Assembly (NCBI GenBank): GCA_900318995.1
Contig: ONMR01000001.1
Span: forward strand, 186,001 to 250,000
Reading direction: 5' to 3'
Source of the DNA: an uncultured Prevotellaceae bacterium
GTDB lineage: Bacteria; Bacteroidota; Bacteroidia; Bacteroidales; Bacteroidaceae
Length of the DNA: 64,000 nt
Translations under genes and position numbers: made by a program
The notes under the pieces: model-generated
The model's database searches: none
What the model saw: only the letters and a program-made list of their open reading frames with translations
Told to the model about the DNA's origin: nothing
In this document: one piece after another, positions 1 through 64,000 of the stretch
How the letters are laid out: the number at the start of each line of letters is the position of its first letter
Numbering within the stretch: the stretch's first letter is position 1

Positions 1-1
1 A

Positions 2-388
2 GACAGGTTGCAGATTATATATCCGGGTTATGAGGTGGTTGATACAGAGATTAACAGTACCCACTATATCATCAGGATGAAGGAGGATGAGTTTTTTCCT
101 CCTGTTGAAATTGTTGCTGAGCGTATCACGGAACAAACTATGTATGGTCCGATACCGCTTAAGTCTAAACCTCTGCTTGTATTGAATGGCAGAATCATAA
201 CCAGGGGAGACCTTGCATGGATAGGCATAGACGCTACAAAAACAGTATTTACCAAGAGAGAGTTGGCACGTATTTTTGGAATCAAAGCCCGAAAGATAAA
301 GGAATATAGAGTCCTGCATGATATCACGGCAATTCATAAGTGGGGGACTAATGCATGGTATGGAGCGATTGAAGTGGATACCAAATAA
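2..388 (+). CDS. Plug-like secreted protein, 5' end outside the window
   Basis: The frame is open to the left edge, so the N-terminus is missing; about 128 residues are visible. The visible part starts with a PGYE turn like the end of a carboxypeptidase-regulatory-like beta-sandwich. It continues with a KPLLVLNGR strand and a C-terminal run ending in a Trp-Tyr-Gly-Ala-Ile-Glu-Val-Asp-Thr-Lys stretch. This resembles the end of a TonB-receptor plug domain without a barrel, and the gene at 9232-10077 has the same arrangement. It is probably an exported paralogue of that protein. Whether it has a signal peptide cannot be seen. The family assignment is inference from pattern only. Confidence 0.6.
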   Translation, partial: DRLQIIYPGYEVVDTEINSTHYIIRMKEDEFFPPVEIVAERITEQTMYGPIPLKSKPLLVLNGRIITRGDLAWIGIDATKTVFTKRELARIFGIKARKIKEYRVLHDITAIHKWGTNAWYGAIEVDTK

Positions 389-393
389 TAATC

Positions 394-536
394 CGCCAAA
401 GTGTCCCACGCGCATCGGCCCAGTGGGGTTTGTGAGCGGGGTTGGTGTGGGACACACCCCCTTGGAAGGGGGTATGTAACACACGCACCTGCGTCAGAGG
501 GTGCTCACGGTTAGGTGACTGCGGGACACTTTGGCG
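394..536. repeat. 143-bp palindromic element, copy 1
   Basis: The ends are perfect 14-bp inverted repeats: CGCCAAAGTGTCCC at 394-407 and its complement at 523-536. Inside are further small palindromes, for example a GTGTGGGACACAC motif and a CCCCC/GGGGG hairpin. A second copy of exactly the same length lies at 10777-10919. It has no coding capacity of its own. It looks like a MITE or REP-type element, but no target-site duplication was established. Confidence 0.75.
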
Positions 537-557
537 AGTTCTTCCGCAGGTACAAAT

Positions 558-609
558 GTATTGGTGCGAGCGAATGCCTGGAGCGAGACCGCGGTCCCGG
601 AGGGCCGCC
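558..609 (+). repeat. GTATTGG...GGGCCGCC module, diverged copy
   Basis: This is a diverged relative of the 99-bp module at 6703-6801 and 10941-11039. It shares the GTATTGG start, the GCGAGCGA-type core and the GGTCCCGGAGGGCCGCC end. Like the copy at 10941 it sits about 20 bp after a 143-bp palindromic element. Its function is unknown. Confidence 0.6.
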
Positions 610-659
610 AAGCGACCAAAGGGAGCACATTTGACGGAGTCAAATTAAAATAAGGTCCC

Positions 660-705
660 GGGTACGACAAGAGGGAGGCTGAAAACCTCCCTCTTGTTCG
701 TACCC
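660..705 (+). terminator. Long hairpin, possible terminator or RNA stem
   Basis: GGGTACGA (660-667) pairs with TCGTACCC (698-705), and the next 11 bases pair on both sides with one bulged T and a 7-nt loop. This gives a 19-bp stem. No T-tract follows directly, so termination is not certain. A homologous hairpin lies at 6846-6890. Confidence 0.5.
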
Positions 706-812
706 AGAAGGATCCCTGTTTTCGAACCAGACTCATAGAGGAGTTAGATGTGCTGTGCAGACTGGCAGCGAAGTATAAGGCCGTAAAGTGATTGCAACAG
801 TTTTGCAACGCC
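700..812 (+). repeat. 113-bp repeat with a coding relic, copy 1
   Basis: This matches 9059-9171 with three differences by eye. Codons 723-791 read as a peptide ending Arg-Leu-Ala-Ala-Lys-Tyr-Lys-Ala-Val-Lys-stop. A diverged third copy after 6890 keeps the spaced residues (R-T, E-L-D, L-C, K-x-K), so the stretch was once coding. It is probably the 3' end of a lost gene, carried along with the hairpin before it and the promoter dyad after it. Confidence 0.65.
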
Positions 813-847
813 TTTTTGTTTTGATGATTAGTGCATGATTACATTTG
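792..847 (+). promoter_or_regulatory. TTGCAA dyad and promoter for 867
   Basis: TTGCAA (792-797) and TTGCAA (803-808) are followed by TACATTTG (840-847), a match to the Bacteroidetes -7 box TAnnTTTG. A TTTG at 815-818 could be the -33 box. The same arrangement precedes 4568 and 9232. Confidence 0.55.
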
Positions 848-866
848 TCACAAAAAACAGTGAATT

Positions 867-1286
867 ATGAAAAAGCATTTGGTTCTTCTTGTAATTCTGT
901 TGTTACAGACAGCAACGGTTTTCCTGTCTGCTCAGAGTAAGCCTAAAGCAGGTGATACAATCTCCGGTATTGTTATTACTGACCGTGGAGGATTGACTAT
1001 GGTCACTCTCACTGAAAGAGATGCGTCTGACCGTATTGTGGCTCATGCTGTCACCGATTTTGAGGGTAAATTCTCTTTCAAGTTGGTCAACCCAAAAGAC
1101 AGGATAGTTATTGATTCTGTAAAATATGAGACTGTAGATATACCTATTGATAAAACATATTTAAGGATAAAGATGAAAGAAAAGGTGACACCTCACCCGG
1201 AGGGCCCGGCTATTCCATTTCCTCTGCGTGAAGCGGCAGATGTGGTAGATTCAATAGATATGTCTGAATTTGAAAATCTTATGTAA
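867..1286 (+). CDS. Secreted carboxypeptidase-regulatory-like domain protein
   Basis: The 139-residue product starts with a signal peptide (Lys-Lys, then a long Leu/Val core, cut near FLSAQ). Residues about 28-110 form a single carboxypeptidase-regulatory-like beta-sandwich. This part is clearly paralogous to the N-terminal half of the protein at 9232-10077: both have AGDxISGVV, then DRIVA, then DxEGKF. Such domains usually sit at the N-terminus of TonB-dependent receptors. Here it stands alone and ends in an acidic tail, so it may be a cut-down relative. It is transcribed from the dyad promoter at 792-847. The partner is unknown. Confidence 0.75.
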   Translation: MKKHLVLLVILLLQTATVFLSAQSKPKAGDTISGIVITDRGGLTMVTLTERDASDRIVAHAVTDFEGKFSFKLVNPKDRIVIDSVKYETVDIPIDKTYLRIKMKEKVTPHPEGPAIPFPLREAADVVDSIDMSEFENLM

Positions 1287-1402
1287 ATATCATATGGCGT
1301 ACGGCATTCAGATGCCGCACTATGAAAACAAATAACCGGAAAGACGTATTTTCATTATAATTCCGTTTATAGAACAGACGACCAAAATAATTATATAGCT
1401 AT

Positions 1403-1897
1403 ATGAGAAAGATCATACTGTATTTGTTGTTTGCTGTTGTTTCTATGCTGGCTAGCTTTCCTGTGAATGCCCAACAGACGGACGCAGCAAAAGACAATGC
1501 GGAACTGCAGGCTAAACTGGATTCTACACTTGAAAGGGTTAGTAAATTGAGCCAGTTGAGCAGTGAGCAGCTGGATTCCTTGTATCGTAAGAATCTTGAA
1601 GAGGCGCACAAGCCAATAGCGTTAGCTCCAAAAGCGGGCGGCAGTATAAACGGGCATGTACTTGATGTTGACGGTAATGTTATCAAAGGTAAGGCGAGGG
1701 TATGTGAACGCGATATTGTGGACCGTGCGGTTACCATTTACAATTGTGACTTTAATGACGGTTTCTTTATGCTGTTTGGAATAAAAAGTACAGAGAACTA
1801 TCTGACGTTTGAAGCCGAAGGGTATGAGACTCAGAGATATCCGATTGACCGAAGCACCTATGAGGTCAGGCTGAAACCTTTATCCGATAATAAATAA
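1403..1897 (+). CDS. Secreted protein with a helical region and a carboxypeptidase-regulatory-like domain
   Basis: The product has 164 residues. A signal peptide ends near PVNAQ (about residue 24). A charged helical stretch (residues about 25-70) follows, then a beta-sandwich from GGSINGHVLDVDG to the end with the usual GYET turn. It is followed after 7 bases by the gene at 1905, so the two are probably co-transcribed. The domain is a paralogue of the one at 867-1286 but more diverged. No enzymatic motif is visible; the role is probably structural or surface-related, which is inference. Confidence 0.7.
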   Translation: MRKIILYLLFAVVSMLASFPVNAQQTDAAKDNAELQAKLDSTLERVSKLSQLSSEQLDSLYRKNLEEAHKPIALAPKAGGSINGHVLDVDGNVIKGKARVCERDIVDRAVTIYNCDFNDGFFMLFGIKSTENYLTFEAEGYETQRYPIDRSTYEVRLKPLSDNK

Positions 1898-1904
1898 TGA
1901 AACT

Positions 1905-2660
1905 ATGAATAAAAAAGTATTTAAATTGGCCATATCCAGCCTGATGCTGACATTTGCTATGCCGGCTATGTCACAGGGGACAGATGAGTATTTACAACCC
2001 TGCGACATTACTCTCCCTAAATATGAGGCGGTATATTCGGGTAATATATTTGAGGACCCTGAAGGTTTTGAGAACCAGATGAAGGCTATTAGAAATAACC
2101 CCAGGACGTATGACACTGAGTGTTGGAGTATAAGGGAGGAGCCTTCTTTTGAGGAGAGCTATGAGATAAAGTGTTATTTCAACCGTCAGTCGGAGAAATT
2201 CCGGCTTGAGATGATGGTGCAGAATCAGCAGAATCCACATGTTCTGGAGATAGATGAGGAGTCAGCATATCGGATTCAGACGCTGATTGATGCGGCTGTA
2301 TATTCAGCCAGCAATCTTCCTGACAGGAAATGGATGCAGCAGAAGTTGGATATCTTAAAGTCAGGTGATGGAGTAATGGCATCGCTTGTAGGTCTTGACG
2401 GCACTTTTTATAAATTCTTCAACAGGCAATACGGCGCTAAATGCTGGTCACCAAAAGGTGGCAACAATGCCGCGCTCGTATCAGTAGTGAAAGCAATATA
2501 TAATGCCATCGGTTACAAAGACACAGAAAGGATAAAAACCAAGCTTGATGACATCAAAAGCCTTACCAGAAAATACGCCTCATTGCTCCAGGAACCGTAC
2601 CGTGAGTATTATCTGCTGCGTATTGACAAGAAACCAGCCAATTGGGTGTTTGATTTTTGA
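1905..2660 (+). CDS. Secreted protein of unknown function
   Basis: The 251-residue product begins with a signal peptide (MNKKVFKLA, hydrophobic core, cut near AMSQG). The mature part is mixed charge with no membrane segment and no catalytic motif I recognise. A central part around residues 85-180 contains a FYKFFNRQYG stretch, and the C-terminus is helical and lysine-rich. It lies 7 bases after 1403-1897 and is followed by a hairpin terminator, so it closes a short operon. Export to the periplasm is likely from the signal peptide; nothing more can be said. Confidence 0.7.
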   Translation: MNKKVFKLAISSLMLTFAMPAMSQGTDEYLQPCDITLPKYEAVYSGNIFEDPEGFENQMKAIRNNPRTYDTECWSIREEPSFEESYEIKCYFNRQSEKFRLEMMVQNQQNPHVLEIDEESAYRIQTLIDAAVYSASNLPDRKWMQQKLDILKSGDGVMASLVGLDGTFYKFFNRQYGAKCWSPKGGNNAALVSVVKAIYNAIGYKDTERIKTKLDDIKSLTRKYASLLQEPYREYYLLRIDKKPANWVFDF

Positions 2661-2692
2661 CACAGAAGGGTCGTTTCCCTGTGTCATTTTTT
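2659..2692 (+). terminator. GACACAG hairpin terminator
   Basis: GACACAG (2659-2665) pairs with CTGTGTC (2679-2685), with an inner GGG/CCC, and a T-run ends at 2692. Closely related hairpins follow the genes ending at 4368 and 10077, so it belongs to the repeated furniture of this cluster. Confidence 0.75.
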
Positions 2693-2706
2693 GAAAAAAG
2701 TCTGCA

Positions 2707-2738
2707 TTTGTGAATATATGTAAAAAAACATATATTTG
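2707..2738 (+). promoter_or_regulatory. Promoter for the LRR protein
   Basis: TTTG at 2707-2710 and TATATTTG at 2731-2738 match the Bacteroidetes -33 and -7 boxes with a 20-bp spacer. The ATG at 2767 lies about 28 bp downstream. Confidence 0.6.
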
Positions 2739-2766
2739 CAAATGCAACCTTTTTAATTAATTGATT

Positions 2767-4368
2767 ATGAAAAGAGTCCTTTTGCTTCTGTTCTTGTTTA
2801 CCTGCGCTGTTTGCTGTGTCTTTGCGCAGACGTTTGAATCGGGCGGAATACAGTACGTTATTTTGTCATCAGCTGATAAGACCGTTGCCGTTGAGCGTTA
2901 TTGCGGTGATTCTGTCGGTAGTGTAATTATTCCTAAAACTGTAAGATTTGATGATGAGTATGCTGTAAAAGAGATTAAGGACGGCGCTTTCTACTGTTGT
3001 AAAGGCTTGAGTTCAATCAGCATACCGGATGGCGTCACAACCATCGGATACTCTGCTTTTATGTTCTGCGGCGGGCTTTCTTCAATCCGCATTCCTAAAA
3101 GTGTCACAAGCATTGAAAGTGATGCTTTTTCATATTGTGAGGGTGTGACATCAATAAAGGTTGATCGCAAAAATCCCGTATATGACAGCCGTAAGGGTTG
3201 TAATGCAATTATTGAGACAGCAACGAATACTTTGTTTACGGGATGTAAAAACACTGTTATTCCCAAGAGCGTAACCAAAATCGGAAATTGTGCTTTCTTT
3301 GGTTGTACCGGCTTGACTTCAATAACTATTCCTGATGGTGTAACCAGCATAGGCTTCTATGCATTCCGCGCTTGTAACGGCTTGACATCGATAAACATTC
3401 CTCAAAGTGTCGCTTCCATAATAGAGTTTGCTTTTATGAATTGTGAAGGGCTTGTTTCTGTGAATATACCGGAGGGTGTTGAAAGCATTGGGGGGAGTGC
3501 ATTCTACGGTTGTAACGCTCTTAACTCTGTAAAGATTCCCGCAAGTGTCAGTAATATTGGAACAGAGGCTTTCGGCAGGTGCACCAGCCTGACATCTATA
3601 GTTGTCCATCCCGATAATGCAATGTATGACAGCCGTGAGAACTGTAATGCAATTATTGAAACAGCCACAAAATCCTTAATTTCGGGATGCAAAAACACTG
3701 TTATCCCCAAGGATGTTACATGTATTTCAGACAGAGCTTTTTTTGGCTGTTCAGATCTTTCCAAAATAACCATTCCTGATGGAGTGACAAAAATCAGGTT
3801 TGAGGCATTCCGTGAGTGCAGCAGCCTCAAGAAGATAAACATCCCTTCAAGTGTCACAGAGATAGGGCCTAGTGTATTCTATGATTGTGATGGCTTGATG
3901 GAAATAACCGTTGCTCCCCAAAACTCAAAGTTTGATAGTCGCGATGGCTGTAATGCTATAATTGAGACTGCGTCAAATACGCTGTTGTATGGATGCAAAA
4001 CGACAGTTGTTCCTAAAAGCGTTATAAAAATAGGACCAAAGGCTTTTGCACGTCTCACTGGCATAACTTCAATCATTATTCCTGATGGCGTAACGGGCAT
4101 CGGATATAATGCATTTGAAGTTTGCCCCGACCTTACCTCTATAACGATTCCATTAAGTGTAACGGGTATTGAATTCGGGGTTTTTTCCTATTGCCGTAAC
4201 TTGAGTCATGTCATATCAAAAATAGAGGATCCTTTTGAACTTGAACGTAATCCGTTTAGTGGAATTTCTGATGATTGTGTCCTGACAGTTCCCGCAGGAA
4301 CGCGCAGTGCATATATTGCCGCAGGGTGGACTGAAGATATGTTCAAAGGCGGAATCATTGAAAAATGA
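2767..4368 (+). CDS. BspA-like leucine-rich repeat surface protein
   Basis: The 533-residue product starts with a signal peptide (MKRVLLLLFLF, cut near VFAQT). The body is a series of about 23-residue repeats of the LRR_5/BspA type, with recurring IP-x-G/S-V-T-x-I and A-F-x-x-C units. About every 130 residues a YDSR..CNAIIETA insert breaks the repeats; four such inserts are visible, beginning near residues 140, 285, 393 and elsewhere. In Tannerella and other Bacteroidetes, BspA proteins bind host matrix or other bacteria. No C-terminal sorting signal is obvious. I chose the ATG at 2767 over the TTG two codons upstream. It is flanked by its own promoter and terminators. Confidence 0.85.
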   Translation: MKRVLLLLFLFTCAVCCVFAQTFESGGIQYVILSSADKTVAVERYCGDSVGSVIIPKTVRFDDEYAVKEIKDGAFYCCKGLSSISIPDGVTTIGYSAFMFCGGLSSIRIPKSVTSIESDAFSYCEGVTSIKVDRKNPVYDSRKGCNAIIETATNTLFTGCKNTVIPKSVTKIGNCAFFGCTGLTSITIPDGVTSIGFYAFRACNGLTSINIPQSVASIIEFAFMNCEGLVSVNIPEGVESIGGSAFYGCNALNSVKIPASVSNIGTEAFGRCTSLTSIVVHPDNAMYDSRENCNAIIETATKSLISGCKNTVIPKDVTCISDRAFFGCSDLSKITIPDGVTKIRFEAFRECSSLKKINIPSSVTEIGPSVFYDCDGLMEITVAPQNSKFDSRDGCNAIIETASNTLLYGCKTTVVPKSVIKIGPKAFARLTGITSIIIPDGVTGIGYNAFEVCPDLTSITIPLSVTGIEFGVFSYCRNLSHVISKIEDPFELERNPFSGISDDCVLTVPAGTRSAYIAAGWTEDMFKGGIIEK

Positions 4369-4401
4369 CACAGTAGGGTTGTTTCCCTGTGCCATTTAAA
4401 A

Positions 4402-4436
4402 AAAGAAACGGACCCGTGTGGGCCCGTTTTCTTTTT
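4402..4436 (+). terminator. Terminator after the LRR protein
   Basis: AACGG.CCC (4407-4415) pairs with GGG.CCGTT (4420-4428) around a GTGT loop, then a T-rich tail follows. A GACACAG-type hairpin lies just before it, overlapping the stop codon region at 4367. Confidence 0.75.
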
Positions 4437-4449
4437 ACTTGTGTGCATG

Positions 4450-4507
4450 TTGCAACGGTTTTGCAACGCCAAATCCTTGTATCTCATCACGTATACATAT
4501 AGTTTTG
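4450..4507 (+). promoter_or_regulatory. TTGCAA dyad and promoter for 4568
   Basis: GTTGCAA/TTGCAAC form a perfect dyad (core hexamers 4450-4455 and 4461-4466). A TAGTTTTG -7-like box is at 4500-4507, and CTTG at 4477-4480 could be a weak -33 box. The spacing from the dyad to the -7 box matches the copies before 867 and 9232. Confidence 0.5.
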
Positions 4508-4567
4508 CAGCAAATCAGATATGAAGAAAATCTTTGCTGTAGTATCATTGGCCTATAATGTGCAGTT

Positions 4568-5089
4568 ATGAAAATCCGTAGGAGAAAGAATATAATCCTC
4601 CTGTTTACAATGCTGCTTTTGCAAGCAGCTGCTGTCTATGTGTCTGCTCAGGATAACAATTCTGAAGGTAATAATTCAGGCGTGTCGGAGCATGTAGCCT
4701 ACATTCATACAGGAGTCTGGGTGTCAAATGGCTCATATCGAATAACTTATCACGCTAAAACCGATTCCGGGCAAGTTAATATGCAGGTAACCTTCCTGTT
4801 TGATAAATATAAATTTAAGGAAAGGAAGAAGCACAATTATATAAGATACAAAAAGAAATACAAGCAATTGTATTTGGACAAATACGGTGAGATATTCCTG
4901 GATGTTGCGGATTGGATATATACCAAAACAGATCTTCTTGATAAAAACCAGCGCATAACTTATTTCATTAAGAATGATGTGAAAAAGCCTGATTTGTCCT
5001 ATTATGAAGGGCATTATGGGGTTACGATGAATGAAACGCACATTACTGCGGAAAACATGATTTCCCTATTTCAGGAAATCTATAGATAA
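4568..5089 (+). CDS. Secreted protein with MKIRR-type leader, unknown function
   Basis: The product has 173 residues. Its leader (MKIRRRK, a hydrophobic stretch with LLLQAAAV, cut near VSAQD) is shared with the genes at 5342, 9232 and 10049, which points to a common origin of their 5' ends. The mature part is rich in Lys and Tyr with no recognised domain; it ends with helical ENMISLFQEIYR. It is probably periplasmic or surface-exposed. The following 250 bp contain no gene. Confidence 0.65.
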   Translation: MKIRRRKNIILLFTMLLLQAAAVYVSAQDNNSEGNNSGVSEHVAYIHTGVWVSNGSYRITYHAKTDSGQVNMQVTFLFDKYKFKERKKHNYIRYKKKYKQLYLDKYGEIFLDVADWIYTKTDLLDKNQRITYFIKNDVKKPDLSYYEGHYGVTMNETHITAENMISLFQEIYR

Positions 5090-5341
5090 CTATCCCGTGC
5101 ACGTGAAAGCAGTACAATTGGGGACTGTCCCCGGACTAAGAAAAAGTAGGTGGATCTTCTTCATAAGTTTGAAAAAGAAATCCAGAGTTCATTCCTTTCG
5201 CAGGAACTCAAGGCATCTTATATAGCACAAAAGTATCGTTTCCCTGTGTCACATTTATGTTTTATTATAAAATGTGCCTTTAACACAAGACGCATTTTCC
5301 GTATAAATCAGTTTAGATAGCAAACAACCAAAGAAATTTCT
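5090..5341. other. Gene-free spacer with a terminator relic
   Basis: A GGGGA-CTG-TCCCC hairpin near 5118-5132 resembles the stem of the terminator at 9023-9058, and a partial copy of the TCGTTTCCCTGTGTC half-hairpin lies near 5236. Both look like decayed copies of the cluster's repeated terminators. Nothing else was seen. Confidence 0.4.
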
Positions 5342-5674
5342 ATGAAGATCCGTAGAATCAAAATATGGCTCTCCCGCAGGTGGAGTCACGTGGTTTCAGG
5401 CGTAACGCTTTTGCTGCTTTCTCTGTTTTGCAACTCCTGTAAGACTACTTCGGCCGTTAACCGTTCTCAAGTAAACACCAAGGATGCTGTATCTGTAAAA
5501 AGAGATACAGTTGCTCTGACTCAGCTCACAGCCGATATGATAGATAAAGTTCGTGCGTATCCCAAAGAGAGCGATCTTTATAGGCAGACGGCATATGGGC
5601 CACCGGAATTGGTGAGGAAATTGGAAAAGCAAAATAAAAAAGAACGCCGCAAGGCAAGAAGAGCCGAAAAATAA
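5342..5674 (+). CDS. Small lipoprotein, MKIRR-type leader
   Basis: The 110-residue product has an MKIRRIK leader, a hydrophobic segment and a lipobox-like end (LFCNSCKT), so Cys33 or Cys30 is probably lipidated. The mature part is short and hydrophilic, with a very basic tail (KKERRKARRAEK). No domain is recognised. It is followed after 19 bases by the FISUMP gene at 5694, so the two may be co-transcribed. Confidence 0.65.
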   Translation: MKIRRIKIWLSRRWSHVVSGVTLLLLSLFCNSCKTTSAVNRSQVNTKDAVSVKRDTVALTQLTADMIDKVRAYPKESDLYRQTAYGPPELVRKLEKQNKKERRKARRAEK

Positions 5675-5693
5675 ATCTTAATTTTATTGCATT

Positions 5694-6689
5694 ATGAGTA
5701 AGGGAGTCCTTCTGTTTGTATTGGCATCGGTGCTCATGCCATTCTGCATTTCTGCAGAGGATTATGCAGTTAAAGGTTCGGTTTGGGATTTTGATACAGC
5801 AGAACCTATTAGTTCTGCAGCGGTATTAGTTTATCAGATAACAGGAAATGATACTACATTTTATGGCGGTTGTTCTACTGATGACAACGGTTCTTTCATT
5901 ATCGGTCAACTTAAAGCTGGCAACTATGTGCTACATGCTAAATCTGATAATCATTTCAATACCTCCAAGAGCTTTACACTCAGTTCCGAAAACGTCAAAG
6001 ACCTTGGTAAAATTACTATGAGAGCCGGAACAGGCGACCTGGATCCCGCTATTACGGCCGTAGTGGCAAAGATTGTTGATTACTTCCCGGAAAATGTATA
6101 CGTTGACCTGGGCCTGAGCGTCAAGTGGGCCATATGTAATGTGGGGGCCTATAAGCCCGAAGGCTATGGTGATTTATATGCCTGGGGTGAGACTATAACT
6201 AAGACGGAGTACAGTTACTCCACCTATAAGTACAGTGTGGACGGAGTCCGTGGCAATTATACCAAGTACTGCAATGAAGACAATAAGACTGTATTGGACT
6301 TGGAGGATGATGTGGCCCATGCCAAGTGGGGCGGCAACTGGCGAATGCCTACCAGTGCAGAAATGGATGAACTGCGCCGTGAGTGTAATTGGACCTGGAC
6401 AACAGAGAACGGTGTAAAAGGATTCCGGGTATCGGGCAAGAAAGAGGGGTTTGAGGAAAACTCAATTTTCCTTCCCGTCAACATGTTTAACGACTCGGTA
6501 GCAGTAGCTACACTACATCAGTATCCGGAATATGGTGTATACTGGTCAAGCACACTAAGTCATGAGAGCGGTAGTTTCCTGATGGGTGGTTGGGACCACG
6601 CAAACGGAATCTGGTTCTGTCGTGATGCGTCGATGGGCAACGCCTCTTATCGCAACGAAGGCCGTTCCATCCGTCCCGTCCACCCCTAA
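5694..6689 (+). CDS. Secreted FISUMP-domain protein with carboxypeptidase-regulatory-like domain
   Basis: The 331-residue product has a signal peptide (cut near CISAE), a beta-sandwich at about residues 23-110, a short linker, and a FISUMP (Fibrobacter succinogenes major paralogous) domain from about residue 136. Hallmarks are YVDLGLSVKWA.CNVGA, then YAWGE, then WGGNWRMPT, then VYWSST and the C-terminal SIRPVHP. This fold is related to C-type lectin/formylglycine-generating-enzyme-like folds and is common in secreted Bacteroidetes proteins. The C-terminal 50 residues, between YWSST and RPV, are where DGR-diversified relatives vary. A second FISUMP protein is at 10049-10774. Confidence 0.85.
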   Translation: MSKGVLLFVLASVLMPFCISAEDYAVKGSVWDFDTAEPISSAAVLVYQITGNDTTFYGGCSTDDNGSFIIGQLKAGNYVLHAKSDNHFNTSKSFTLSSENVKDLGKITMRAGTGDLDPAITAVVAKIVDYFPENVYVDLGLSVKWAICNVGAYKPEGYGDLYAWGETITKTEYSYSTYKYSVDGVRGNYTKYCNEDNKTVLDLEDDVAHAKWGGNWRMPTSAEMDELRRECNWTWTTENGVKGFRVSGKKEGFEENSIFLPVNMFNDSVAVATLHQYPEYGVYWSSTLSHESGSFLMGGWDHANGIWFCRDASMGNASYRNEGRSIRPVHP

Positions 6690-6702
6690 CCCGCGATATA
6701 AC

Positions 6703-6801
6703 GTATTGGGGCGAAGCGAGTATGCGAGCGAGAGCGGTCCCGGAGGGCCGCCCTGTTCGCTGTGGCGAACTAAAAAAAGGAACGGGTTCGGCCCCGGCGG
6801 C
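6703..6801 (+). repeat. 99-bp module, copy A
   Basis: By eye this is identical over its whole length to 10941-11039. Both copies follow a FISUMP gene and contain a TTCGC-TGTG-GCGAA hairpin, an A-tract and a GGCCCCGGCGGC end. The identity implies recent duplication or recombination between the two loci. Confidence 0.8.
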
Positions 6802-6845
6802 CGCTGTGGCGAACTAAAAAAAGGAACGGGTTCGGCCCCGGCGGC
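6758..6845 (+). repeat. Perfect 44-bp tandem duplication
   Basis: The unit from CGCTGTGGCGAAC to GGCCCCGGCGGC occurs at 6758-6801 and again, unchanged, at 6802-6845. A single copy is at 10996-11039. Confidence 0.9.
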
Positions 6846-6890
6846 GGGTACAAGAAAAGGGAGGTCCAAAAACCTCCCTTTCTTGTACCC
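6846..6890 (+). terminator. Long hairpin, homologous to 660-705
   Basis: GGGTACAAG... pairs with ...CTTGTACCC over about 18 bp with one bulged A and an A-rich loop. It has the same place and form as the hairpin at 660-705, followed by the same kind of coding relic. Confidence 0.5.
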
Positions 6891-6975
6891 TGAACTACAC
6901 CTATAGTCGAACCGCTTTATACCAGGAACTGGATGAACTGTGCCTGCTGGTGAGTAAGTTCAAGCATAGAGGATT
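6891..6975 (+). repeat. Diverged third copy of the relic repeat
   Basis: At the DNA level it is only loosely like 700-812. Read from the CGA at 6908, however, it gives Arg-Thr-x-Leu-x-x-x-Glu-Leu-Asp-x-Leu-Cys-x-Leu, the pattern of the other two copies. Conservation of the peptide rather than the DNA argues for a former gene end. Confidence 0.5.
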
Positions 6976-7083
6976 GTTATCAAATGAAATAGGAAAAGCT
7001 TACCGAATAAGCCCTATTCGCTGTTGCGAACTAAATAAGGAATAGGTTCTATCTCGGCAAGTAGGCTTTTTTCATATAATATA

Positions 7084-7115
7084 TTTGGTTAGATGCGGAA
7101 ATGATCCTATTTTTG
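7084..7115 (+). promoter_or_regulatory. Promoter for the AAA/DUF4143 ATPase
   Basis: TTTG at 7084-7087 and TATTTTTG at 7108-7115 are separated by 20 bp, the usual Bacteroidetes arrangement. The ATG at 7173 is about 57 bp downstream. Confidence 0.6.
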
Positions 7116-7172
7116 CGAATAAATGCAGAAAAGTGTTTTGGGTCGGCATTATTCTGCACTTAATTGTAGATT

Positions 7173-8492
7173 ATGGAGATTAAAAGAGACATTATTGAAA
7201 CCTTTCAGAATTGGAAGGAATCACCTCGACGTAAGCCGATGCTACTACAGGGTGCACGTCAGATTGGAAAGACATGGGCGGTGGAGCAGTTCGGAAAAAC
7301 CTGTTACGAACACTTTGTAAAATTTGATTTGGACCGCAGTCCTGAAATCATTGATGCATTCCGCGTCTCAAAGGAGCCGGCCCGTGTCATCAAGGAGCTC
7401 CAGGCATACAGTGATGCTCCTCTTCTTCCTGACAAAACCCTTATTTTTTTTGATGAAATACAGGAGAGTGAGGAGGTATTCAATTCACTGAAATACTTTT
7501 GCGAGGATGCGCCACGGTATCATATCATTGCTGCTGGTTCTCTGCTTGGCGTAGCCGTAAAGCGTAAACACATGAAAGTTCCCGTAGGGAAGGTGAATAA
7601 GGTGGTTATGTATCCTGTCACTTTTAGGGAATTCATGCGAATGGCCGATCCAACCGCATTTGAATTTGTGGACAAACTTGAGGCGCCGGAGCATCTCCCT
7701 ACTGTCATATTCAACAAGTTGGCATCTGAATACCGTCGATATCTGATTTGTGGGGGAATGCCGGAATCTGCATCACTGATGCTGGATGGGGCGGGTATGG
7801 CGGATATTGATTCCGCCCTACAAGACATTCTGGATCTGAACGAGGTTGACTTTTCCAAGTACGCGGAGCCGCAGGAGGTAACCCGCATCCGTGCCGTATG
7901 GCACAGCCTTCCAGCTCAACTCAGCAAGGAAAACCGTAAGTTCATATACCGCGTCATACGTACTGGAGCCCGGGCTAAAGATTATGAATCAGCACTAACG
8001 TGGCTAGTTGATGCCGGTCTGGCGTATCAGATATTTAATGTCTCCAAGCCTGGCATTCCGCTGAGCGGCTATGAGGAGCATGAGGCTTTCAAGTTTTACG
8101 CCTACGACTGCGGTATCCTGCGCCGTTTGGCCGGGGTCAAGGCCGATGTGATTCAGAACCGGAATGCCGGTTATACGGAGTTTAAGGGTGCAATGGCTGA
8201 GAATGTCGTGTTGCAGTCCCTATTGCCGCAATTGAGAGGAGAGAAGCCTTACTATTGGAGCTCGGATGGCAGGGCTGAGATAGAATTCCTTATCGATGTG
8301 GACGGCGGGGTGATTCCCGTGGAAGTAAAGGCCGAAGGTAACACAGCAGGTCGGAGTCTTTCTGTCTATACAGAGAAATATAGCCCCAGTCGCCGCATCC
8401 GTATATCCATGAACAACTTACAAGAAAACGGCGGGCTATATAGTATTCCCAATCCAATGGCAGACTGGATAACTCACCTTGTTAAATTGTAA
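7173..8492 (+). CDS. AAA_14/DUF4143 ATP-binding protein
   Basis: The 439-residue product carries a P-loop (GARQIGKT, about residues 27-34) and a Walker B segment (LIFFDEIQ, about residues 91-98). The C-terminal half has the DUF4143 domain, with EFLID...VEVKA near residues 370-390, a nuclease-like or degenerate restriction-fold strand. Proteins of this kind are very common in Bacteroidetes and archaea; the precise role is unknown, with defence or nucleic-acid-linked roles proposed. It is cytoplasmic, unlike all its neighbours to the left. The gene at 8519 follows after 26 bases and may share its transcript. Confidence 0.85.
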   Translation: MEIKRDIIETFQNWKESPRRKPMLLQGARQIGKTWAVEQFGKTCYEHFVKFDLDRSPEIIDAFRVSKEPARVIKELQAYSDAPLLPDKTLIFFDEIQESEEVFNSLKYFCEDAPRYHIIAAGSLLGVAVKRKHMKVPVGKVNKVVMYPVTFREFMRMADPTAFEFVDKLEAPEHLPTVIFNKLASEYRRYLICGGMPESASLMLDGAGMADIDSALQDILDLNEVDFSKYAEPQEVTRIRAVWHSLPAQLSKENRKFIYRVIRTGARAKDYESALTWLVDAGLAYQIFNVSKPGIPLSGYEEHEAFKFYAYDCGILRRLAGVKADVIQNRNAGYTEFKGAMAENVVLQSLLPQLRGEKPYYWSSDGRAEIEFLIDVDGGVIPVEVKAEGNTAGRSLSVYTEKYSPSRRIRISMNNLQENGGLYSIPNPMADWITHLVKL

Positions 8493-8518
8493 ATTTTGAA
8501 ATCTAAAAAAGAAATAGT

Positions 8519-8956
8519 ATGACTTTATCAGATTGGTTCCAAGGATTCGAAAAAGGGATAAGCTGTCTGAACGAGGAACAGCTCGCCTGTTTCTTTTCGG
8601 AATGCGGGAAAAATTGTGTGAAATGTGGAACACTACAAATCTATCAGGAACTATATGAAAAAGCAAATGGTGATTTGGACACCTTCTTTTCAGAAGCAAA
8701 CAAACTGCCTGGCGTTAAAAGCGAAATCATTAAAAAAGGTTCTGCGTATCATCTGCACTTTATGGAGTGTACCTGCATGCTTCACCGGCAAGGATATGTT
8801 TCCACACCCCTACTTTGTGAGTGCTCCAAGCAAAGCATTCTTTACGTATTGCATTCATTATGGAAAGACAAGGCATTTCGGGTAACAATCTGCGAATCCA
8901 TTTTACGAGGTAGCCAACAATGCAAAATGCTAATTGAAACAACAAACAATGCCTGA
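8519..8956 (+). CDS. Cysteine-rich protein, possible DUF6144/V4R-like
   Basis: The 145-residue cytoplasmic protein has about ten cysteines, including pairs ECGKNCVKC and ECTCML, then LCECSKQS. Its C-terminal stretch is ESILRGSQQCKMLIE. That ending resembles proteins annotated as DUF6144 or L-2-amino-thiazoline-4-carboxylate hydrolase-like, in which a small-molecule pocket is formed by a V4R-like fold. I recognise only the pattern and cannot name a substrate. It follows the ATPase gene closely. Confidence 0.55.
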   Translation: MTLSDWFQGFEKGISCLNEEQLACFFSECGKNCVKCGTLQIYQELYEKANGDLDTFFSEANKLPGVKSEIIKKGSAYHLHFMECTCMLHRQGYVSTPLLCECSKQSILYVLHSLWKDKAFRVTICESILRGSQQCKMLIETTNNA

Positions 8957-9022
8957 CAGCAGCATCGGCCAATTGAAAAAAGTAACCAAGAGGTGACCAA
9001 ATCTGAGTGGCAAATAAAAAGA

Positions 9023-9058
9023 GTACCATTGGGGTCTGTCCCCAATGGTACCTTTTTT
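9023..9058 (+). terminator. Rho-independent terminator
   Basis: GTACCATTGGGG (9023-9034) pairs perfectly with CCCCAATGGTAC (9040-9051) around a 5-nt loop, then six Ts. It ends the transcript of 7173-8956. Confidence 0.85.
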
Positions 9059-9171
9059 GTACCCAGAAGGATCCCAGTTTTCGAACCAGACTCATAGAGG
9101 AGTTAGATGTACTGTGCAGACTGGCGGCGAAGTATAAGGCCGTAAAGTGATTGCAACAGTTTTGCAACGCC
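9059..9171 (+). repeat. 113-bp repeat with a coding relic, copy 2
   Basis: Nearly identical to 700-812 (three differences by eye). It includes the same peptide relic and the same TTGCAA dyad at its right end. Confidence 0.8.
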
Positions 9172-9208
9172 TAATGCTAGGTGTTTGTTGATTTGAGAAT
9201 TACTTTTG
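9151..9208 (+). promoter_or_regulatory. TTGCAA dyad and promoter for 9232
   Basis: TTGCAA at 9151-9156 and 9162-9167, then a TACTTTTG -7-like box at 9201-9208. The start codon is 24 bp further on. No convincing -33 box is present at the usual spacing, so the dyad may recruit an activator. Confidence 0.5.
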
Positions 9209-9231
9209 CTTGCAGATAAGCGAACGCAGTT

Positions 9232-10077
9232 ATGAAAATACGCAGAATAAAGGTTTTGTTGGCCAAGGGGTGGTGCAAGGTGGTTTGCTTTGTGTCATTC
9301 TCATTGCTGTCAGTTGTCTGCAATCATGCATCGGCCCAGAAGGCGGGTGATATGATAAGCGGTGTTGTCTCAGATAAAGAGGGTCCTATGGCGTTGGTCA
9401 ACGTGACACAACGGGATTCCCTGGACCGTATAGTTGCGCAAAGCATTACTGACAGAGAAGGTAAGTTCACTTTTCCTCTGCTCAATCCCGGCAACACAAT
9501 CAAAGTGACATACCTGGGATATGAACCTGTTAATCTCCCCATCAACAAACAGTATTACGAGATTAGACTTAATGAATTACCGGGGAATGAAATACATGAA
9601 GTATCTGCAGCATTTGCAGCTGGTGAGAGTAAGAGCGAATTCAGGCCGATAATCGTTGATACGACTAATCTTATAACTATCGATGAGGCTTTAGATGGGG
9701 TGATTCCTGGCTTGGATATTGTATTTAATTCAGGTGATCTGGCGTACGGACCTCCAGTCCGTTCCCTGATGAAAAGAATTGATGGAGCTGATATTGAAAA
9801 ACCGCTTGTGGTACTTGATTCTAAGATAAAGAGGATTGACGCCGCAAAACTGGAATCATTTGTTTTTGAGAACTTCTTCAACCGTAAGAGTCTGGCCGGA
9901 CTGCTGGGCGTAGAAAAGAGCAGCCTGAAAGCCGTGAGGTATCTGCAGGACCCCCAGTCATGGACCTTATATGGCCGCGATGGATTTTGGGGCGTAGTTG
10001 AGATACTGACAAAGGAGCAGTACCGCAAATTAAAGAAAGAGGGCAAACTTGAAGATGATTGGCAGCTCCTCAAATAA
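9232..10077 (+). CDS. Secreted carboxypeptidase-regulatory-like plus plug-like protein
   Basis: The product has 281 residues: an MKIRRIK leader and hydrophobic segment (cut near ASAQK), a beta-sandwich at about residues 38-118 (ISGVVSDKEG to YEIRLNE), then a TonB-plug-like region. In the plug-like region PLVVLDSKI, LLGVEKSSLKAVRYL and LYGRDGFWGVVEILTK correspond to conserved plug strands. No beta-barrel follows, so this cannot be a transporter by itself; it resembles the first 280 residues of a SusC-like receptor. A free plug-like protein could be a decoy or a partner of another receptor; this is inference. A GACACAG-type hairpin overlaps its 3' end. Confidence 0.75.
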   Translation: MKIRRIKVLLAKGWCKVVCFVSFSLLSVVCNHASAQKAGDMISGVVSDKEGPMALVNVTQRDSLDRIVAQSITDREGKFTFPLLNPGNTIKVTYLGYEPVNLPINKQYYEIRLNELPGNEIHEVSAAFAAGESKSEFRPIIVDTTNLITIDEALDGVIPGLDIVFNSGDLAYGPPVRSLMKRIDGADIEKPLVVLDSKIKRIDAAKLESFVFENFFNRKSLAGLLGVEKSSLKAVRYLQDPQSWTLYGRDGFWGVVEILTKEQYRKLKKEGKLEDDWQLLK

Positions 10078-10774
10078 AGCACACAGTAGGGTCAGACCCC
10101 TTTGTGTCCTTTCTGTAATGTTGCTTATACAAGCAGCTGCTGTCTCCGTGTTTGCACAGGATAATGTTCAGCATGAATACGTTGATCTGGGGCTGAGCGT
10201 AAAGTGGGCCACCTGTAATGTGGGGGCCAGCAAGCCTGAGGAGGCTGGTTGTCACTATGCGTGGGGTGAGCTTGAAGAGAAGGATAATTATATTGTAGAA
10301 AATTATAAGTTCTATGATAGTGATGATTACTATCGTATCAACAAATACAATAGTAATAGTTTGGATGGGAAGGATGGTTTTACCGATGATAAAATGATTC
10401 TTGACCCCGAAGATGATGTGGCACATGTAAAATGGGGTGGAAAATGGCGTATGCCTACAGCTGAGGAATGGGAAGAACTAATAGAGGATTGTGCGTGGAA
10501 ATGGGTAGAAGTAAACGGGATGGGAGGTTATATAATTAGCGGTAAGAAACCCGGTTATAAAGACCGCTCCATATTCCTGCCCGCTTCAGGCAGCTATCTT
10601 AGAATGGATAATGAGTTTGATTTATTTGGAAACAAAGGAGATTATTGGTCAAGTTCACGCTCCACTGATAATTATTACAGACCGGCATCTGGTTTCTTTA
10701 TAGACCGTTTTGAGTACAAGAAATCTGTTACTTCTCGCCATCTTCCCAAATCCATCCGTCCCGTCTGTCCGTAA
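10049..10774 (+). CDS. Secreted FISUMP-domain protein
   Basis: The product has up to 241 residues. From about residue 42 it is a single FISUMP domain (YVDLGLSVKWATCNVGAS, YAWGE, WGGKWRMPT, DYWSSS, SIRPVCP), like the C-terminal part of 5694-6689 but without the beta-sandwich. The ATG at 10049 gives a good signal peptide with basic residues before LLIQAAAVSVFAQ but overlaps the previous gene by 29 bases. The next in-frame ATG (10118) would leave almost no n-region. The codons for the basic part coincide with the ACACAGTAGGGTC hairpin, which is elsewhere a terminator, so the signal peptide seems to have been rebuilt from a terminator. Lectin-like binding is a family-level guess. Confidence 0.75.
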   Translation: MKMIGSSSNKAHSRVRPLCVLSVMLLIQAAAVSVFAQDNVQHEYVDLGLSVKWATCNVGASKPEEAGCHYAWGELEEKDNYIVENYKFYDSDDYYRINKYNSNSLDGKDGFTDDKMILDPEDDVAHVKWGGKWRMPTAEEWEELIEDCAWKWVEVNGMGGYIISGKKPGYKDRSIFLPASGSYLRMDNEFDLFGNKGDYWSSSRSTDNYYRPASGFFIDRFEYKKSVTSRHLPKSIRPVCP

Positions 10775-10776
10775 TC

Positions 10777-10919
10777 CGCCAACGTGTAACGCGCGCATCG
10801 GCCCTGTGAGGCTTGTGAGCGAGGTTGATGTGGGACACACCCCCTTAGATGAGGGTATGTTACACACGTATCTGCGTTAGAGGGTGCTCTCGCGGGGGTG
10901 AGTGTGGGACACTTTGGCG
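10777..10919. repeat. 143-bp palindromic element, copy 2
   Basis: The same length and internal order as 394-536. The right inverted repeat (10906-10919) is intact, while the left one (10777-10790) has four changes. It lies directly after the stop codon of the FISUMP gene. Confidence 0.7.
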
Positions 10920-10940
10920 AGTTCCCGCGCAATTTCAAGT

Positions 10941-11039
10941 GTATTGGGGCGAAGCGAGTATGCGAGCGAGAGCGGTCCCGGAGGGCCGCCCTGTTCGCTG
11001 TGGCGAACTAAAAAAAGGAACGGGTTCGGCCCCGGCGGC
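10941..11039 (+). repeat. 99-bp module, copy B
   Basis: Identical by eye to 6703-6801. Its last base adjoins the tRNA-Leu remnant, whereas copy A continues into the second 44-bp unit and a hairpin. Confidence 0.8.
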
Positions 11040-11096
11040 ACGGGTCGCCCCACTGGTGTTTGAGACCAGCGCGTCTACCGATTCCGCCATCTGGGC
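11036..11096 (-). pseudogene. tRNA-Leu(CAA) lacking its 3' part
   Basis: Read on the minus strand, the 5' acceptor strand (GCCCAGA), the D-arm, the anticodon arm with loop CTCAAAC (anticodon CAA) and most of the long variable arm are normal for a class II leucine tRNA. After GTGCCG the expected T-arm and acceptor 3' strand are missing. The sequence instead runs into the 99-bp module, and no TCTGGGC-like acceptor strand occurs nearby. The gene is therefore broken, or an assembly join falls here. Confidence 0.65.
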
Positions 11097-11216
11097 TTGG
11101 CCTTAAAAACCGCCGCGAAGGTACAACAATTTGATGAAAGAAAGGGTAATACCGCAGATTTTTTTGGTTTTGCGCTATTTTAACGGGTAAACGCTTGCAG
11201 GAGTTCAAATATGTAA

Positions 11217-11224
11217 TATCTTCG
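11217..11224 (+). promoter_or_regulatory. -7 box for 11249
   Basis: TATCTTCG is a near match to TAnnTTTG, about 25 bp before the start codon. The -33 region has no clear match. Confidence 0.4.
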
Positions 11225-11248
11225 TAGCAGACGTTTAAGAAAGGTACT

Positions 11249-12337
11249 ATGTTAGGACAGGATAATTTCTGTGTTGTGCTGGCCGGAGGATTCGGAACCA
11301 GGCTTTGGCCGCTTAGCCGCAAGGGCATGCCCAAACAGTTTCTTGATTTCAACAATAACGGTAATACATTGCTCAAGCAGACCGTTGAGCGTATGAGACG
11401 CATTTTCCCTGAGGAGAACATAATTGTTTCAACCAACCTGGATTTTTATGAAGATGTGTGTAATCAGCTTCCGGACCTGAATCCGCTGCAGGTACTTCGC
11501 GAGCCGGTCATGAAGGGTACAGCTCCCAGCATTACTCTGGCTTCATATCATATCCGGGACATCAATCCGAACGCCAACATACTAGTGGTGCCGTCAGACC
11601 TTGTTATAAGGGATGAGGCTCCTTATATTGATGTAATAGAGCATGGAATGTCTTTTGTCAGTGACAATGACTGCATACTGACAGTAGGTATTAAGCCAAC
11701 CCGCCCCGAGACCCGGTTTGGCTATATCCAGATTGATGAGAAAAAGGCCGACGGCATATACAGCGTGCGCACATTTACAGAAAAGCCGGAGGAGGCGTTT
11801 GCAAAGGTGTTTGTTGATAGCGGCGAGTTTTACTGGAACTCGGGTATACTGATGTGGAACGTCAATGCTTATATTGAGATAGCCAGGACCCACCTGCCCG
11901 AGATGATTTCACAGTTCAACCGTATCTATGATACCAAGCATAACCGTGATGAGCGCCGCAGTCTGTTATACTCGGTATATGAGGCATTCCCCCATATCTC
12001 TATCGATTACGGTATTCTGGAAAAGTCAGATAAGGTATGTATGACCATTGGAGATTTCCGCTGGAATGACATAGAGTCCTGGGACCTTCTGTATGACTAT
12101 TGCGCTAAGGATGACAACGGAAACGTGTTGGGTATGTACAACTATCAGGTCTACAACTGCAATAATAGCATGTTCCTGTGCAACAAGGAGAAAAAACTGG
12201 TTGTGATTGATGACCTGAGTGAGTTTCTGGTGGTTGATACCGAGGATGTATTGGTTATATGCCGACGCAACAACGAGACGGACTTTAAGAAGTATATTAA
12301 TGACGCCATGATGAAATATGGCGAAAAGTACTCTTGA
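11249..12337 (+). CDS. manC: Mannose-1-phosphate guanylyltransferase
   Basis: The 362-residue enzyme makes GDP-mannose from mannose 1-phosphate and GTP, feeding O-antigen, capsule or fucose synthesis in the cytoplasm. The N-terminus has the nucleotidyltransferase signature LAGGFGTRLWPLSR and PKQFLDF (about residues 9-32). FTEKP and FYWNSGILMW (about residues 176-206) are typical of the family. It lacks the C-terminal cupin isomerase domain of the longer bifunctional forms, so it is the single-function type. The stop overlaps the start of the antiporter gene by 4 bases, implying co-translation. Confidence 0.9.
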   Translation: MLGQDNFCVVLAGGFGTRLWPLSRKGMPKQFLDFNNNGNTLLKQTVERMRRIFPEENIIVSTNLDFYEDVCNQLPDLNPLQVLREPVMKGTAPSITLASYHIRDINPNANILVVPSDLVIRDEAPYIDVIEHGMSFVSDNDCILTVGIKPTRPETRFGYIQIDEKKADGIYSVRTFTEKPEEAFAKVFVDSGEFYWNSGILMWNVNAYIEIARTHLPEMISQFNRIYDTKHNRDERRSLLYSVYEAFPHISIDYGILEKSDKVCMTIGDFRWNDIESWDLLYDYCAKDDNGNVLGMYNYQVYNCNNSMFLCNKEKKLVVIDDLSEFLVVDTEDVLVICRRNNETDFKKYINDAMMKYGEKYS

Positions 12338-13614
12338 TGGGTAAGGATAATAAAAAGATGCCGGGGCTCCTTGCGTTGAGCCCCATTGTGGTTTTTCTGG
12401 TTGTTTATCTGGTGTCATCGCTTATGGCTGGCGATTTCTATAAGGTGCCGGTGTCATCGGCTTTCCTTATTGCATCTGTCTATGCCGTAGCCATCACTCC
12501 AGGCAGGCTGACACACAGAGTGAGCGTATTCTCCGAGAGCGCCGGGCATTGGAACATAATGCTCATGGTGTGGATTTTCATGCTCGCGGGCGCGTTTGCA
12601 GGGTCAGCGCGGGAGATTGGTTCGGTTCAGGCCACAGTTAACTTTACCCTGAGTATAGTGCCGGCCAAGGCCCTGTTGGCAGGGCTGTTCCTGACTGCCT
12701 GTTTCGTGTCATTGGCCATAGGTACAAGCGTGGGCACTATTGTGGCTCTGGTTCCGATAGCAAACGGCATAGCAGCAGAGACGGGTATGAGTCAGGCAAT
12801 GATGGCGGCGCTGATTGTGGGCGGATCTTTCTTTGGAGACAACCTGTCATTCATATCGGATACTACCATTGCTGCAACCCGTGCCGTGGGGTGCGCCATG
12901 AAGGATAAGTTCCGGGCCAACTTTATGTTGGTCCTGCCAGCTGTGCTTCTGGTTACAGGTATTTATATATATAAGGGGCTGAGTTTAAACGCCACATCAG
13001 ATACCGCCCCTATCGAGTGGCTTAAACTGATTCCTTATATTTCGGTAATAGTTCTGGCTCTGTTTGGCCTGGATGTAACTATGGTGCTTGTTATAGGTAT
13101 TCTGCTCAATGCGGTTGTGGGGATAGCAACGGGCTCACTTGACTGGTTTACGCTGCTTGGCTCAATGGGACAGGGTATAGCCGGAATGGGGGATCTTATC
13201 ATTGTAACTTTGCTGGCAGGCGGTATGTTGGGCGTGATACGCAATAACGGCGGACTGGAGTTTATAATAAACGGGATATCCCGCCACGTTCACGGACGCA
13301 GGGGAGCTGAGTTTGGTATAGGCCTGCTCACCAGTCTGGCAAATTTCTGTACCGCTAACAATACCATTGCAATCATCACGGTAGGAAGCATTGTGAATGA
13401 CATTTCGGACCAGTACGGGATTCCAAAACGCCGTGCCGCCAGTCTGATGGATATATTCAGTTGTTTTGTACAGGGTATCATACCGTACGGCGCACAACTT
13501 CTGATGGCAGCAGGCCTGACCGGCCTGGGCACCACGCAGATTATTCCGTATCTCTACTATCCGTTTGCGGTGGGCATCTGCGTGTTGCTGTCAATTGTGT
13601 TCAAAAAGAGATGA
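12334..13614 (+). CDS. NhaC-type Na+/H+ antiporter family protein
   Basis: The 426-residue inner-membrane protein has about eleven to twelve hydrophobic segments. It contains the family motif GDNLSFISDTTIAATR (about residues 169-184) and a C-terminal ANFCTANNTIAI segment. The family exchanges sodium for protons, sometimes coupled to an organic solute. It starts inside the last codons of manC (ATGA overlap). A strong bidirectional terminator follows. The exact substrate cannot be read from sequence. Confidence 0.85.
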   Translation: MMGKDNKKMPGLLALSPIVVFLVVYLVSSLMAGDFYKVPVSSAFLIASVYAVAITPGRLTHRVSVFSESAGHWNIMLMVWIFMLAGAFAGSAREIGSVQATVNFTLSIVPAKALLAGLFLTACFVSLAIGTSVGTIVALVPIANGIAAETGMSQAMMAALIVGGSFFGDNLSFISDTTIAATRAVGCAMKDKFRANFMLVLPAVLLVTGIYIYKGLSLNATSDTAPIEWLKLIPYISVIVLALFGLDVTMVLVIGILLNAVVGIATGSLDWFTLLGSMGQGIAGMGDLIIVTLLAGGMLGVIRNNGGLEFIINGISRHVHGRRGAEFGIGLLTSLANFCTANNTIAIITVGSIVNDISDQYGIPKRRAASLMDIFSCFVQGIIPYGAQLLMAAGLTGLGTTQIIPYLYYPFAVGICVLLSIVFKKR

Positions 13615-13624
13615 CGTTTACTGC

Positions 13625-13665
13625 AAAAAGAATAGGGTGTCTGTCTGAGGCACCCTATTCTTTTT
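13625..13665. terminator. Bidirectional terminator
   Basis: AAAAAGAATAGGGTG (13625-13639) and its exact complement (13651-13665) form a 15-bp stem with A and T tracts on either side. It serves the two converging genes. Confidence 0.9.
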
Positions 13666-13681
13666 TGTTAGCTTGAGTAAA

Positions 13682-14092
13682 TCAATAGGTGATCTTGGTG
13701 GGCTCCATCTGCTTGGCCTGGGCAATCATCTTCTCGATTTCTGCAACTGAAGGAACCCTGTTGCAAAGATTCTTCTCATTGTTAACTGCAACAAGCTTGG
13801 GCTGGAGGTTGGCGGGTACCCTGTGACGGAACTCCTTGATGGTGTCTACGCCTGCAGCCTCAAGCAGTTCTGCAAACTGTCCTGCTATTCCGTTAACACG
13901 GAACAGGTCTGCGTGGTTGGTCCACTTAAGGATAAGCTTGGGTGAAATACCTGTTGCCTCTGCAATCTGGACGCGTCCTTTCTTGGCGGCGCATTTAGCC
14001 AGAAGGTCATCTGTGGTCTTGATTCCGGCGGCTGCCAACTTGGCTGCATATGCAGCTCCGATTCCCTCAATCTGTTCAATTTTGTAACTCAT
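13682..14092 (-). CDS. DUF4332 helix-hairpin-helix protein
   Basis: The product has 136 residues. The N-terminus IEQIEGIGAAYAAKLAAAGI is a helix-hairpin-helix of the kind found in DUF4332 and in ribosomal S13-like or polymerase DNA-binding tips. A second such unit is VNGIAGQFAELLEAAGVDTI. It is probably a small nucleic-acid-binding protein of unknown role. A -7-like TACCTTTA lies upstream on the minus strand near 14140. Confidence 0.8.
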   Translation of the reverse strand: MSYKIEQIEGIGAAYAAKLAAAGIKTTDDLLAKCAAKKGRVQIAEATGISPKLILKWTNHADLFRVNGIAGQFAELLEAAGVDTIKEFRHRVPANLQPKLVAVNNEKNLCNRVPSVAEIEKMIAQAKQMEPTKITY

Positions 14093-14168
14093 ATAGATCC
14101 TTTTTTGGGGTTAAATAAATATCGTGTCATAAAGGTATAGGTTTTATTTGAATAATTGAATAAAACAC

Positions 14169-14206
14169 AAAAAAATCAGTTCCGAATTAAGGGAACTGAT
14201 TTTTTT
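14169..14206. terminator. Bidirectional terminator at the left prophage edge
   Basis: AAAAAAATCAGTTCC (14169-14183) and its complement (14192-14206) form a perfect 15-bp stem. Without the prophage it would directly follow the tRNA-Asn gene on the minus strand, so it is probably that tRNA's natural terminator, now separated from it by 31 kb. Confidence 0.85.
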
Positions 14207-14221
14207 GCGCTCCTTCTAGGA
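14206..14221. other. attL core, 16 bp
   Basis: TGCGCTCCTTCTAGGA is identical to 45184-45199, the 3' end of the tRNA-Asn gene. The sequences diverge at once on the right. Only the last part of the tRNA is present here. Confidence 0.85.
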
Positions 14222-14285
14222 ACTTTTATGATTTTGTAACCGGTTGACATTCGTGCTGTTGCGGCGGGTTAGTATCTGTTTGGTA

Positions 14286-14828
14286 TCATTTTGGATAAAA
14301 TAAGTATGTTACACTCATGCTGATGCCGGCCGATATCCCATGCTCGCTGCCTTTCACCGACAACGTTATGTATCTGCCGGTATAGACAAGGCCAAGACCA
14401 AGGCTTAAAGCATTATGTTCTTTTGTCACCTTGTCCTTGCCGTAGTACGCGTCATCCATCCGGTCCTCGACTCTCTGATAAGACAGGAACGGCAGCAGGT
14501 TCAGGCATCTGTGATCCTGCGACCAGAACGTGTAGAGATATCCGGCGGCTGCTGTCATCAAGAAGTGTCGGTCACTCTCACTGCCAGCTCCGTATCTGGT
14601 CTCCTCTGCATGGTCGCGGTTGGAACCTGCGCTCATATACAGACCGGCAAGAGATATCTCACATCCCAGGGTTATATTTGATGATACCCCGATATCAGAT
14701 ATAGGGTTGCACATCCCAACCTCCAGCCCGCCAAGGTATTTTTCTCTCGGATTCTGCTCCGGAAACCATCTGGCATCTGCGGATAAGCAGACACACAGCA
14801 TCACGGATGTTAATATCAGACGGTTCAT
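14286..14828 (-). CDS. Secreted barrel-like protein, candidate lysogenic conversion gene
   Basis: The 180-residue product starts with a signal peptide (MNRLILTSVMLCVCLSADA). The mature part alternates hydrophobic and polar residues in strands (LGGLEVGM, NITLGCEISLAGLYMSAG, LSLGLGLVYTGRYITLSVKG) and ends in SMSVTYLFYPK. It therefore looks like a small outer-membrane beta-barrel with an aromatic-type C-terminus. I chose the ATG at 14828 because the longer frame would remove the signal peptide from the N-terminus. It lies 13 bases after the repressor gene on the same strand, so it would be expressed in the lysogen. Superinfection exclusion or surface change is inference. Confidence 0.7.
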   Translation of the reverse strand: MNRLILTSVMLCVCLSADARWFPEQNPREKYLGGLEVGMCNPISDIGVSSNITLGCEISLAGLYMSAGSNRDHAEETRYGAGSESDRHFLMTAAAGYLYTFWSQDHRCLNLLPFLSYQRVEDRMDDAYYGKDKVTKEHNALSLGLGLVYTGRYITLSVKGSEHGISAGISMSVTYLFYPK

Positions 14829-14841
14829 ATGAGAGGGATTA

Positions 14842-15174
14842 TTATGCAAGTTTTTTCTCTCCTTCAAGCTCCGCCAGCCGCTGCTTGAGTCTGTATATCT
14901 CTCTCGCCTGTTCCAGGCAGACCGCCTTGAGTTCCAGATCTGCTGGGCCATCGGTCCGCTCCATAGTCCCCTCACCTCGCAACAACCATTCAGCTGAGAG
15001 CTCCGGGAAGTGCTGCACCAAGGCCAACAATGCATCAACGCTAAGAGTTACAGAGCCATTGAATTGTCTACTCAATGTAGTCTGAGTGAGATTTAGAGAC
15101 TTACTTAAAGAGTTAACAGAAACTCTTTTGTGCGTCAAATACTCTTTAATTCTTTGAGGGACAGTTTTTTCCAT
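14842..15174 (-). CDS. Phage repressor-like HTH protein
   Basis: The product has 110 residues. Residues about 6-65 form an HTH domain (VNSLSKSLNLTQTTLSRQF as the helix-turn-helix). The phrase LSAEWLLRGEGTM is common in Bacteroidetes phage and host XRE-like regulators. The C-terminal 35 residues form a coiled coil (EQAREIYRLKQRLAELEGEKK), probably for dimerisation. There is no LexA-type peptidase domain, so induction must use another route. It is transcribed away from the early genes across 15175-15475. Confidence 0.85.
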   Translation of the reverse strand: MEKTVPQRIKEYLTHKRVSVNSLSKSLNLTQTTLSRQFNGSVTLSVDALLALVQHFPELSAEWLLRGEGTMERTDGPADLELKAVCLEQAREIYRLKQRLAELEGEKKLA

Positions 15175-15214
15175 ATAATTGTTTATTTGGATTTTGTCTA
15201 AATAGCATAAAAAG

Positions 15215-15259
15215 TGTACATCAGGTGTACAATATTTATGCAGATATGCATTATCTTTG
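15215..15259 (+). promoter_or_regulatory. Candidate operator and early promoter
   Basis: Two palindromic TGTACA hexamers (15215-15220 and 15226-15231) are 5 bp apart. TATCTTTG (15252-15259) is an exact -7 box. The hexamers fall where the -33 region would be, so repressor binding there would block rightward transcription. Confidence 0.6.
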
Positions 15260-15260
15260 C

Positions 15261-15475
15261 CCCAGTCTTTAAGACACAGGACAGCCCGACTGCCTTACAA
15301 ACAGTCACAACATCATCTCTTTCAGTGGCAAATGTAAGGCATCGGTCTGACTCCTGCAAATGAAAAGTCAAAAAGCGGAGTGAAGGCCGCAGATGATAAC
15401 CCATAGAGAACCACCAGGAGGATGGAGAGGTGCCCTTCACATAAGCCTCGATATCCGACCGGTGGTTTGATTTTT
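15261..15475 (+). promoter_or_regulatory. Structured 5' leader of the early operon
   Basis: About 210 transcribed bases precede the first early gene. TGCCTTACA (15291-15299) and TGTAAGGCA (15333-15341) are perfect 9-bp complements, with possible extension by GAC/GTC. A GCGG...CCGC hairpin lies near 15375-15390. An ATG at 15422 is in frame with the gene at 15476 and would add 18 codons. The leader may act in translation or antitermination; this is inference. Confidence 0.45.
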
Positions 15476-16030
15476 ATGACAATGGCAACAGCGAGAATTA
15501 TGACCAATGAGCGGTTTATCGAGAATGTTCTGTTAAGGCTGCAGGATTTCCAACTCAAGGCAGCTATCAGCGGCCGGGCAAGGGTATCCCTGGATATGAA
15601 CCCGTCTTATGATTTCCCATCGGTAGATATTGTTATCACCAAGATCCGTGAGGATGGCGAGGGTATGGAGTGCGATGGTGAGAAGTTCCGCACGGTTATG
15701 CTGGAGGTCAGCCCCCTCTGTTTTGAGGGCGAGGAGACACTGTTCCAGAAAATGGATAAAGTGGCTTTCACTCTGGAGGATTTTGGCGCACTGAAGCGTG
15801 AGGCCATCACAGCAGAACTACTCCGTAAAAGCGGATGGGACCTCAAGGAGGTGGGCGATCATGGCCCGGCTACACCCAAGGAATACCGCGACCGATATGA
15901 GCGCTGGGTGCACGTAAATAACTGGGAAAAGAGCGACCGGCTGAACTGCAGCCTGTTCCTGGACCGCACCACCGGAGAATGGCGTCAAGATGACCACTCC
16001 GTAAAATACATGGACCAACTTTACAGATAA
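15476..16030 (+). CDS. Phage early protein, unknown function
   Basis: The 184-residue soluble protein is acidic. It has an N-terminal helical part (MTNERFIENVLLRLQDF) and a middle part with strands (VDIVITKIREDGEG). The C-terminal half contains several Trp residues (KSGWDLKEVGDHG, YERWVHVNNWE). No domain is recognised. It is the first gene of the rightward early transcript, a position often held by antirepressors or host-takeover proteins; that is only positional inference. The ATG at 15476 was preferred over 15422 because the extra 18 residues are unlike coding sequence. Confidence 0.7.
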   Translation: MTMATARIMTNERFIENVLLRLQDFQLKAAISGRARVSLDMNPSYDFPSVDIVITKIREDGEGMECDGEKFRTVMLEVSPLCFEGEETLFQKMDKVAFTLEDFGALKREAITAELLRKSGWDLKEVGDHGPATPKEYRDRYERWVHVNNWEKSDRLNCSLFLDRTTGEWRQDDHSVKYMDQLYR

Positions 16031-16034
16031 TCAT

Positions 16035-16259
16035 ATGAAACTGACACATTTTGGTAAGAGAGTCATGGCCGCCATCGGCGTGCTGATGATTATTGCGGTG
16101 ATATCCTTATGCGGTTATGTCAGTCTGTTTGACAAAGCCTACAGGATTCATCTGGACCAGCAGGCATTCAATGTGCTGTTCTTTGTAACGGTGCTGCCTA
16201 TCCTCTGTTATCTCCTGGTATCATGTATTGAGATCATCCGTCACGGCCGCAGACTATGA
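16035..16259 (+). CDS. Small phage membrane protein
   Basis: The 74-residue product has two hydrophobic segments (about residues 12-32 and 45-65) separated by a short polar loop, and ends with basic IIRHGRRL. It starts 4 bases after the previous gene, and its stop overlaps the next start (ATGA). An inner-membrane location is likely; the function is unknown. Confidence 0.65.
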   Translation: MKLTHFGKRVMAAIGVLMIIAVISLCGYVSLFDKAYRIHLDQQAFNVLFFVTVLPILCYLLVSCIEIIRHGRRL

Positions 16260-16528
16260 CTATCGACGAAAAGACGGCAGCAGCTCTCACCCAAAAATTA
16301 GACCAGATCCTGGGTGAGCTGGAGACTCTGACGGTAACGGTCCGCCTGCTCCAGAATGACCGCTATCCCAGGTATGTAGGCACCACCGAGGCGTGTGAGA
16401 TACTTGGCATCAGCGGCACCACCATGGATAAGCGGCTGGCTCAGAATTATTATCCCTTCGCCTTTAAGGAAAACGGCCGCTGGCGCTTTCCGTTGACCGA
16501 GCTTTATAGATTCCAGGCACAACTATGA
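16256..16528 (+). CDS. Excisionase-like HTH protein
   Basis: The 90-residue product has a short N-terminal helix, then a winged-helix of the MerR/HTH_17 type: GTTEACEILGISGTTMDKRL, a wing with FKENGRWRFPLTEL. Phage excisionases and Xis-like directionality factors use this fold, and many Bacteroidetes mobile elements carry one. It is linked by ATGA overlaps to genes on both sides. It could equally be a transcriptional regulator. Confidence 0.7.
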   Translation: MTIDEKTAAALTQKLDQILGELETLTVTVRLLQNDRYPRYVGTTEACEILGISGTTMDKRLAQNYYPFAFKENGRWRFPLTELYRFQAQL

Positions 16529-16743
16529 TTAAAGATGTCACTTGCCGATACGGAAACCATTACCGTGTTACTCTGAGAGGCAGCCGCGCTACCATAGCGA
16601 GAACCGTTGAACTGCTGCAAAGATGTTGCTGTTGGGTTTGTTTTAATCGTGACTGCCAGGAACCAAAGGATGAGGTTTTGAAAGGATGCGGCAATGTATG
16701 TGAACTATTTACTGACAAGCCATATTGCCAGCGTCAAAAATGA
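16525..16743 (+). CDS. Small cysteine-rich phage protein
   Basis: The 72-residue product has nine cysteines, including the cluster QRCCCWVCFNRDC and a later CGNVCEL...PYCQRQK, which could bind zinc. The N-terminal half (CRYGNHYRVTLRGSRATIARTVEL) is a strand-helix unit. No family is recognised. It is the last gene of the first early cluster, before two hairpins (for example GCTCCGG/CCGGAGC at 16820-16850) and the tRNA gene. Confidence 0.6.
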   Translation: MIKDVTCRYGNHYRVTLRGSRATIARTVELLQRCCCWVCFNRDCQEPKDEVLKGCGNVCELFTDKPYCQRQK

Positions 16744-16855
16744 TATAACCGAGCCTCAGCGGAGGCCGGATGTTACTACTGTTTGATAAGGATAATATGT
16801 CCTTTTTATAAATATCAAAGCTCCGGCAGGTGCGTGAGCATATCCGGAGCAAACA

Positions 16856-16929
16856 GGTGGGATGGCGCAGATGGCAAGCGCACTGCAGCTACATTGCAGA
16901 GGTCGCAGGTTCGAGTCCTGCTCCCGCTA
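16856..16929 (+). tRNA. Phage tRNA, apparent Val(TAC), unusual anticodon loop
   Basis: A complete cloverleaf can be drawn: acceptor 7 bp (two G-U), D-stem 4 bp, anticodon stem CTGCA/TGCAG, variable loop 5 nt, T-stem GCAGG/CCTGC with a TTCGAGT loop. Then discriminator A and CA follow. The anticodon loop is GCTACAT, giving anticodon TAC at 16890-16892. Position 33, almost always U, is C here, and position 32 is G. It may be poorly active or not a translator at all. Confidence 0.65.
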
Positions 16930-16944
16930 CAAATAACAAAATAA

Positions 16945-17931
16945 ATGAAGATAGGCCTTGTTGACATAGACGGCCATGCCGGAAAGAAGAAATGGGGAGC
17001 CACAATCTACCCCAACCTGGCGTTGTGTAAAATAGCACGCTATCACCGTCTCCATGGAGACTCTGTGGAGTGGGCTATGCCGATAGAGCGCTATGATCGC
17101 GTATACATCAGCAAGATCTTTAATTACTCGCAGGATGACAAGACTGTCTACAACGCAGCAGAGATAATTCGTGGAGGCACAGGATATGATATATCATCGC
17201 ACCTGCCTACAGAAATAGACCGCCTTCAGCCGGATTACTCCATTTACCCTCATATCCCTGCAGATTATGCGTATGGGTTCCTGACCCGCGGATGTATCAA
17301 CAGTTGTAAGTGGTGTGTCGTTCCACGCAAGGAAGGAGCAACCAGACCATATATGGATGTTGATGATATCGCCTGGAGAGAGAGAGTTAATCTTGTGCTC
17401 ATGGATAACAACTTCCTCTCGGCTGGCGAGTACGCTGTTGAGCAACTGGCCAAGATTATTGAGCGTGGATACAGGATCGACTTCAATCAGGCTCTCGATG
17501 CCCGGCTTGTAGACAGCAGGTTTGCCCGGCTGCTGGCCGAAGTAAGATGGATCAAGCGCATCCGGTTCGGATGTGATACGCCCGCACAGATTGACGAATG
17601 TGAGCAGGCTATGTCTCTAATAAACAGTTATGGGTACAGAGGGGAATACTTCCTATACTGCATGCTTAATAATAACATCAAGGAGTGCTACTATCGACTG
17701 CACTACTGGTGGGAGCGAAATCAGCAATGCAGGGACAGTCATTTACCCAATATATACCCATTTGCACAGCCATACAGACCCCTGGATAACCCTTATCACA
17801 AAATTCCGCAGTGGCAGAAGGATATGGCGGGCTGGGTCAACAAAAAACAGCTGTTTCAGGTGACTGACTTTGACAGCTTTATGCCCCGCAAGGGTTTTTA
17901 CTGCTCTGATTACAGGAAACTATGGAACTGA
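16945..17931 (+). CDS. Radical SAM protein
   Basis: The product has 328 residues. The motif RGCINSCKWCVVPRKEG (about residues 116-132) holds a CxxxCxWC iron-sulfur site of the radical SAM type. It is preceded by a domain of about 110 residues that starts GLVDIDGH and resembles the B12-binding-like fold seen before some radical SAM domains. LVLMDNNFLS, FNQALDARLVD and IRFGCDT continue the barrel. Such enzymes methylate, thiolate or otherwise modify RNA, proteins or small molecules; the substrate here is unknown. It is encoded right after the phage tRNA and overlaps the next gene by 10 bases. Confidence 0.8.
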   Translation: MKIGLVDIDGHAGKKKWGATIYPNLALCKIARYHRLHGDSVEWAMPIERYDRVYISKIFNYSQDDKTVYNAAEIIRGGTGYDISSHLPTEIDRLQPDYSIYPHIPADYAYGFLTRGCINSCKWCVVPRKEGATRPYMDVDDIAWRERVNLVLMDNNFLSAGEYAVEQLAKIIERGYRIDFNQALDARLVDSRFARLLAEVRWIKRIRFGCDTPAQIDECEQAMSLINSYGYRGEYFLYCMLNNNIKECYYRLHYWWERNQQCRDSHLPNIYPFAQPYRPLDNPYHKIPQWQKDMAGWVNKKQLFQVTDFDSFMPRKGFYCSDYRKLWN

Positions 17932-18263
17932 AAAAACTGACATACAAAGAGCTGGCGGCTTATATTGACGCTGCTGAGCAGGAGCTGACGGTCCGTCACA
18001 CCAGCGTATATGACGCTGCCGGCAACCGGCTGGCCGAGGTGCGTAAGCCGCTGGCATCGGAGCTGCCCGTCCGCGCCTGTTATAACTGCCTCCATGCGGA
18101 GCGGGGTAGAGGACTCTGGGGTGAGGAGATATACTTCTGTCCCAAGGCTGTCAAGCCAGGCAGCAAGGCGATATTCGTCACGGTGAGCCGCAACGGATTA
18201 TGTGAACACTTCACTGTTAAAGCCGACGAGGGCTATGGTTTGTCAATGGATATATGGTACTGA
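17922..18263 (+). CDS. Small zinc-ribbon-like phage protein
   Basis: The product has 113 residues: an N-terminal helix (LTYKELAAYIDAAEQEL), then four cysteines in two pairs (RACYNCLHAE, YFCP..., GLCEHF) that could bind a metal. It overlaps the radical SAM gene, so the two are probably translated together and may work together. No family is recognised. Confidence 0.6.
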   Translation: MELKKLTYKELAAYIDAAEQELTVRHTSVYDAAGNRLAEVRKPLASELPVRACYNCLHAERGRGLWGEEIYFCPKAVKPGSKAIFVTVSRNGLCEHFTVKADEGYGLSMDIWY

Positions 18264-18264
18264 T

Positions 18265-18612
18265 ATGAGAGTGACAATATACTGGAAAGTTGACGGGTAT
18301 AAGACTCATAACCTGATATGGTATGCCGGTCTCCCGATGAACGTCAGTGTCAACGGTGAGCAATACCTTGACGTTACCGACGAGCAGATGGAGCACCTCA
18401 AGGAGTTTGAAGCATCCGGGTGGCTGGAGTTCCGTTACAAGGAGCTGAAGGAGGTTAACGGTCAGTTGTACCCCACCGGTGACGAGTACCTGAGTAACAG
18501 ATGTATTAAAGTAACCAATCAACCCACTTTTAATAATATCTTTTATGGCAAGAACAAAGAAACAGAAAGACGTCCCCGCACCCAGCGTAGAGCGTCAAGA
18601 ACCAGCCGCTGA
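18265..18612 (+). CDS. Phage protein of unknown function, overlapping the ParB-like gene
   Basis: The 115-residue product has a beta-rich N-terminus (VTIYWKVDGYKTHNLIWYAG) and helical DVTDEQMEHLKEFEASGW. The last 20 or so residues are a basic tail read out of frame from the start of the next gene (68-base overlap), so the true C-terminus may once have ended earlier. It starts 1 base after the previous stop. Confidence 0.55.
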   Translation: MRVTIYWKVDGYKTHNLIWYAGLPMNVSVNGEQYLDVTDEQMEHLKEFEASGWLEFRYKELKEVNGQLYPTGDEYLSNRCIKVTNQPTFNNIFYGKNKETERRPRTQRRASRTSR

Positions 18613-20278
18613 GCAGAGCCAGCTGCTGATGTTACCGGTGGCCAGTCTGCGGCCATCATCTCTCAACCCGCGCAAGACCGTGAGTGACGAATCACTCAAG
18701 GATCTGTGTGAGTCCATCGCCCGCTACGGCATACTGCAGCCTATCATCGTCCGTGAACTTGAGGATGTTCTGGACGAGGATAACGGAGAGATTATCGAGG
18801 GCGGCACGGAGATTATCTGTGGATACCGTCGCTGGCGCGCCTCCCAGATGCTGGGTCTTGAGACCATCCCCGCTCAGATCCGCCATCTTGACGACAAGGC
18901 AGCCCTGGACCTGATGATAACCGAGAACCTGCAGCGTGAGGATATCAGTCCCCTGGAGGAGGCCGAGGCATATGCCGCACTCATAGAGCATAACGGTTTT
19001 GTGGCAGAGCTGGCCGCCCGGTTCGGTAAGAGCGAGAAGTATATCCGCGGCCGCTTGTATCTGAATGATTTGACTGATGACCTCAAGGCCTGCCTCACCG
19101 ACGGCCGTCTGCTGCTGTCAGCCGCCATCGAACTGGGTAAGATGTCACCCTCCGCGCAGGATGAGTTCTATGATAATTACATCGAGGAGCCGGAGAAGGA
19201 TAAGGCAATCATACCCGCCACCCTATCCGATGTCAGGCAATATCTGGAGAATGAGTCCAACGATCTGGATGACGAGCCGTTCCTTGAGGATGGTCCGGAT
19301 GAGAAGTGGAACCACGAGAAACCTCACTGCCAGCTGTGCGGCAAGAACTCATCCTCACAGCTCAGTCTGTTCTCCGAGCTGGCCGACGCTGGTCAGTGTC
19401 TTGACAAGGAATGTCTTGACGATAAGCGTATGGCTTACGCCGCGCATGTGGTACAGTTCTGGCTACCCAACCTGCTGCCGGCAGGGCGTCAACCGGATGA
19501 GGGTGATATAGTTATCTATGATGACTCGCAGTACTACAGGGATGAGTTCAAGGCAAAAATTAGTGCTATCAGGTCACTGGTCAAGTCAGCACAGGTTATC
19601 GGCAGTAACTATAGCCGGATCTGGAATAAGACGGATAAGTGTCCCGTCGGAGCTTTCCGCGCCATATCACTATCCGACCTCATTCAGGGCCGACCATATA
19701 TGTTGTTCTTCAAGGTTCCGCCTGTCAAGAGCCAGGAACCCAAGGAGCGCACGCACGATGATGTGTATAACTCGCTGACCAAGCTCCTGGAAAAGCGCCA
19801 GCAGGAGATATATGACATATTGCTGCCGATGAGCCAGGCGGCGCTGGAGTCTTACTTCGCCACCGACGATGCTCAAGCTCTGCACCTGCCGCCGTTCCTG
19901 GAGGCCTTTGTGGCATATACAGTCATCAATGATATGTCATATGGTGCATACAAAGGTATGGGGCTCTCTGACACTTCGCTGGATACAATAGACCGCTATA
20001 TGGATGAGGGTCACCGGCTGTCGGATGTGCTGCACGCCGCGCTGACGGACCGTATCAACAACGGCCAGTCATATCTCAAGCCCCGCCTGTTGGAGCTGGT
20101 GATGACCGGTGTCGCAGAGAGCGCCACGGCCGAGGCCACCGAGAAGATCTACGACAAGTATCGGCCCAAGAGAGACAAGCTCATCGCCGAGCTGGCCGAG
20201 ATGGGATATGACCAATACAACCGTCCCCTGGAACCTGAACCGGATGGAGAGGATAAGTCGGATGATAATAACGAGTGA
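18545..20278 (+). CDS. ParB-like N-terminal domain protein with zinc finger
   Basis: The 577-residue product has a ParB/Srx-like N-terminal domain: LPVASLRPSSLNPRK, LCESIARYGILQPI and GYRRWRA (about residues 30-100). A KorB-like HTH follows (AELAARFGKSEKYIRGRLYL, about residues 155-180). At about residues 258-300 there is a Cys/His cluster (HCQLCGKN... CLDKECLDD) that probably binds zinc. The C-terminal 250 residues are helical. Phage ParB-like proteins act in segregation, regulation or, in some, as nucleases (the GYRRWRA box). It has the size of the long phage form, with no ParA beside it. Confidence 0.8.
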   Translation: MARTKKQKDVPAPSVERQEPAAEQSQLLMLPVASLRPSSLNPRKTVSDESLKDLCESIARYGILQPIIVRELEDVLDEDNGEIIEGGTEIICGYRRWRASQMLGLETIPAQIRHLDDKAALDLMITENLQREDISPLEEAEAYAALIEHNGFVAELAARFGKSEKYIRGRLYLNDLTDDLKACLTDGRLLLSAAIELGKMSPSAQDEFYDNYIEEPEKDKAIIPATLSDVRQYLENESNDLDDEPFLEDGPDEKWNHEKPHCQLCGKNSSSQLSLFSELADAGQCLDKECLDDKRMAYAAHVVQFWLPNLLPAGRQPDEGDIVIYDDSQYYRDEFKAKISAIRSLVKSAQVIGSNYSRIWNKTDKCPVGAFRAISLSDLIQGRPYMLFFKVPPVKSQEPKERTHDDVYNSLTKLLEKRQQEIYDILLPMSQAALESYFATDDAQALHLPPFLEAFVAYTVINDMSYGAYKGMGLSDTSLDTIDRYMDEGHRLSDVLHAALTDRINNGQSYLKPRLLELVMTGVAESATAEATEKIYDKYRPKRDKLIAELAEMGYDQYNRPLEPEPDGEDKSDDNNE

Positions 20279-20280
20279 TT

Positions 20281-20703
20281 ATGGCACCGGTTAAGTTTAA
20301 AGTCTGGGATGTGACCACCGCCCTGAGCGGCAAAAACGGCAACACCAACCTGTCGTTCCTGTCGTTCAGACCAACCGATGGCACGATACAGTTCAGCAGC
20401 TGCGCCGTACAGGTCATGGGCCTGAAAGATGACTCCAAGGTGGTGTTCCTGGAGTCTGAGGACGGAGCCTCGCTGTTTGTATGTGTGCATCCCGCCGGTC
20501 TGCCTCTCAGGACCAACAACAAACGTAATAAGTGGCGCATGAGTGCCGGTCTGTTTGTTCGACACATAGCGGAGCAAGCCGGCCAGACGCGTTGCTTCCG
20601 TGTCAGGCTGAGCCGTGTGCCGGAAGTGTTGCCGAAAGGTCAGAATCTTCCGGTGTCAGGTTTCCGGTTATATATAAATGAAACAAAAATAGCGAAAGCA
20701 TGA
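20281..20703 (+). CDS. Phage protein of unknown function
   Basis: The 140-residue soluble protein has a beta-rich core (NTNLSFLSFRP, SKVVFLESEDGASLFVCV) and a basic middle (RTNNKRNKWRM). The end, SGFRLYINETKIAKA, overlaps the next gene by 4 bases. I chose the ATG at 20281; a GTG at 20275 overlapping the ParB-like stop is also possible. The basic patches suggest nucleic-acid contact, which is inference. Confidence 0.6.
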   Translation: MAPVKFKVWDVTTALSGKNGNTNLSFLSFRPTDGTIQFSSCAVQVMGLKDDSKVVFLESEDGASLFVCVHPAGLPLRTNNKRNKWRMSAGLFVRHIAEQAGQTRCFRVRLSRVPEVLPKGQNLPVSGFRLYINETKIAKA

Positions 20704-20996
20704 ACGCGGTGACAGCACACCTGGTAGAGCTGATGTCCGAGGCCAGCGGCTTTGATGAACAGGATATTATGGGCAAGGGACGGCAACGGCCGCTCCCTGC
20801 CTGTCGCTGGATGATAGGCGCGGTACTGGTTGATCGTGGTTATTCATCCGCCATCGCCGCCCGCGAGATAGGACTGGATCATGCCACGCTGCTGTATGGC
20901 CGTAAGGCGCTGTGCGGTATGACACGGCGCGGCCGCTGGGGTATTGAGATAGATATCATGGAGAAGTTTAATACGCTCCTGGACAGAGAGGCATAA
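20700..20996 (+). CDS. DnaA C-terminal-domain-like protein
   Basis: The 98-residue product matches the DNA-binding end of DnaA: SEASGFDEQDIMGKGRQRP, then ACRWMIGAVLVDRGYSSA and AAREIGLDHATLLYGRK. In DnaA the last segment (DHxTVLxxxxK) recognises DnaA boxes. The AAA+ ATPase part is absent, so it cannot open an origin by itself. It may place the replication protein encoded next, or regulate; inference. Confidence 0.75.
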   Translation: MNAVTAHLVELMSEASGFDEQDIMGKGRQRPLPACRWMIGAVLVDRGYSSAIAAREIGLDHATLLYGRKALCGMTRRGRWGIEIDIMEKFNTLLDREA

Positions 20997-21040
20997 GGGC
21001 TACCGGTTACGGTGCAGGTTCGATCCCTGCCTCTGGCACA
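20982..21040 (+). other. tRNA-like relic (acceptor plus T-arm)
   Basis: A perfect T-arm (GCAGG-TTCGATC-CCTGC, 21014-21030) is followed by CTCTGGC and ACA. GACAGAG (20982-20988) pairs with CTCTGGC at six of seven positions. Between them are only 25 bases with an ACCG-GTTA-CGGT hairpin, so no D-arm and no normal anticodon arm. It is probably a decayed tRNA or a tRNA mimic. Confidence 0.5.
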
Positions 21041-21052
21041 AGTTACAAACGT

Positions 21053-21985
21053 ATGTTCGACGAGATGACATTCAAGAGTAAGGTCACCCATGAGCAGGCG
21101 GAGCATATCATTGATAAGCTCTACCTGCAGGAGTGCACACGCGGCGAATCTGTCTACTGGCAGTCATCTGCCTTCGGCAAGTTCGACGCTGTGCACGCTA
21201 TCGTCGCTGACGGCAAGCTGACCATGCGCTTCTCATGTCATAAGCTATGGAGCAAGTGGGCCGGAGAGGGTCTTGACAACAGCCGGCCCTTCAGCATGAC
21301 CGATGCTCTGGCCACCATCAGCGCGCTGCTGACCATGCTGCAGCTGCCGTCATATCAGGTGCGCTGCGACCGATTTGAGTTGGGGCTGTCGATGAGCGTG
21401 CCGGATGATCCGCTGACCTACATCGCAATGATACAGTCCATCGGCGAGGGTACGCATAAGGAGTTCTTTGTCGATGCCAACTATCAGAAGGACCGGCAAC
21501 GCACCACCCTGCGTGCGCGCACCTATAAGAAGGTCTTTAAAATCTACGACAAGACATATGAGATGGAGCAGAAGGGTCACCAGACCGAGGGTAATATACT
21601 ACGCATAGAGACTATCTACAAGCGACAGTCCATGCCTCTGGACAACCTGCTGGCTCCGGCTAATATCAGCCGCCTGCTCTCGCGGTTCTGGTCCGACTGG
21701 AGCAGCGTACAGTTTGTCCGTGATGTGGTGGGCTCCAAGGGCACCAAGGCCAGCCAGCTGGAGCGTGCCCGTGGTATTATGACGCAGGGTCTTGGCGAGT
21801 ACCGTGACCGTCAGCGTAAGGAATATCTGGACCGCCGCATCAGTAAAAAGACATGGGAGACCATACGTATGTTCTGTGACGCCTGGGAGGCTCACTGGCA
21901 GCATCTGTTTGTTATGGCTCCGGGACGTCATGAGAAGGATTATACACATATAATGAGTGAGACATACGCCTATGCACGCAGCTGA
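21053..21985 (+). CDS. Phage/plasmid replication protein, gpII-like
   Basis: The 310-residue protein resembles the phage/plasmid replication initiators related to filamentous-phage gene II: FDAVHAIVADGKLTMRFSCHKLW, VRCDRFELGLSM, then KVFKIYDKTYEMEQ and LRIETIYKR. Tyr in the KIYDK region is the type of residue used for DNA nicking in that group, but I could not identify all motifs. If correct, it suggests rolling-circle or nick-started replication for this dsDNA phage. It lies between a DnaA-C-like gene and a 200-bp gap with palindromes that might be the origin. Confidence 0.65.
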   Translation: MFDEMTFKSKVTHEQAEHIIDKLYLQECTRGESVYWQSSAFGKFDAVHAIVADGKLTMRFSCHKLWSKWAGEGLDNSRPFSMTDALATISALLTMLQLPSYQVRCDRFELGLSMSVPDDPLTYIAMIQSIGEGTHKEFFVDANYQKDRQRTTLRARTYKKVFKIYDKTYEMEQKGHQTEGNILRIETIYKRQSMPLDNLLAPANISRLLSRFWSDWSSVQFVRDVVGSKGTKASQLERARGIMTQGLGEYRDRQRKEYLDRRISKKTWETIRMFCDAWEAHWQHLFVMAPGRHEKDYTHIMSETYAYARS

Positions 21986-22186
21986 CGACAAAAAAAAGCA
22001 CCATATGGTGCGCGTATCAGACACCGCTACAATAGTCTGTGGCGGCGATTTGCCCCGAAATTTAACGCGCTTTAACAAAAAAAGGCGCACATCGCACGCG
22101 CGCGTATGTATAAAGGAAACTTGTCTTATACTGCCCGAAAGGCAGCCAGGTACTGGCTGTGAGGGCAGAGTCTAAATCTGAACATC
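21986..22186. other. Gene-free spacer with palindromes, possible origin
   Basis: GCACCATATGGTGC (21998-22011) is a perfect 14-bp palindrome after an A-tract, so on the minus strand it would read as a terminator. TTTAACGCGC-TTTAAC is a short direct repeat near 22060-22076. A nested structure follows: CTGCCC (22131-22136) with GGGCAG (22163-22168), enclosing CAGCCAG (22143-22149) with CTGGCTG (22153-22159). It could hold the origin, a leader RNA for the next genes, or both. Confidence 0.45.
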
Positions 22187-22384
22187 ATGAGCAGGAGAGA
22201 TAACAGGATAAGCGTGAGGTTAAGCAGTCGGACGCTGATGCAGCTGAGAGAGGTGAGCAATAAGACAGGCATCTGCATGTCCATGCTCATCCGTGCGTTC
22301 ATCATCCGGGAGGTAGAGTCCTGCTATGACGAGAATGGTTATTACATCGGTCTGAGACGCAATGACAAGAGAGGTCAAGGTTAA
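22187..22384 (+). CDS. Ribbon-helix-helix protein
   Basis: The 65-residue product begins MSRRDNRISVRLSSRTLMQL (a beta-strand and helix A of a CopG/Arc fold), followed by GICMSMLIRAFIIREVE (helix B). Such proteins are small DNA-binding regulators. It lies just after the structured spacer and overlaps the next gene by 23 bases; it may regulate the late genes or its own operon. Confidence 0.65.
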   Translation: MSRRDNRISVRLSSRTLMQLREVSNKTGICMSMLIRAFIIREVESCYDENGYYIGLRRNDKRGQG

Positions 22385-22694
22385 GGCAAGCGCAGTCAGT
22401 GATGACGTACTCAAGAGACTGTCTATGATGTATGCCCGTCTCAAGGATGAGTGTCGCACCCTGGCATCATCACGTAATGCCGGACCGAAAGACTGGGAGG
22501 ATCTGATGCACGACTGCATCATGACTGTTGCCGCCGACAGGCGCGCTGTCCAGATGGATGATGTCAAGCTGCATGAACACTTCCTCTACCGTTTCAACAT
22601 GATCATGTTTCAGAATATCATGGACTCCCGCCAAGAGAACCAGCATATATACGACTATCATGCCGACCATAAAGAAACTGCCCCGGAGGATTAA
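22362..22694 (+). CDS. Sigma-factor region 2-like phage protein
   Basis: The 110-residue product is helical. KDWEDLMHDCIMTVAADR and HFLYRFNMIMFQNIMDSRQ look like region 2 of ECF sigma factors (the DLxQDxFL and FLxxxxxNxxxDxxR patterns). Region 4 is missing. Phages of Bacteroidetes often have such small proteins before the terminase genes, where they could switch on late transcription. The alternative is a structural helical protein. Confidence 0.55.
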   Translation: MTREVKVKASAVSDDVLKRLSMMYARLKDECRTLASSRNAGPKDWEDLMHDCIMTVAADRRAVQMDDVKLHEHFLYRFNMIMFQNIMDSRQENQHIYDYHADHKETAPED

Positions 22695-22998
22695 CACCGC
22701 CACGCCTGACACTGAGCGCAGACGTGAGCGTCATGAGATATACGACACCCAGCGCTGGCGTACACTGCGCGACTGCAAGTTTGCCGACCAGCCGATATGT
22801 GAGAGATGCCTGGAGCGTGGCATCGTCACTCCTGCAGATGAGATACACCACCGCGTGAGTTTCATGAGCGTGCCGGCCGGCTCCGAGCGTATTGCGCTGG
22901 CATTTGACTACGATAATCTGATGAGTCTCTGTCGCGCCTGCCATCAGGATATCCACCGGGAGGGTGGGGGTCAAAATTTTATGCAAAAGTCGGATTAA
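22660..22998 (+). CDS. HNH endonuclease
   Basis: The 112-residue product has CERCLERGIVTPADEIHHRVSF (two Cys and the HH pair) and YDNLMSLCRACHQDIHRE (two more Cys and the last His), a full HNH nuclease with zinc ligands. HNH proteins next to the terminase are required for packaging in HK97-type phages, where they cut together with the large terminase. It overlaps the previous gene by 35 bases; 170 bp of non-coding DNA follow (CAACTTTG at 23013-23020 may be a late -7 box). Confidence 0.85.
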   Translation: MPTIKKLPRRINTATPDTERRRERHEIYDTQRWRTLRDCKFADQPICERCLERGIVTPADEIHHRVSFMSVPAGSERIALAFDYDNLMSLCRACHQDIHREGGGQNFMQKSD

Positions 22999-23168
22999 CC
23001 CCACACCGCAGTCAACTTTGCATGCACGGAGAATTTGAGAATTTGATTTTGGAAATTGAAAAACGTGACTTTGCCTCTGCTCCTGTCCTTTTGACGCCTG
23101 CCCGCCCTCTGACGCGCAGGCGTTACTAACGTGTGTCGGACCTTTTTGCGGTACGCCAAAAAAGCCGC

Positions 23169-23609
23169 ATGAAACGCTGCAAACCGGTCAAGGATGATAT
23201 TATCAGGAGTGTGGGCGAGGTATCACAGACACGTGAGAAGCTGTGTCGCACCTTCGGCATCACACAACAGACGCTACGCAACTGGCGCGCTGAAGATCCG
23301 GAGTTTGACCGCGCGTTTGCCGAGGCTGAGGCTGGCTGTCAGGCTTGGGAGCGTGAGAGCTGGCAGAAATTCCTACACACCCTGGAAGGTCCGGCACTGG
23401 AATCCCTACAGAAACTCATCAAGGGCTACAGCGTCTCTGTCACCAAGGATGTCTACAAGATTAAGCATCACGTCGACATAGCTACCGGCGTGTCAATCAC
23501 CGACAAGTATCTGGTCGGTACCGAAACCCGCCGTATGCATGTCAAGCCTTCGCTGGCGGCCATCATGTTTGTCTTGACCAACATCGACCCCAAATACTTT
23601 GAACGATGA
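23169..23609 (+). CDS. Terminase small subunit-like DNA-binding protein
   Basis: The 146-residue product has an N-terminal HTH (SQTREKLCRTFGITQQTLRNWR, about residues 17-38), then a helical part with FDRAFAEAEAGCQAWERESWQKF and a beta-containing C-terminus. This is the usual form of small terminases that select the phage DNA. A GTG start at 23133 would add 12 residues. A second small-terminase type gene follows at 23606, so one of the two may have another role. Confidence 0.65.
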   Translation: MKRCKPVKDDIIRSVGEVSQTREKLCRTFGITQQTLRNWRAEDPEFDRAFAEAEAGCQAWERESWQKFLHTLEGPALESLQKLIKGYSVSVTKDVYKIKHHVDIATGVSITDKYLVGTETRRMHVKPSLAAIMFVLTNIDPKYFER

Positions 23610-23995
23610 GTAAGAAGCTGATCAAGATAGACCCCAACTGTTGCGACTCATGCAAGAAGTTCATGCGTGCCGTACTGTCGCGTCTGGAGACGGCCGCCGA
23701 ACCCTGTGACATGGGAGCGCTGCATATGCTGATGGTTAGCTATGACATGTACTGTAAGGCCAGCGAGCAGCTGATACGTGAAGGTCCTGTTGTGGAGGAT
23801 CGCCGTGGCAACAAGACTCCGCACCCGGCTATTGCGCTTACTAAATCCTACTGGACTCAGGTGTTGACCTGCATGCGCGAGCTGGGTCTTACCATACGCA
23901 GCCGTGAGCGTATCAAGGCGCTCACACCGCCGGTATCCAAGGATAACCGGTTGTTAGAGTTCCTTAATGACCGCACCGATGGAGATATGGGATAA
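23606..23995 (+). CDS. P27-type terminase small subunit
   Basis: The 129-residue product has the pattern of the P27 family: a helical N-terminus, GPVVEDRRGNKTPHPAIALTKSYWTQVL in the middle, then MRELGLTIRSRERI. P27-type small subunits pair with HK97-type large terminases in packaging. It overlaps both neighbours (4 and 29 bases), as expected for a stoichiometric complex. Confidence 0.8.
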   Translation: MSKKLIKIDPNCCDSCKKFMRAVLSRLETAAEPCDMGALHMLMVSYDMYCKASEQLIREGPVVEDRRGNKTPHPAIALTKSYWTQVLTCMRELGLTIRSRERIKALTPPVSKDNRLLEFLNDRTDGDMG

Positions 23996-25592
23996 ATACT
24001 GTCAAGATGTTCTTGACGGTACCATACCATCAGGACTGTGGATGCGCCGTGCCGTCGAGCGATTTAACCGGCAGCGTGCCGATGAGCGGTATGTGTTCCG
24101 TCCGGCAGCCGTCCGCCGTGTGGTCAAGCTGTTCGGTCTGTTCCGGCACTTCGAGGGCTCTGCCGCCGGTAAGCCGTTTGTCCTGGAGCCGTGGCAGCAG
24201 TTCATCATAGCAGCCGTCTACGGTCTCTATTACAGGGATACCGGTCTGCGCCTCATCAACAAGGTCTATCTGGAGGTGGCCCGCAAGAACGGCAAGACCG
24301 CCTTCGCTGCCGGTCTCTGTCTGCTACACCTGGTAGCACTGGGAGAGGCTGGCCCCGAGGTCTATCTGGCTGCCAACAGCCGTGATCAGGCCATGCTTGC
24401 CTATAAGTTTGTCGAGAACTTTGCGCTGGATCTGGACCCGCGTGGGGAGATGATGGATGTGCTGCGGCGTCAGATTGTGTTCCGTCCGGCCGTGGGTCAG
24501 CTGCGCGTCGTAGCCGCTGACTCCACCAAACTGGATGGTCCCAACCCCAGCATGTTCTTGCTCGACGAGTTCCACGCGGCCCGCGACACGCGCATGAAGG
24601 ATGTGCTGCAGTCCGGTCAGGGTATGCGTGAGTCACCCATGCAGGTTATCACCACCACGGCAGGCTTTGACAAGCTCTCACCCTGTTACATCCACCGCAC
24701 CACCTGTACTGAGATCCTGAGCGGAGCCAAGACGGACGAGCGTCAGGCTGCGTTCATCTTTTCTCTGGATGACGGTGACGACTGGAGAGATCCCAAGGTG
24801 TGGGCTAAGAGTAACCCCAACATCGGAGTCACGGTCTCGTCGGTCTTTTTGGCCGACCAGATAACATCGGCCGTCAACAACGGAGCCGAGGAGGTAGGTA
24901 TACGCACCAAGAACCTCAACCAGTGGGTCGACGCTCAGACCGTCTGGATACCGGACCATTATGTGGTGGAGTCGGTCGAGCAGCGTCCGCTGTCCGACTT
25001 CAAGGGTTGTGATGTGTGGGCCGGTGTGGACCTCTCCAGCACCAGTGACCTGACCTGCCTGGCTCTGATGGTGCAGGACGGTGACCTGTACCGATGGTGG
25101 CTGCGGTTCTATCTGCCGGAGGAGTCCCTGGTAGAGGCGCGGTTCCGCCAGCTGTATGGCGAGTGGCGTCGAGAGGGATGGCTGGTGGTTACTCCGGGTA
25201 ACGTGGTGGACTATGACTTCATCCTCAACGATCTGCGCGACCTGACCCGCGACATGTACCTCATGGCTGTAGCCTATGATGCATGGAACGCGACACAGTT
25301 TGTTATCAATGCCACCGATGCCGGTCTCCCGATGGAACCCTTCAGCCAGACGCTGGGTGCCTTCAACCGGCCGACCAAGGAATTTGAGCGTCTGATGCTT
25401 TCCGGCCGTGCGCGCCTGGACAACAACGGCATCACCCGCTACTGCATACGTAACGTGGTGCTGGCCCGTGACCGTAACGGCAATATTAAGCCGAGTAAGC
25501 AGTTCGCCGAGCGTAAGATAGACGGTGTGATAGCTATTCTGGAGTCACTGGGTGTCTATCTGGCGTCACCGCGATTCCAGGGGCTGTTGTGA
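23967..25592 (+). CDS. Terminase large subunit
   Basis: The 541-residue motor ATPase pumps DNA into the prohead and cuts it. The P-loop is ARKNGKT (Lys110) and Walker B is FLLDEFH (Asp200, Glu201); a coupling-motif-like TTAG is near residue 231. The C-terminal nuclease begins with WAGVDLSSTSDLTCLA (about residues 351-366), with an acidic strand later near VAYDAWNA. The length is normal for the HK97/P27-linked type. An ATG four codons downstream is an alternative start. Confidence 0.92.
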   Translation: MTAPMEIWDKYCQDVLDGTIPSGLWMRRAVERFNRQRADERYVFRPAAVRRVVKLFGLFRHFEGSAAGKPFVLEPWQQFIIAAVYGLYYRDTGLRLINKVYLEVARKNGKTAFAAGLCLLHLVALGEAGPEVYLAANSRDQAMLAYKFVENFALDLDPRGEMMDVLRRQIVFRPAVGQLRVVAADSTKLDGPNPSMFLLDEFHAARDTRMKDVLQSGQGMRESPMQVITTTAGFDKLSPCYIHRTTCTEILSGAKTDERQAAFIFSLDDGDDWRDPKVWAKSNPNIGVTVSSVFLADQITSAVNNGAEEVGIRTKNLNQWVDAQTVWIPDHYVVESVEQRPLSDFKGCDVWAGVDLSSTSDLTCLALMVQDGDLYRWWLRFYLPEESLVEARFRQLYGEWRREGWLVVTPGNVVDYDFILNDLRDLTRDMYLMAVAYDAWNATQFVINATDAGLPMEPFSQTLGAFNRPTKEFERLMLSGRARLDNNGITRYCIRNVVLARDRNGNIKPSKQFAERKIDGVIAILESLGVYLASPRFQGLL

Positions 25593-25635
25593 CACGTCCG
25601 ACACATGTGCGGTTTGGGATAAAAGAAACGACGAT

Positions 25636-26853
25636 ATGAAATTATTTGGTTTGGAGATACGACGCGCCGGCAAGGCAGAGCTGTCCGATGTGACCGCATA
25701 CGGCGGGTGGAACGGTATACAGCTGGCCAGCCGCAGTAACAGTATGCTGCTGTCGACCGTATACCGGTGCGTGGATCTCATCAGTGACACCATAGCCATG
25801 CTGCCTGTCAAGATATACAGTGTGGATGGTGATGGATACAAGAAGGAGGCGAAGTCTCATCCGCTGTGGTACCTGCTGGATTATGAACCCGCTGAGAACA
25901 CCGACCGCTTCACTCTCATGAAGGTGCTCACAGCTTCAGCATTACTCCAGGGCAACGGTTATGCGTACATAGAGCGTGATGCTGACGGTATCAAGCCTGT
26001 ACAGGTCCGGTTCCTGGACGCTCATCAGGTGCAGGTGTGCTACATCAAGGATAGTGACGGTGTGCAGCACCTCCGCTATCTGGTTGTGGGTCTGAAGGAG
26101 CTGGTCGAGCCCTGCGACATGCTACACATCAAGAACTTCAGCTATGACGGTGTAGTGGGTGTGTCCACCCTCACTCATGCCCGCCAGACGCTGGATATCA
26201 GCACTGCCAACGAGGAGGCCACCGCCAACTACTTCAGTGCCGGCCAGAAGGTGACGGGCGTGCTGACATGTGAGGGCGCCCGTCCTACAGAGGAGCAGGT
26301 TAAGGATATCTACAAGCGCTGGGAGGAGCATACACGCAAGCAGGGTGGCCTGCAGGTCATACCGGCGAGCATGAAGTATCAGGCTATCAGCATCAGCCCC
26401 AAGGACAGCCAGATGCTGGAGTCGCGCCAGTTCCAGGTGATTGATATTTGCCGATTCTTCAGCGTCTCTCCGGTCAAGGCCTTCGACCTGAGCAAGTCAA
26501 GCTATTCCACCGTCGAGGCTACACAGCTTCAGTTCCTGACCGACACCGCAATGGCGTGGATCTCCCGCTTCGAGCAGGAGCTGAATCGTAAGCTGCTCAC
26601 TCCATCAGAGCGCGGCAAGTATGTCATCGAGCTGGACACCACCGTCCTGCTGCGTACCGATAAGAAGGCGCAGGCCGAGTACTGGCGTGAGATGTTCAAT
26701 GTGGGTGCTGCTACGCCTAACGAGATACGTCAGAAGTCCAACCTGCCGCGTATAGACGGTGGTGATGACGCCTTCGTGCAGGTCAACGTACAACCCCTCA
26801 AGAAAGCCGCTGCCGGCAAGGTAGACAAAAGTGTCAGACAGGGGAATGGTTAA
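25636..26853 (+). CDS. Portal protein, HK97 type
   Basis: The 406-residue protein forms the dodecameric entry channel of the head. Typical pieces are VYRCVDLISDTIAMLPVKIY, HPLWYLLDYEPAE, LLQGNGYAYIERD, and in the C-terminal half SVSPVKAFDLSKSSYSTVEATQLQFLTD. I chose the ATG at 25636; a longer GTG frame from 25552 runs inside the terminase gene and reads poorly. It overlaps the protease gene by 8 bases. Confidence 0.92.
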   Translation: MKLFGLEIRRAGKAELSDVTAYGGWNGIQLASRSNSMLLSTVYRCVDLISDTIAMLPVKIYSVDGDGYKKEAKSHPLWYLLDYEPAENTDRFTLMKVLTASALLQGNGYAYIERDADGIKPVQVRFLDAHQVQVCYIKDSDGVQHLRYLVVGLKELVEPCDMLHIKNFSYDGVVGVSTLTHARQTLDISTANEEATANYFSAGQKVTGVLTCEGARPTEEQVKDIYKRWEEHTRKQGGLQVIPASMKYQAISISPKDSQMLESRQFQVIDICRFFSVSPVKAFDLSKSSYSTVEATQLQFLTDTAMAWISRFEQELNRKLLTPSERGKYVIELDTTVLLRTDKKAQAEYWREMFNVGAATPNEIRQKSNLPRIDGGDDAFVQVNVQPLKKAAAGKVDKSVRQGNG

Positions 26854-27466
26854 TGTAAAAAGTTCAGAGATGGAAGATGATAAGAAAAAAGAGATACGCT
26901 GCATCACCGAGCCGGTGACGCTGCGTGCTGCCGAGGATAGCCGTACCGTCGAGGGATACGCCGCTGTCTTTGACCGTAGCTCTGACCGCCTTGACTTTGA
27001 GGAGGTCATCGAGCGTGGTGCCTTTGACGGCGTGATCGAGAGTTCCGACGTCATGGCACTCCTTAACCATGATATCAGGCGTGGGCTTCTGGCCCGCAGC
27101 CAGAACGGCAAGGGCACCCTCACCCTCACGGTTGACGCCAAGGGCCTGCGCTACTCCTTCGAGGCACCCAAGTTCGCAGCCGGTGACGAGCTGGTGGAGA
27201 ATGTGCGTCGTGGTGATGTCAAGGAGTCATCCTTTGCCTTCACCGTCGAGAAAGACACATGGGAGAAGAAATCCGACGGCACCTGGAAGCGCACCATCCA
27301 TAAGATCGGTCGTCTGTATGACGTGTCTCCGGTCTATGCCGCTGCCTATTCGCAGACATCGGTCTACATGCGCGGCAAGGAACTGGCCGAGGAGGCCATA
27401 AGGAAGGCTGAAGGTGAGATGCCCGACAGCTATTATGAGAACCTGAAATCCAAGTATAACATCTAA
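26846..27466 (+). CDS. Prohead protease, HK97/S78 type
   Basis: The 206-residue serine protease matures the capsid. The conserved pieces are TVEGYAAVFDRSSD, FEEVIERGAFD, LLNHD (catalytic His) and KESSFAF (catalytic Ser), in the order of family U35/S78. A GTG at 26831 would add five residues; the ATG at 26846 was preferred. It sits between portal and major capsid genes, the standard order. Confidence 0.92.
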   Translation: MVNVKSSEMEDDKKKEIRCITEPVTLRAAEDSRTVEGYAAVFDRSSDRLDFEEVIERGAFDGVIESSDVMALLNHDIRRGLLARSQNGKGTLTLTVDAKGLRYSFEAPKFAAGDELVENVRRGDVKESSFAFTVEKDTWEKKSDGTWKRTIHKIGRLYDVSPVYAAAYSQTSVYMRGKELAEEAIRKAEGEMPDSYYENLKSKYNI

Positions 27467-27478
27467 CAACAAGAGATT

Positions 27479-28714
27479 ATGCCAAAAGAGAAATCATCTG
27501 TAGAGCTGCGTCAGGAACATAAGGACCTGCGCGCTGATTCACAGTCCATCATCGATAAGGCCCATGGCGAGAAGCGCGGCCTTACCCCCGAGGAGACTGA
27601 GAAGTTGAACGGTAACCAGCTGCGTATGGCTGAAATCACCCTGGAGCTGGAGAGCCGCAGTAATCAGTCCGTCAAGCCCGAGCGTAAGCCCGAGGAGCGC
27701 GGATTCTCATTCACCAAGGCTATCCGTGCCACCATGGAAGGTACCGCACAGGAGGAGCCCGAGAGCAAGATGCTGGCACGTGGTGCCGCTAATCCCAACA
27801 TCCAGGAGACCGGTCAGCTGCACATCCCATTGTGCGACTCACGCGGCGTCATCGGTGCTGCCGCAGGTAAGTCTGCCGGTGCCATCCTCGACGAGAGCAT
27901 GGGTATGGTTCTGCCTCTCTCACAGAACCTGGTGCTGGCACAGGCCGGCGCACGTATCCTCACCGGTCTGCGCGGTGATCTGAAGTTCCCTGGCCTGAGT
28001 GCAGTGACCGTACTTTGGGACGCTGAGAATGACGCAGCTGCCGACGGTGGTGGTAACCTGTCCAACGCACTGGCTCTGTCACCCAAGCGCCTCACCGCGT
28101 ATGTTGACATCAGTCGTCAGCTCCTCATCCAGGAGAACGAGAACGTGGAAGGCTACATCCGCGAGCTCATCGCCCAGGCTGTGGCAGAGAAACTGCAGGC
28201 CACCATCCTTGGTAAGGCTGCAGCCGGTGACGGCCCTGCCGGTATGTTTTATACCGCCCCCACCCTCAAGGGTGTCATGTCATGGGGTAAGGTCGTAGAT
28301 ATGGAGACCGCAGTCAGCGAGGCTGGCGGCCTGAAGGGCAACCTCGCCTATATCCTGCACAGCAAACTGTATGGTATGGCCAAGACCGTGGCCAAGACCA
28401 CATCGGGTGCAGGTGGCCTCGTTCTGGGTAACGATGGTCAGAACCTCCTCAACGGCTATAAGGTTCTCTCCACCGGCAATGTGGCCAACGAGCTGAACAC
28501 CAGCGCCACCTCCACCGCCAACACCAACGGTTACGGTGCTCTGTTCGGCAACTTCGCCGATATGATCATCGGCAACTGGGGCAACCTCGACATCACCGTG
28601 GATAACCTCACACAGGCTACCAAGGGTGCTGTCCGTCTGGTGCTCAACAGCTACTGGAACTACGGTGTTACCCGTTCCGGTTCGTTCAAGACCGCCGCTC
28701 TGTCTTTGTCATAA
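27479..28714 (+). CDS. Major capsid protein, HK97 fold
   Basis: The 411-residue product has a charged, helical N-terminal region (about residues 1-100, the delta-domain scaffold removed by the protease). The shell domain follows, recognised by GGNLSNALALSPKRLTAYVDISRQLL and by the long C-terminal part with DMIIGNWGNLDITVDN. Usual length is about 390-420 for this subtype. A cut by the prohead protease near residues 100-110 is likely but cannot be read with certainty. Confidence 0.92.
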   Translation: MPKEKSSVELRQEHKDLRADSQSIIDKAHGEKRGLTPEETEKLNGNQLRMAEITLELESRSNQSVKPERKPEERGFSFTKAIRATMEGTAQEEPESKMLARGAANPNIQETGQLHIPLCDSRGVIGAAAGKSAGAILDESMGMVLPLSQNLVLAQAGARILTGLRGDLKFPGLSAVTVLWDAENDAAADGGGNLSNALALSPKRLTAYVDISRQLLIQENENVEGYIRELIAQAVAEKLQATILGKAAAGDGPAGMFYTAPTLKGVMSWGKVVDMETAVSEAGGLKGNLAYILHSKLYGMAKTVAKTTSGAGGLVLGNDGQNLLNGYKVLSTGNVANELNTSATSTANTNGYGALFGNFADMIIGNWGNLDITVDNLTQATKGAVRLVLNSYWNYGVTRSGSFKTAALSLS

Positions 28715-28763
28715 AAGATTTTCCAGGGCCGGAGCGATTGGGTTTGCTCCGGCTCACTATATT

Positions 28764-29054
28764 ATGAAGTACGTTGTTTTGGAAGATATCAAGAGGCAGG
28801 TCGTACAGGACTCTGATGTGGATGACATCATCCTCACGACTATCGGTGACGCCGCAGAGGACGCCACCGAGCGTCATCTTGGGCGACCTCTGAGTGACTG
28901 TATAGGTTCTGACGGCCAGTTGCCGCCCGCTCTGCGTCAGGCTATCCTGATGCTCTGCTCGACACTGTATAACGACCGCGAGAGTCAGACACACACGCAG
29001 TCACACGTCAACCCCGCATACGAGGCTTTGATAGGACCCTTCCGTCAGTATTGA
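28764..29054 (+). CDS. Head-tail connector, gp6-like
   Basis: The 96-residue helical protein (MKYVVLEDIKRQVVQDSDVDDIILTTIGDAAEDATERHLG) fits the HK97 gp6/phage DNA-packaging connector family that binds the portal. The longer frame starting at 28626 runs inside the capsid gene and was rejected. Its place just after the capsid gene supports the call. Confidence 0.8.
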   Translation: MKYVVLEDIKRQVVQDSDVDDIILTTIGDAAEDATERHLGRPLSDCIGSDGQLPPALRQAILMLCSTLYNDRESQTHTQSHVNPAYEALIGPFRQY

Positions 29055-29057
29055 GCT

Positions 29058-29378
29058 ATGGACGCAGGCAGGCTGAGACATATGGTAAGTATATGGCGCA
29101 ACGCCGGTGGGCGCGACCAGTACGGTGATCTGCAGGAGCAGTGGAACTGTATTGGTCAGTGCCGTGCCGAGCGTAACGTGCAGAACAGCCGCCGTGCCGT
29201 CACATCAGGAGAGGTCTGGTACCCGCGTGCCGCCGTGTTCAAGATCCGTCTTGGTCATGACATAACCACTGGTGACCGTGTGTTCTCAGACGGAGTGTGG
29301 TATGACGTCATCAGTGTCACCACCGATGAGGTTAGGGAGAGATGTATAACAGTTAACACCGAGATGCACAATGAGTGA
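29058..29378 (+). CDS. Head closure protein
   Basis: The 106-residue beta-rich protein begins MDAGRLRHMVSIWRNAGGRDQYGD and contains the strands AVFKIRLGHDITTGDRV and GVWYDVISVTTDEVRE, the pattern of SPP1 gp16-like head-closure proteins. It lies in the usual place and overlaps the next gene by 8 bases. Confidence 0.8.
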   Translation: MDAGRLRHMVSIWRNAGGRDQYGDLQEQWNCIGQCRAERNVQNSRRAVTSGEVWYPRAAVFKIRLGHDITTGDRVFSDGVWYDVISVTTDEVRERCITVNTEMHNE

Positions 29379-29853
29379 GGCCGTCATACAGGTAGACACC
29401 CGTCAGGTGGAGGCTTTGTTTGATAGGCTCGAACCCAAGCAGCTGCGCTCCGCCACCCGTTCCGCTTTCAACAGGGCGGGACGTGTTATGGTCAACGCAG
29501 CCAAGGCCGAGTATCGGTCCATGTTTCCCGGTTCCGTGTATTACAAGGACATTCACATGAAGGCCTACCGCTCCGGCAAGGGTGTCATGGTGGATCTGTA
29601 TTATCTCAAGAATCACGCCAAGGGCGACCCTCTCTATAAATCGTATGTGCTCCGGATACTGGAGGTCGGCAACTATAAGACCGCCCGCCGTTCAAGGGGT
29701 AACTCAAAGAACGGCTCACGCGCTGACCGTGGCAAGATACGCGCATACCATTTCTTCCAGCAAGGCACGGAGTCTGTGATACAGCAGGTTAACAGCCAGT
29801 TCACCGCCAACTTGGAGCAGGCTATGAAAAAACAGATAGAAAAAGCATCATGA
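29371..29853 (+). CDS. Tail component, HK97 gp10-like
   Basis: The 160-residue basic protein has the family's N-terminal helix with RLEPKQLRSATRSAFNRAGRVMVNAAK and a C-terminal RAYHFFQQGTESV. HK97 gp10-like proteins join the head-tail interface and the tail tube. It starts within the end of the previous gene. Confidence 0.75.
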   Translation: MSEAVIQVDTRQVEALFDRLEPKQLRSATRSAFNRAGRVMVNAAKAEYRSMFPGSVYYKDIHMKAYRSGKGVMVDLYYLKNHAKGDPLYKSYVLRILEVGNYKTARRSRGNSKNGSRADRGKIRAYHFFQQGTESVIQQVNSQFTANLEQAMKKQIEKAS

Positions 29854-30242
29854 GCAGGGAGAATGACATACAGATACCGCTGACCGTACGTACGGTAGGT
29901 AAGTGGCTCTACAGTCAGCTGTCGGGTGATGATGCCGTGTCCTCACTGACATCAGGACGTATCTGCCCGTTCATCACCCGCGAGCCGCAGCAGCTGCCGT
30001 GGATAGTATGGGACAACGTAGAGATAGACTGGGACCGTGACAAGGACTCCAATGACCCTACGACCGCCAGTGCGGTCATAATGTGTGCCGCCGCCACAGC
30101 TGACGCGTCATATGAGCTGGTTGATGCCGTGATAGGTGCACTCAATGACAGGGACAGCTGCCGCGTCACCCATATCAACGCATACTGGCAGGAGGGTGTG
30201 GGTGTTATCCAGGAGATAAGTGTAACGATTGATCTATACTGA
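29850..30242 (+). CDS. Tail completion protein, DUF3168-like
   Basis: The 130-residue product has TVGKWLYSQLSGDDAVSSL and VWDNVEIDWDRDK, then a small ferredoxin-like part, resembling the tail-terminator/neck protein family (DUF3168, gpU-like). It overlaps the previous gene by 4 bases. Confidence 0.7.
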   Translation: MSRENDIQIPLTVRTVGKWLYSQLSGDDAVSSLTSGRICPFITREPQQLPWIVWDNVEIDWDRDKDSNDPTTASAVIMCAAATADASYELVDAVIGALNDRDSCRVTHINAYWQEGVGVIQEISVTIDLY

Positions 30243-30247
30243 ACGAT

Positions 30248-30670
30248 ATGACAAAAATTAAAGGTAAGGAAGTACGCCTGCTGCTGGGTACCGGCGATAG
30301 CGTCAACAAGACGATAGCAGGCAGCAAGAGTCTGAGCGTCAGGCTCACGACTAAGTTTGACGAGGACCGTGACAAGGATGTGCCTGACGGTCCGTACCGT
30401 GTGGCTTTATGGGTCGAAATGAGCGGCACCCTATCAGGCAAGCTAAGGAACCCATCGACCAATCAGCTGTCTCTGGCGGATCTGGAGACCATCTGCATGA
30501 CAGGTAAGCTGTCCGGGCTGGATGTCAAGGCAGCACTGAGGATAGGCAGCACTGTGGTGGCCAAGGTTGACAAGGTTCTGTTCAGCAACCTTCAGCAGGC
30601 TAACCCCGTGTCGGAAAACGGTACCTGGAGCGTCAGTTTCAAGGGCTATAGCAAGGTGTATAACGATTAA
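30248..30670 (+). CDS. Tail tube-like protein 1
   Basis: The 140-residue beta-rich protein starts MTKIKGKEVRLLLGTGDSVNKTIAGSK and has a SFKGYSKV end. Its arrangement is like the TP901-1 major tail protein family, as is the next gene product. One of the pair may be the tube itself and the other a tail-end or chaperone protein. It overlaps the next gene by one base. Confidence 0.55.
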   Translation: MTKIKGKEVRLLLGTGDSVNKTIAGSKSLSVRLTTKFDEDRDKDVPDGPYRVALWVEMSGTLSGKLRNPSTNQLSLADLETICMTGKLSGLDVKAALRIGSTVVAKVDKVLFSNLQQANPVSENGTWSVSFKGYSKVYND

Positions 30671-31137
30671 TGATTGAGACCATGCAAACAAAAGGAAAGA
30701 ACATAATGATGTTTCTTGATGGCACCGCCTTAGCGCTTGCCACCAATCACACGCTCAACATCAATCCGCAGATTGATGAGACGGCAACCAAGGACGACGC
30801 CCTGGGTCCTGCCGGTGATATCGATATTGTTGACTGGGACGTATCGGCCGACTCTGTTGTCGGCGCCAATGCTGATGTAAGCAACGAGCTCACATATGAG
30901 GAGCTGATAGCAGCGCAGTTGAGCTGTGCTGCTGTTCTGGGTGTTGTCATGGATGCCGTACCCGATGCAGTCCAGGACGAGGCTGTCCCCGCAGCCGGCT
31001 GGAGTGGCGGTAATGTTGCAGCCAGCTATCCTAAACGCAGTGGTCAGGCTATGATATCCGAAATCGCCATCGAGGCATCGGATGAAGGTTTCGCCACCAT
31101 GAATGTCCAACTGGCAGGAACCGGTCCGCTGTCATGA
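30670..31137 (+). CDS. Major tail tube protein
   Basis: The 155-residue product has the TP901-1/phage tail tube pattern: KGKNIMMFLDGTALALATNHTLNI, then ETATKDDALGPAGDIDIVDWDVSADSVVG, and a C-terminal EIAIEASDEGFATMNVQLAGTGPL. This is the clearer tube candidate of the two. An ATG four codons in is an alternative start. It overlaps the chaperone gene by 4 bases. Confidence 0.75.
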   Translation: MIETMQTKGKNIMMFLDGTALALATNHTLNINPQIDETATKDDALGPAGDIDIVDWDVSADSVVGANADVSNELTYEELIAAQLSCAAVLGVVMDAVPDAVQDEAVPAAGWSGGNVAASYPKRSGQAMISEIAIEASDEGFATMNVQLAGTGPLS

Positions 31138-31457
31138 GAAGGATAACAGTAACCCACAGGGGCACCGAGATCCAGCTGGCATACTGCCTTAAGGTTCTGT
31201 TTACTTTTGAGGCCATCTGCGACAAGAGGTTTGAGGTCCGCACCCTTACCGACACGTACATATTCGTATGGTGTTGCATCATAGTGGCTGACCCTGACTA
31301 CCTTAAAGGCGATTATGCCAAATTTATCGACGCGTGCGAGCAGGACCCTGAACTGTTCAAGGTCCTGTCAGAGGCTGCTCTGAAGATGCTGCAGGACGAA
31401 GGCCGCAAGCAGCCTGATTCGGATACCGATGGCGCTGACGATAAAAAAAAAGACTGA
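31134..31457 (+). CDS. Tail assembly chaperone, unshifted product
   Basis: The 107-residue helical protein (about residues 20-90 helical, acidic tail TDGADDKKKD) lies between tube and tape-measure genes, the place of the lambda G/T-type chaperone. Its last codons are AAA AAA AAA GAC TGA on an A9 tract. A -1 shift there enters an open frame that runs to 31792. Confidence 0.75.
   Translation: MRRITVTHRGTEIQLAYCLKVLFTFEAICDKRFEVRTLTDTYIFVWCCIIVADPDYLKGDYAKFIDACEQDPELFKVLSEAALKMLQDEGRKQPDSDTDGADDKKKD
31443..31451 (+). promoter_or_regulatory. A9 slippery site for -1 frameshifting
   Basis: Nine consecutive A bases read GAT AAA AAA AAA GAC in the zero frame. They contain an A-AAA-AAA heptamer, the X-XXY-YYZ type used in programmed -1 frameshifts of siphovirus tail chaperones. 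Confidence 0.75.
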
Positions 31458-31792
31458 GCGTCACTGACCTCTATGAGATATGCTGCGGCGAGGGTGGCCT
31501 TGACCCGCAGCATTTCTTTTTTGAGATGGACGTGCATGAGGCGGAGGTCTATATGCGTGGGCTTCGCCGCCGTCAGCACTCCGGATGGGAGCAGGCCCGG
31601 CTCATAGCGTTCTACTGCCTGCGCCCGTGGGTCAAGGACCTGCAGATAGAGATGCTGCCGCAGTTCCCATGGGAGAAAACGGCACAAACTGTGGATGCCG
31701 ACGATGAGGCAGCCCGCATAGCATATATGCGCGAACACACGGACGATTATAAAAAAGTTTTAGAGGATATATATGGCAAACATAATCAATAA
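31451..31792 (+). CDS. Tail assembly chaperone, -1 frame extension (GT-like)
   Basis: After a -1 shift on the A9 tract the frame continues from AGA at 31451 without a stop to 31792. It adds 113 residues (RLSVTDLYEICCGEGGLDPQ onward) to the first 106, giving a 219-residue fusion. The frame relation (31134 and 31526 differ by -1) fits. The extension has EMDVHEAEVYMRGLRRRQHSGWEQ, like the T part of other G/GT chaperones, which link the tube protein to the tape measure. The only internal ATG start, at 31526, is 75 bases downstream of the slip site. The product ends inside the tape-measure gene. Confidence 0.75.
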   Translation, partial: RLSVTDLYEICCGEGGLDPQHFFFEMDVHEAEVYMRGLRRRQHSGWEQARLIAFYCLRPWVKDLQIEMLPQFPWEKTAQTVDADDEAARIAYMREHTDDYKKVLEDIYGKHNQ

Positions 31793-33494
31793 GCTACTGC
31801 TGGATGACAAGGAGTACAACTCCAAGCTCGATAAGGCCAGGCGCTCCACTAAGAACTACAAGTCTGACGTGGACAGCCTTGGTAAGTCTGTAGGTGGCGC
31901 TCTGGTCAAGTCCTTCGGCTCCCTGGTGAGTGTCGTGGGTGTGGCCGGTGGCGCCATCGGTACCTTTGATAAGCTCATCAAGTCATCGCAGACCACCGCT
32001 GATCAGTGGGATATCGCCATACGTGCCGCCAAGTCCAGCGTCGATACATTCTTTACGGCTCTCAGTACCGGTGACTTCAGCCCGTTCCTGGGCGGTCTGC
32101 AGAATATCATCGACCGCGCCAAGCAGGCCGCCGTGGCGCTGGACGCCCTGGGTAACGCTCAGATGAGTTATGCTTATTTTACCACCGCCAATCAGGCTGA
32201 GTTCGCCGAGGCCATCACGGTGATGCGCGACCAGAACGCCAGCTATGTCGACAAGTCGGCCGCTAAAAAGACCGCGGAGGCTGTGTTGGGTGACCAGCAG
32301 GAGATAGTTACTGTTCTGCATCAGAAGATAACTGACGCCGTACAGTCCGTGATGAGTGAGAGCAACTATCTCACGTCATCGCAGATAGAGCGTGCGGATC
32401 TGAGCAAGATACTGCGCCTGGATATCAGCGCTAACGGAGAGGAGGAGAAAAAACGCCTGGCCGCCGAGTACCAGCAGTATCTCAAGGAACTATCAGAGAT
32501 ACCGGCCATCCAAAGAACAGCCGGTTACGTCCAGACAGGGCGAATGAACCGCCGCACAGGCGCTCCGGAGCTCAAGTATGTGGAGGCGTCCACTCCGGAG
32601 GAGATAGAGGCTCACGACAGGGCGCTCTCGGCCATATCAGACAAGTATAAGGATGCGGTACTATACAACACCATCCTTGTCAACAAGTCTGATGAGTGGC
32701 TGCAGAACCTCATCCAGATGACCAACCAGATGGACAGCGCCGACAAGCTGCTGGCCGACATGCAGAAGCAGCTTAACAGGGCCGGTAATATAGCGGAGCC
32801 TGTTGAGGTGCCTGTTGAAGTTCAGCAGCCGGATCTGAGCGGGATAGAGGCTGCCGGCATAACTATACCGGCTGTCATCGAGGCGCATATCCCGGATAAG
32901 ATAGAGATGCCGCAGCTGCCGACCACCGAGATTGACAGTATCAACAACTCCCTCTATGAGACATCCAGAGCAAGTGAGGATGCTATGTCAGACCTCAGCT
33001 CTATGGCTACTGTCATGAGCAGCCTGGGTGATATAGTCAATGCCGACAGCGACAACTGGCTTTCATGGGGTGAGAACGTGATGCGCGCCGTGGCGCAGGC
33101 TATACCCGCCTTCGAGGCCGCGTCCATGAGTGCGCGTCAGAAGGCTACCTCTGACAGTGCAAGTGCCGTCGCCGGCGGTGCTGCTGCAGTGGCGGATATC
33201 CCGTATGCCGGTCCTGCCATGGCTATAGCTGCCGCGCTCTCTATCGCCGCTGCCATCGCCGCTGCCCCCAAGTTCGCCACCGGTGGTGTGGTACCGGGTG
33301 TCAGCTTCAGCGGTGATAATGTCTTGGCACGTGTCAACTCCCAGGAGATGATACTGACACGCGAGCAGCAGAACATCCTTTCCAGCCGCCTGTCATCATC
33401 AGATCAAGTCAGTCAGGTGCAATTTGTCATCGAGGGTAACAACCTCATAGGTGTTCTCAATAACTACAACCGCTATAGTTCCCGTAGGTCATGA
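31773..33494 (+). CDS. Tail tape measure protein
   Basis: The 573-residue protein is largely helical (MANIINKLLLDDKEYNSKLDKARRSTKNYKSD at the start, an aggregate of coiled coils). An Ala/Gly/Ile-rich hydrophobic part (about residues 470-510) and PGVSFSGDNVLARVNSQEMILTREQ near the end are typical. Tape measure length sets tail length: at about 1.5 Å per residue, a tail of roughly 85 nm is expected, which is short for a siphovirus. The scaling rule is from known phages; the number is an estimate. Confidence 0.85.
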   Translation: MANIINKLLLDDKEYNSKLDKARRSTKNYKSDVDSLGKSVGGALVKSFGSLVSVVGVAGGAIGTFDKLIKSSQTTADQWDIAIRAAKSSVDTFFTALSTGDFSPFLGGLQNIIDRAKQAAVALDALGNAQMSYAYFTTANQAEFAEAITVMRDQNASYVDKSAAKKTAEAVLGDQQEIVTVLHQKITDAVQSVMSESNYLTSSQIERADLSKILRLDISANGEEEKKRLAAEYQQYLKELSEIPAIQRTAGYVQTGRMNRRTGAPELKYVEASTPEEIEAHDRALSAISDKYKDAVLYNTILVNKSDEWLQNLIQMTNQMDSADKLLADMQKQLNRAGNIAEPVEVPVEVQQPDLSGIEAAGITIPAVIEAHIPDKIEMPQLPTTEIDSINNSLYETSRASEDAMSDLSSMATVMSSLGDIVNADSDNWLSWGENVMRAVAQAIPAFEAASMSARQKATSDSASAVAGGAAAVADIPYAGPAMAIAAALSIAAAIAAAPKFATGGVVPGVSFSGDNVLARVNSQEMILTREQQNILSSRLSSSDQVSQVQFVIEGNNLIGVLNNYNRYSSRRS

Positions 33495-35503
33495 GTGTAG
33501 CATCAGCCATATTCAGGAGTCAGACCGGTGTGTACTACAAGGTACAGCTCACATCTGATAACATCACCTCCGATGAGACTCTGACCCTTGCCGGTCGGAA
33601 TCCCGTGTCAATCAGTTTCCGTGCCGGTGAGCATAAGTTCCCGGGCTTCCGGTCCGTGGAGTGCCAGATAACCCTTCTGGCCGATAAGGATATGAGCTAT
33701 CTGTATTCAGATATCCCGACCGGCACCAAGGTAGAGATCCTGAGCAGCACTAACGGCTCGTCAGGATGGATCACCGTCTTTCTGGGGTATCTGGAACCGT
33801 TCACTTTTGACCAGCCTTACACCCTGTGTAATGACGAGGTGACGCTGACAGCTATCGATGCCATCAGCATCCTCAAGTTCAGCCCGTATGAGACATCCGG
33901 TGGCCACTGCAGGCAGGCTGCTATCAAGTTCATAACGGATATCTGTGACGAGGCAGGTATAGATACTATAGACATATCCCCCGATAATGAGCTTTCGGGT
34001 TATCAGATCAGCACTAACGCGTTCCTGCCTAACAACTTTACCGACCGCGGCGAGGTTAATAAGATGCAGGTGCTGTCATATATATGCCAGATGCGCGGCC
34101 TCACAGCCACCCCGTGGGGCAAGAAGCTGTACATCATAGATACGACCAATGAGCTCACCGGCACTTCATGGACCAGCGGCAGGCGTTATACCATCAATCA
34201 CACCACACATAATGTCACCACATCGTACATCAGTATCGGTGGTTCCAAGACCATACAGGACTCGGACTTCAGGGCCGGCAAGGCCAAGCTGTCCATCGAG
34301 CGCCCCTATGGCAGGATAAGATATTCCTTACCTAACAGCGGCACAGGTTATATTATAGCCCCGCTGCTGGATAAGGGTACCCCGGTAGGCAGTACCATCG
34401 AGTATTATATGACCGATGCCGCCGGCGCTAAGTACGTCACCACCCGCCGCCTTCTGACCGGCACCGGCATAGAGTGGCACGCCTATAACAGGCAGACCGG
34501 CGCAGAGCTGGGTGAGTCTGACTTTATCAGCAATTTCAGCCTGCTGAACCCCGACAGCAACAACGACTGGGTGGGTGCCATACCTATCGAGATAACCTAC
34601 TTCCGCCGCGACAGCGAGTATTCCGGTGTCACCAAGCGCAGGTGTATCTGGGTGCATCAGCGCTCCTGGCAGGGAGAGGGGTATCTGGGCGACCGCACTC
34701 TGTTCCAGGTCAAACCGGAATACCGCGGCATACTGCAGACCGGCTCTTTCAAGGTTAACATGTCGGCAGCACGCGGTCAGGTTAACCGCACCGGCGACAA
34801 CTTCTTTCCGCCGGTATTAGGTAACAGCGAGGGTGTGGCCGGTCCGCTTGGTTTCTATTTTCTCAACCTCTGGTGCGGACAGTATTACTACACCGAAGCC
34901 AGCAATCCTACAATCAATGGCCTACCGACAGGTCAGTGGCTGCTGGGTGGCCATGTTCCGTTCATATTGGGTCGCCCTGATTCGCACGGCATCAAGGATA
35001 TCCTCACAACTTTCGAGGCCATGTACCAGGGTGCCGGATGGTCCGGCTGGATAGACGATGTGTCATCCCCGGCAGGCGGCTGGCCGAACGATCCCTGGAA
35101 CTTCGGCTATGAGGTGTTCATCAATAGCACCCTGACCAACGAGGATAGCTGGATCTTTGACTTCAGCGTTGAGAACGTGGGCTATGACGCCAGCGAGAGT
35201 GCTCTGCAGCAGGACCTTAACAATGGCGTCTATAAAGGAGACACACTGGATATCCAGCTGCCTCTGCGTAATAGCGGATACGGAAGGGATAACGCGCTGT
35301 TTCCGCAGTCAGAGAGCGGAGTGGCCGGTAAGCTGGGCGCCCGTCTGGCTCAACGCTACATCACCCGGCATAAAGGGTTTGAGATGACGGTAGGGGACGA
35401 CGTGCAGATGTGGGCTCCTATCACATATAAAGGTAACAGATACACCATGGACAGTATGATATGGGATCTGGAGGCGGGCACTAAAACTATATATATCAAC
35501 TAA
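33491..35503 (+). CDS. Baseplate/tail tip protein
   Basis: The 670-residue protein follows the tape measure. Its N-terminus has RSQTGVYYKVQLTSDN and strands like a Dit/gp27-type hub ring (FRSVECQITLLADKDMSYLY). The middle is beta-rich with Trp and Tyr, and the end (AQRYITRHKGFEMTVGDDVQMWAPITYKGNRY) resembles tail proteins that bind the fibres. It probably combines distal tail and hub functions. No peptidase motif was recognised. It overlaps the tape measure gene by 4 bases. Confidence 0.65.
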   Translation: MSVASAIFRSQTGVYYKVQLTSDNITSDETLTLAGRNPVSISFRAGEHKFPGFRSVECQITLLADKDMSYLYSDIPTGTKVEILSSTNGSSGWITVFLGYLEPFTFDQPYTLCNDEVTLTAIDAISILKFSPYETSGGHCRQAAIKFITDICDEAGIDTIDISPDNELSGYQISTNAFLPNNFTDRGEVNKMQVLSYICQMRGLTATPWGKKLYIIDTTNELTGTSWTSGRRYTINHTTHNVTTSYISIGGSKTIQDSDFRAGKAKLSIERPYGRIRYSLPNSGTGYIIAPLLDKGTPVGSTIEYYMTDAAGAKYVTTRRLLTGTGIEWHAYNRQTGAELGESDFISNFSLLNPDSNNDWVGAIPIEITYFRRDSEYSGVTKRRCIWVHQRSWQGEGYLGDRTLFQVKPEYRGILQTGSFKVNMSAARGQVNRTGDNFFPPVLGNSEGVAGPLGFYFLNLWCGQYYYTEASNPTINGLPTGQWLLGGHVPFILGRPDSHGIKDILTTFEAMYQGAGWSGWIDDVSSPAGGWPNDPWNFGYEVFINSTLTNEDSWIFDFSVENVGYDASESALQQDLNNGVYKGDTLDIQLPLRNSGYGRDNALFPQSESGVAGKLGARLAQRYITRHKGFEMTVGDDVQMWAPITYKGNRYTMDSMIWDLEAGTKTIYIN

Positions 35504-35504
35504 T

Positions 35505-36008
35505 ATGGATCAAGTAAGGGAATACGGCAGGAATCTGGTACTCTTTACCAAGGAGACGGATGAGGACGATTATGAGGTGGCCGGCTTTGCCACCGATAAC
35601 ACTGTGGACGTGCAGATGGATATGGTAGAGAGTACCAGCCCTTCCAGTGCACGTGCCAAGGAGTTCCGCCCAGGGCGTTACTCATGGACGATGGGAGCCA
35701 CGCGCGTATACACCAATATACCGATGAGCTTCAGTGCTAACCACGAAGATGATGCCACTGTCAGGGAGATAGACTGGCTCAAGGTGGGTCAGAAGATATA
35801 TGTGGGGTTCTCCGGCAAGCGTCCGGTCTGGGACACTCAATACAACGGCAACTGGTGGAAAAAATACTGGGGTATGGCATATGTCAAGAGCGTGCGTATA
35901 GCCGCGCCCGTCAACGGAGTGGCCACCTTTGCGGTGGAGCTGCAGGGTACCGGCGAGCTGCAGGATGAGGAGGCATGGTACGCTAACCGCGTGCCTCCTC
36001 GTCAATAA
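35505..36008 (+). CDS. Small tail protein, unknown
   Basis: The 167-residue protein has acidic TKETDEDDYEVAGFATDNTVDVQM, then a beta-rich part with RPGRYSWTMGATRVYTNIPMSFS and VNGVATFAVELQGTGEL. The last piece resembles the end of the tail tube protein, so it may be a tube-fold protein of the baseplate. It lies 1 base after the previous gene. Confidence 0.55.
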   Translation: MDQVREYGRNLVLFTKETDEDDYEVAGFATDNTVDVQMDMVESTSPSSARAKEFRPGRYSWTMGATRVYTNIPMSFSANHEDDATVREIDWLKVGQKIYVGFSGKRPVWDTQYNGNWWKKYWGMAYVKSVRIAAPVNGVATFAVELQGTGELQDEEAWYANRVPPRQ

Positions 36009-36049
36009 TGCGTCCGACACACTTGTGGTTTTGAGTAAAAAAGATAGAT

Positions 36050-36712
36050 ATGGATACGATAAGGATAGGTAATGACATCCCCCTGCAATGGACGGTCAAG
36101 CGCGGCGGCGAGGCTGTGGATCTGGCTGGTGCCGTCACACTCAAGGTGTGGGCTGTGGCGGCTATGACACGTCATGAGCTGAGCTTCAGTCTGACAGGTG
36201 CTAATATTATCCGCTGTACGTTCCGTGGCGCCGACCAGCGGTACTGCGGTAACTACCGGCTCCTGCTCATCGTCAATGATGGCCTCAACAACATGTATGC
36301 CGTAGACAGCGCCGATGCTTTCCGCCTGGTGCCGGTTACCGTCAACGATGCCAGTGCGCCGGTCAATCTGGTCGAGCTGACCAGCGACATACTGATACCG
36401 GCCAATGGATACAGCGCATATGAGATAGCCCTTCAGCACGGATATGCCGGCACTGAGGAGGAGTGGCTGGCATCTCTCATCGGACCCCAGGGTGAGCAAG
36501 GTCCCGAAGGTCCCGAAGGTCCCGAAGGTCCTCAAGGCTCCCAGGGTCCCGAAGGTCCTCAAGGTCCCCAGGGTGAGCGCGGTGCTGACGGCACTGTGAT
36601 ATGGCCGCGACTGCGCGTGCGCCCTACCATGCACCTGGTTCTTGACACACAGGAGCAGGTGTCGACGGATAGGTTTGAACTTGTTGATGGTCACCTCAAG
36701 ATAAAATTCTGA
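36050..36712 (+). CDS. Fibre protein with collagen-like repeat
   Basis: The product has 220 residues. Residues 1-125 form a beta-sandwich (IRIGNDIPLQWTVKRGG...). A short SAYEIALQHGYAGTEEEWLASL segment follows, then twelve Gly-X-Y triplets (about residues 145-180) and a C-terminal unit. Collagen-like segments in phage fibres form trimeric stalks. The stalk DNA has repeated GGTCCCGAA 9-mers, so length can change by slippage. It is first of three fibre-type genes before the DGR. Confidence 0.7.
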   Translation: MDTIRIGNDIPLQWTVKRGGEAVDLAGAVTLKVWAVAAMTRHELSFSLTGANIIRCTFRGADQRYCGNYRLLLIVNDGLNNMYAVDSADAFRLVPVTVNDASAPVNLVELTSDILIPANGYSAYEIALQHGYAGTEEEWLASLIGPQGEQGPEGPEGPEGPQGSQGPEGPQGPQGERGADGTVIWPRLRVRPTMHLVLDTQEQVSTDRFELVDGHLKIKF

Positions 36713-36714
36713 TT

Positions 36715-37518
36715 ATGGAAGAAAATGCGATTATAGATCTTGGGAAGATAGGGCTCACATTTGACCCTAACCCATGGAACGCCGCCAAGGCGTATGAGAA
36801 GTATACGGTCATCATGCATAATGGCCGTGGATGGGTCTCTCTTGTTGATAACAAGGGGCATGAACCGTCCGAGACCGATCCGATGTGGATGATTATATCC
36901 GACAGTGGCGAGTCGCTGTATCAGATGATGGTACGCACTGGCCGGTTTGTCGGTACCGAGGATGAGTTCTTGCAGCAGTATCAGGATGCTCTGTCTGCCG
37001 CTGTCAATGCCGCAGCTGAAGCGAGAGCTGCCGCCACAGATGTGCAGGCAAAGGGCGAGGCTGCTCTGGCCGCCGCCTCTGCTGCAGAGCAAGCAGCAGC
37101 TGCCGCCGGCTCTGCAGCCGATGATGCGATAAACGCCAAGAACACCGCGCTGGCCGCTGCCGGTCAGGCCGAGGGTTCCGCTGCCGCCGCACGTGAGGCT
37201 GCCACCGATGCCGGTGCTGCTGCTGATCTGGCACGCGAAAAGGCCACGCAAGCCGGCGCCGCTGCCACATCAGCCAACGAGGAGGCAGCCGCCGCCCATC
37301 AGGCTGTGGTAGAAACCGGAGCTGCTACAGAGGCCGCCAATGCTGCCGCAGGGGCCGCCAATGCTGCCGCAGCATCTGTAACCAATCACACCCTCGGTAT
37401 TGATTTTGATCCCACCACGGGACTGCTGCAGGGCGTGTACGGCTCCCACGGTTCTATCCTTGACGTAGAGATGGACCAGGAGACCGGTCAGATAGTTGTA
37501 ACAGAGCAAATTGATTAA
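36715..37518 (+). CDS. Alanine-rich coiled-coil fibre protein
   Basis: The 267-residue protein starts with a carbohydrate-module-like part (NPWNAAKAYEKYTVIMHNGRGWVSLVDNKG). A long Ala-rich helix follows (about residues 97-225), with heptads of A and E/Q, then a terminal GSHGSILDVEMDQETGQIVV. The form is that of a tail fibre shaft. It begins 2 bases after the previous gene. Confidence 0.65.
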   Translation: MEENAIIDLGKIGLTFDPNPWNAAKAYEKYTVIMHNGRGWVSLVDNKGHEPSETDPMWMIISDSGESLYQMMVRTGRFVGTEDEFLQQYQDALSAAVNAAAEARAAATDVQAKGEAALAAASAAEQAAAAAGSAADDAINAKNTALAAAGQAEGSAAAAREAATDAGAAADLAREKATQAGAAATSANEEAAAAHQAVVETGAATEAANAAAGAANAAAASVTNHTLGIDFDPTTGLLQGVYGSHGSILDVEMDQETGQIVVTEQID

Positions 37519-37529
37519 TCCAGATAATT

Positions 37530-39191
37530 ATGTCAGAACAAACTACAACCACAAGGAATCTGGGCTACGTACCGGTAGGACGTGGCGCCTGGAACGCTCA
37601 GACCATGTATTACCCCGGTAATATCGTGGTTAACCGCTTGTCTACATTCATGTGTACAACACAGGGTAAGAACAACGAGCCTATAGTAACCGTCACCGCC
37701 GGTGTTCCCAGCTGCAATGCCGGATGGCAGATCGTCGCCACCGCCGACCCTGCAATCCAGGCTGCTCTGGCCGCAGCCGCAGCCGCAGCCAGCATAGAGA
37801 CCAGACTGCTGGCCGGAACCCTCATCCCTGCGCTGGCCGCAGATCTGAGCGGTAACGCCAACACCATCGAGTCCACCGACCAGTATATAGTACGTACCAC
37901 CGCCGGTGACAACAGCATCGACTCATCGGCACCGGCCAAGCTGCTGTCTATCCGTGGCGGCATCAACGCAGCCGGCCCGTTCCGTATCAAGGGATACAAG
38001 TGGCTCGGGTTCAACCTGCTCAACCCGTCACAGACGGTAGGTGGCGTCTGCTACTTCCAGGTACCCAAGTGTACACAGGGTCACTATGGCACCGCAGAGG
38101 AGAATAACGGCATACTGTTCACGGATCGTCAGGGCAACAACCTGCACCCGACAGTGCGCTTTGTTGCCGGTTATACCGCTCCGTCCACAGCTAACGACGG
38201 CGTGATACTCAATCCGTATCAGTTCGCCGGTCACAGCGAGTATTTCTATGCCCCCAATGAGCCGGGCTTCCTGATCGTCAGCGGTATCACCCCTGCCGAT
38301 GTATGCGCTCATATGGCATGGTCCAAGGATTATGACCGTTTTGTGGCTTACAACGCCGGATACACTATCGACCTGTATGTGTCACCGCTCACCACAGCCT
38401 TTGACACTAACGCCGGATCTCTCATCCTTCGCGGACTGTCCGGCACTGACCGTTCCGTCAGCGATTATATCATCATCAGCGGCGAGGCTGCCGGTGGCAG
38501 CTATGGCAGAATGATAGGTCACGCTCTGCTGACCTCACTCACATGGCGTAAGGATACCGAGACCACCGAGAACCAGGGCGAGACCCAGACTGTATACGTA
38601 TACTCAGCCACACTGTCGGCAGCTGCCGCAGATGGCCTGACACGTATCGAGCAGGAGGGCATGGAGTTCGAAGGTAACACGCTCTCATACCGCACCGCCG
38701 ACATCGCTACGCTCACCGGTTTCCGCGAGCTCATCGCCGGCAAGTATGTGGATTATGAGCTGGCCACACCCGTCACCGGCACTCACAGCATCAGCACCCT
38801 TGACAAGTATGCCGATGACATGTCTCTTGAGGTCGTCGTGGGCGGTGACAACCCCGCCGGTTACATCACCACGCAGTACTCCATGGGATATAAGGACACG
38901 GTGCGATACCTGCCTCTGCTTGTCGAGCAGGACGAGCGTATTGCGGCACATGCCCTGTGCCAGCTCAACGGCCGCATAGACAGCCTCTCCCAGATCGTGG
39001 GTGCACTGATGATGTTCCTCTCTCCGGATATGGTCAAGGGCAAGCGCGTGTTCCTTAGCGGTGACGGCGCTCCCGAGAGTGCTCCGGATATGTTGCCTCA
39101 GTTCTATTTTGACGAGACCAACCAGGCACAGTACATGTCTACCGGCACCACGTCGGCAGCAGACTGGAAGCTCATCACCCCGAGTGTTTAA
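37530..39191 (+). CDS. Tail fibre-like protein
   Basis: The 553-residue product has an N-terminal module like that of the previous gene (GYVPVGRGAWNAQTMYYPGNIVVNRLSTFMC). A short Ala helix (AAAAAAASIETR) is followed by a large beta-rich part with no recognised domain. The region near the end has FYFDETNQAQYMSTG. It is probably a receptor-binding or shaft fibre subunit. No second variable repeat was seen in it. Confidence 0.6.
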   Translation: MSEQTTTTRNLGYVPVGRGAWNAQTMYYPGNIVVNRLSTFMCTTQGKNNEPIVTVTAGVPSCNAGWQIVATADPAIQAALAAAAAAASIETRLLAGTLIPALAADLSGNANTIESTDQYIVRTTAGDNSIDSSAPAKLLSIRGGINAAGPFRIKGYKWLGFNLLNPSQTVGGVCYFQVPKCTQGHYGTAEENNGILFTDRQGNNLHPTVRFVAGYTAPSTANDGVILNPYQFAGHSEYFYAPNEPGFLIVSGITPADVCAHMAWSKDYDRFVAYNAGYTIDLYVSPLTTAFDTNAGSLILRGLSGTDRSVSDYIIISGEAAGGSYGRMIGHALLTSLTWRKDTETTENQGETQTVYVYSATLSAAAADGLTRIEQEGMEFEGNTLSYRTADIATLTGFRELIAGKYVDYELATPVTGTHSISTLDKYADDMSLEVVVGGDNPAGYITTQYSMGYKDTVRYLPLLVEQDERIAAHALCQLNGRIDSLSQIVGALMMFLSPDMVKGKRVFLSGDGAPESAPDMLPQFYFDETNQAQYMSTGTTSAADWKLITPSV

Positions 39192-39210
39192 CCTTAAATC
39201 ATAGTTCGCA

Positions 39211-40539
39211 ATGAAAAAGTATTTGAATATGTATGCTGACCGCCAGGACTACGCCAGTGAGTCCCGTCCTGCCGATGGCAGCGTAGTCAGTAAGATAGGT
39301 CCTGACGTACAGTATGACGGAGTGAACGTAGAAGTGCTTGACCCCGAGGTAGGCGATGCTGTCTATCATGATCCGGACGGCAAGCTGCACTACTTTAAGC
39401 ATGACACCATACGCCAGTCTCAGATGCCCAACATCTTCACACGTGTGGGTGTCGTCCTGCCCGAGGCATCAGGCCGTATCCTTATCGGTCACGTGTTCGG
39501 CGCCGATAAGAAGTGGGCTGACGTGTTCCGCTGGGTGGTGACCGGCTCTGCCATGACGGACGGTGCATCGCACACCGCTACCTTCGCTGTCGGAGCAGAC
39601 AGTGTAGAGGTCACCTGGCAGGCCACAACCATTGAGGGCTTTGCCAGCGCAGTGCAGTCGGCCATCGGTGCTCAGTCTTTCGGTGGCCATTCCTTCAGCT
39701 GCTATGCTGACGGTGACAAGGTATACATCCAGCATGACACATACACCACCTGGAAGGAGCCTACCTTCAGCGGCCTCACCCTGACAAGGGATATCGGCAC
39801 GAAGATCACCGCCGACTCCAACGCTTACAAGGAGAATGGTGTCGGCAGCGAGGGTGCCGTATACTCACTGTCAAGGGCCATCGCCGCTCTGAGCAGCGAC
39901 CGTACCGAGTCGTGGGCCAACCCGACCACCGATGTGGTATCCAACCCGACCTATCCGGTATGTCTGCCGGCATACCTGGGTGAGTCTGCAGTGGCCGGTG
40001 CTGATCACTGCGCATGGCTGCGCGCCAAGTACGGCGAGGGCTTTGATGGTTGGGTGAACTTCCTGAAGTCTATGATGCCGCGCATCCCCGCCTCACGCGG
40101 CGCCCTGCGTAATGCCCTCTCTGACGGTTGGAAGAATACCTATGCTCACGCATACGACACATACAAGACACCGGCCGGTGTCATCAAGCCTCTGTATCCC
40201 GCCTTTGACTATGCCGCCAGCATCGGCTATCCGGTCAAGGGTCTGGAACAGGGTCGCTGGTTCGTGCCGTCGCTCCGCACTATGTCTGAGATCAAGGCTG
40301 TCATCACCATGGGAGGTATCGGAGTGTCAGCTGCTACAGCAGATGTCATCACCCGCACCTTGAACGCCATGGGTGGCACCATAGAGTCCAACTCCGCCCT
40401 CATGTGGTGTTCAGGTCGGTACTACACCGTCAACGCCTGGCTCGCTCACGGTGGCGTCGCGTTCCTGAACGGCTACATCTTCTACGGCACTTACCGTGTG
40501 TGGCCCTGCGTGCTTCTTGAAAGAAACCTTGAATCTTGA
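39211..40539 (+). CDS. DGR target: tail protein with C-type lectin-like C-terminus
   Basis: The product has 442 residues. The N-terminal 100 residues contain a DPEVGDAVYHDPDGKLHYF segment. A FISUMP/CLec-like domain follows in the second half (AIAALSSDRTESWANP, ESAVAGADHCAWLRAKYG, WFVPSLRTMSEIKAV). The end is the variable repeat (codons 395-434; ALMWCSGRYY to RVWPCV), then LLERNLES. Trp397, Gly, Trp and the C-terminal RVWPC frame the surface loops, so the 12 codons that differ from the template lie in a ligand-binding face, as in the Bordetella phage Mtd fold. Stop codons cannot arise from changes in AAC codons. Its role is adhesion and probably receptor switching. Confidence 0.8.
   Translation: MKKYLNMYADRQDYASESRPADGSVVSKIGPDVQYDGVNVEVLDPEVGDAVYHDPDGKLHYFKHDTIRQSQMPNIFTRVGVVLPEASGRILIGHVFGADKKWADVFRWVVTGSAMTDGASHTATFAVGADSVEVTWQATTIEGFASAVQSAIGAQSFGGHSFSCYADGDKVYIQHDTYTTWKEPTFSGLTLTRDIGTKITADSNAYKENGVGSEGAVYSLSRAIAALSSDRTESWANPTTDVVSNPTYPVCLPAYLGESAVAGADHCAWLRAKYGEGFDGWVNFLKSMMPRIPASRGALRNALSDGWKNTYAHAYDTYKTPAGVIKPLYPAFDYAASIGYPVKGLEQGRWFVPSLRTMSEIKAVITMGGIGVSAATADVITRTLNAMGGTIESNSALMWCSGRYYTVNAWLAHGGVAFLNGYIFYGTYRVWPCVLLERNLES
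40393..40512 (+). repeat. Variable repeat (VR) of the DGR
   Basis: These 120 bases align without gaps to the TR at 41075-41194. Eighteen positions differ, all adenine in the TR (9 A to T, 6 A to G, 3 A to C); the 87 non-A positions are all identical. The last 15 bases (GTGTGGCCCTGCGTG) are identical in both and form the probable IMH-like end. Confidence 0.95.
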
Positions 40540-40546
40540 ACTTAAT

Positions 40547-40570
40547 ACCAGCGGCCTCCGTGCCGCTGGT
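40547..40570 (+). promoter_or_regulatory. Hairpin downstream of the VR
   Basis: ACCAGCGGC (40547-40555) and GCCGCTGGT (40562-40570) form a perfect 9-bp stem with a 6-nt loop, 34 bases after the VR and just after the stop codon of the target gene. Hairpins or cruciforms just after the VR aid retrohoming in the Bordetella phage DGR. It could also be a plain terminator, but no T-tract follows. Confidence 0.65.
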
Positions 40571-40579
40571 TGATTGAAT

Positions 40580-41023
40580 ATGAAACAGGATAAGGCAGGA
40601 GTCTATGTCGATGCCAAGAAACTGCGCAGGTGCTTGCATGCTGCGCAGTTCTGTATGACTAAGGCTGACCGCATAATATACAGTACTCCGGCACTCATCG
40701 CCTGTGGTGATATTATCGGTTACTTCCAGCTGGCGTATGACATTCCGGAACAGAGGGAGTATTATATCCACATGTTCATCAAGTCGTTTGCCGTGCTGCG
40801 TGCCGACATAGAGGAGATGTTCGAGCTGGAGATCATCCGTCCGTCCAGCACCACGGCCATCGTCATGAACGACAAGGAAAAGGAGTCTGTCAACGGCCGT
40901 CAGCTCCTGCTGCGTATCATTGAACTGCTTGCCAGGATAGATGAAGGTATCAACAAGTGGCGGTTGAGCCTGAAGGTGGGGACACGACCGGCTGAGTCCC
41001 AGCCGGCAGCACCTAAAGAATGA
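40580..41023 (+). CDS. avd: DGR accessory protein, Avd-like
   Basis: The 147-residue product is mostly helical (four long helices: KKLRRCLHAAQFCMTKADRI, GDIIGYFQLAYDIPEQREYYIHM, FAVLRADIEEMFELE, RQLLLRIIELLARIDEGINKWRL). It matches the four-helix bundle of accessory variability determinants, which form a pentamer that binds RT and TR RNA. It stands between VR gene and TR, the usual place. The ATG at 40580 was chosen over TTG at 40574. Confidence 0.8.
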   Translation: MKQDKAGVYVDAKKLRRCLHAAQFCMTKADRIIYSTPALIACGDIIGYFQLAYDIPEQREYYIHMFIKSFAVLRADIEEMFELEIIRPSSTTAIVMNDKEKESVNGRQLLLRIIELLARIDEGINKWRLSLKVGTRPAESQPAAPKE

Positions 41024-41074
41024 AGGAGCACATGCCGTCATTTACGGCTACAACCAAGATAATGTGCCCAATGG

Positions 41075-41194
41075 TCCGCCAACATGTGGTGTTCAGGTCG
41101 GTACAACACCAACAACGCCTGGAACGCTAACGGTGGCAACGCGTACCTGAACAACAACAACTTCTACAACACTAACCGTGTGTGGCCCTGCGTG
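41075..41194 (+). repeat. Template repeat (TR) of the DGR
   Basis: It has 33 adenines in 120 bases. Read in the VR frame it holds 13 AAC codons, which after adenine mutagenesis can give many amino acids but no stop. It lies 52 bases after avd and 25 bases before the RT start. Transcribed TR RNA plus flanks is expected to be the RT template. Confidence 0.95.
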
Positions 41195-41219
41195 AATCAT
41201 TCCGTAACGTACCATCCCT

Positions 41220-42431
41220 ATGATTACACTGGAAGATTTGTACACTGCCATGCTGCGCACCCGGAAAAACAAGCGCAACTCTGCCGACTCTGTTGAGTTT
41301 GAGTTGCACTGGGAGCGTAACCTGTGTCAGATCAAGAGAGATATCGACAATCACACCTTCAGGCCGACCGCCTATACCTTCATACGCCGCTATCCCAAAC
41401 CCCGCGAGGTCTTTGCCTGCTGCTTCGCCCTGCGTCTGCTCCATCACTATCTGGATATCCGCATGCGGCCGCTCATAGAGATGGAACTGACCACCCGCAC
41501 CTATAACAACCGCGAGGGTTACGGCCAGTATGCCGCCGTCAACAAAGTCATAGAGGACATGTATGACGTGAGCCACGGCTATACCCGTGACGCGTATTAC
41601 ATACAGCTGGACCTTCAGGGTTATTTCCCCAACGCCAGACAGGACTATGCGTTCAGTCTCCTGGAAGAACTGATGCTCCGCCGCTATCACGGTGCCGACC
41701 TCGACGAGATGCACTACATCCTTCAGGTATCGATATTCTCCTATCCCACATGGCACTGCACCCGCCGCACACCTATATGGCAGTGGGTGGACATTCCCAA
41801 GGGCAAGAGTCTGTTTGAGAAACCTCCCGGCATCGGAGGTGCTATCGGCCATCTCATCTGGCAGAACACCATGAACTACTATCTGAACGTTCTGGACCAC
41901 TGGGCTGTTGATGAGTGTGGGCTTCATTATGTCCGTTTCGTTGATGACATTGTGATATGTACTGACAACAAGGAGGTGGTGCTGTCCATGCTGCCGGAAT
42001 TCCGCCGCCGACTGGCGCTGGTAGGCTGCGTGATGCATCCGCACAAGTTCTACTGTCAGCACTGGAGTAAGGGTATCACATTCCTGGGTGTGCACATCAA
42101 GATAGACCGTATCTACGTGGATGACCGCACTCTGCGCCGCGCCCGTCACATGCTGTCCACCTTCAGCAGCTGCTGCCGTCAGGATAAGATAGACAGTTTC
42201 ATTGCGAGCATGAACAGCTACCTGGGCCTGCTCAAGGGCCGTAACGAGTATAACAACATTATGAGGCTCATTGAGGCTATCCCTGAGAAGTGGCTGAAAT
42301 ATGTGCGGTTCGTCAGCGAGCGTCTGTGTATAAACGCCAGGGACGGATATCATCACCTTGAGGTACTGGCCCGCCGGTATCACTTGTCGGACAGATGGCT
42401 GGTTAAAAGTAAAAAGAACAAAAGAGGATAA
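41220..42431 (+). CDS. DGR reverse transcriptase
   Basis: The 403-residue enzyme copies the TR RNA into cDNA with errors at A. The catalytic triad is Asp131 in YIQLDLQGYFPN and Asp242-Asp243 in RFVDD. The DGR-type motif 4 is present as GIGGAIGHLIWQ (about residues 204-215), where other RTs have QGxxxSP. Length fits DGR RTs (about 300-450). It has no RNase H or endonuclease domain, as expected. It ends 3 bases before the holin-like gene. Confidence 0.93.
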   Translation: MITLEDLYTAMLRTRKNKRNSADSVEFELHWERNLCQIKRDIDNHTFRPTAYTFIRRYPKPREVFACCFALRLLHHYLDIRMRPLIEMELTTRTYNNREGYGQYAAVNKVIEDMYDVSHGYTRDAYYIQLDLQGYFPNARQDYAFSLLEELMLRRYHGADLDEMHYILQVSIFSYPTWHCTRRTPIWQWVDIPKGKSLFEKPPGIGGAIGHLIWQNTMNYYLNVLDHWAVDECGLHYVRFVDDIVICTDNKEVVLSMLPEFRRRLALVGCVMHPHKFYCQHWSKGITFLGVHIKIDRIYVDDRTLRRARHMLSTFSSCCRQDKIDSFIASMNSYLGLLKGRNEYNNIMRLIEAIPEKWLKYVRFVSERLCINARDGYHHLEVLARRYHLSDRWLVKSKKNKRG

Positions 42432-42434
42432 TCG

Positions 42435-42692
42435 ATGCAGAAAGAACCGTCAACCACAAGAGTACAGGCCGTCATGGCCGCCTGTTCGTTCATGGTCGGG
42501 ACGATAATAGCATGTGTATGCCTGTTCGTCATCGAGCCACGTGGTGAGATTACCAACTCGGCCATCACACTGGTGAGTGAATTTCTAATATTAGCAGGTG
42601 CTCTGCTCGGCGTTAAGGTGGTGTTCGACGTCAAGCTGCAGCAGTTCCGAAACGAAATCGAAAAAGAGATAAAGAACAATGAAAACGCTTGA
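42435..42692 (+). CDS. Holin-like membrane protein
   Basis: The 85-residue product has two hydrophobic segments (VMAACSFMVGTIIACVCLFV and ITLVSEFLILAGALLGVKVVF) and a charged C-terminal helix. This fits a class II-type holin. Its place before a lysis-type gene supports it. It overlaps the next gene by 14 bases. Confidence 0.6.
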   Translation: MQKEPSTTRVQAVMAACSFMVGTIIACVCLFVIEPRGEITNSAITLVSEFLILAGALLGVKVVFDVKLQQFRNEIEKEIKNNENA

Positions 42693-43122
42693 GTTGATAC
42701 TTGACCGCCGCTATCCCAAGGACAAGTACACCATAGGTATACTGACATGTGAGGGCAAGCGGATATGTGAAGTGCTGGAGCTGCCCGTTAAGGGTACACA
42801 TCACGGCAAGACCGCCATACCGGCCGGTCGTTATGAAATAGATATGAATACCGTATCCCCCAAGTTCGCCACCCGCTTCTGGGCGGCGATATTCAAAGGT
42901 ATCGTGCCATGGCTCAAGAATGTGCCCGGCCGCAGCAGGATTCTCATCCATCCAGGTAACAGCGTGGAGGATACGGATGGCTGTCTGCTACCGGGCAACA
43001 ACAGAGAGAAGGGTAAGGTGTTGGATAGCAGTGCCTGTTACCTGACCCTCTTTAAGGGATATCTTCGCCCTGCCGCCGAGACTGGCCGTCAGATCTTCAT
43101 AACTATCAAGGACCATGAGTAA
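42679..43122 (+). CDS. DUF5675 protein, possible endolysin
   Basis: The 147-residue soluble protein has the DUF5675 pattern: LILDRRYPKDKYTIGILTCEGKRICEVLELP, AIPAGRYEIDMNTVSPKF, RILIHPGNSVEDTDGCLLPG. The HPGN and DTDGC sites resemble L,D-transpeptidase-type or similar cell-wall enzymes (a His and a Cys). Such proteins sit beside holins in Bacteroidetes phages. Enzymatic action is inference. Confidence 0.65.
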   Translation: MKTLELILDRRYPKDKYTIGILTCEGKRICEVLELPVKGTHHGKTAIPAGRYEIDMNTVSPKFATRFWAAIFKGIVPWLKNVPGRSRILIHPGNSVEDTDGCLLPGNNREKGKVLDSSACYLTLFKGYLRPAAETGRQIFITIKDHE

Positions 43123-43717
43123 AAAGACACTACTGATAATCGCGGGTTACCTGCTGATGCTGATAACCATCTACATACAGGACCGCCAGATAGATAGTCT
43201 GAAGCTGGATCGCGACAGGTATAAGGTCAACGCCGAGACTCTGATGGAGCGCTCCGAGACCTTTCGTGTAAGGGATTCTCTGAGTGCAGCGAGGGTGGGC
43301 GTTCTGGAGCTGTCGGTCAAGGAACTTGAGAAATACCGCGCCGATGACGCCGCTCTGATAAAGGAACTCACCGGCAAAAACCGCGATCTGGACCGTATCA
43401 ATAAGGCACAGGCATCCACCATCATTACGCTGCGCGATATCCCCAGAGATACAGTCGTCATCATAGACTCTATACCGATACCTGCCAAGAAAGTGCACTG
43501 CGGTGATGAGTGGTACACCTTCGACGGTATCCTGACCGCTGATGATTTCCATGGTACCATGGCCAGCCGTGATGAGCTGCTGCTGACCGAGACGGTGAAG
43601 TACAAGAAGATCCTTTTTTGGAAAACAAAAAAGGTCAAGGACCGAGAAATGGTGGCCGTGTCAAGGAATCCGCACACCACCATCACCAAGGTTGAGCACA
43701 TTATCATAGACAAATAA
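43115..43717 (+). CDS. Membrane-anchored coiled-coil lysis protein, spanin-like
   Basis: The 200-residue protein has one N-terminal membrane segment (TLLIIAGYLLMLITIYI), then a long coiled coil (residues about 25-110) and a C-terminal domain with KYKKILFWKTKKVKDREMV. The form and place resemble an i-spanin/Rz of Gram-negative phages. No separate Rz1-like lipoprotein frame was found inside it. It overlaps the previous gene by 8 bases. Confidence 0.6.
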   Translation: MSKKTLLIIAGYLLMLITIYIQDRQIDSLKLDRDRYKVNAETLMERSETFRVRDSLSAARVGVLELSVKELEKYRADDAALIKELTGKNRDLDRINKAQASTIITLRDIPRDTVVIIDSIPIPAKKVHCGDEWYTFDGILTADDFHGTMASRDELLLTETVKYKKILFWKTKKVKDREMVAVSRNPHTTITKVEHIIIDK

Positions 43718-43780
43718 TCAAGATAGGGTCTGGGAGACCAGGTTTCTAATTGTTTTCATAATAATATAAATTTAAAAGAA

Positions 43781-43812
43781 AGCAATGGCTGTCCGTGAGG
43801 ATGGCCATTGCT
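43781..43812. terminator. Bidirectional terminator between late genes and integrase
   Basis: AGCAATGGCTGTCC (43781-43794) pairs over 14 bp (two G-U) with GGATGGCCATTGCT (43799-43812) around a GTGA loop. On the minus strand a T-rich stretch follows. It ends the converging late and integrase transcripts. Confidence 0.8.
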
Positions 43813-43839
43813 GTTTGTTGTGCATTTCTGCACAACGAA

Positions 43840-44994
43840 TCACTGCGCAAGGCCGCTCAGCCGCTCAGCCTGTTTCTGTATCATCGGACGCTGCACCTTT
43901 GCGTATATCATTGTGGTTTGGATGTTCTTATGCCCCATCATCTTCTGTAGGATCTCTACCGGTACTCCGTTGCCCAGCGCGACCGTAGTGGCAAAGGTGT
44001 GCCTTCCGTTATGGGTACTTATGCGTTTATGTATCCCAAGCAGGTCGAGCAGTTCGACCAGCACCCGCCTATAGTTGTCATAGGGCAGGTGCGGGATGGT
44101 GTAGTTATACCGCTCCAGGATACGCTTTGTCTGTGGCAATATCACCGTCGTGTAGTAACCTCCGGTCTTGACGCGGCGGCCGCTCAACGTATCATCTGTA
44201 ATGTTCTGAAAGTCGGCGGCCATCAGATCTGTGAAGCACAGGCCTGTCCAGATCTGGAGCAAAAACAGGTCACGGACATGCTGCGTATAGAGGCTGCGTG
44301 ACTCAAACCGTTCTATGCGGTGTATCTCATCCATCGTTAGGACCTCCCTGGGTCTTGACTCCCCTTTATCGGTCTTGATACATGTGTAAGGGTTGGCTTT
44401 CATGAGCCCCGCCCGGACCGCTCTGCCGATGTAGGCCTTGATGATCTTATGATAGTTATAGATGGAAGTCTGCATCATCGGCCGCTTATTGACGGTACGG
44501 GTATGCAGTATCTTGTCGAGTGCATTGATGGTGCTGACTGTGAGCTGACAGAAATCTGTGATATGCTGCTCCATCAGGAACTGTAGCACGGTGCGGTGAT
44601 GTATCAGTGTGCTGGCTGCCAGCCGGCGGCTATCCATCTCTGCGCGCATGAAGTCAATAAACCCGGTCCCGCCACCTGACTGCCGTATCTTGAGAGTGTC
44701 GAGCATAGACCACGAAAAACACTCACCGTCATCATTACACCTGTTGACGATATCGATGATGGCCCGCTGATGATGTTGGAGTATGATGTTAAGCTGCGAG
44801 GCGTCGGGACGTGACACAACCTGTTCGGCAGTGAACTGACCCAGATAAACCTTAACGCCTGTAGATAGGAACTTCCGCTCACCGTTGATGGTCACGGATA
44901 ACTGGATGAGACCCCTTGTCGGGTTCTTTGCTGTGGGCTTGGTAGCCACATGTTTGCGGTCAAATACCGCACTTACTTTAATAGTGTTGAGCAT
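43840..44994 (-). CDS. int: Tyrosine recombinase (phage integrase)
   Basis: The 384-residue integrase has an N-terminal arm-binding and SAM-like core domain and a catalytic domain with HNGRHTFATTV (His and Arg), MMGHKNIQTT (His) and MIYAKV (Tyr near residue 366). At the first Arg position it has TGLCFTDL, i.e. Cys instead of Arg, as in IntDOT-type Bacteroides recombinases where this Arg is also absent. It is encoded towards the phage interior, beside attR. It catalyses recombination at tRNA-Asn. Confidence 0.9.
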   Translation of the reverse strand: MLNTIKVSAVFDRKHVATKPTAKNPTRGLIQLSVTINGERKFLSTGVKVYLGQFTAEQVVSRPDASQLNIILQHHQRAIIDIVNRCNDDGECFSWSMLDTLKIRQSGGGTGFIDFMRAEMDSRRLAASTLIHHRTVLQFLMEQHITDFCQLTVSTINALDKILHTRTVNKRPMMQTSIYNYHKIIKAYIGRAVRAGLMKANPYTCIKTDKGESRPREVLTMDEIHRIERFESRSLYTQHVRDLFLLQIWTGLCFTDLMAADFQNITDDTLSGRRVKTGGYYTTVILPQTKRILERYNYTIPHLPYDNYRRVLVELLDLLGIHKRISTHNGRHTFATTVALGNGVPVEILQKMMGHKNIQTTMIYAKVQRPMIQKQAERLSGLAQ

Positions 44995-45183
44995 AATGTT
45001 ATTTATTATGCCTCAACAGCTGCCGGATGTTACCTGTTTGGTATCAATGGCGGTATCTGTTTGGTATCACTTTTGTGGCCTAAAATGGCCCGAAGTGTGC
45101 TGTTTTTACCGCCAGGATAATGAGCTAAGAACTAATAAAATGAGCGAAACGCCATTTAATCAGCATATTAGTCATTATTTCTG

Positions 45184-45199
45184 TGCGCTCCTTCTAGGA
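45184..45199. other. attR core, 16 bp
   Basis: Identical to 14206-14221 and overlapping the 3' end of the tRNA-Asn gene (acceptor strand and part of the T-stem). Integration here rebuilds the tRNA. Confidence 0.85.
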
Positions 45200-45259
45200 C
45201 TTGAACCTAGGACCCCCTGATTAACAGTCAGATGCTCTAACCAACTGAGCTAAAGAAGC
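45186..45259 (-). tRNA. tRNA-Asn(GTT)
   Basis: Minus-strand cloverleaf: acceptor GCTTCTT/AAGGAGC, D-arm with AGTTGGTTA loop, anticodon loop CTGTTAA (anticodon GTT), T-arm CTAGG-TTCAAGT-CCTAG, discriminator G. It is intact and is the integration site. Confidence 0.95.
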
Positions 45260-45392
45260 TTTTTGCCGCACTTGGAGCATTACTGCTCTCAAACGCGGTG
45301 CAAATTTACCGCCTTTTTTGGAATATCCAACATCTGAGAGCAAAAAAATGGTGCATGAGGCTAAAAATTCAGCTATAAAGCCAAAAAATATA

Positions 45393-45400
45393 TATCTTCG
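45393..45400 (+). promoter_or_regulatory. -7 box for the S41 protease
   Basis: TATCTTCG is a near match to TAnnTTTG. It supports a start at 45429 rather than further upstream. Confidence 0.45.
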
Positions 45401-45428
45401 CAAAACACAACCAAATGCAAAAACCACT

Positions 45429-47090
45429 ATGAGGAGATTTGTCGGGAGTTTTGTCCTGTTTACCATAACGGTTCTGTCTGTTTCGGGTGTCAAGGCCCAG
45501 AAAACCGAGGATCATAACTTTGAAATTGCCAAGAATCTGGAGATTTTCCATGATATTGTAAATGAATTGGACCGTTTCTATGTGGATACGATAAACCCGG
45601 CCAAGACCGTAGAGACCGGCATCAGGGCTATGTTAGGTAGTATAGACCCTTATACAGAGTATTTCCCGGAGAAGGATATGAATGACCTTAAGATGCTTAC
45701 TACGGGTAAGTATGCCGGTATAGGTGCTGTAATACGTCAGTATACCGGTCGTGATTACATCTATATTGACGAACCGTATGAGAACATGCCTGCAGCGAGA
45801 TATGGTCTGAAGGGAGGTGATGAGATACTGAGTATAGACGGCGAAAGCATGAAAGGCAAGCAGTCATCTTACGTGAGTGACCATCTGCGCGGTGAGGCCG
45901 ATACCAAACTGATTGTAACGGTACGTCGTCCGGGGGTACCGGATTCTATAGATGTTGAGGTTGTCCGCAGTGTGATTGCGCTGCCGTCTGTTCCGTATTA
46001 CGGAATGTGGAAGGGTTATGGCTATATCATGTTGGAACAGTTCACTGAGAACTGCTCAAAGGATGTGATGTCGGCATTGGTCGATCTCAAGGAGAAGGGG
46101 GCCAAGGGCATAATACTTGACCTTCGCGGTAACGGCGGCGGTCTGCTCCAGGAGGCTGTCGACGTGGTGGGACTGTTCGTGCCCAAAAACACTAAACTGG
46201 TTGAGACACGCGGTAAGATTCCACAGGCTGCAAATACATATGTAACCAGACGTAACCCTATTGACGAGACTATTCCACTGGTGGTGTTGACCGATGAGCA
46301 GTCGGCATCGGCATCGGAGATAGTTGCCGGATCGCTTCAGGATCTGGACCGTGCGGTAATAGTAGGTACGCGCACGTTTGGAAAAGGCTTGGTTCAGACC
46401 ACCCGTATGATGCCTTTCAACGGTACTCTCAAGGTTACCACTGCCAAGTATTACATTCCAAGCGGCCGGTGCATCCAGGAGATTGACTACTCAAAAAGGA
46501 ATGACAAAGGACAGGCGCAGCATATCCCTGACAGTTTGACTAAGGTATTTTATACTGCTGCGGGCCGCCCGGTCCGTGACGGAGGCGGAATCCGTCCAGA
46601 TGTGGTGTGCAAGCCTGATACCATGCCCGATATCCTGTATGCTATATCGCAGAATGTGGTGTTGTTTGATTTTGTGAACGAGTGGTGCAGCAAACACCCC
46701 TCAATTGCTCCGATGGATGAGTTTGTGCTGACTGATGATGATTACAACGCTTTCAAGGATTTTGTGTGCAATTCGGATTTTGAGTTTGTAAGCAACAGTA
46801 GCAGGGCGTTGGAGTCACTGATGAAGATCGCCCGTGCCGAAGGGCTTGCAGACAAGGCTCAGGATGAGTTCAGGGAATTGCGGGATAAATTGCAGTATGA
46901 CCTTAAGAATGACCTGGATGTATTCCGTACAGACCTGGAGAAACTGATCGCGATAGAGATAGTGGTCCGCTATTATTACCAGCGCGGAGCTGTTGTGCAG
47001 AACATGAAATCAGACAAATTTCTCAAAGAGGCGGTGGTACTGCTTGATGACGCCGGACGTTACCGCTCCATCCTGGCAGCACCCAAGTGA
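45429..47090 (+). CDS. S41 family C-terminal processing peptidase
   Basis: The 553-residue exported protease starts with a signal peptide (MRRFVGSFVLFTITVL, cut near VKAQ). A PDZ domain (AARYGLKGGDEILSIDGESMKG) and the S41 catalytic part follow: GGGLLQEAVDV, the serine in DEQSASASEIVAGSL, the lysine in TFGKGLVQTT. It cleaves C-termini of periplasmic or envelope proteins. The frame is open 37 codons further upstream, but those lie over the promoter. Helical C-terminal extension of about 170 residues is usual in Bacteroidetes. Confidence 0.9.
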   Translation: MRRFVGSFVLFTITVLSVSGVKAQKTEDHNFEIAKNLEIFHDIVNELDRFYVDTINPAKTVETGIRAMLGSIDPYTEYFPEKDMNDLKMLTTGKYAGIGAVIRQYTGRDYIYIDEPYENMPAARYGLKGGDEILSIDGESMKGKQSSYVSDHLRGEADTKLIVTVRRPGVPDSIDVEVVRSVIALPSVPYYGMWKGYGYIMLEQFTENCSKDVMSALVDLKEKGAKGIILDLRGNGGGLLQEAVDVVGLFVPKNTKLVETRGKIPQAANTYVTRRNPIDETIPLVVLTDEQSASASEIVAGSLQDLDRAVIVGTRTFGKGLVQTTRMMPFNGTLKVTTAKYYIPSGRCIQEIDYSKRNDKGQAQHIPDSLTKVFYTAAGRPVRDGGGIRPDVVCKPDTMPDILYAISQNVVLFDFVNEWCSKHPSIAPMDEFVLTDDDYNAFKDFVCNSDFEFVSNSSRALESLMKIARAEGLADKAQDEFRELRDKLQYDLKNDLDVFRTDLEKLIAIEIVVRYYYQRGAVVQNMKSDKFLKEAVVLLDDAGRYRSILAAPK

Positions 47091-47091
47091 T

Positions 47092-47202
47092 TTACTGGAA
47101 AGACAGGTACAGGAACAGGAATACCATAGCCAGAACCAGCACAATCAGTATCAATGAACCCAACAGGAAATTGTTGTTTGATCTTGTAGACCTTCGTCTC
47201 AT
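47092..47202 (-). CDS. Small membrane protein, hypothetical
   Basis: The 36-residue frame from the ATG at 47202 begins with basic MRRRSTRSNNN and continues in one hydrophobic helix (LLGSLILIVLVLAMVFLFLYLSF). The form fits small membrane peptides. It ends one base after the stop of the converging S41 gene. No homology is claimed. Confidence 0.45.
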   Translation of the reverse strand: MRRRSTRSNNNFLLGSLILIVLVLAMVFLFLYLSFQ

Positions 47203-47289
47203 AAATATCCAGTTTTGTGCAAAGCTATCGGTTTTTCTTGTAGATATCATATAAAATCCCGAAAATTGCATCAACTAATCAATTACTGA

Positions 47290-48132
<843 letters not shown>

Positions 48133-48260
48133 TTGAGAATTGAGAATTGAAAAAATCCTCGCGGAAAACCGCGGGGATTTTTTATATCGCGGGCTTTTAA
48201 CTCAGGTTCTAAGTATTAATTCCCAATTCTCAATTCCCAATTCTCAATTTTCAATTCTCA
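48133..48260. repeat. Terminator flanked by AATTGAGA/CAATTCTC repeats
   Basis: AATCCTCGCGG-AAAA-CCGCGGGGATT with a following T-run (about 48154-48183) is a strong terminator. To its left are two copies of AATTGAGAATTG-type units; to its right four or five CAATTCTCAATTCCCAATTC-type units on the opposite orientation. The flanks can pair with each other. Low-complexity repeats of this kind are frequent between Bacteroidetes genes. Confidence 0.7.
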
Positions 48261-48268
48261 ATAATTTT

Positions 48269-48299
48269 TTTGCTGTTTGGTCAAAAAATATTATCTTTG
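48269..48299 (+). promoter_or_regulatory. Promoter of rimP-nusA-infB
   Basis: TTTG (48269-48272) and TATCTTTG (48292-48299) with a 19-bp spacer match both Bacteroidetes boxes. The rimP start is about 85 bp downstream, leaving a leader. Confidence 0.7.
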
Positions 48300-48321
48300 C
48301 ACCCGATAAGATGATGTGTGG

Positions 48322-48344
48322 AGAGGCCTTGAGGCCTCTTTTTT
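48322..48344 (+). terminator. Leader terminator (attenuator) before rimP
   Basis: AGAGGCC (48322-48328), loop TTGA, GGCCTCT (48333-48339) and a run of six Ts (48339-48344) form a textbook intrinsic terminator between the promoter and the first gene. Since the operon encodes NusA, feedback control by termination is plausible. Confidence 0.75.
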
Positions 48345-48384
48345 ATTGTCACACAGTGCTTATCGGCATAAAGTATTTTTGTAT

Positions 48385-48855
48385 ATGATTGACAAACAGC
48401 AAGTTATCGGTGTTGCAGAAGAATGGCTCAAGAGCAAGGAGGGCTATTTTCTTGTAGATGTTGACGTAACCCCTGACAACCGTATTGTGGTTGAGATTGA
48501 CCAGGCTGACGGTGTCTGGATTGACGATTGCGTGGATTTGAGCCGTTTTATTGAATCTGCGATGGACCGCGACGTCGAGGATTATGAGTTGGAGGTGGGA
48601 TCGGCCGGAATAGGCCAGCCCTTCAAGGTGCTGCAGCAGTATATCAATCATATCGGTCAGGAGGTAGAGGTGCTGCCCAAGGCAGGCGCCAAAATTAAGG
48701 GTATCCTGACCGAGGCTGATGAAAAGGGCTTTAAGATCCGTACCACCCGTAAGGAGAAGGTTGAGGGCTCCAAGCGTCCCAAGACCGTCGAGGTGGAGAT
48801 GCCTTTCGGCCACGATGAAGTGAAATATGTAAAATACGTAATAAGTTTAAAGTAA
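48385..48855 (+). CDS. rimP: Ribosome maturation factor RimP
   Basis: The 156-residue protein helps mature the 30S subunit. LVDVDVTPDNRIVVEIDQADGVWIDDCVDLSRFIE and LEVGSAGIGQPF (in place of the usual SPG..RP) are the family pattern; an SH3-like C-terminal domain follows. First gene of the rimP-nusA-infB operon; nusA starts 1 base after the stop. The ATG at 48385 was chosen; the open frame further left lies over the attenuator. Confidence 0.9.
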   Translation: MIDKQQVIGVAEEWLKSKEGYFLVDVDVTPDNRIVVEIDQADGVWIDDCVDLSRFIESAMDRDVEDYELEVGSAGIGQPFKVLQQYINHIGQEVEVLPKAGAKIKGILTEADEKGFKIRTTRKEKVEGSKRPKTVEVEMPFGHDEVKYVKYVISLK

Positions 48856-48856
48856 A

Positions 48857-50143
48857 ATGGCTACTAAGAAAGAAGAGACGATCTCATTGATCGATACCTT
48901 TCAGGAGTTCAAGGAACTGAAAAACATTGACCGCATGACGCTGGTCTCAGTCCTTGAGGAGAGTTTCCGCAGTGTTATCTCCAAGATGTTCGGAACAGAT
49001 GAGAACTACTCGGTGATTGTTAACCCGGATAAGGGAGATTGCGAGATCCAGCGTTCACGCGTCGTGGTCGAGGACAAGGACCTGGAGGATTCAAACACTC
49101 AGATAACACTTACTGAGGCTCGTCAGATCGATGAGGACTTTGAGGTAGGTGAGGAGGTTTCGGAACAGGTGGATTTCAGCAAGTTCGGCCGCCGCGCTAT
49201 CCTGAATCTGCGCCAGACACTGGCATCCAAGATTCTGGAGTTGGAGAAGGACAGCCTCTACAACAAGTATGTTGAGAAGATTGGTACCATCGTTTCGGGT
49301 GAGGTTTACCAGATATGGAAAAAGGAGATCCTGCTTCTGGATGAGGAGGGTAATGAGCTGCTTCTGGCCAAGACCGACCAGATTCCCAGCGATTTCTTCC
49401 GCAAGGGTGAGACCGTACGCGCAGTTGTGGACCGTGTTGATAACGTAAACAATCCTAAGATCATGCTTAGCCGCACATCTCCAGTGTTCCTTCAGCGCCT
49501 GCTGGAGCAGGAGGTTCCCGAGATTGCCGACGGACTGATAACAATCAAGAAGATTGTCCGCATACCAGGCGAGAGGGCCAAGATTGCCGTTGAGTCTTAT
49601 GATGACCGCATCGATCCCGTAGGCGCCTGTGTAGGTGTCAAGGGCTCCCGTATTCATGGTATCGTACGCGAACTGCGTAACGAGAACATAGATGTTATCA
49701 ACTATACATCTAATATTGAGCTGTTCATCAAGCGTGCCCTTAGTCCGGCCAAGGTTTCGGAACTCAAGCTGGATACCGAGGCCCGTCGCGCCGAAGTTTA
49801 TCTCAAGCAGGATCAGGTATCATTGGCCATAGGTAAGAGCGGCCTTAACATAAAACTGGCCAGCATGCTTACCGAATACACAATTGACGTTTACCGTGAG
49901 CTTGAGCAGGAACAGTCCGAGGAGGATATCTATCTGGATGATTTCCGTGGCGATATAGAGGATTGGGTTGTAGATGCTCTGCATGATGCCGGATTCGAGA
50001 CTGCCAAGTCTGTCCTGCGTGCTGACCGTGAGATCCTGACCGAGTCCGTTGATCTTGAGGAGGAGCAGGTTGACGATATCCTGGATATACTGGCACGTGA
50101 GTTTGCCGATGAGGCTGAGTTCCAGAAATTCATTAAGGAATAA
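48857..50143 (+). CDS. nusA: Transcription termination/antitermination factor NusA
   Basis: The 428-residue protein binds RNA polymerase and RNA. An N-terminal polymerase-binding domain (residues 1-130) is followed by S1 (GEVYQIWKKEILLLDEEG), KH1 (GACVGVKGSRIHGIVRELRNENIDVI) and KH2 (LAIGKSGLNIKLASMLTEY). A helical C-terminus has EEQVDDILDILAREF. Length is typical of Bacteroidetes, which have no long acidic repeat end like E. coli. Confidence 0.95.
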   Translation: MATKKEETISLIDTFQEFKELKNIDRMTLVSVLEESFRSVISKMFGTDENYSVIVNPDKGDCEIQRSRVVVEDKDLEDSNTQITLTEARQIDEDFEVGEEVSEQVDFSKFGRRAILNLRQTLASKILELEKDSLYNKYVEKIGTIVSGEVYQIWKKEILLLDEEGNELLLAKTDQIPSDFFRKGETVRAVVDRVDNVNNPKIMLSRTSPVFLQRLLEQEVPEIADGLITIKKIVRIPGERAKIAVESYDDRIDPVGACVGVKGSRIHGIVRELRNENIDVINYTSNIELFIKRALSPAKVSELKLDTEARRAEVYLKQDQVSLAIGKSGLNIKLASMLTEYTIDVYRELEQEQSEEDIYLDDFRGDIEDWVVDALHDAGFETAKSVLRADREILTESVDLEEEQVDDILDILAREFADEAEFQKFIKE

Positions 50144-50192
50144 AAAACAATCGGGGCAGAGCCCTGGAAACCAAAAGAAAGTATTTTTATAG

Positions 50193-53132
50193 ATGGCGAT
50201 AAGAATAAGTAAAGCAACAAGAGAGTTGAATGTGGGAGTTTCCACTTTGGTGGAGTTCCTACACAAGAAGGGTTTTGCCGATATAACCGAAGACCTGAAC
50301 CAGAAACTGACCGATGAGCAGTACAACCTGCTTGTGGCAGAATACAGTCAGGACAAGTCTATCCGCGAGGAGGCTACCAGGTTCCTGCAGGACCGCATCA
50401 GCCGCAAGGCCGCACCCGAGGAGCCCGTTCAGGAGGAAAAACCTGCCAAGCCGGTTAAGAAAGAGCCGGAGATGATTGAGACAGTCATTCCTGCAGAGCC
50501 GGTCATAAAGTTCAAGACCATAGGCAAAATAAATCTGGAGACTTCCAAGCCGGAATCTAAAGAGGAGCCCGTAAAGGAGACTCCCAAACCGGTGGAGACT
50601 GTCAAGCCTGTTGTGGAGAAAAAAGCCTCAGAGCCTAAGAAAGAGCTCCAAAAGTCCGCACAGCCGGTCAAAAAGGTTGAGCCAGTCAGACAGGAGCCCA
50701 AACCCGAGCTTGAGAAACCGGTTGAGGTACCCAAGGCAGAGCCCGTAAAGGTAGAGCCTGAGGTTATGCCGGCTCCGGCAGCAGTACCCGAGCCTGCTGC
50801 AGAGTCCCAACCCGAACCTAAGGAGGCTCCACAGGAGGAAGTATTCAAGATCCAGACTCCCCAGAACGGAGGTCTTAATATCAAGACCGTGGGAAAGATT
50901 GACCTGACAGCCATCAATCAGTCAACCCGTCCCAAGAAAAAATCCAAGGAGGAGAAGAAAAAGGAGCGTGAAGCCAAAGAGCAGCAGCGCCAGCAGCAAC
51001 GTCAGCAGTTCAAGGAGTCCCTGATGAAAGAAATCAAGCCCGGTGACAAGTCACAGGGAGGTTCAGGTGAACCCCGCAAGAAGAACCGCGTACGCATAGG
51101 CGGCGAAAAGGTTGACCTGACCAAGGCTGACAGCTACAATCAGCAGGGCGGCGACAACCGTGGCAAGGATGCCCAGAAGGGAGGTGGACGCAACAACAAG
51201 GATCACCGTTTCAACAAGGCAGATAAGGCTGATTTCTCAAACGAGGATGTAAACCGTCAGATTCGCGATACATTCTCACAGTTCCAGAAGGGTAAGACCA
51301 AGTCATCCAAGTACCGCAAGGACAAGCGCGAACAGGTCCAGCAGCGCCAGATGGAGGCACTGGAGCAGGAAATGGCCGAGAGCAAGGTGCTTAAGCTGAC
51401 CGAATTCGTGACTGCCAATGAGCTGGCCACCATGATGAATATTCCCGTTACCCAGGTCATCGCAACCTGTATGAACGTGGGCGTGATGGTATCGATCAAC
51501 CAGCGTCTGGATGCCGAAACCATCAATATCGTTGCCGATGAGTATGGTTTCACCACAGACTTTGTAAGCGCCGAGGTTGCCCAGCAGATCAGCGAGGAGG
51601 CTGACCGTGAGGAGGATCTGGTACCGCGCGCTCCTATCGTAACAGTTATGGGTCACGTTGACCATGGTAAGACCTCTCTGCTTGACTACATCCGCAAATC
51701 GAACGTTATTGCCGGTGAGGCCGGAGGTATCACCCAGCACATAGGTGCTTACAACGTGAAACTGGAGGACGGACGTCACATTACTTTCCTGGATACTCCG
51801 GGCCATGAGGCATTTACGGCCATGCGTGCCCGCGGTGCCCAGGTAACCGATATAGCCATCATCATTGTTGCTGCCGATGACAACGTGATGCCCCAGACCA
51901 AGGAGGCTATCGCCCATGCCACCGCAGCCGGCGTTCCTATAGTATTTGCTATAAATAAGGTGGATAAACCTGCTGCCGATCCCGAGCGTATCAAACAGGA
52001 ACTGGCACAGATGAACTTCCTGGTTGAGGACTGGGGAGGCAAGTACCAGAGTCAGGATATATCGGCCAAGAAGGGTATAGGCGTGAACGAACTTATGGAG
52101 AAGGTGCTGCTGGAGGCTGAGATGCTTGACCTGAAGGCCAATCCCAACCGTAAGGCTACGGGTACCATAATAGAATCGTCTCTGGATAAAGGCCGCGGTT
52201 ACGTGGCTACTGTACTGGTATCCAACGGTACCCTCAAGATGGGCGATATAGTAATTGCCGGTACATCATGGGGTAAGGTAAAGGCTATGTTCAACGAGCG
52301 TAACCAGAAACTCAAATCGGCCGCTCCCGCTGAACCGGTACTGATTCTGGGCCTGAACGGTGCTCCTCAGGCCGGTGTCAGCTTCCACGTGGTGGACAGC
52401 GAGCGTGAGGCGCGCGAAATTACAAGCAAGCGTGAGCAGCTACAGCGTGAGCAGGGTGTACGTACCGCTCAGACCCTTACTCTTGATGAGTTGGGACGCC
52501 GTATCAAGATGGGCGATTTCCACGAGCTCAACCTTATTGTCAAGGCCGATGTGGACGGATCTGTCGAGGCTTTGAGTGATTCACTCATCAAGCTCTCAAC
52601 ACCCAATATCCAGGTCAATGTAATACACAAGGCTGTGGGTGCGATTTCTGAGAGTGACGTAAGCCTGGCATCTGCATCCAATGCCATCATCATAGGTTTT
52701 GACGTGCGTCCGTCGGGTGCCGCCAAGCGTCTGGCCGAGCAGAACGATGTAGACATACGTATCTATTCTATCATATATGATGCAATTGACGAGGTCAAGT
52801 CGGCCATGGAGGGTCTGCTTGCACCCAAGGTCAAGGAGGAGGTTACATCAACCGTCGAGGTAATGGAGGTATTCCATATATCAAAGGTTGGCATGGTTGC
52901 CGGTTGCCGCGTACGTGAAGGTAAAGTGTCACGCTCCGACAAGGCCCGCGTCATCCGTGACGGTATTGTTATCCACACCGGTGATATCCAGGCACTGAAG
53001 CGTTTCAAGGATGATGTTAAGGAGGTTCAGGCCGGTATGGAATGCGGTATCAGTCTGGTATCGTACAATGACATCAAGGAGGGTGATATGATTGAGACAT
53101 TCACCCAGATAGAGGTTAAGCAGACTCTATAA
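50193..53132 (+). CDS. infB: Translation initiation factor IF-2
   Basis: The 979-residue GTPase brings initiator tRNA to the ribosome. The N-terminal IF2_N HTH-like part ([22 protein letters not shown]) is followed by a long Pro/Glu/Lys-rich linker (about residues 80-400) typical of Bacteroidetes. The G domain is from about residue 478: [26 protein letters not shown]. Domains II-IV follow to the end. Confidence 0.95.
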
Positions 53133-53137
53133 GAAGG

Positions 53138-53698
53138 ATGAATACATTGGATTGGGTTATTGTGGCCATTCTGGCTGTAGGTTTTGTGGCCGGATTCATA
53201 AAAGGTGTCATACAGCAGGCATTCAGTTTGGGAGGTCTTGTTTTGGGCGTAATCTGCGGAACTCTCCTGTACAAACCGTTTGCCGACTTGCTGCAGGGCT
53301 TCCTCAAGATGAGTGACAAGACAGCCTGCATTGTGGCTTTTATAGTCATTCTGCTGGTGGTTCCCATAGTCTTCGGGTTATTGGGAAAACTGCTCTCCAA
53401 ACTGGTCCATGCTGCCAGCCTGGGGTTTGTTGACAGACTGCTGGGAGGTGTATTCGGACTATTCAAGTTCCTGCTTATCATAGGACTGTTTATCAAACTT
53501 CTGGTTATAACGGGATTGCAGGATAATCTGGTGGATAAGGCTGAACGCAAGCAATCCAAGCTTTATGTACCTGTCAGCAATTTTACCGGTTTCTGTCTTC
53601 AGTGGACCTGGAACAAGGTGCAGGAGACTGCCGGTGACCTGATTCCGGAGATACCCGAATTTGAGGAGCACGACAACGCAGACAAGAAAAAGGTTTGA
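53138..53698 (+). CDS. CvpA family membrane protein
   Basis: The 186-residue inner-membrane protein has four hydrophobic segments in residues 1-130 and the family motif [22 protein letters not shown]. The C-terminal part is polar and acidic. CvpA was first linked to colicin V production; its exact role is unknown. It begins 5 bases after infB and overlaps the sufB start, tying the infB and suf genes into one cluster. Confidence 0.85.
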
Positions 53699-55164
53699 AC
53701 AAATTGAATACTGTTGAACAGGACAATAGTCTGATCAGGGAGATCAGTGCCGAGAAGTATCGGTATGGTTTTACTACCGATGTCCACACTGATATAATAG
53801 ACCGTGGCCTTACAGAGGACACGGTCCGTCTCATATCGGAGCGTAAGGGCGAGCCCGACTGGATGCTGGAGTTCCGTCTCAAGGCATACCGTCACTGGCT
53901 TACCATGGAGATGCCGCATTGGGCACATCTGGATATCCCGGAAATAGACTACCAGAACATATCATATTACGCTGATCCCACGGTCAGGAAGGAGGGTCCC
54001 AAAAGCCTGGAGGAGATTGATCCGCAGGTTATGAAGACTTTTGATAAGCTGGGCATTCCGCTGGAGGAGCGTCTGGCGCTGAGCGGCGGTGTGGCTGTTG
54101 ATGCGGTCATGGACTCCGTATCGGTCAAGACCACCTTCAAGAAGACCCTTGCCGAGAAAGGAATCATATTCTGCTCCATGGGTGAGGCTGTAAAGAATCA
54201 CCCTGACCTGATACGCCAGTATCTGGGCAGCGTGGTCAATTACCGTGACAATTTCTTTGCCGCACTGAACAGTGCCGTATTCAGTGACGGATCGTTCGTA
54301 TATATTCCCAAGGGCGTTCGCTGCCCCATGGAACTCTCCACATACTTCCGAATCAACGCAGCCGGAACAGGTCAGTTTGAGCGTACCCTGATTGTGGCCG
54401 ATGACGACAGTTACGTATCCTATCTGGAGGGCTGCACGGCACCTATGCGCGATGAGAACCAGCTGCATGCCGCTATCGTTGAGATTGTGGTGCTGGACCG
54501 CGCCGAGGTCAAGTACAGCACAGTACAGAACTGGTATCCGGGCGATGAGAACGGTAAGGGAGGTGTGTACAATTTTGTTACCAAGCGCGGATTGGTCAAG
54601 GGTGTGGACGCCAAACTCTCCTGGACTCAGGTGGAGACCGGATCGGCCATTACCTGGAAGTACCCCAGCTGCGTGCTGCAGGGTGACGGGGCTCAGGGTG
54701 AGTTCTATTCAGTGGCCCTTACCAATAACTGGCAGCAGGCCGATACCGGAACCAAGATGATACATCTGGGACGCAACACCAGGAGTACAGTAATCAGTAA
54801 GGGAATATCGGCCGGACACAGCCAGAACTCTTATCGCGGGCTTATTAAGGTGGGCGAGCATGCCGACGGTGCACGTAACTACAGCCAGTGTGACTCACTG
54901 CTGCTGGGAAGCGACTGCGGTGCGCATACATTCCCATATATGGATGTAAAGAACGAGACTGCAATCGTGGAGCATGAGGCAACTACCTCCAAGATATCCG
55001 AGGACCAGTTGTTCTACTGCAACCAGCGCGGCATACCCATGGAACAGGCCATCGGCCTTATTGTTAACGGTTACGCCAAGGAGGTGCTAAACAAACTGCC
55101 TATGGAGTTTGCGGTCGAAGCCCAGCGCCTGCTGTCGGTGTCACTTGAAAATACGGTTGGATAA
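53695..55164 (+). CDS. sufB: Fe-S cluster assembly protein SufB
   Basis: The 489-residue scaffold builds Fe-S clusters with SufC and SufD. SufB patterns are [21 protein letters not shown] at the start, [26 protein letters not shown] and [21 protein letters not shown] (catalytic Cys and His) at the end. There is no ATG at a suitable place; TTG at 53695 (overlapping the cvpA stop) or 53704 is the likely start. Confidence 0.95.
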
Positions 55165-55166
55165 TT

Positions 55167-55931
55167 ATGATGCTTAATATAGAAAACCTTCATGCCGGAA
55201 TAGACGGCAAAGAGATATTGAAAGGAATAAACCTCCAGGTGAATGCCGGCGAGGTTCATGCCATTATGGGTCCCAACGGATCGGGCAAGAGTACCATGAG
55301 CAATGTGCTGGTGGGACATCCTTCATATAAGGTTACCGAGGGTCGTGTTACCTTTAAGGGCAAGAACCTTCTGGATATGCCGGCCGAGGACCGCAGCCAC
55401 GAAGGCTTGTTCATGTCATTCCAGTATCCGGTTGAGATACCGGGGGTGAGCATGACCAACTTTATGCGTACTGCCATAAACGAGAAGCGCAAGTATCTGG
55501 GTCTGCCTGCCATGGCTCCCACCGATTTCCTTAAGCTCATCAAGGAGAAGAGGGATCTGGTCAAACTTGACGCAAAGTTCATGAACCGCTCGGTCAACGA
55601 GGGCTTCAGCGGCGGCGAGAAGAAACGCAATGAGATATTCCAGATGGCTATGCTTGAGCCGTCACTCAGCATTCTGGATGAGACCGATTCAGGTCTTGAC
55701 ATTGATGCCCTGCGTATTGTAGCCGACGGCGTAAACCGTCTTAAGAGTCCGGAGACATCGGTGATAGTCATTACCCACTATCAGCGTCTGCTGGATTATA
55801 TCAAGCCCGATGTGGTTCATGTGCTCTATCAGGGACGTATCATCAAGACTGCCGGCCCAGAGTTGGCACTGGAGCTTGAGGAGCGTGGCTATGACTGGGT
55901 AATTAAGGAATTTGAGGATTCTCAGAGATGA
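55167..55931 (+). CDS. sufC: Fe-S cluster assembly ATPase SufC
   Basis: The 254-residue ABC-type ATPase of the SufBCD complex has P-loop GPNGSGKST, signature FSGGEKKRNE, Walker B LSILDETDSGLDIDAL and the H-loop VIVITHY. All are in normal places. It starts 2 bases after sufB and overlaps sufD by 4 bases. Confidence 0.96.
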   Translation: MMLNIENLHAGIDGKEILKGINLQVNAGEVHAIMGPNGSGKSTMSNVLVGHPSYKVTEGRVTFKGKNLLDMPAEDRSHEGLFMSFQYPVEIPGVSMTNFMRTAINEKRKYLGLPAMAPTDFLKLIKEKRDLVKLDAKFMNRSVNEGFSGGEKKRNEIFQMAMLEPSLSILDETDSGLDIDALRIVADGVNRLKSPETSVIVITHYQRLLDYIKPDVVHVLYQGRIIKTAGPELALELEERGYDWVIKEFEDSQR

Positions 55932-57274
55932 ACCCGGCGCAGAATTATATAGAGTTATTCCAGGATAACAGGGCTCTGGTGGAGCGCGGATCAGCAGGTG
56001 TCATGAACTCCGTGCGTGATGCAGCCCTTAAGTGCCTTGAACGGTATGGATTACCCCACAAAGGTCTTGAGGAGTATCTGCATACTGATGTATCGGCGTG
56101 GTTTGAGCCTGACTGGGGTATGAACCTGGCGCGTCTGGATATGCCTGTAGACCTGGCGCAGGCTTTTAAGTGCAGCGTGCCCAACCTGAGCACACAGCTG
56201 TATTTTCTGGCAAATGATACTTTTGCAAGTTCTGATACGGCTTCCAGAAACTCCCTTCCGGACGGTGTGTTTGCCGGTAGCCTCAGAGAGGCTGCCATAA
56301 ATCATCCCGAGCTGGTGGAAAAGTTTTACGGCAGACTTGCCGATATGGAGAAACCCGGAATAGCTGCCGTAAACACCCTGTTTGCACAGGATGGTTTCGT
56401 GCTTTATGTTCCCGATGGTGTCATCATTGAAAAACCGTTGCAGCTTATCACGTTGCTCAGTTCCATGGTAGACCTTATGGTTAACCGCAGGATACTTGTG
56501 GTCCTGGGGCGTGATTCACAGGCCAGGCTGCTTCTTTGTGACCACGCATTGAGTGCGAATCAATATCTGACCACGCAGGTAATGGAGGTGTTCGCGGGTT
56601 GCGGATCCAGGCTTGAGTTATATGATCTGGAGGAGACTCATTACGCAAACAGGCGTGTATCAGAGCTTTATGTCAGTCAGGAGGCCGACAGTGACGTTGA
56701 GATAGACTACGTGACCCTGCATAACGGACAGACACGCAACACTGTTTTCTCTACGTTTGAAGGACGCGGTTCAAGGCTCTCGCTGAATGGTATTGCAACA
56801 ATAGACAAGGAACAACATGTTGATAATATGACATTTGTGGACCATCGGGTGTCGGATTGCACAAGCAACGAGCTGTTCAAATACGTACTTGACGACAGCG
56901 CGAGCGGGGCATTCGCAGGCAAGGTACTGGTCCGTCATGGAGCTCAGCATACAGAGTCGCAGCAGACTAACCGTAATATATGCCTTACCCGCCAGGCCAG
57001 AATGTTCACTCAGCCCCAGCTTGAGATATATGCCGATGACGTGAAATGCTCTCATGGTGCTACCGTGGGGCAGCTTGATGACAAGGCAATGTTCTATATG
57101 CGCCAGCGCGGAATACCTGAGTCCGAAGCCCGCATGATGCTGATGCAGGCCTTTGTGGGCGAGGTTATCGGACGGGTATCCCTGGAGCCGCTCAGGGATC
57201 GTCTTAACAGATTGGTAGAGAAACGTTTCCGCGGTGAGCTTACACAATGTGAAGGTTGTCGTGCTTGCAGATGA
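55928..57274 (+). CDS. sufD: Fe-S cluster assembly protein SufD
   Basis: The 448-residue partner of SufB has a helical N-terminus and the beta-helix core with VLYVPDGVIIEKPLQLI and SHGATVGQLDDKAMFYMRQRGI (His of the cluster site). It is as long as other Bacteroidetes SufD. sufS follows after 52 bases that contain a run of TTGGC-type repeats. Confidence 0.93.
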   Translation: MNPAQNYIELFQDNRALVERGSAGVMNSVRDAALKCLERYGLPHKGLEEYLHTDVSAWFEPDWGMNLARLDMPVDLAQAFKCSVPNLSTQLYFLANDTFASSDTASRNSLPDGVFAGSLREAAINHPELVEKFYGRLADMEKPGIAAVNTLFAQDGFVLYVPDGVIIEKPLQLITLLSSMVDLMVNRRILVVLGRDSQARLLLCDHALSANQYLTTQVMEVFAGCGSRLELYDLEETHYANRRVSELYVSQEADSDVEIDYVTLHNGQTRNTVFSTFEGRGSRLSLNGIATIDKEQHVDNMTFVDHRVSDCTSNELFKYVLDDSASGAFAGKVLVRHGAQHTESQQTNRNICLTRQARMFTQPQLEIYADDVKCSHGATVGQLDDKAMFYMRQRGIPESEARMMLMQAFVGEVIGRVSLEPLRDRLNRLVEKRFRGELTQCEGCRACR

Positions 57275-57326
57275 TAAGTTGACTTTGGCTTTGGCATTGG
57301 CCTTGGCCTTTAAATGATTGGGAACT

Positions 57327-58541
57327 ATGATTTCTATAGAGCGCATAAGAAAGGATTTCCCCATTCTGGGACGTGAGGTTTACGGTAAACCGTTGGTCTA
57401 TCTTGACAATGCCGCCACTACCCAGAAACCTCAGTGTGTGATAGACTCTATCAGTGAGGCATACTGCAACGTTAATGCCAATGTTCACCGCGGCATCCAT
57501 TTCCTATCACAGCAGGCTACAGATATGATGGAGGCAGCGCGTGAAAAGGTGCGTCAGTTCATAGGAGCAGGCAGCATTGAGGAGATAATATTTACCCGCG
57601 GCACTACCGAGAGTATCAACCTGCTGGCAAGTTCGTTTGCCCAGGCATTCCTCAGGGAGGGTGATGAGGTTATCATATCCGGGATGGAGCACCACAGCAA
57701 CATCGTTCCCTGGCAGATTCAGGCCGGCAGGTACGGTTTCAGGATAAAAACCATTCCTGTAACAGACCGCGGGGAGCTTGATATGGACGCTTTCAGGGCT
57801 CTTTTTTCTACGAATACCAAACTTGTAAGCATTACACACGTTTCCAATGTTTTGGGTAGTGTGAATCCCATATCCGAGATAATAGGCATAGCCCATTCGC
57901 ATGGGGTTCCGGTGGCTGTTGACGGTGCGCAGTCAGTTCCTCATATCAGAGTGGACGTTCAGGAACTTGGAGCTGATTTCTATGCTTTCAGCGGACACAA
58001 GATTTACGGTCCTACAGGAATAGGTGTTCTCTATGGCCGTAAGGAGCTGCTGGAACAGATGCCTCCGTATCAGGGAGGTGGAGAGATGATAAAGCGTGTC
58101 ACATTTGAGAAAACCACTTATAATGAGCTTCCCTATAAGTTTGAGGCCGGCACGCCCGATTACGTGGGTTCTATTGCACTCGCATCGGCTCTGGATTACG
58201 TCCAGACTATAGGCATGGATGAGATTGCCCGCTATGAGACAGATCTTTGTACATATGCTGTAGACAGGCTCGGAGAGATTCCCGGAATGAGATTTATAGG
58301 AAATCCGGCACACCGCAGCGGAGTGGTATCGTTCCTGGTGGGCAGTATCCATCCTTCCGATATGGGAACTCTTCTGGACCGTCTGGGTATTGCGGTACGT
58401 ACAGGGCACCATTGCGCAGAGCCTTTGATGGACAGGTTCGGTATCCCTGGTACTGTACGAGCATCATTTGCATTCTACAATACAAGGGCCGAGATTGATG
58501 CTCTGATTTCGGGTATAGAGCGTGTTAGAGGCATGTTTTAA
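57327..58541 (+). CDS. sufS: Cysteine desulfurase SufS
   Basis: The 404-residue PLP enzyme supplies sulfur from cysteine. The PLP lysine is in FYAFSGHKIYGPTGIG and the persulfide cysteine in RTGHHCAEPLM, as in group II desulfurases. LVYLDNAATTQKP is at the N-terminus. No SufE or SufU gene is beside it here. The ATG at 57327 was preferred over the TTG three codons before. Confidence 0.95.
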   Translation: MISIERIRKDFPILGREVYGKPLVYLDNAATTQKPQCVIDSISEAYCNVNANVHRGIHFLSQQATDMMEAAREKVRQFIGAGSIEEIIFTRGTTESINLLASSFAQAFLREGDEVIISGMEHHSNIVPWQIQAGRYGFRIKTIPVTDRGELDMDAFRALFSTNTKLVSITHVSNVLGSVNPISEIIGIAHSHGVPVAVDGAQSVPHIRVDVQELGADFYAFSGHKIYGPTGIGVLYGRKELLEQMPPYQGGGEMIKRVTFEKTTYNELPYKFEAGTPDYVGSIALASALDYVQTIGMDEIARYETDLCTYAVDRLGEIPGMRFIGNPAHRSGVVSFLVGSIHPSDMGTLLDRLGIAVRTGHHCAEPLMDRFGIPGTVRASFAFYNTRAEIDALISGIERVRGMF

Positions 58542-58583
58542 ACTTTTTTTGCATTTGCCGCTACAACTTACAGTATAAATGAG

Positions 58584-58591
58584 TACTTTTG
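58584..58591 (+). promoter_or_regulatory. -7 box for the lipoprotein 58617
   Basis: TACTTTTG matches TAnnTTTG, 26 bp before the start codon. The -33 box is unclear. Confidence 0.45.
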
Positions 58592-58616
58592 TCAAAATTG
58601 TTCGAATTAAACATTT

Positions 58617-60110
58617 ATGAAAAGACTATTTTTTAGCGTATTGGCACTGACAATCGGTGCTTTTACATTTATTTCTTGTGATAAGGATAAGGACGATGAC
58701 AATTCGTCAAAAGGAAGAGATTCTTATCTGTCAATTGAAGCCCAGCAGGATTTATTCACCGAAGCTTTCATCAAATCAGGTGAGCAGGTTCAGTTTGAAG
58801 GTCTTGCCGAGAGTGTCAAAAATATCATCTACAGCTTTGCAGGTAAACCTTTGACAGTTGATTCTGCATACGCCCAGATGAGGGAAGACAGAGAGGCTGC
58901 CCGTAAGATGGCTGAGTTGAAGAAAGTGGATAATGTGTCAGACCTGAATCTGGACGACCTGTATTTTGGCGTAGACCTTATTCTCAATGAAGCCGTTATT
59001 GATGGTGACACCATAATGGTGGCTGAGGTTAAGAAGATTAACCACAATGTGGACCGTTTTATCATAAACATAACTTCAAAAGGCCATACACTGAATTCTT
59101 CTCTTAAAGTATCTGCCGCTGAGTCAGGTTCCGTTGAGGTTTATACCTCTACACCGGAGGGCGGAACAGACGAAGAGGAAGAGATAGTCAAATTACCTGC
59201 ACTTGTAAGTTTTGCTGTCCAGATGGACGGAAAGTCATTGATTGGTGCCGATCTTAAGATTTCTACAGACTATCTTATAAAGATTATAAACAGTATTGAT
59301 GCAGAGGAGGAAACCAAAATCGAATCGGTTACTCTCGATGGCAGCAAGCTGGATATGAACGGCACAGTATCTATTGATAATTGCTCATTCGGAGCAAAAT
59401 TATCATATACTGATAAAACCGGAATCAACATTGGGGCAGCTGCAAAGGTTAGCGGTTTTGAGATTTTCGGTGCCGACATCAATGTGAATGCAGTTCTGTC
59501 CAACAATACGAATTATGCAAATACCGGTAACCTGATGGGATTGGTAATGTCCGGAATTAATGGTTTGACCGCCAATGCCCGTTTAGGTGGTGAGGCTATA
59601 GTATTCAAAGGTGAGTTCGCAGGTAACCCTGTTCAGCATATTATGCAGATAGCCGGTGCAAACGAAGATCAAATGCCAGAAATTGTTGACGCCCTCAATG
59701 AAGTCTTCAGCTTTGACGTATACTTCAAGGGATACAAAGAGCCGCAGGCTACATTCGAATTCGCATTCAAGCCTGTTCCTGAGTCAGAGATCATTGAGTA
59801 CGGTAACGATGATGACATGTTGACAATGATGTTTGCAACAATAGCTAACTCAGGCCTGACTATGGTCGTTAAAGCACATGATGCTGCCGGCAAGGAGATT
59901 ACAGTTCCTGCTTTGGAATACTTCGGAAAGATTGATGTTGCACAGTTCGCTCAGGGCATGACAGATAAGTTCAATGCTGCATTTGCAGAGACTCTGGCTC
60001 CCCTGTTCCATGTCAGTACTGAGGATTTTGATCTTACCGATATACTTAAGTTGCTCATCTTCAACCATATTATAGAGCCTCAGGGAGGTGATATAATCAC
60101 TGAAGGTTGA
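58617..60110 (+). CDS. Large lipoprotein of unknown function
   Basis: The 497-residue protein has a lipoprotein signal (MKRLFFSVLALTIGAFTFISCDK, Cys21), followed by an Asp/Lys/Ser linker (DKDKDDDNSSKG). Such acidic stretches after the Cys can mark surface export in Bacteroidetes. The body is beta-rich and acidic, with a VSGFEIFGADINVNAVLSNN stretch, and ends with helices. No known domain. It stands alone between suf and gpmI, with its own promoter and terminator. Confidence 0.75.
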   Translation: MKRLFFSVLALTIGAFTFISCDKDKDDDNSSKGRDSYLSIEAQQDLFTEAFIKSGEQVQFEGLAESVKNIIYSFAGKPLTVDSAYAQMREDREAARKMAELKKVDNVSDLNLDDLYFGVDLILNEAVIDGDTIMVAEVKKINHNVDRFIINITSKGHTLNSSLKVSAAESGSVEVYTSTPEGGTDEEEEIVKLPALVSFAVQMDGKSLIGADLKISTDYLIKIINSIDAEEETKIESVTLDGSKLDMNGTVSIDNCSFGAKLSYTDKTGINIGAAAKVSGFEIFGADINVNAVLSNNTNYANTGNLMGLVMSGINGLTANARLGGEAIVFKGEFAGNPVQHIMQIAGANEDQMPEIVDALNEVFSFDVYFKGYKEPQATFEFAFKPVPESEIIEYGNDDDMLTMMFATIANSGLTMVVKAHDAAGKEITVPALEYFGKIDVAQFAQGMTDKFNAAFAETLAPLFHVSTEDFDLTDILKLLIFNHIIEPQGGDIITEG

Positions 60111-60156
60111 TTGCAATCATTCTTGTCAGGACCGGTTTACGGTGAGAGTTATTACA

Positions 60157-60191
60157 GGAGCGGCCGCGTTATTGCGACCGTTCCTTTTTTT
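60157..60191 (+). terminator. Terminator after the lipoprotein gene
   Basis: GGAGCGG (60157-60163) pairs with CCGTTCC (60178-60184), with an inner CGC/GCG stem, then seven Ts. Confidence 0.75.
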
Positions 60192-60227
60192 ACACATTTT
60201 TAATGAGTCTAAAGTGTTAATTTTATG

Positions 60228-60235
60228 TACCTTTG
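60228..60235 (+). promoter_or_regulatory. -7 box for gpmI
   Basis: TACCTTTG is an exact match to TAnnTTTG. The ATG at 60272 is 36 bp downstream. Confidence 0.55.
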
Positions 60236-60271
60236 CAGTCCGGAAAACTGAAGGTTAAAAATACACTACAT

Positions 60272-61774
60272 ATGAAACAGAAAGCACTTCTAATGATTCT
60301 TGACGGCTGGGGCATAGGTAACCGCTCCAAGGCCGATGTAATTTACAACACACCCACTCCCTATATGGATTATCTGAACGCCAACTATCCTCACGCACAG
60401 TTGCTTGCCAGCGGTGAGAACGTAGGTCTGCCCGATGGTCAGATGGGTAACTCGGAGGTAGGTCACCTCAATATCGGTGCCGGCCGCGTGGTTTATCAGG
60501 ACCTTGTCAAGGTTAACCGCGCAATTGCAGACGGCAGCATACGTCAGAACAAGGAGATTGTATCGGCTTACAGCTATGCCAAACAGAGTGGCAAGAAACT
60601 GCACCTGATGGGGCTTGTATCGGACGGCGGTGTTCACAGTTCACTGGAGCATTTGTTCTGTCTTACAGACATTGCACGTGAGTACGGCATTGATAATGCA
60701 TATGTACACTGCTTCATGGACGGTCGTGACACCGATCCCAAGAGCGGCAAGGGCTTTATCGATCAGCTTGTAAAGCGTGGTGATAAGGTTGCCACCATAA
60801 TTGGCCGTTATTATGCAATGGACCGTGACAAGCGCTGGGAACGTGTCAAGATTGCTTATGACCAGCTGGTAAACGGTGAGGGCCGTAAGGCTGCCGATAT
60901 GGTTAAGGCTGTCGAGGAGTCTTATGCAGAGGGTGTTACCGATGAGTTTATGAAGCCTATCGTAAACGAGGCTTATGACAGCCGCATAGAGGAGGGTGAC
61001 GCTATCATCTTCTTCAACTTCCGCAATGACCGCGCCAAGGAACTTACCATAGTCCTGACACAAAAGGATATGGACGCAGAGGGTATGCACACCATTCCGG
61101 GTTTGCAGTACTACTGCCTCACTCCGTATGATGCATCGTTCACCGGAGTCCACATCCTGTTTGACAAGGAGAACGTTAACAATACTCTGGGCGAGTACAT
61201 ATCATCACAGGGGCTTAAGCAGCTTCATATAGCCGAGACCGAGAAATACGCTCATGTAACATTTTTCCTGAATGGTGGCCGTGAGCTCCCGTTTGACGGT
61301 GAGGACCGTATCCTGGTTCCGTCACCCAAGGTTGCCACATATGACCTGCAGCCTGAGATGAGCGCATACATAGTACGTGACAAGCTGGTTGAGGCTATCG
61401 GCACAGACAAGTATGATTTTATCGTGGTCAACTTTGCAAATGGCGATATGGTTGGTCATACCGGCGTTTATGAGGCTATTGAGAAGGCTGTTGTGGCTGT
61501 CGATGCCTGCGTGCATGATGTAATCGAGGCTGCCAAGTCCCATAATTATGAGGCTATCATCATTGCTGACCACGGTAATGCCGACAACGCCGTTAACGCT
61601 GACGGCACTCCTAATACCGCTCACTCTCTTAATCCTGTTCCGGTTATCTACGTAACTCCGCGCAAGGATGCCAAGGTTGAGAACGGTATCCTGGCAGATG
61701 TGGCTCCTTCCATACTTACCATCATGGGTCTGCCCGTACCTGCCGAAATGACCGGAAAGGTTCTGGTTAAGTAA
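60272..61774 (+). CDS. gpmI: 2,3-bisphosphoglycerate-independent phosphoglycerate mutase
   Basis: The 500-residue glycolytic enzyme interconverts 3- and 2-phosphoglycerate with two manganese ions. [10 protein letters not shown] (metal Asp) and [17 protein letters not shown] (Ser nucleophile in NSEVGH) are at the N-terminus; HCFMDGRDT and [11 protein letters not shown] are further metal or substrate sites. The start at 60272 agrees with the promoter. Confidence 0.96.
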
Positions 61775-61795
61775 GAGATATATTTCCATACATCC

Positions 61796-61823
61796 ACCGA
61801 CGGCCTGTAACAAGGTCGTCGGT
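61796..61823 (+). terminator. Hairpin between gpmI and nhaA
   Basis: ACCGACG (61796-61802) pairs with CGTCGGT (61817-61823), extended inward by a G-T pair and CCT/AGG. A moderately T-rich stretch follows. Confidence 0.6.
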
Positions 61824-61855
61824 CTTGTGTTTTATAGTTTTTCCAATAGATTAAA

Positions 61856-63259
61856 ATGAAACTGATTCCTATATATACCTGGAACAAGAGTATGCTTAAG
61901 TTCAATCTTAAGAGGGACCGTATTACGCGTCAGCCATGGTTCCAGGGAGTGCTGTTGATGCTTTGCGTGATTGTGGCCATGATTCTGGCCAATACGCCGG
62001 TTATCAGTACTTATTATCGTGCATTCCTGGATACCAGTGTCCAGATTCATTTCAAGAGCCCTGACGGCAGGGTGGACTGGCTGTTCCCTCATGGCATGAC
62101 AATTGAGAAAATCATCAATGACGTATTGATGGTGGTATTCTTCTTTACGGTAGGACTTGAGATAAAGCGTGAGGTGGCTCACGGAGAGTTGTCATCGGTA
62201 AAGAAGGCCATGCTCCCGGTAATTGCAGCTTTTGGCGGTGTGATAATGCCTGCCTTGATTTATACTCTGGTCAATCACGGAACGGTTGCAGCATCGGGAT
62301 GGGGTATTCCTACCGCAACCGATATCGCCTTTGCGGTCTGCATACTCTCTGTGCTGGGGGACAGGGTTCCGGTATCGCTCAAGGTGTTCCTTACGGCACT
62401 GGCCATTGCCGATGACCTGATAGCAATCCTTGTGGTGGCGCTATTCTATGGTGGTCACATCAATTTACTCCTTCTGGGGTTGTCTGTGATAGTCATTTTT
62501 GTGGCCTGGCTCTTCAAGTATTTCGGGCAGAAACATGTGTGGGTATATCTGGTCCTGGCCGTGACAGTGTGGGTGCTGTTCTATTATTCCGGTATCCATG
62601 CTACTATGTCGGGTGTGGTTATGGCATTCATAATCCCCTCCAAGGCCCGTTTTGACAGGCCGTACGTGCTTCATAAGATAAAATTCTTCAGCCAGAAACT
62701 GCTCTCTTTTGACCGGATTGACGATGAGACAATGTTTCCCAATGGCCCCCAGCGCCATATACTGCGCCGTATCCATAAGACAGCATACGGATCTCTGGAT
62801 ATGAGCTACCGTGTGGAGCACGCGTTGTCGCCATGGGTCAATTTTGTAATCATGCCGATATTTGCATTGGCCAATGCCGGTGTGGAGATTCCTGATTTGA
62901 GCTATTTCAATATCTTCAATACCGCAGGAATTACCGGTGGAGTAGGATTGGGTATATTCCTTGGTCTGGTGTTGGGAAAGCCTCTTGGTATTACGCTGTT
63001 CAGTTTTGCGGCAATCAAGTCCCGCCTGTGTGAGATGCCCGACAAGGCCGGCTGGGCTATGTTCTTTGCCGTGGCCTGCCTGGGTGGTATCGGGTTTACT
63101 ATGTCAATATTCGTTGATACGCTCTCGTTCCAGGATGCAGCTGCTGTTGACGAGATGCGGAATGCCGGCAAGATAGCCATTCTTATGGGTTCTCTGTCTG
63201 CCGGTATTCTGGGTTCTGTCCTGATCAAGCTGGTTTCAAAGCTTCCTGATTCCAAGTAA
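61856..63259 (+). CDS. nhaA: Na+/H+ antiporter NhaA
   Basis: The 467-residue inner-membrane protein has about twelve membrane segments and the NhaA features: VFFFTVGLEIKREV, GWGIPTATDIAFAVCILSVLGDRVP, ALAIADDLIAILVVALFY (Asp-Asp pair for ion binding), and GGIGFTMSIFV. An insert of about 70 residues around 265-330 (HKIKFFSQKLLSFDRID) is usual for Bacteroidetes NhaA. It exports sodium in exchange for protons. Confidence 0.94.
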   Translation: MKLIPIYTWNKSMLKFNLKRDRITRQPWFQGVLLMLCVIVAMILANTPVISTYYRAFLDTSVQIHFKSPDGRVDWLFPHGMTIEKIINDVLMVVFFFTVGLEIKREVAHGELSSVKKAMLPVIAAFGGVIMPALIYTLVNHGTVAASGWGIPTATDIAFAVCILSVLGDRVPVSLKVFLTALAIADDLIAILVVALFYGGHINLLLLGLSVIVIFVAWLFKYFGQKHVWVYLVLAVTVWVLFYYSGIHATMSGVVMAFIIPSKARFDRPYVLHKIKFFSQKLLSFDRIDDETMFPNGPQRHILRRIHKTAYGSLDMSYRVEHALSPWVNFVIMPIFALANAGVEIPDLSYFNIFNTAGITGGVGLGIFLGLVLGKPLGITLFSFAAIKSRLCEMPDKAGWAMFFAVACLGGIGFTMSIFVDTLSFQDAAAVDEMRNAGKIAILMGSLSAGILGSVLIKLVSKLPDSK

Positions 63260-63265
63260 AACAGT

Positions 63266-63273
63266 TATCTTTG
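63266..63273 (+). promoter_or_regulatory. -7 box for 63300
   Basis: TATCTTTG is an exact match, 27 bp before the start codon. Confidence 0.55.
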
Positions 63274-63299
63274 CCTTATACAATTTAATAAAAAAGGAT

Positions 63300-64000
63300 A
63301 TGATCAGGAATCTGAACGATAAGGTTAAGTACATAGGAGTTGATGATCTGGACCTGGACCTCTTTGAGAGCCAGTACATAGTGCCCGAAGGCATGGCTTA
63401 CAACTCATATCTGATACTGGATGACAAGGTTGCCATTATGGATACGGCCGATGCCCGTAAGTCCGATGAGTGGAAGGCCAATCTTAAGGAGGCACTTGCT
63501 GGCCGCCAGCCGGACTATCTGGTGGTTCATCATATGGAGCCGGACCATTCGGCCCTTATAGAGTGGGCTCTTAAGGAGTATCCCTCACTTACCCTTGTGG
63601 CCAGCGCCAAGGCTATACAGATGCTGGGTCAGTTTTTTGAGGGCATTCAGACTGATGGCCGCACCCTTGCCGTAAAGGAGGGATCGGAACTGGAGTTGGG
63701 TGAGCATAAGCTGCGCTTTATCGGCGCTGCCATGGTTCACTGGCCCGAGGTCGTGGTCTCATTTGATGAGGCTGACGGTGCCCTTTACAGTGCCGATGCA
63801 TTCGGTAAGTTCGGCGCCCTGGGCAAATGCGGATTCTATGGCCGCGACGATGATGACTGGAGTTGCGAGGCACGCCGTTACTATTTCAATATAGTAGGTA
63901 AGTACGGCAGTCCGGTACGCACCCTGCTGGGCAAAACGGCTCAACTGGCCGTCAAGACCATACGTCCTCTTCACGGTCCTATCCTTGAGGACAACCTTTC
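63300..64000 (+). CDS. FprA-type flavodiiron protein, 3' end outside the window
   Basis: About 233 residues are visible from the ATG at 63300. The metallo-beta-lactamase-type diiron domain is clear: VVHHMEPDHS (HxExD site, about residues 78-87), MVHWPEVVV (His) and YSADAFGKFG (Asp). These enzymes reduce oxygen or nitric oxide in anaerobes. The flavodoxin domain would follow outside the window. Confidence 0.9.
   Translation, partial: MIRNLNDKVKYIGVDDLDLDLFESQYIVPEGMAYNSYLILDDKVAIMDTADARKSDEWKANLKEALAGRQPDYLVVHHMEPDHSALIEWALKEYPSLTLVASAKAIQMLGQFFEGIQTDGRTLAVKEGSELELGEHKLRFIGAAMVHWPEVVVSFDEADGALYSADAFGKFGALGKCGFYGRDDDDWSCEARRYYFNIVGKYGSPVRTLLGKTAQLAVKTIRPLHGPILEDNL

Follow-up and report, generated by a model that had tools for sequence, protein, structure and literature searches.

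Can a diversity-generating retroelement (DGR) keep its adenine-specific mutagenesis when its reverse transcriptase (RT) carries tryptophan in place of the usual motif-4 serine, and when the hairpin behind its variable repeat has a six-nucleotide loop? DGRs are a known route by which phages rewrite host-contacting proteins, and the question is raised by a cassette in the window, that is, the whole 64,000-nucleotide stretch of DNA analysed here. The cassette runs in the order target, hairpin, Avd-like gene, template repeat (TR) and RT (Table 1). A preliminary description had called it a complete DGR in that same order, and this stands: all parts are present, and the RT, Avd-sized and target reading frames are open. 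We are highly confident that it is the complete DGR of a temperate phage. The class is already known; it is motif 4 of the RT and the hairpin loop that are uncommon variants.

Table 1. Features of the DGR cassette and of the prophage that carries it (positions in the window; VR, variable repeat; Bacuni F2 and BPP-1, described phages; L010, a related phage)
Feature	Position	Strand	Basis
Left att core, 16 bp	14206..14221	.	Exact repeat of 45184-45199
Target gene of the DGR (442 aa; probably a tail protein)	39211..40539	+	ORF; VR at 3' end; Bacuni F2 profile
VR	40393..40512	+	18/18 differences at TR adenines
Hairpin after VR, 9-bp stem, loop CTCCGT (6 nt)	40547..40570	+	Folding; identical in L010
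Avd-like accessory gene, 147 aa	40580..41023	+	Aligned relatives; Bacuni F2 Avd profile
TR	41075..41194	+	33 A; 13 AAC codons in target's frame
DGR RT, 403 aa, motif 4 IGHLIWQ, RFVDD	41220..42431	+	RVT_1; profile match to BPP-1 RT; tree
Tyrosine integrase of prophage	43840..44994	-	Phage_integrase and Phage_int_SAM_5 matches
Right att core	45184..45199	.	3' end of tRNA-Asn 45185-45259 (-)

TR and VR align over 120 bp without a gap and differ at 18 positions, every one of which falls on the 33 adenines of the TR (9 become T, 6 G and 3 C), while the 87 positions other than adenine are identical. Were 18 differences scattered at random over 120 positions, the chance that all would land on those 33 would be about 1e-12. 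Twelve codons are changed, 11 of them AAC in the TR, and our recount agrees with the preliminary description in each of these figures. The VR takes up the last 40 coding triplets of the target before a 9-codon tail, stopping 24 coding bases ahead of the stop codon, and up to 19 of its codons are able to vary, giving at most ~6e18 protein variants. Adenine changes cannot create a stop codon in this frame, which is weak evidence on the frame because the other two hold only 1 and 2 stop-capable codons. At their 3' ends the VR and TR share 18 identical, A-free bases and part directly afterwards; a GC-only 14-mer as in BPP-1 was not found there. The IMH region of DGRs lies at the 3' end of the VR and differs from the TR. 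A VR longer by six bases (AATCAT in the TR, CTTCTT in the VR), in which three A positions would fit, was also considered; since the window and L010 are identical over these six bases, the VR end of the preliminary description was kept. A search of the bacterial genome that carries the phage (42 contigs, estimated 87% complete) returned the TR and one VR, the other 11 of the 13 listed matches being only 14-26 bases long, and no second VR was seen in it.

Comparison with the L010 phage, which is 95.9% identical to the window over 4 kb, indicates that the VR has been rewritten. L010 has its own TR/VR pair, in which all 17 differences sit at adenines. The VRs of the two phages differ from each other at 17 of the 33 A positions and at 2 of the 87 others (Fisher p 8e-10), and the latter two correspond to changes in the TR of the phage concerned. 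Because the VRs differ at adenines and the two remaining differences track the respective TRs, the TR must have been copied into the VR after the two phages split. Between the two phages, nonsynonymous codon changes number 11 in the VR and 12 in the target body, synonymous ones 1 and 52, which shows that amino-acid change is concentrated in the VR. The earlier claim of recent activity thus holds in one sense, that of rewriting since the split from L010; it speaks of a sequence comparison and not of activity in the lysogen.

The preliminary description had further credited the RT with a DGR-type motif 4 and proposed that its place among DGR RTs be checked. In our tree the RT groups with TR/VR-paired RTs, BPP-1 included, inside the DGR part, which is separated from the group II-like rows with an SH-aLRT of 99; the tree is a small one that covers DGR-type RTs and 3 group II-like rows only. 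The motif itself, GIGGAIGHLIWQ, is a W variant: of the usual form, (I/V/L)GxxxSQ, it keeps the I, G and Q but has W where S would stand. Variation in the last two residues is reported for 15 of 155 elements in PMC3521204, where the SQ motif is also proposed to set adenine-specific infidelity. One could perceivably read the W as the mark of a damaged enzyme and the repeats as relics of a once-active, now dead DGR, the more so as most RTs described in PMC3521204 have S at this place. This we regard as highly improbable, given the open frames, the rewriting of the VR since the split from L010 and the conservation of the residue: W is common to 30 of the 32 RTs of one supported clade, down to ~35-50% identity, and 483 of the 500 TR/VR differences in that clade lie at adenines. 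A TR/VR pair accompanies 27 of the 30 W-type loci. A clade that lacks the motif-4 serine with its adenine preference undiminished would mean that this preference does not depend on the serine of SQ. A-to-C changes take a larger share at W loci, 105 of 483 as compared with 75 of 651 (p 2e-5); the loci are kin to one another, and the difference was therefore given no weight.

The Avd-like gene and the target are recognized only through their aligned relatives. Avd-type accessory proteins are usual in DGRs, if not universal. Taken alone, the Avd-like ORF matches no library family at E 0.001, nor any in NCBIfam even at E 1, and its profile does not match BPP-1 Avd; 3 of its 19 aligned relatives match Pfam bAvd, and the profile finds Bacuni F2 Avd at E 1.1e-12. 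The name given earlier is therefore upheld by the aligned relatives and the Bacuni F2 profile, and not by the ORF on its own. The same is true of the target, whose own sequence has no library family at E 0.001 and none in NCBIfam even at E 1. Its profile matches neither BPP-1 Mtd nor the end of the Hankyphage target; its C-terminus does match the Bacuni F2 target. An Lcl_C match occurs in 2 of its 18 aligned relatives (best E 2.9e-4), and the C-type lectin-like variable domain is the commonest fold of DGR targets.

The surroundings of the cassette indicate what the target may do. It lies inside a prophage of ~31 kb that is integrated in tRNA-Asn and carries its own tyrosine integrase; together with the 16-bp att core, this supports the description of the prophage as non-transposable. 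The head genes run in the order terminase, portal, head protease, major head protein, from which the phage is probably HK97-like. The relatives (a Prevotella, a Bacteroidales MAG and Bacteroides phages) point to a Bacteroidales origin. Tape measure, tail tube and a collagen-like fibre gene precede the target, and from this order and the C-terminal homology to the Bacuni F2 target we conclude, in line with the preliminary description, that it is probably a tail protein. Alternatively, it could be a lysogen-surface or lysis-module protein, as its position between the tail genes and the lysis-side genes and its lack of a library family would allow. This is unlikely in view of the preceding tail genes and of Bacuni, in which a homologous target occupies the same place and differences in VR2 accompany host range, as PMC8143477 reports. 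As a tail protein, the target would be carried on the virion and bind the host. TR RNA would be copied into cDNA by the RT and its Avd partner with random errors opposite adenines, and this cDNA would replace the VR in the target gene's 3' end, guided by the hairpin just downstream. The C-terminal end of the target would vary in consequence, most likely altering the surface molecule bound by the phage.

Of the described relatives that we found, the Bacuni phages of Bacteroides uniformis are the nearest. Their F1, F2 and F4 DGRs (PMC8143477) share with the window the order target, Avd, TR and RT, followed by the amidase/integrase side, as well as a hairpin after the VR and a short TR-RT gap (33 nt, and 25 nt in the window), and the F2 RT is 33.5% identical to that of the window over 397 aa. 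They differ in having SQ in motif 4, GAAA or GCAA hairpin loops and two targets, whereas for the window we found WQ, a CTCCGT loop and a single VR. Of the other window genes, 23 of the 26 tried had no tblastn match at E 1e-4 in the Bacuni F2/F4 stretches compared. The DGR of Bordetella phage BPP-1 likewise has the target-Avd-TR-RT order, adenine-only changes, a hairpin after the VR and an RT homologous by profile, but SQ, a GAAA loop and 144 nt between TR and RT. Hankyphage (Bacteroides phage p00; PMC6199706) is also a temperate Bacteroides phage with the VR at the target C-terminus; it is, however, Mu-like and transposable according to that source, and its RT did not match ours at E 1e-3 (blastp of ORFs). 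A departure from SQ is described for the RT of crAssE-Sib, an Epsilon crAss-like phage (PMC11054128), the motif there being GxxxSP, whereas in the window S becomes W and Q is retained. The program myDGR missed the crAssE-Sib DGR, which its authors ascribe to the motif (PMC11054128), and SQ-reliant search tools may by the same reasoning miss elements such as ours.

Because the TR and the RT start are just 25 nt apart, structured RNA at the start of the RT gene was considered. In 8 pairs, synonymous change amounted to 39/234 in the first 40 codons and 642/2467 in the rest; the pairs disagree, and one of them contributes none of the first 40 codons.

The hairpin starts 34 nt after the VR and is considerably more stable than its shuffles (z -6.0). 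Hairpins after the VR of phage DGRs have a stem of 7-10 bp and a 4-nt GRNA loop according to PMC3240598; the stem found here is of such length, and the loop is not of that kind. In BPP-1, homing dropped almost to background when the loop was CTTT or was lengthened by 2 nt (PMC3240598). Since both the motif-4 serine and the GRNA loop are absent, the RT or the homing site may work less well than its BPP-1 counterpart. Its place in the interval from target stop (40539) to avd start (40580) would also suit an RNA element regulating avd, the gene downstream, and a perfect stem of at least 8 is not universal, being present in only 8 of 34 S-type loci. We consider such a role improbable, given that VRs remote from avd, in four W/M-clade phages and in Bacuni F2, have hairpins too, that no terminator-like site occurs in 40300-41300, hairpin included, and that the similar DNA hairpin of BPP-1 acts in homing (PMC3240598). 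One promoter-like match lies in the same interval, not above shuffle level. A target-site element thus remains the preferred reading, and perfect stems of at least 8 follow the VR in 19 of 27 W loci, as against 12 of 540 random windows.

The relatives retain the CTCCGT loop on unrelated stems. Folding of 29 W/M-clade sites gave a CTYYGT loop in 13 (in one widened to 8 nt), a GNNA tetraloop in 6, another loop in 9 and no hairpin in 1, and explaining the loop classes of the 30 labelled rows on the tree takes 9 changes. The idea that the W motif and the CTYYGT loop arose together was rejected on these grounds; the two variants are unlinked, since other clade members carry GNNA or other loops. Where two targets occur within one phage, loop class agrees in 5 of 5 comparable cases, 3 of them on different stems. 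We tentatively propose, at somewhat less than even confidence, a phage DGR clade of Bacteroidales range in which motif-4 S has become W with adenine-only mutagenesis kept, in which many members carry a CTYYGT loop instead of GRNA, and in which loop class often switches between phages and agrees between the two targets of a phage. If this is true, the agreement would mean that machinery of the phage, or of the host, reads a particular loop, and the natural 6-nt loops make what reads it directly testable.

The window system is a diversity-generating retroelement (DGR). The preliminary description had reported a 120-bp pair of template repeat (TR) and variable repeat (VR), and the pair stands as described, with 18/18 differences falling on the 33 adenines of the TR. 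Read in the frame of the target gene, the TR holds 13 AAC codons; adenine changes could alter up to 19 codons and give at most ~6e18 protein variants, and they can create no stop codon. When the TR was searched against the genome to which the window belongs (42 contigs, by estimate 87% complete), it found itself, this VR and 11 further matches, all short (14-26 bases). The reverse transcriptase (RT) matches RVT_1, a phage RT PHROG and the solved RT 8ub7 (E 4e-14), which is equal to the enzyme of Bordetella phage BPP-1 across 328 residues, and it also matches the BPP-1 RT by profile. Several PADLOC defence-RT models match it more weakly; weak matches to such models are common among RTs.

A related phage on an IMG/VR contig (L010) carries the same cassette, with 95.9% identity to the window over 4 kb, and all 17 differences between its VR and its own TR fall on adenines. 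The window and L010 VRs are different at 17/33 adenine positions and at 2/87 others; the two TRs show two non-A differences, and at both of these each VR has the base of its own TR. Because the VRs differ mainly at A and track their own TR at both non-A sites, the VR has been rewritten by copying from the TR since the window and L010 split. Amino-acid change is likewise concentrated in the VR, where 11 nonsynonymous and 1 synonymous codon changes were counted, versus 12 and 52 in the target before the VR (Fisher 2e-6), and 0 and 1 in the 9 codons after it. The hairpin stretch and the short flanks of the TR show 0 differences between the two phages. Another locus, L009, matches the window without difference over 4 kb; as it possibly represents the same genome, it was not counted as independent evidence.

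Motif 4 of the window RT reads IGHLIWQ, with W before the Q. RT relatives were drawn from viral and genome contigs and from genomes that share the window's family, order or phylum (overlapping sets of 101, 395, 393 and 399 genomes, with loci assigned to part of the matches). Among 80 distinct RT ORFs, motif 4 ends in SQ in 43, WQ in 30, SP in 2 (group II-like), TQ in 1 and MQ in 1 and is unreadable in 3, shares that do not equal prevalence, as one of the two search patterns contained WQN. Within the genome samples, among loci read, W occurred in no genome but the window's own and two others of its family: the family sample of 24 loci gave 2 WQ (G032, G327), 17 SQ, 2 TQ and 3 unread, and the order sample gave W in 0/28 loci (25 SQ, 3 unread). 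Two contigs from MAGs (Prevotella sp. and Bacteroidales) likewise have W. At the active site, 27 of the 30 W RTs read FVDD and 3 read YVDD; Y is found in 42/43 S RTs. A text search covering mainly open-access main texts, with matches judged by title, did not find the W variant named, and the excerpt of PMC3521204 that deals with motif variants gives SP, SH, NQ, PA, AQ and VQ, WQ not being among those named there.

In an RT tree built with the motif columns excluded and 5/80 fragments dropped (L103, L023, L109, L097, L110), all 30 W RTs fall into one 32-row clade (SH-aLRT 100) together with one S-type (L054) and one M-type (L084) RT, and next to it lie BS-TP1 (T) and the Bacteroides uniformis phages Bacuni F2/F4 (S). 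The same clade (100/100) came out of a careful tree with 40 selected rows, in which the motif columns were kept. The motif label needs 3 changes on either tree; one gain of W followed by two later changes is the simplest reading. Adenine preference is intact in W-type loci: a TR/VR pair was found at 27/30 of them, with 483/500 differences at A, and at 34/43 S loci, with 651/705, percentages which have a floor, the pair finder having required at least 75% of differences at A in both groups alike. The pair is missing from three W loci (L011, L013, L065), each of which begins at a contig start. The annotated BPP-1 repeats were recovered with exact ends, and the same finder yielded no pair at the two group II-like loci. 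The share of A-to-C changes is higher in W-type (105/483) than in S-type loci (75/651; p 2e-5, kinship of loci ignored). The strongly diverged L084 RT (3998-5176) has AAPGKIIMQ as motif 4 and YGDD, and the adjoining TR/VR pair shows 18/19 differences at A.

Perfect stems of at least 8 bp within 110 nt after the VR occur at 19/27 W loci versus 12/540 random windows, and at 8/34 S loci versus 22/680. Of the 12 W hairpins that combine a stem of at least 8 with a 6-nt loop, taken without selecting on the loop, 11 read CTYYGT there, a count that includes three identical or near-identical pairs. Across eight distinct hairpins chosen for having this loop, identity is 40% in the stem and 92% in the loop. 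With a stem of at least 7, the CTYYGT hairpin is found in 12/31 W/M loci, once each, and after the VR in all 11 that hold a VR; other clade members have GNNA loops (some over a bulged T) or other loops. Published phage DGRs have a GRNA loop in this hairpin (PMC3240598), and there a CTTT loop or a loop 2 nt longer brought BPP-1 homing near background. The word "hairpin" is absent from the main texts of PMC6642488 and PMC8144416.

A target profile search gave a remote second VR-like match in 5/24 records behind W/M loci (G1180, G1184, G1186, G1187, G1201), and the second VR has a hairpin in 4/5, with the loop class of the main VR in all four. In G1184 both VRs have TCGGCAACG and an identical stem; in G1187 both have TCGGTAACG, with stems that are almost alike; in G1201 CTCCGT sits on two stems that differ; and in G1180 the loops are GACA and GCGA, again with differing stems. 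The G1186 match lies at a contig start, with 16/20 differences at A, and no clear hairpin was found there. Bacuni F2 has GAAA and GCAA loops on different stems. Because remote second VRs have hairpins too, the hairpin evidently associates with the VR rather than with avd. Judging from five cases, two of them probably copied together with the VR, each phage may have a fixed loop class. In four relatives (L204, L205, L206 and L208) the remote second DGR targets are encoded by ORFs of their own (158-217 aa), and a hairpin comes after each.

The window TR ends 25 nt before the RT start (41194-41220), and similarly short gaps are seen in most W-type loci. This resembles the 33 nt of Bacuni F2/F4, whereas the BPP-1 gap is longer (144 nt); several S-type loci have 113-213 nt. 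Given so short a gap, an RNA spacer, if needed, must extend into the RT gene.

Neither the Avd-like protein nor the target has a direct match in Pfam, PHROGs or NCBIfam. Among aligned relatives, bAvd is matched by 3/19 Avd proteins and Lcl_C by 2/18 targets (best E 2.9e-4). The Avd profile matches the Bacuni F2 Avd (E 1e-12), and the target profile matches the Bacuni F2 target end over 86 columns (window residues 339-436, E 9e-10); neither profile search matched BPP-1 Avd, BPP-1 Mtd or the target end of the Mu-like Hankyphage, or gave a convincing match to PDB chains. Target relatives came from IMG/VR contigs and from three other genomes in a set of 301, with none at E 0.01 among 50,697 phage records, and no close described relative of the window phage was found.

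Hairpin and prophage boundary features in the window
Feature	Position	Strand	Details
Hairpin	40547-40570		9-bp perfect stem, loop CTCCGT, 34 nt past VR
Att-like ends	14206-14221 and 45184-45199		16-bp exact repeat
tRNA-Asn	45185-45259	minus	3' end overlapped by right 16-bp repeat copy
Tyrosine integrase	43840-44994

The prophage spans ~31 kb, with the cassette close to its right end. Its head genes run terminase, portal, head protease, major head protein, an order which we take to be HK97-type, and tape measure, tail tube and collagen-like genes lie downstream. On L010 the left-end genes directly follow the integrase side: stretches matching the window to 45181 and from 14245 sit 41 nt apart, and this junction is without the window's 16-bp core. 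The arrangement agrees with the window prophage boundaries and shows the related phage with its ends joined, either excised or permuted. Inside both prophage ends (45053-45069 and 14272-14288) lies a 17-bp direct repeat (GTATCTGTTTGGTATCA), 13 bp of which recur at 45034; it possibly represents integrase arm sites. Near its left end (16856-20278) the prophage also has genes for tRNA-Val, a radical SAM protein and a ParB-like protein. The gene at 36715-37518 is 10.8% different from L010, the next (37530-39191) only 2.7%; the former lies next to the collagen-like gene and would be a tail gene that is mosaic or changes fast.
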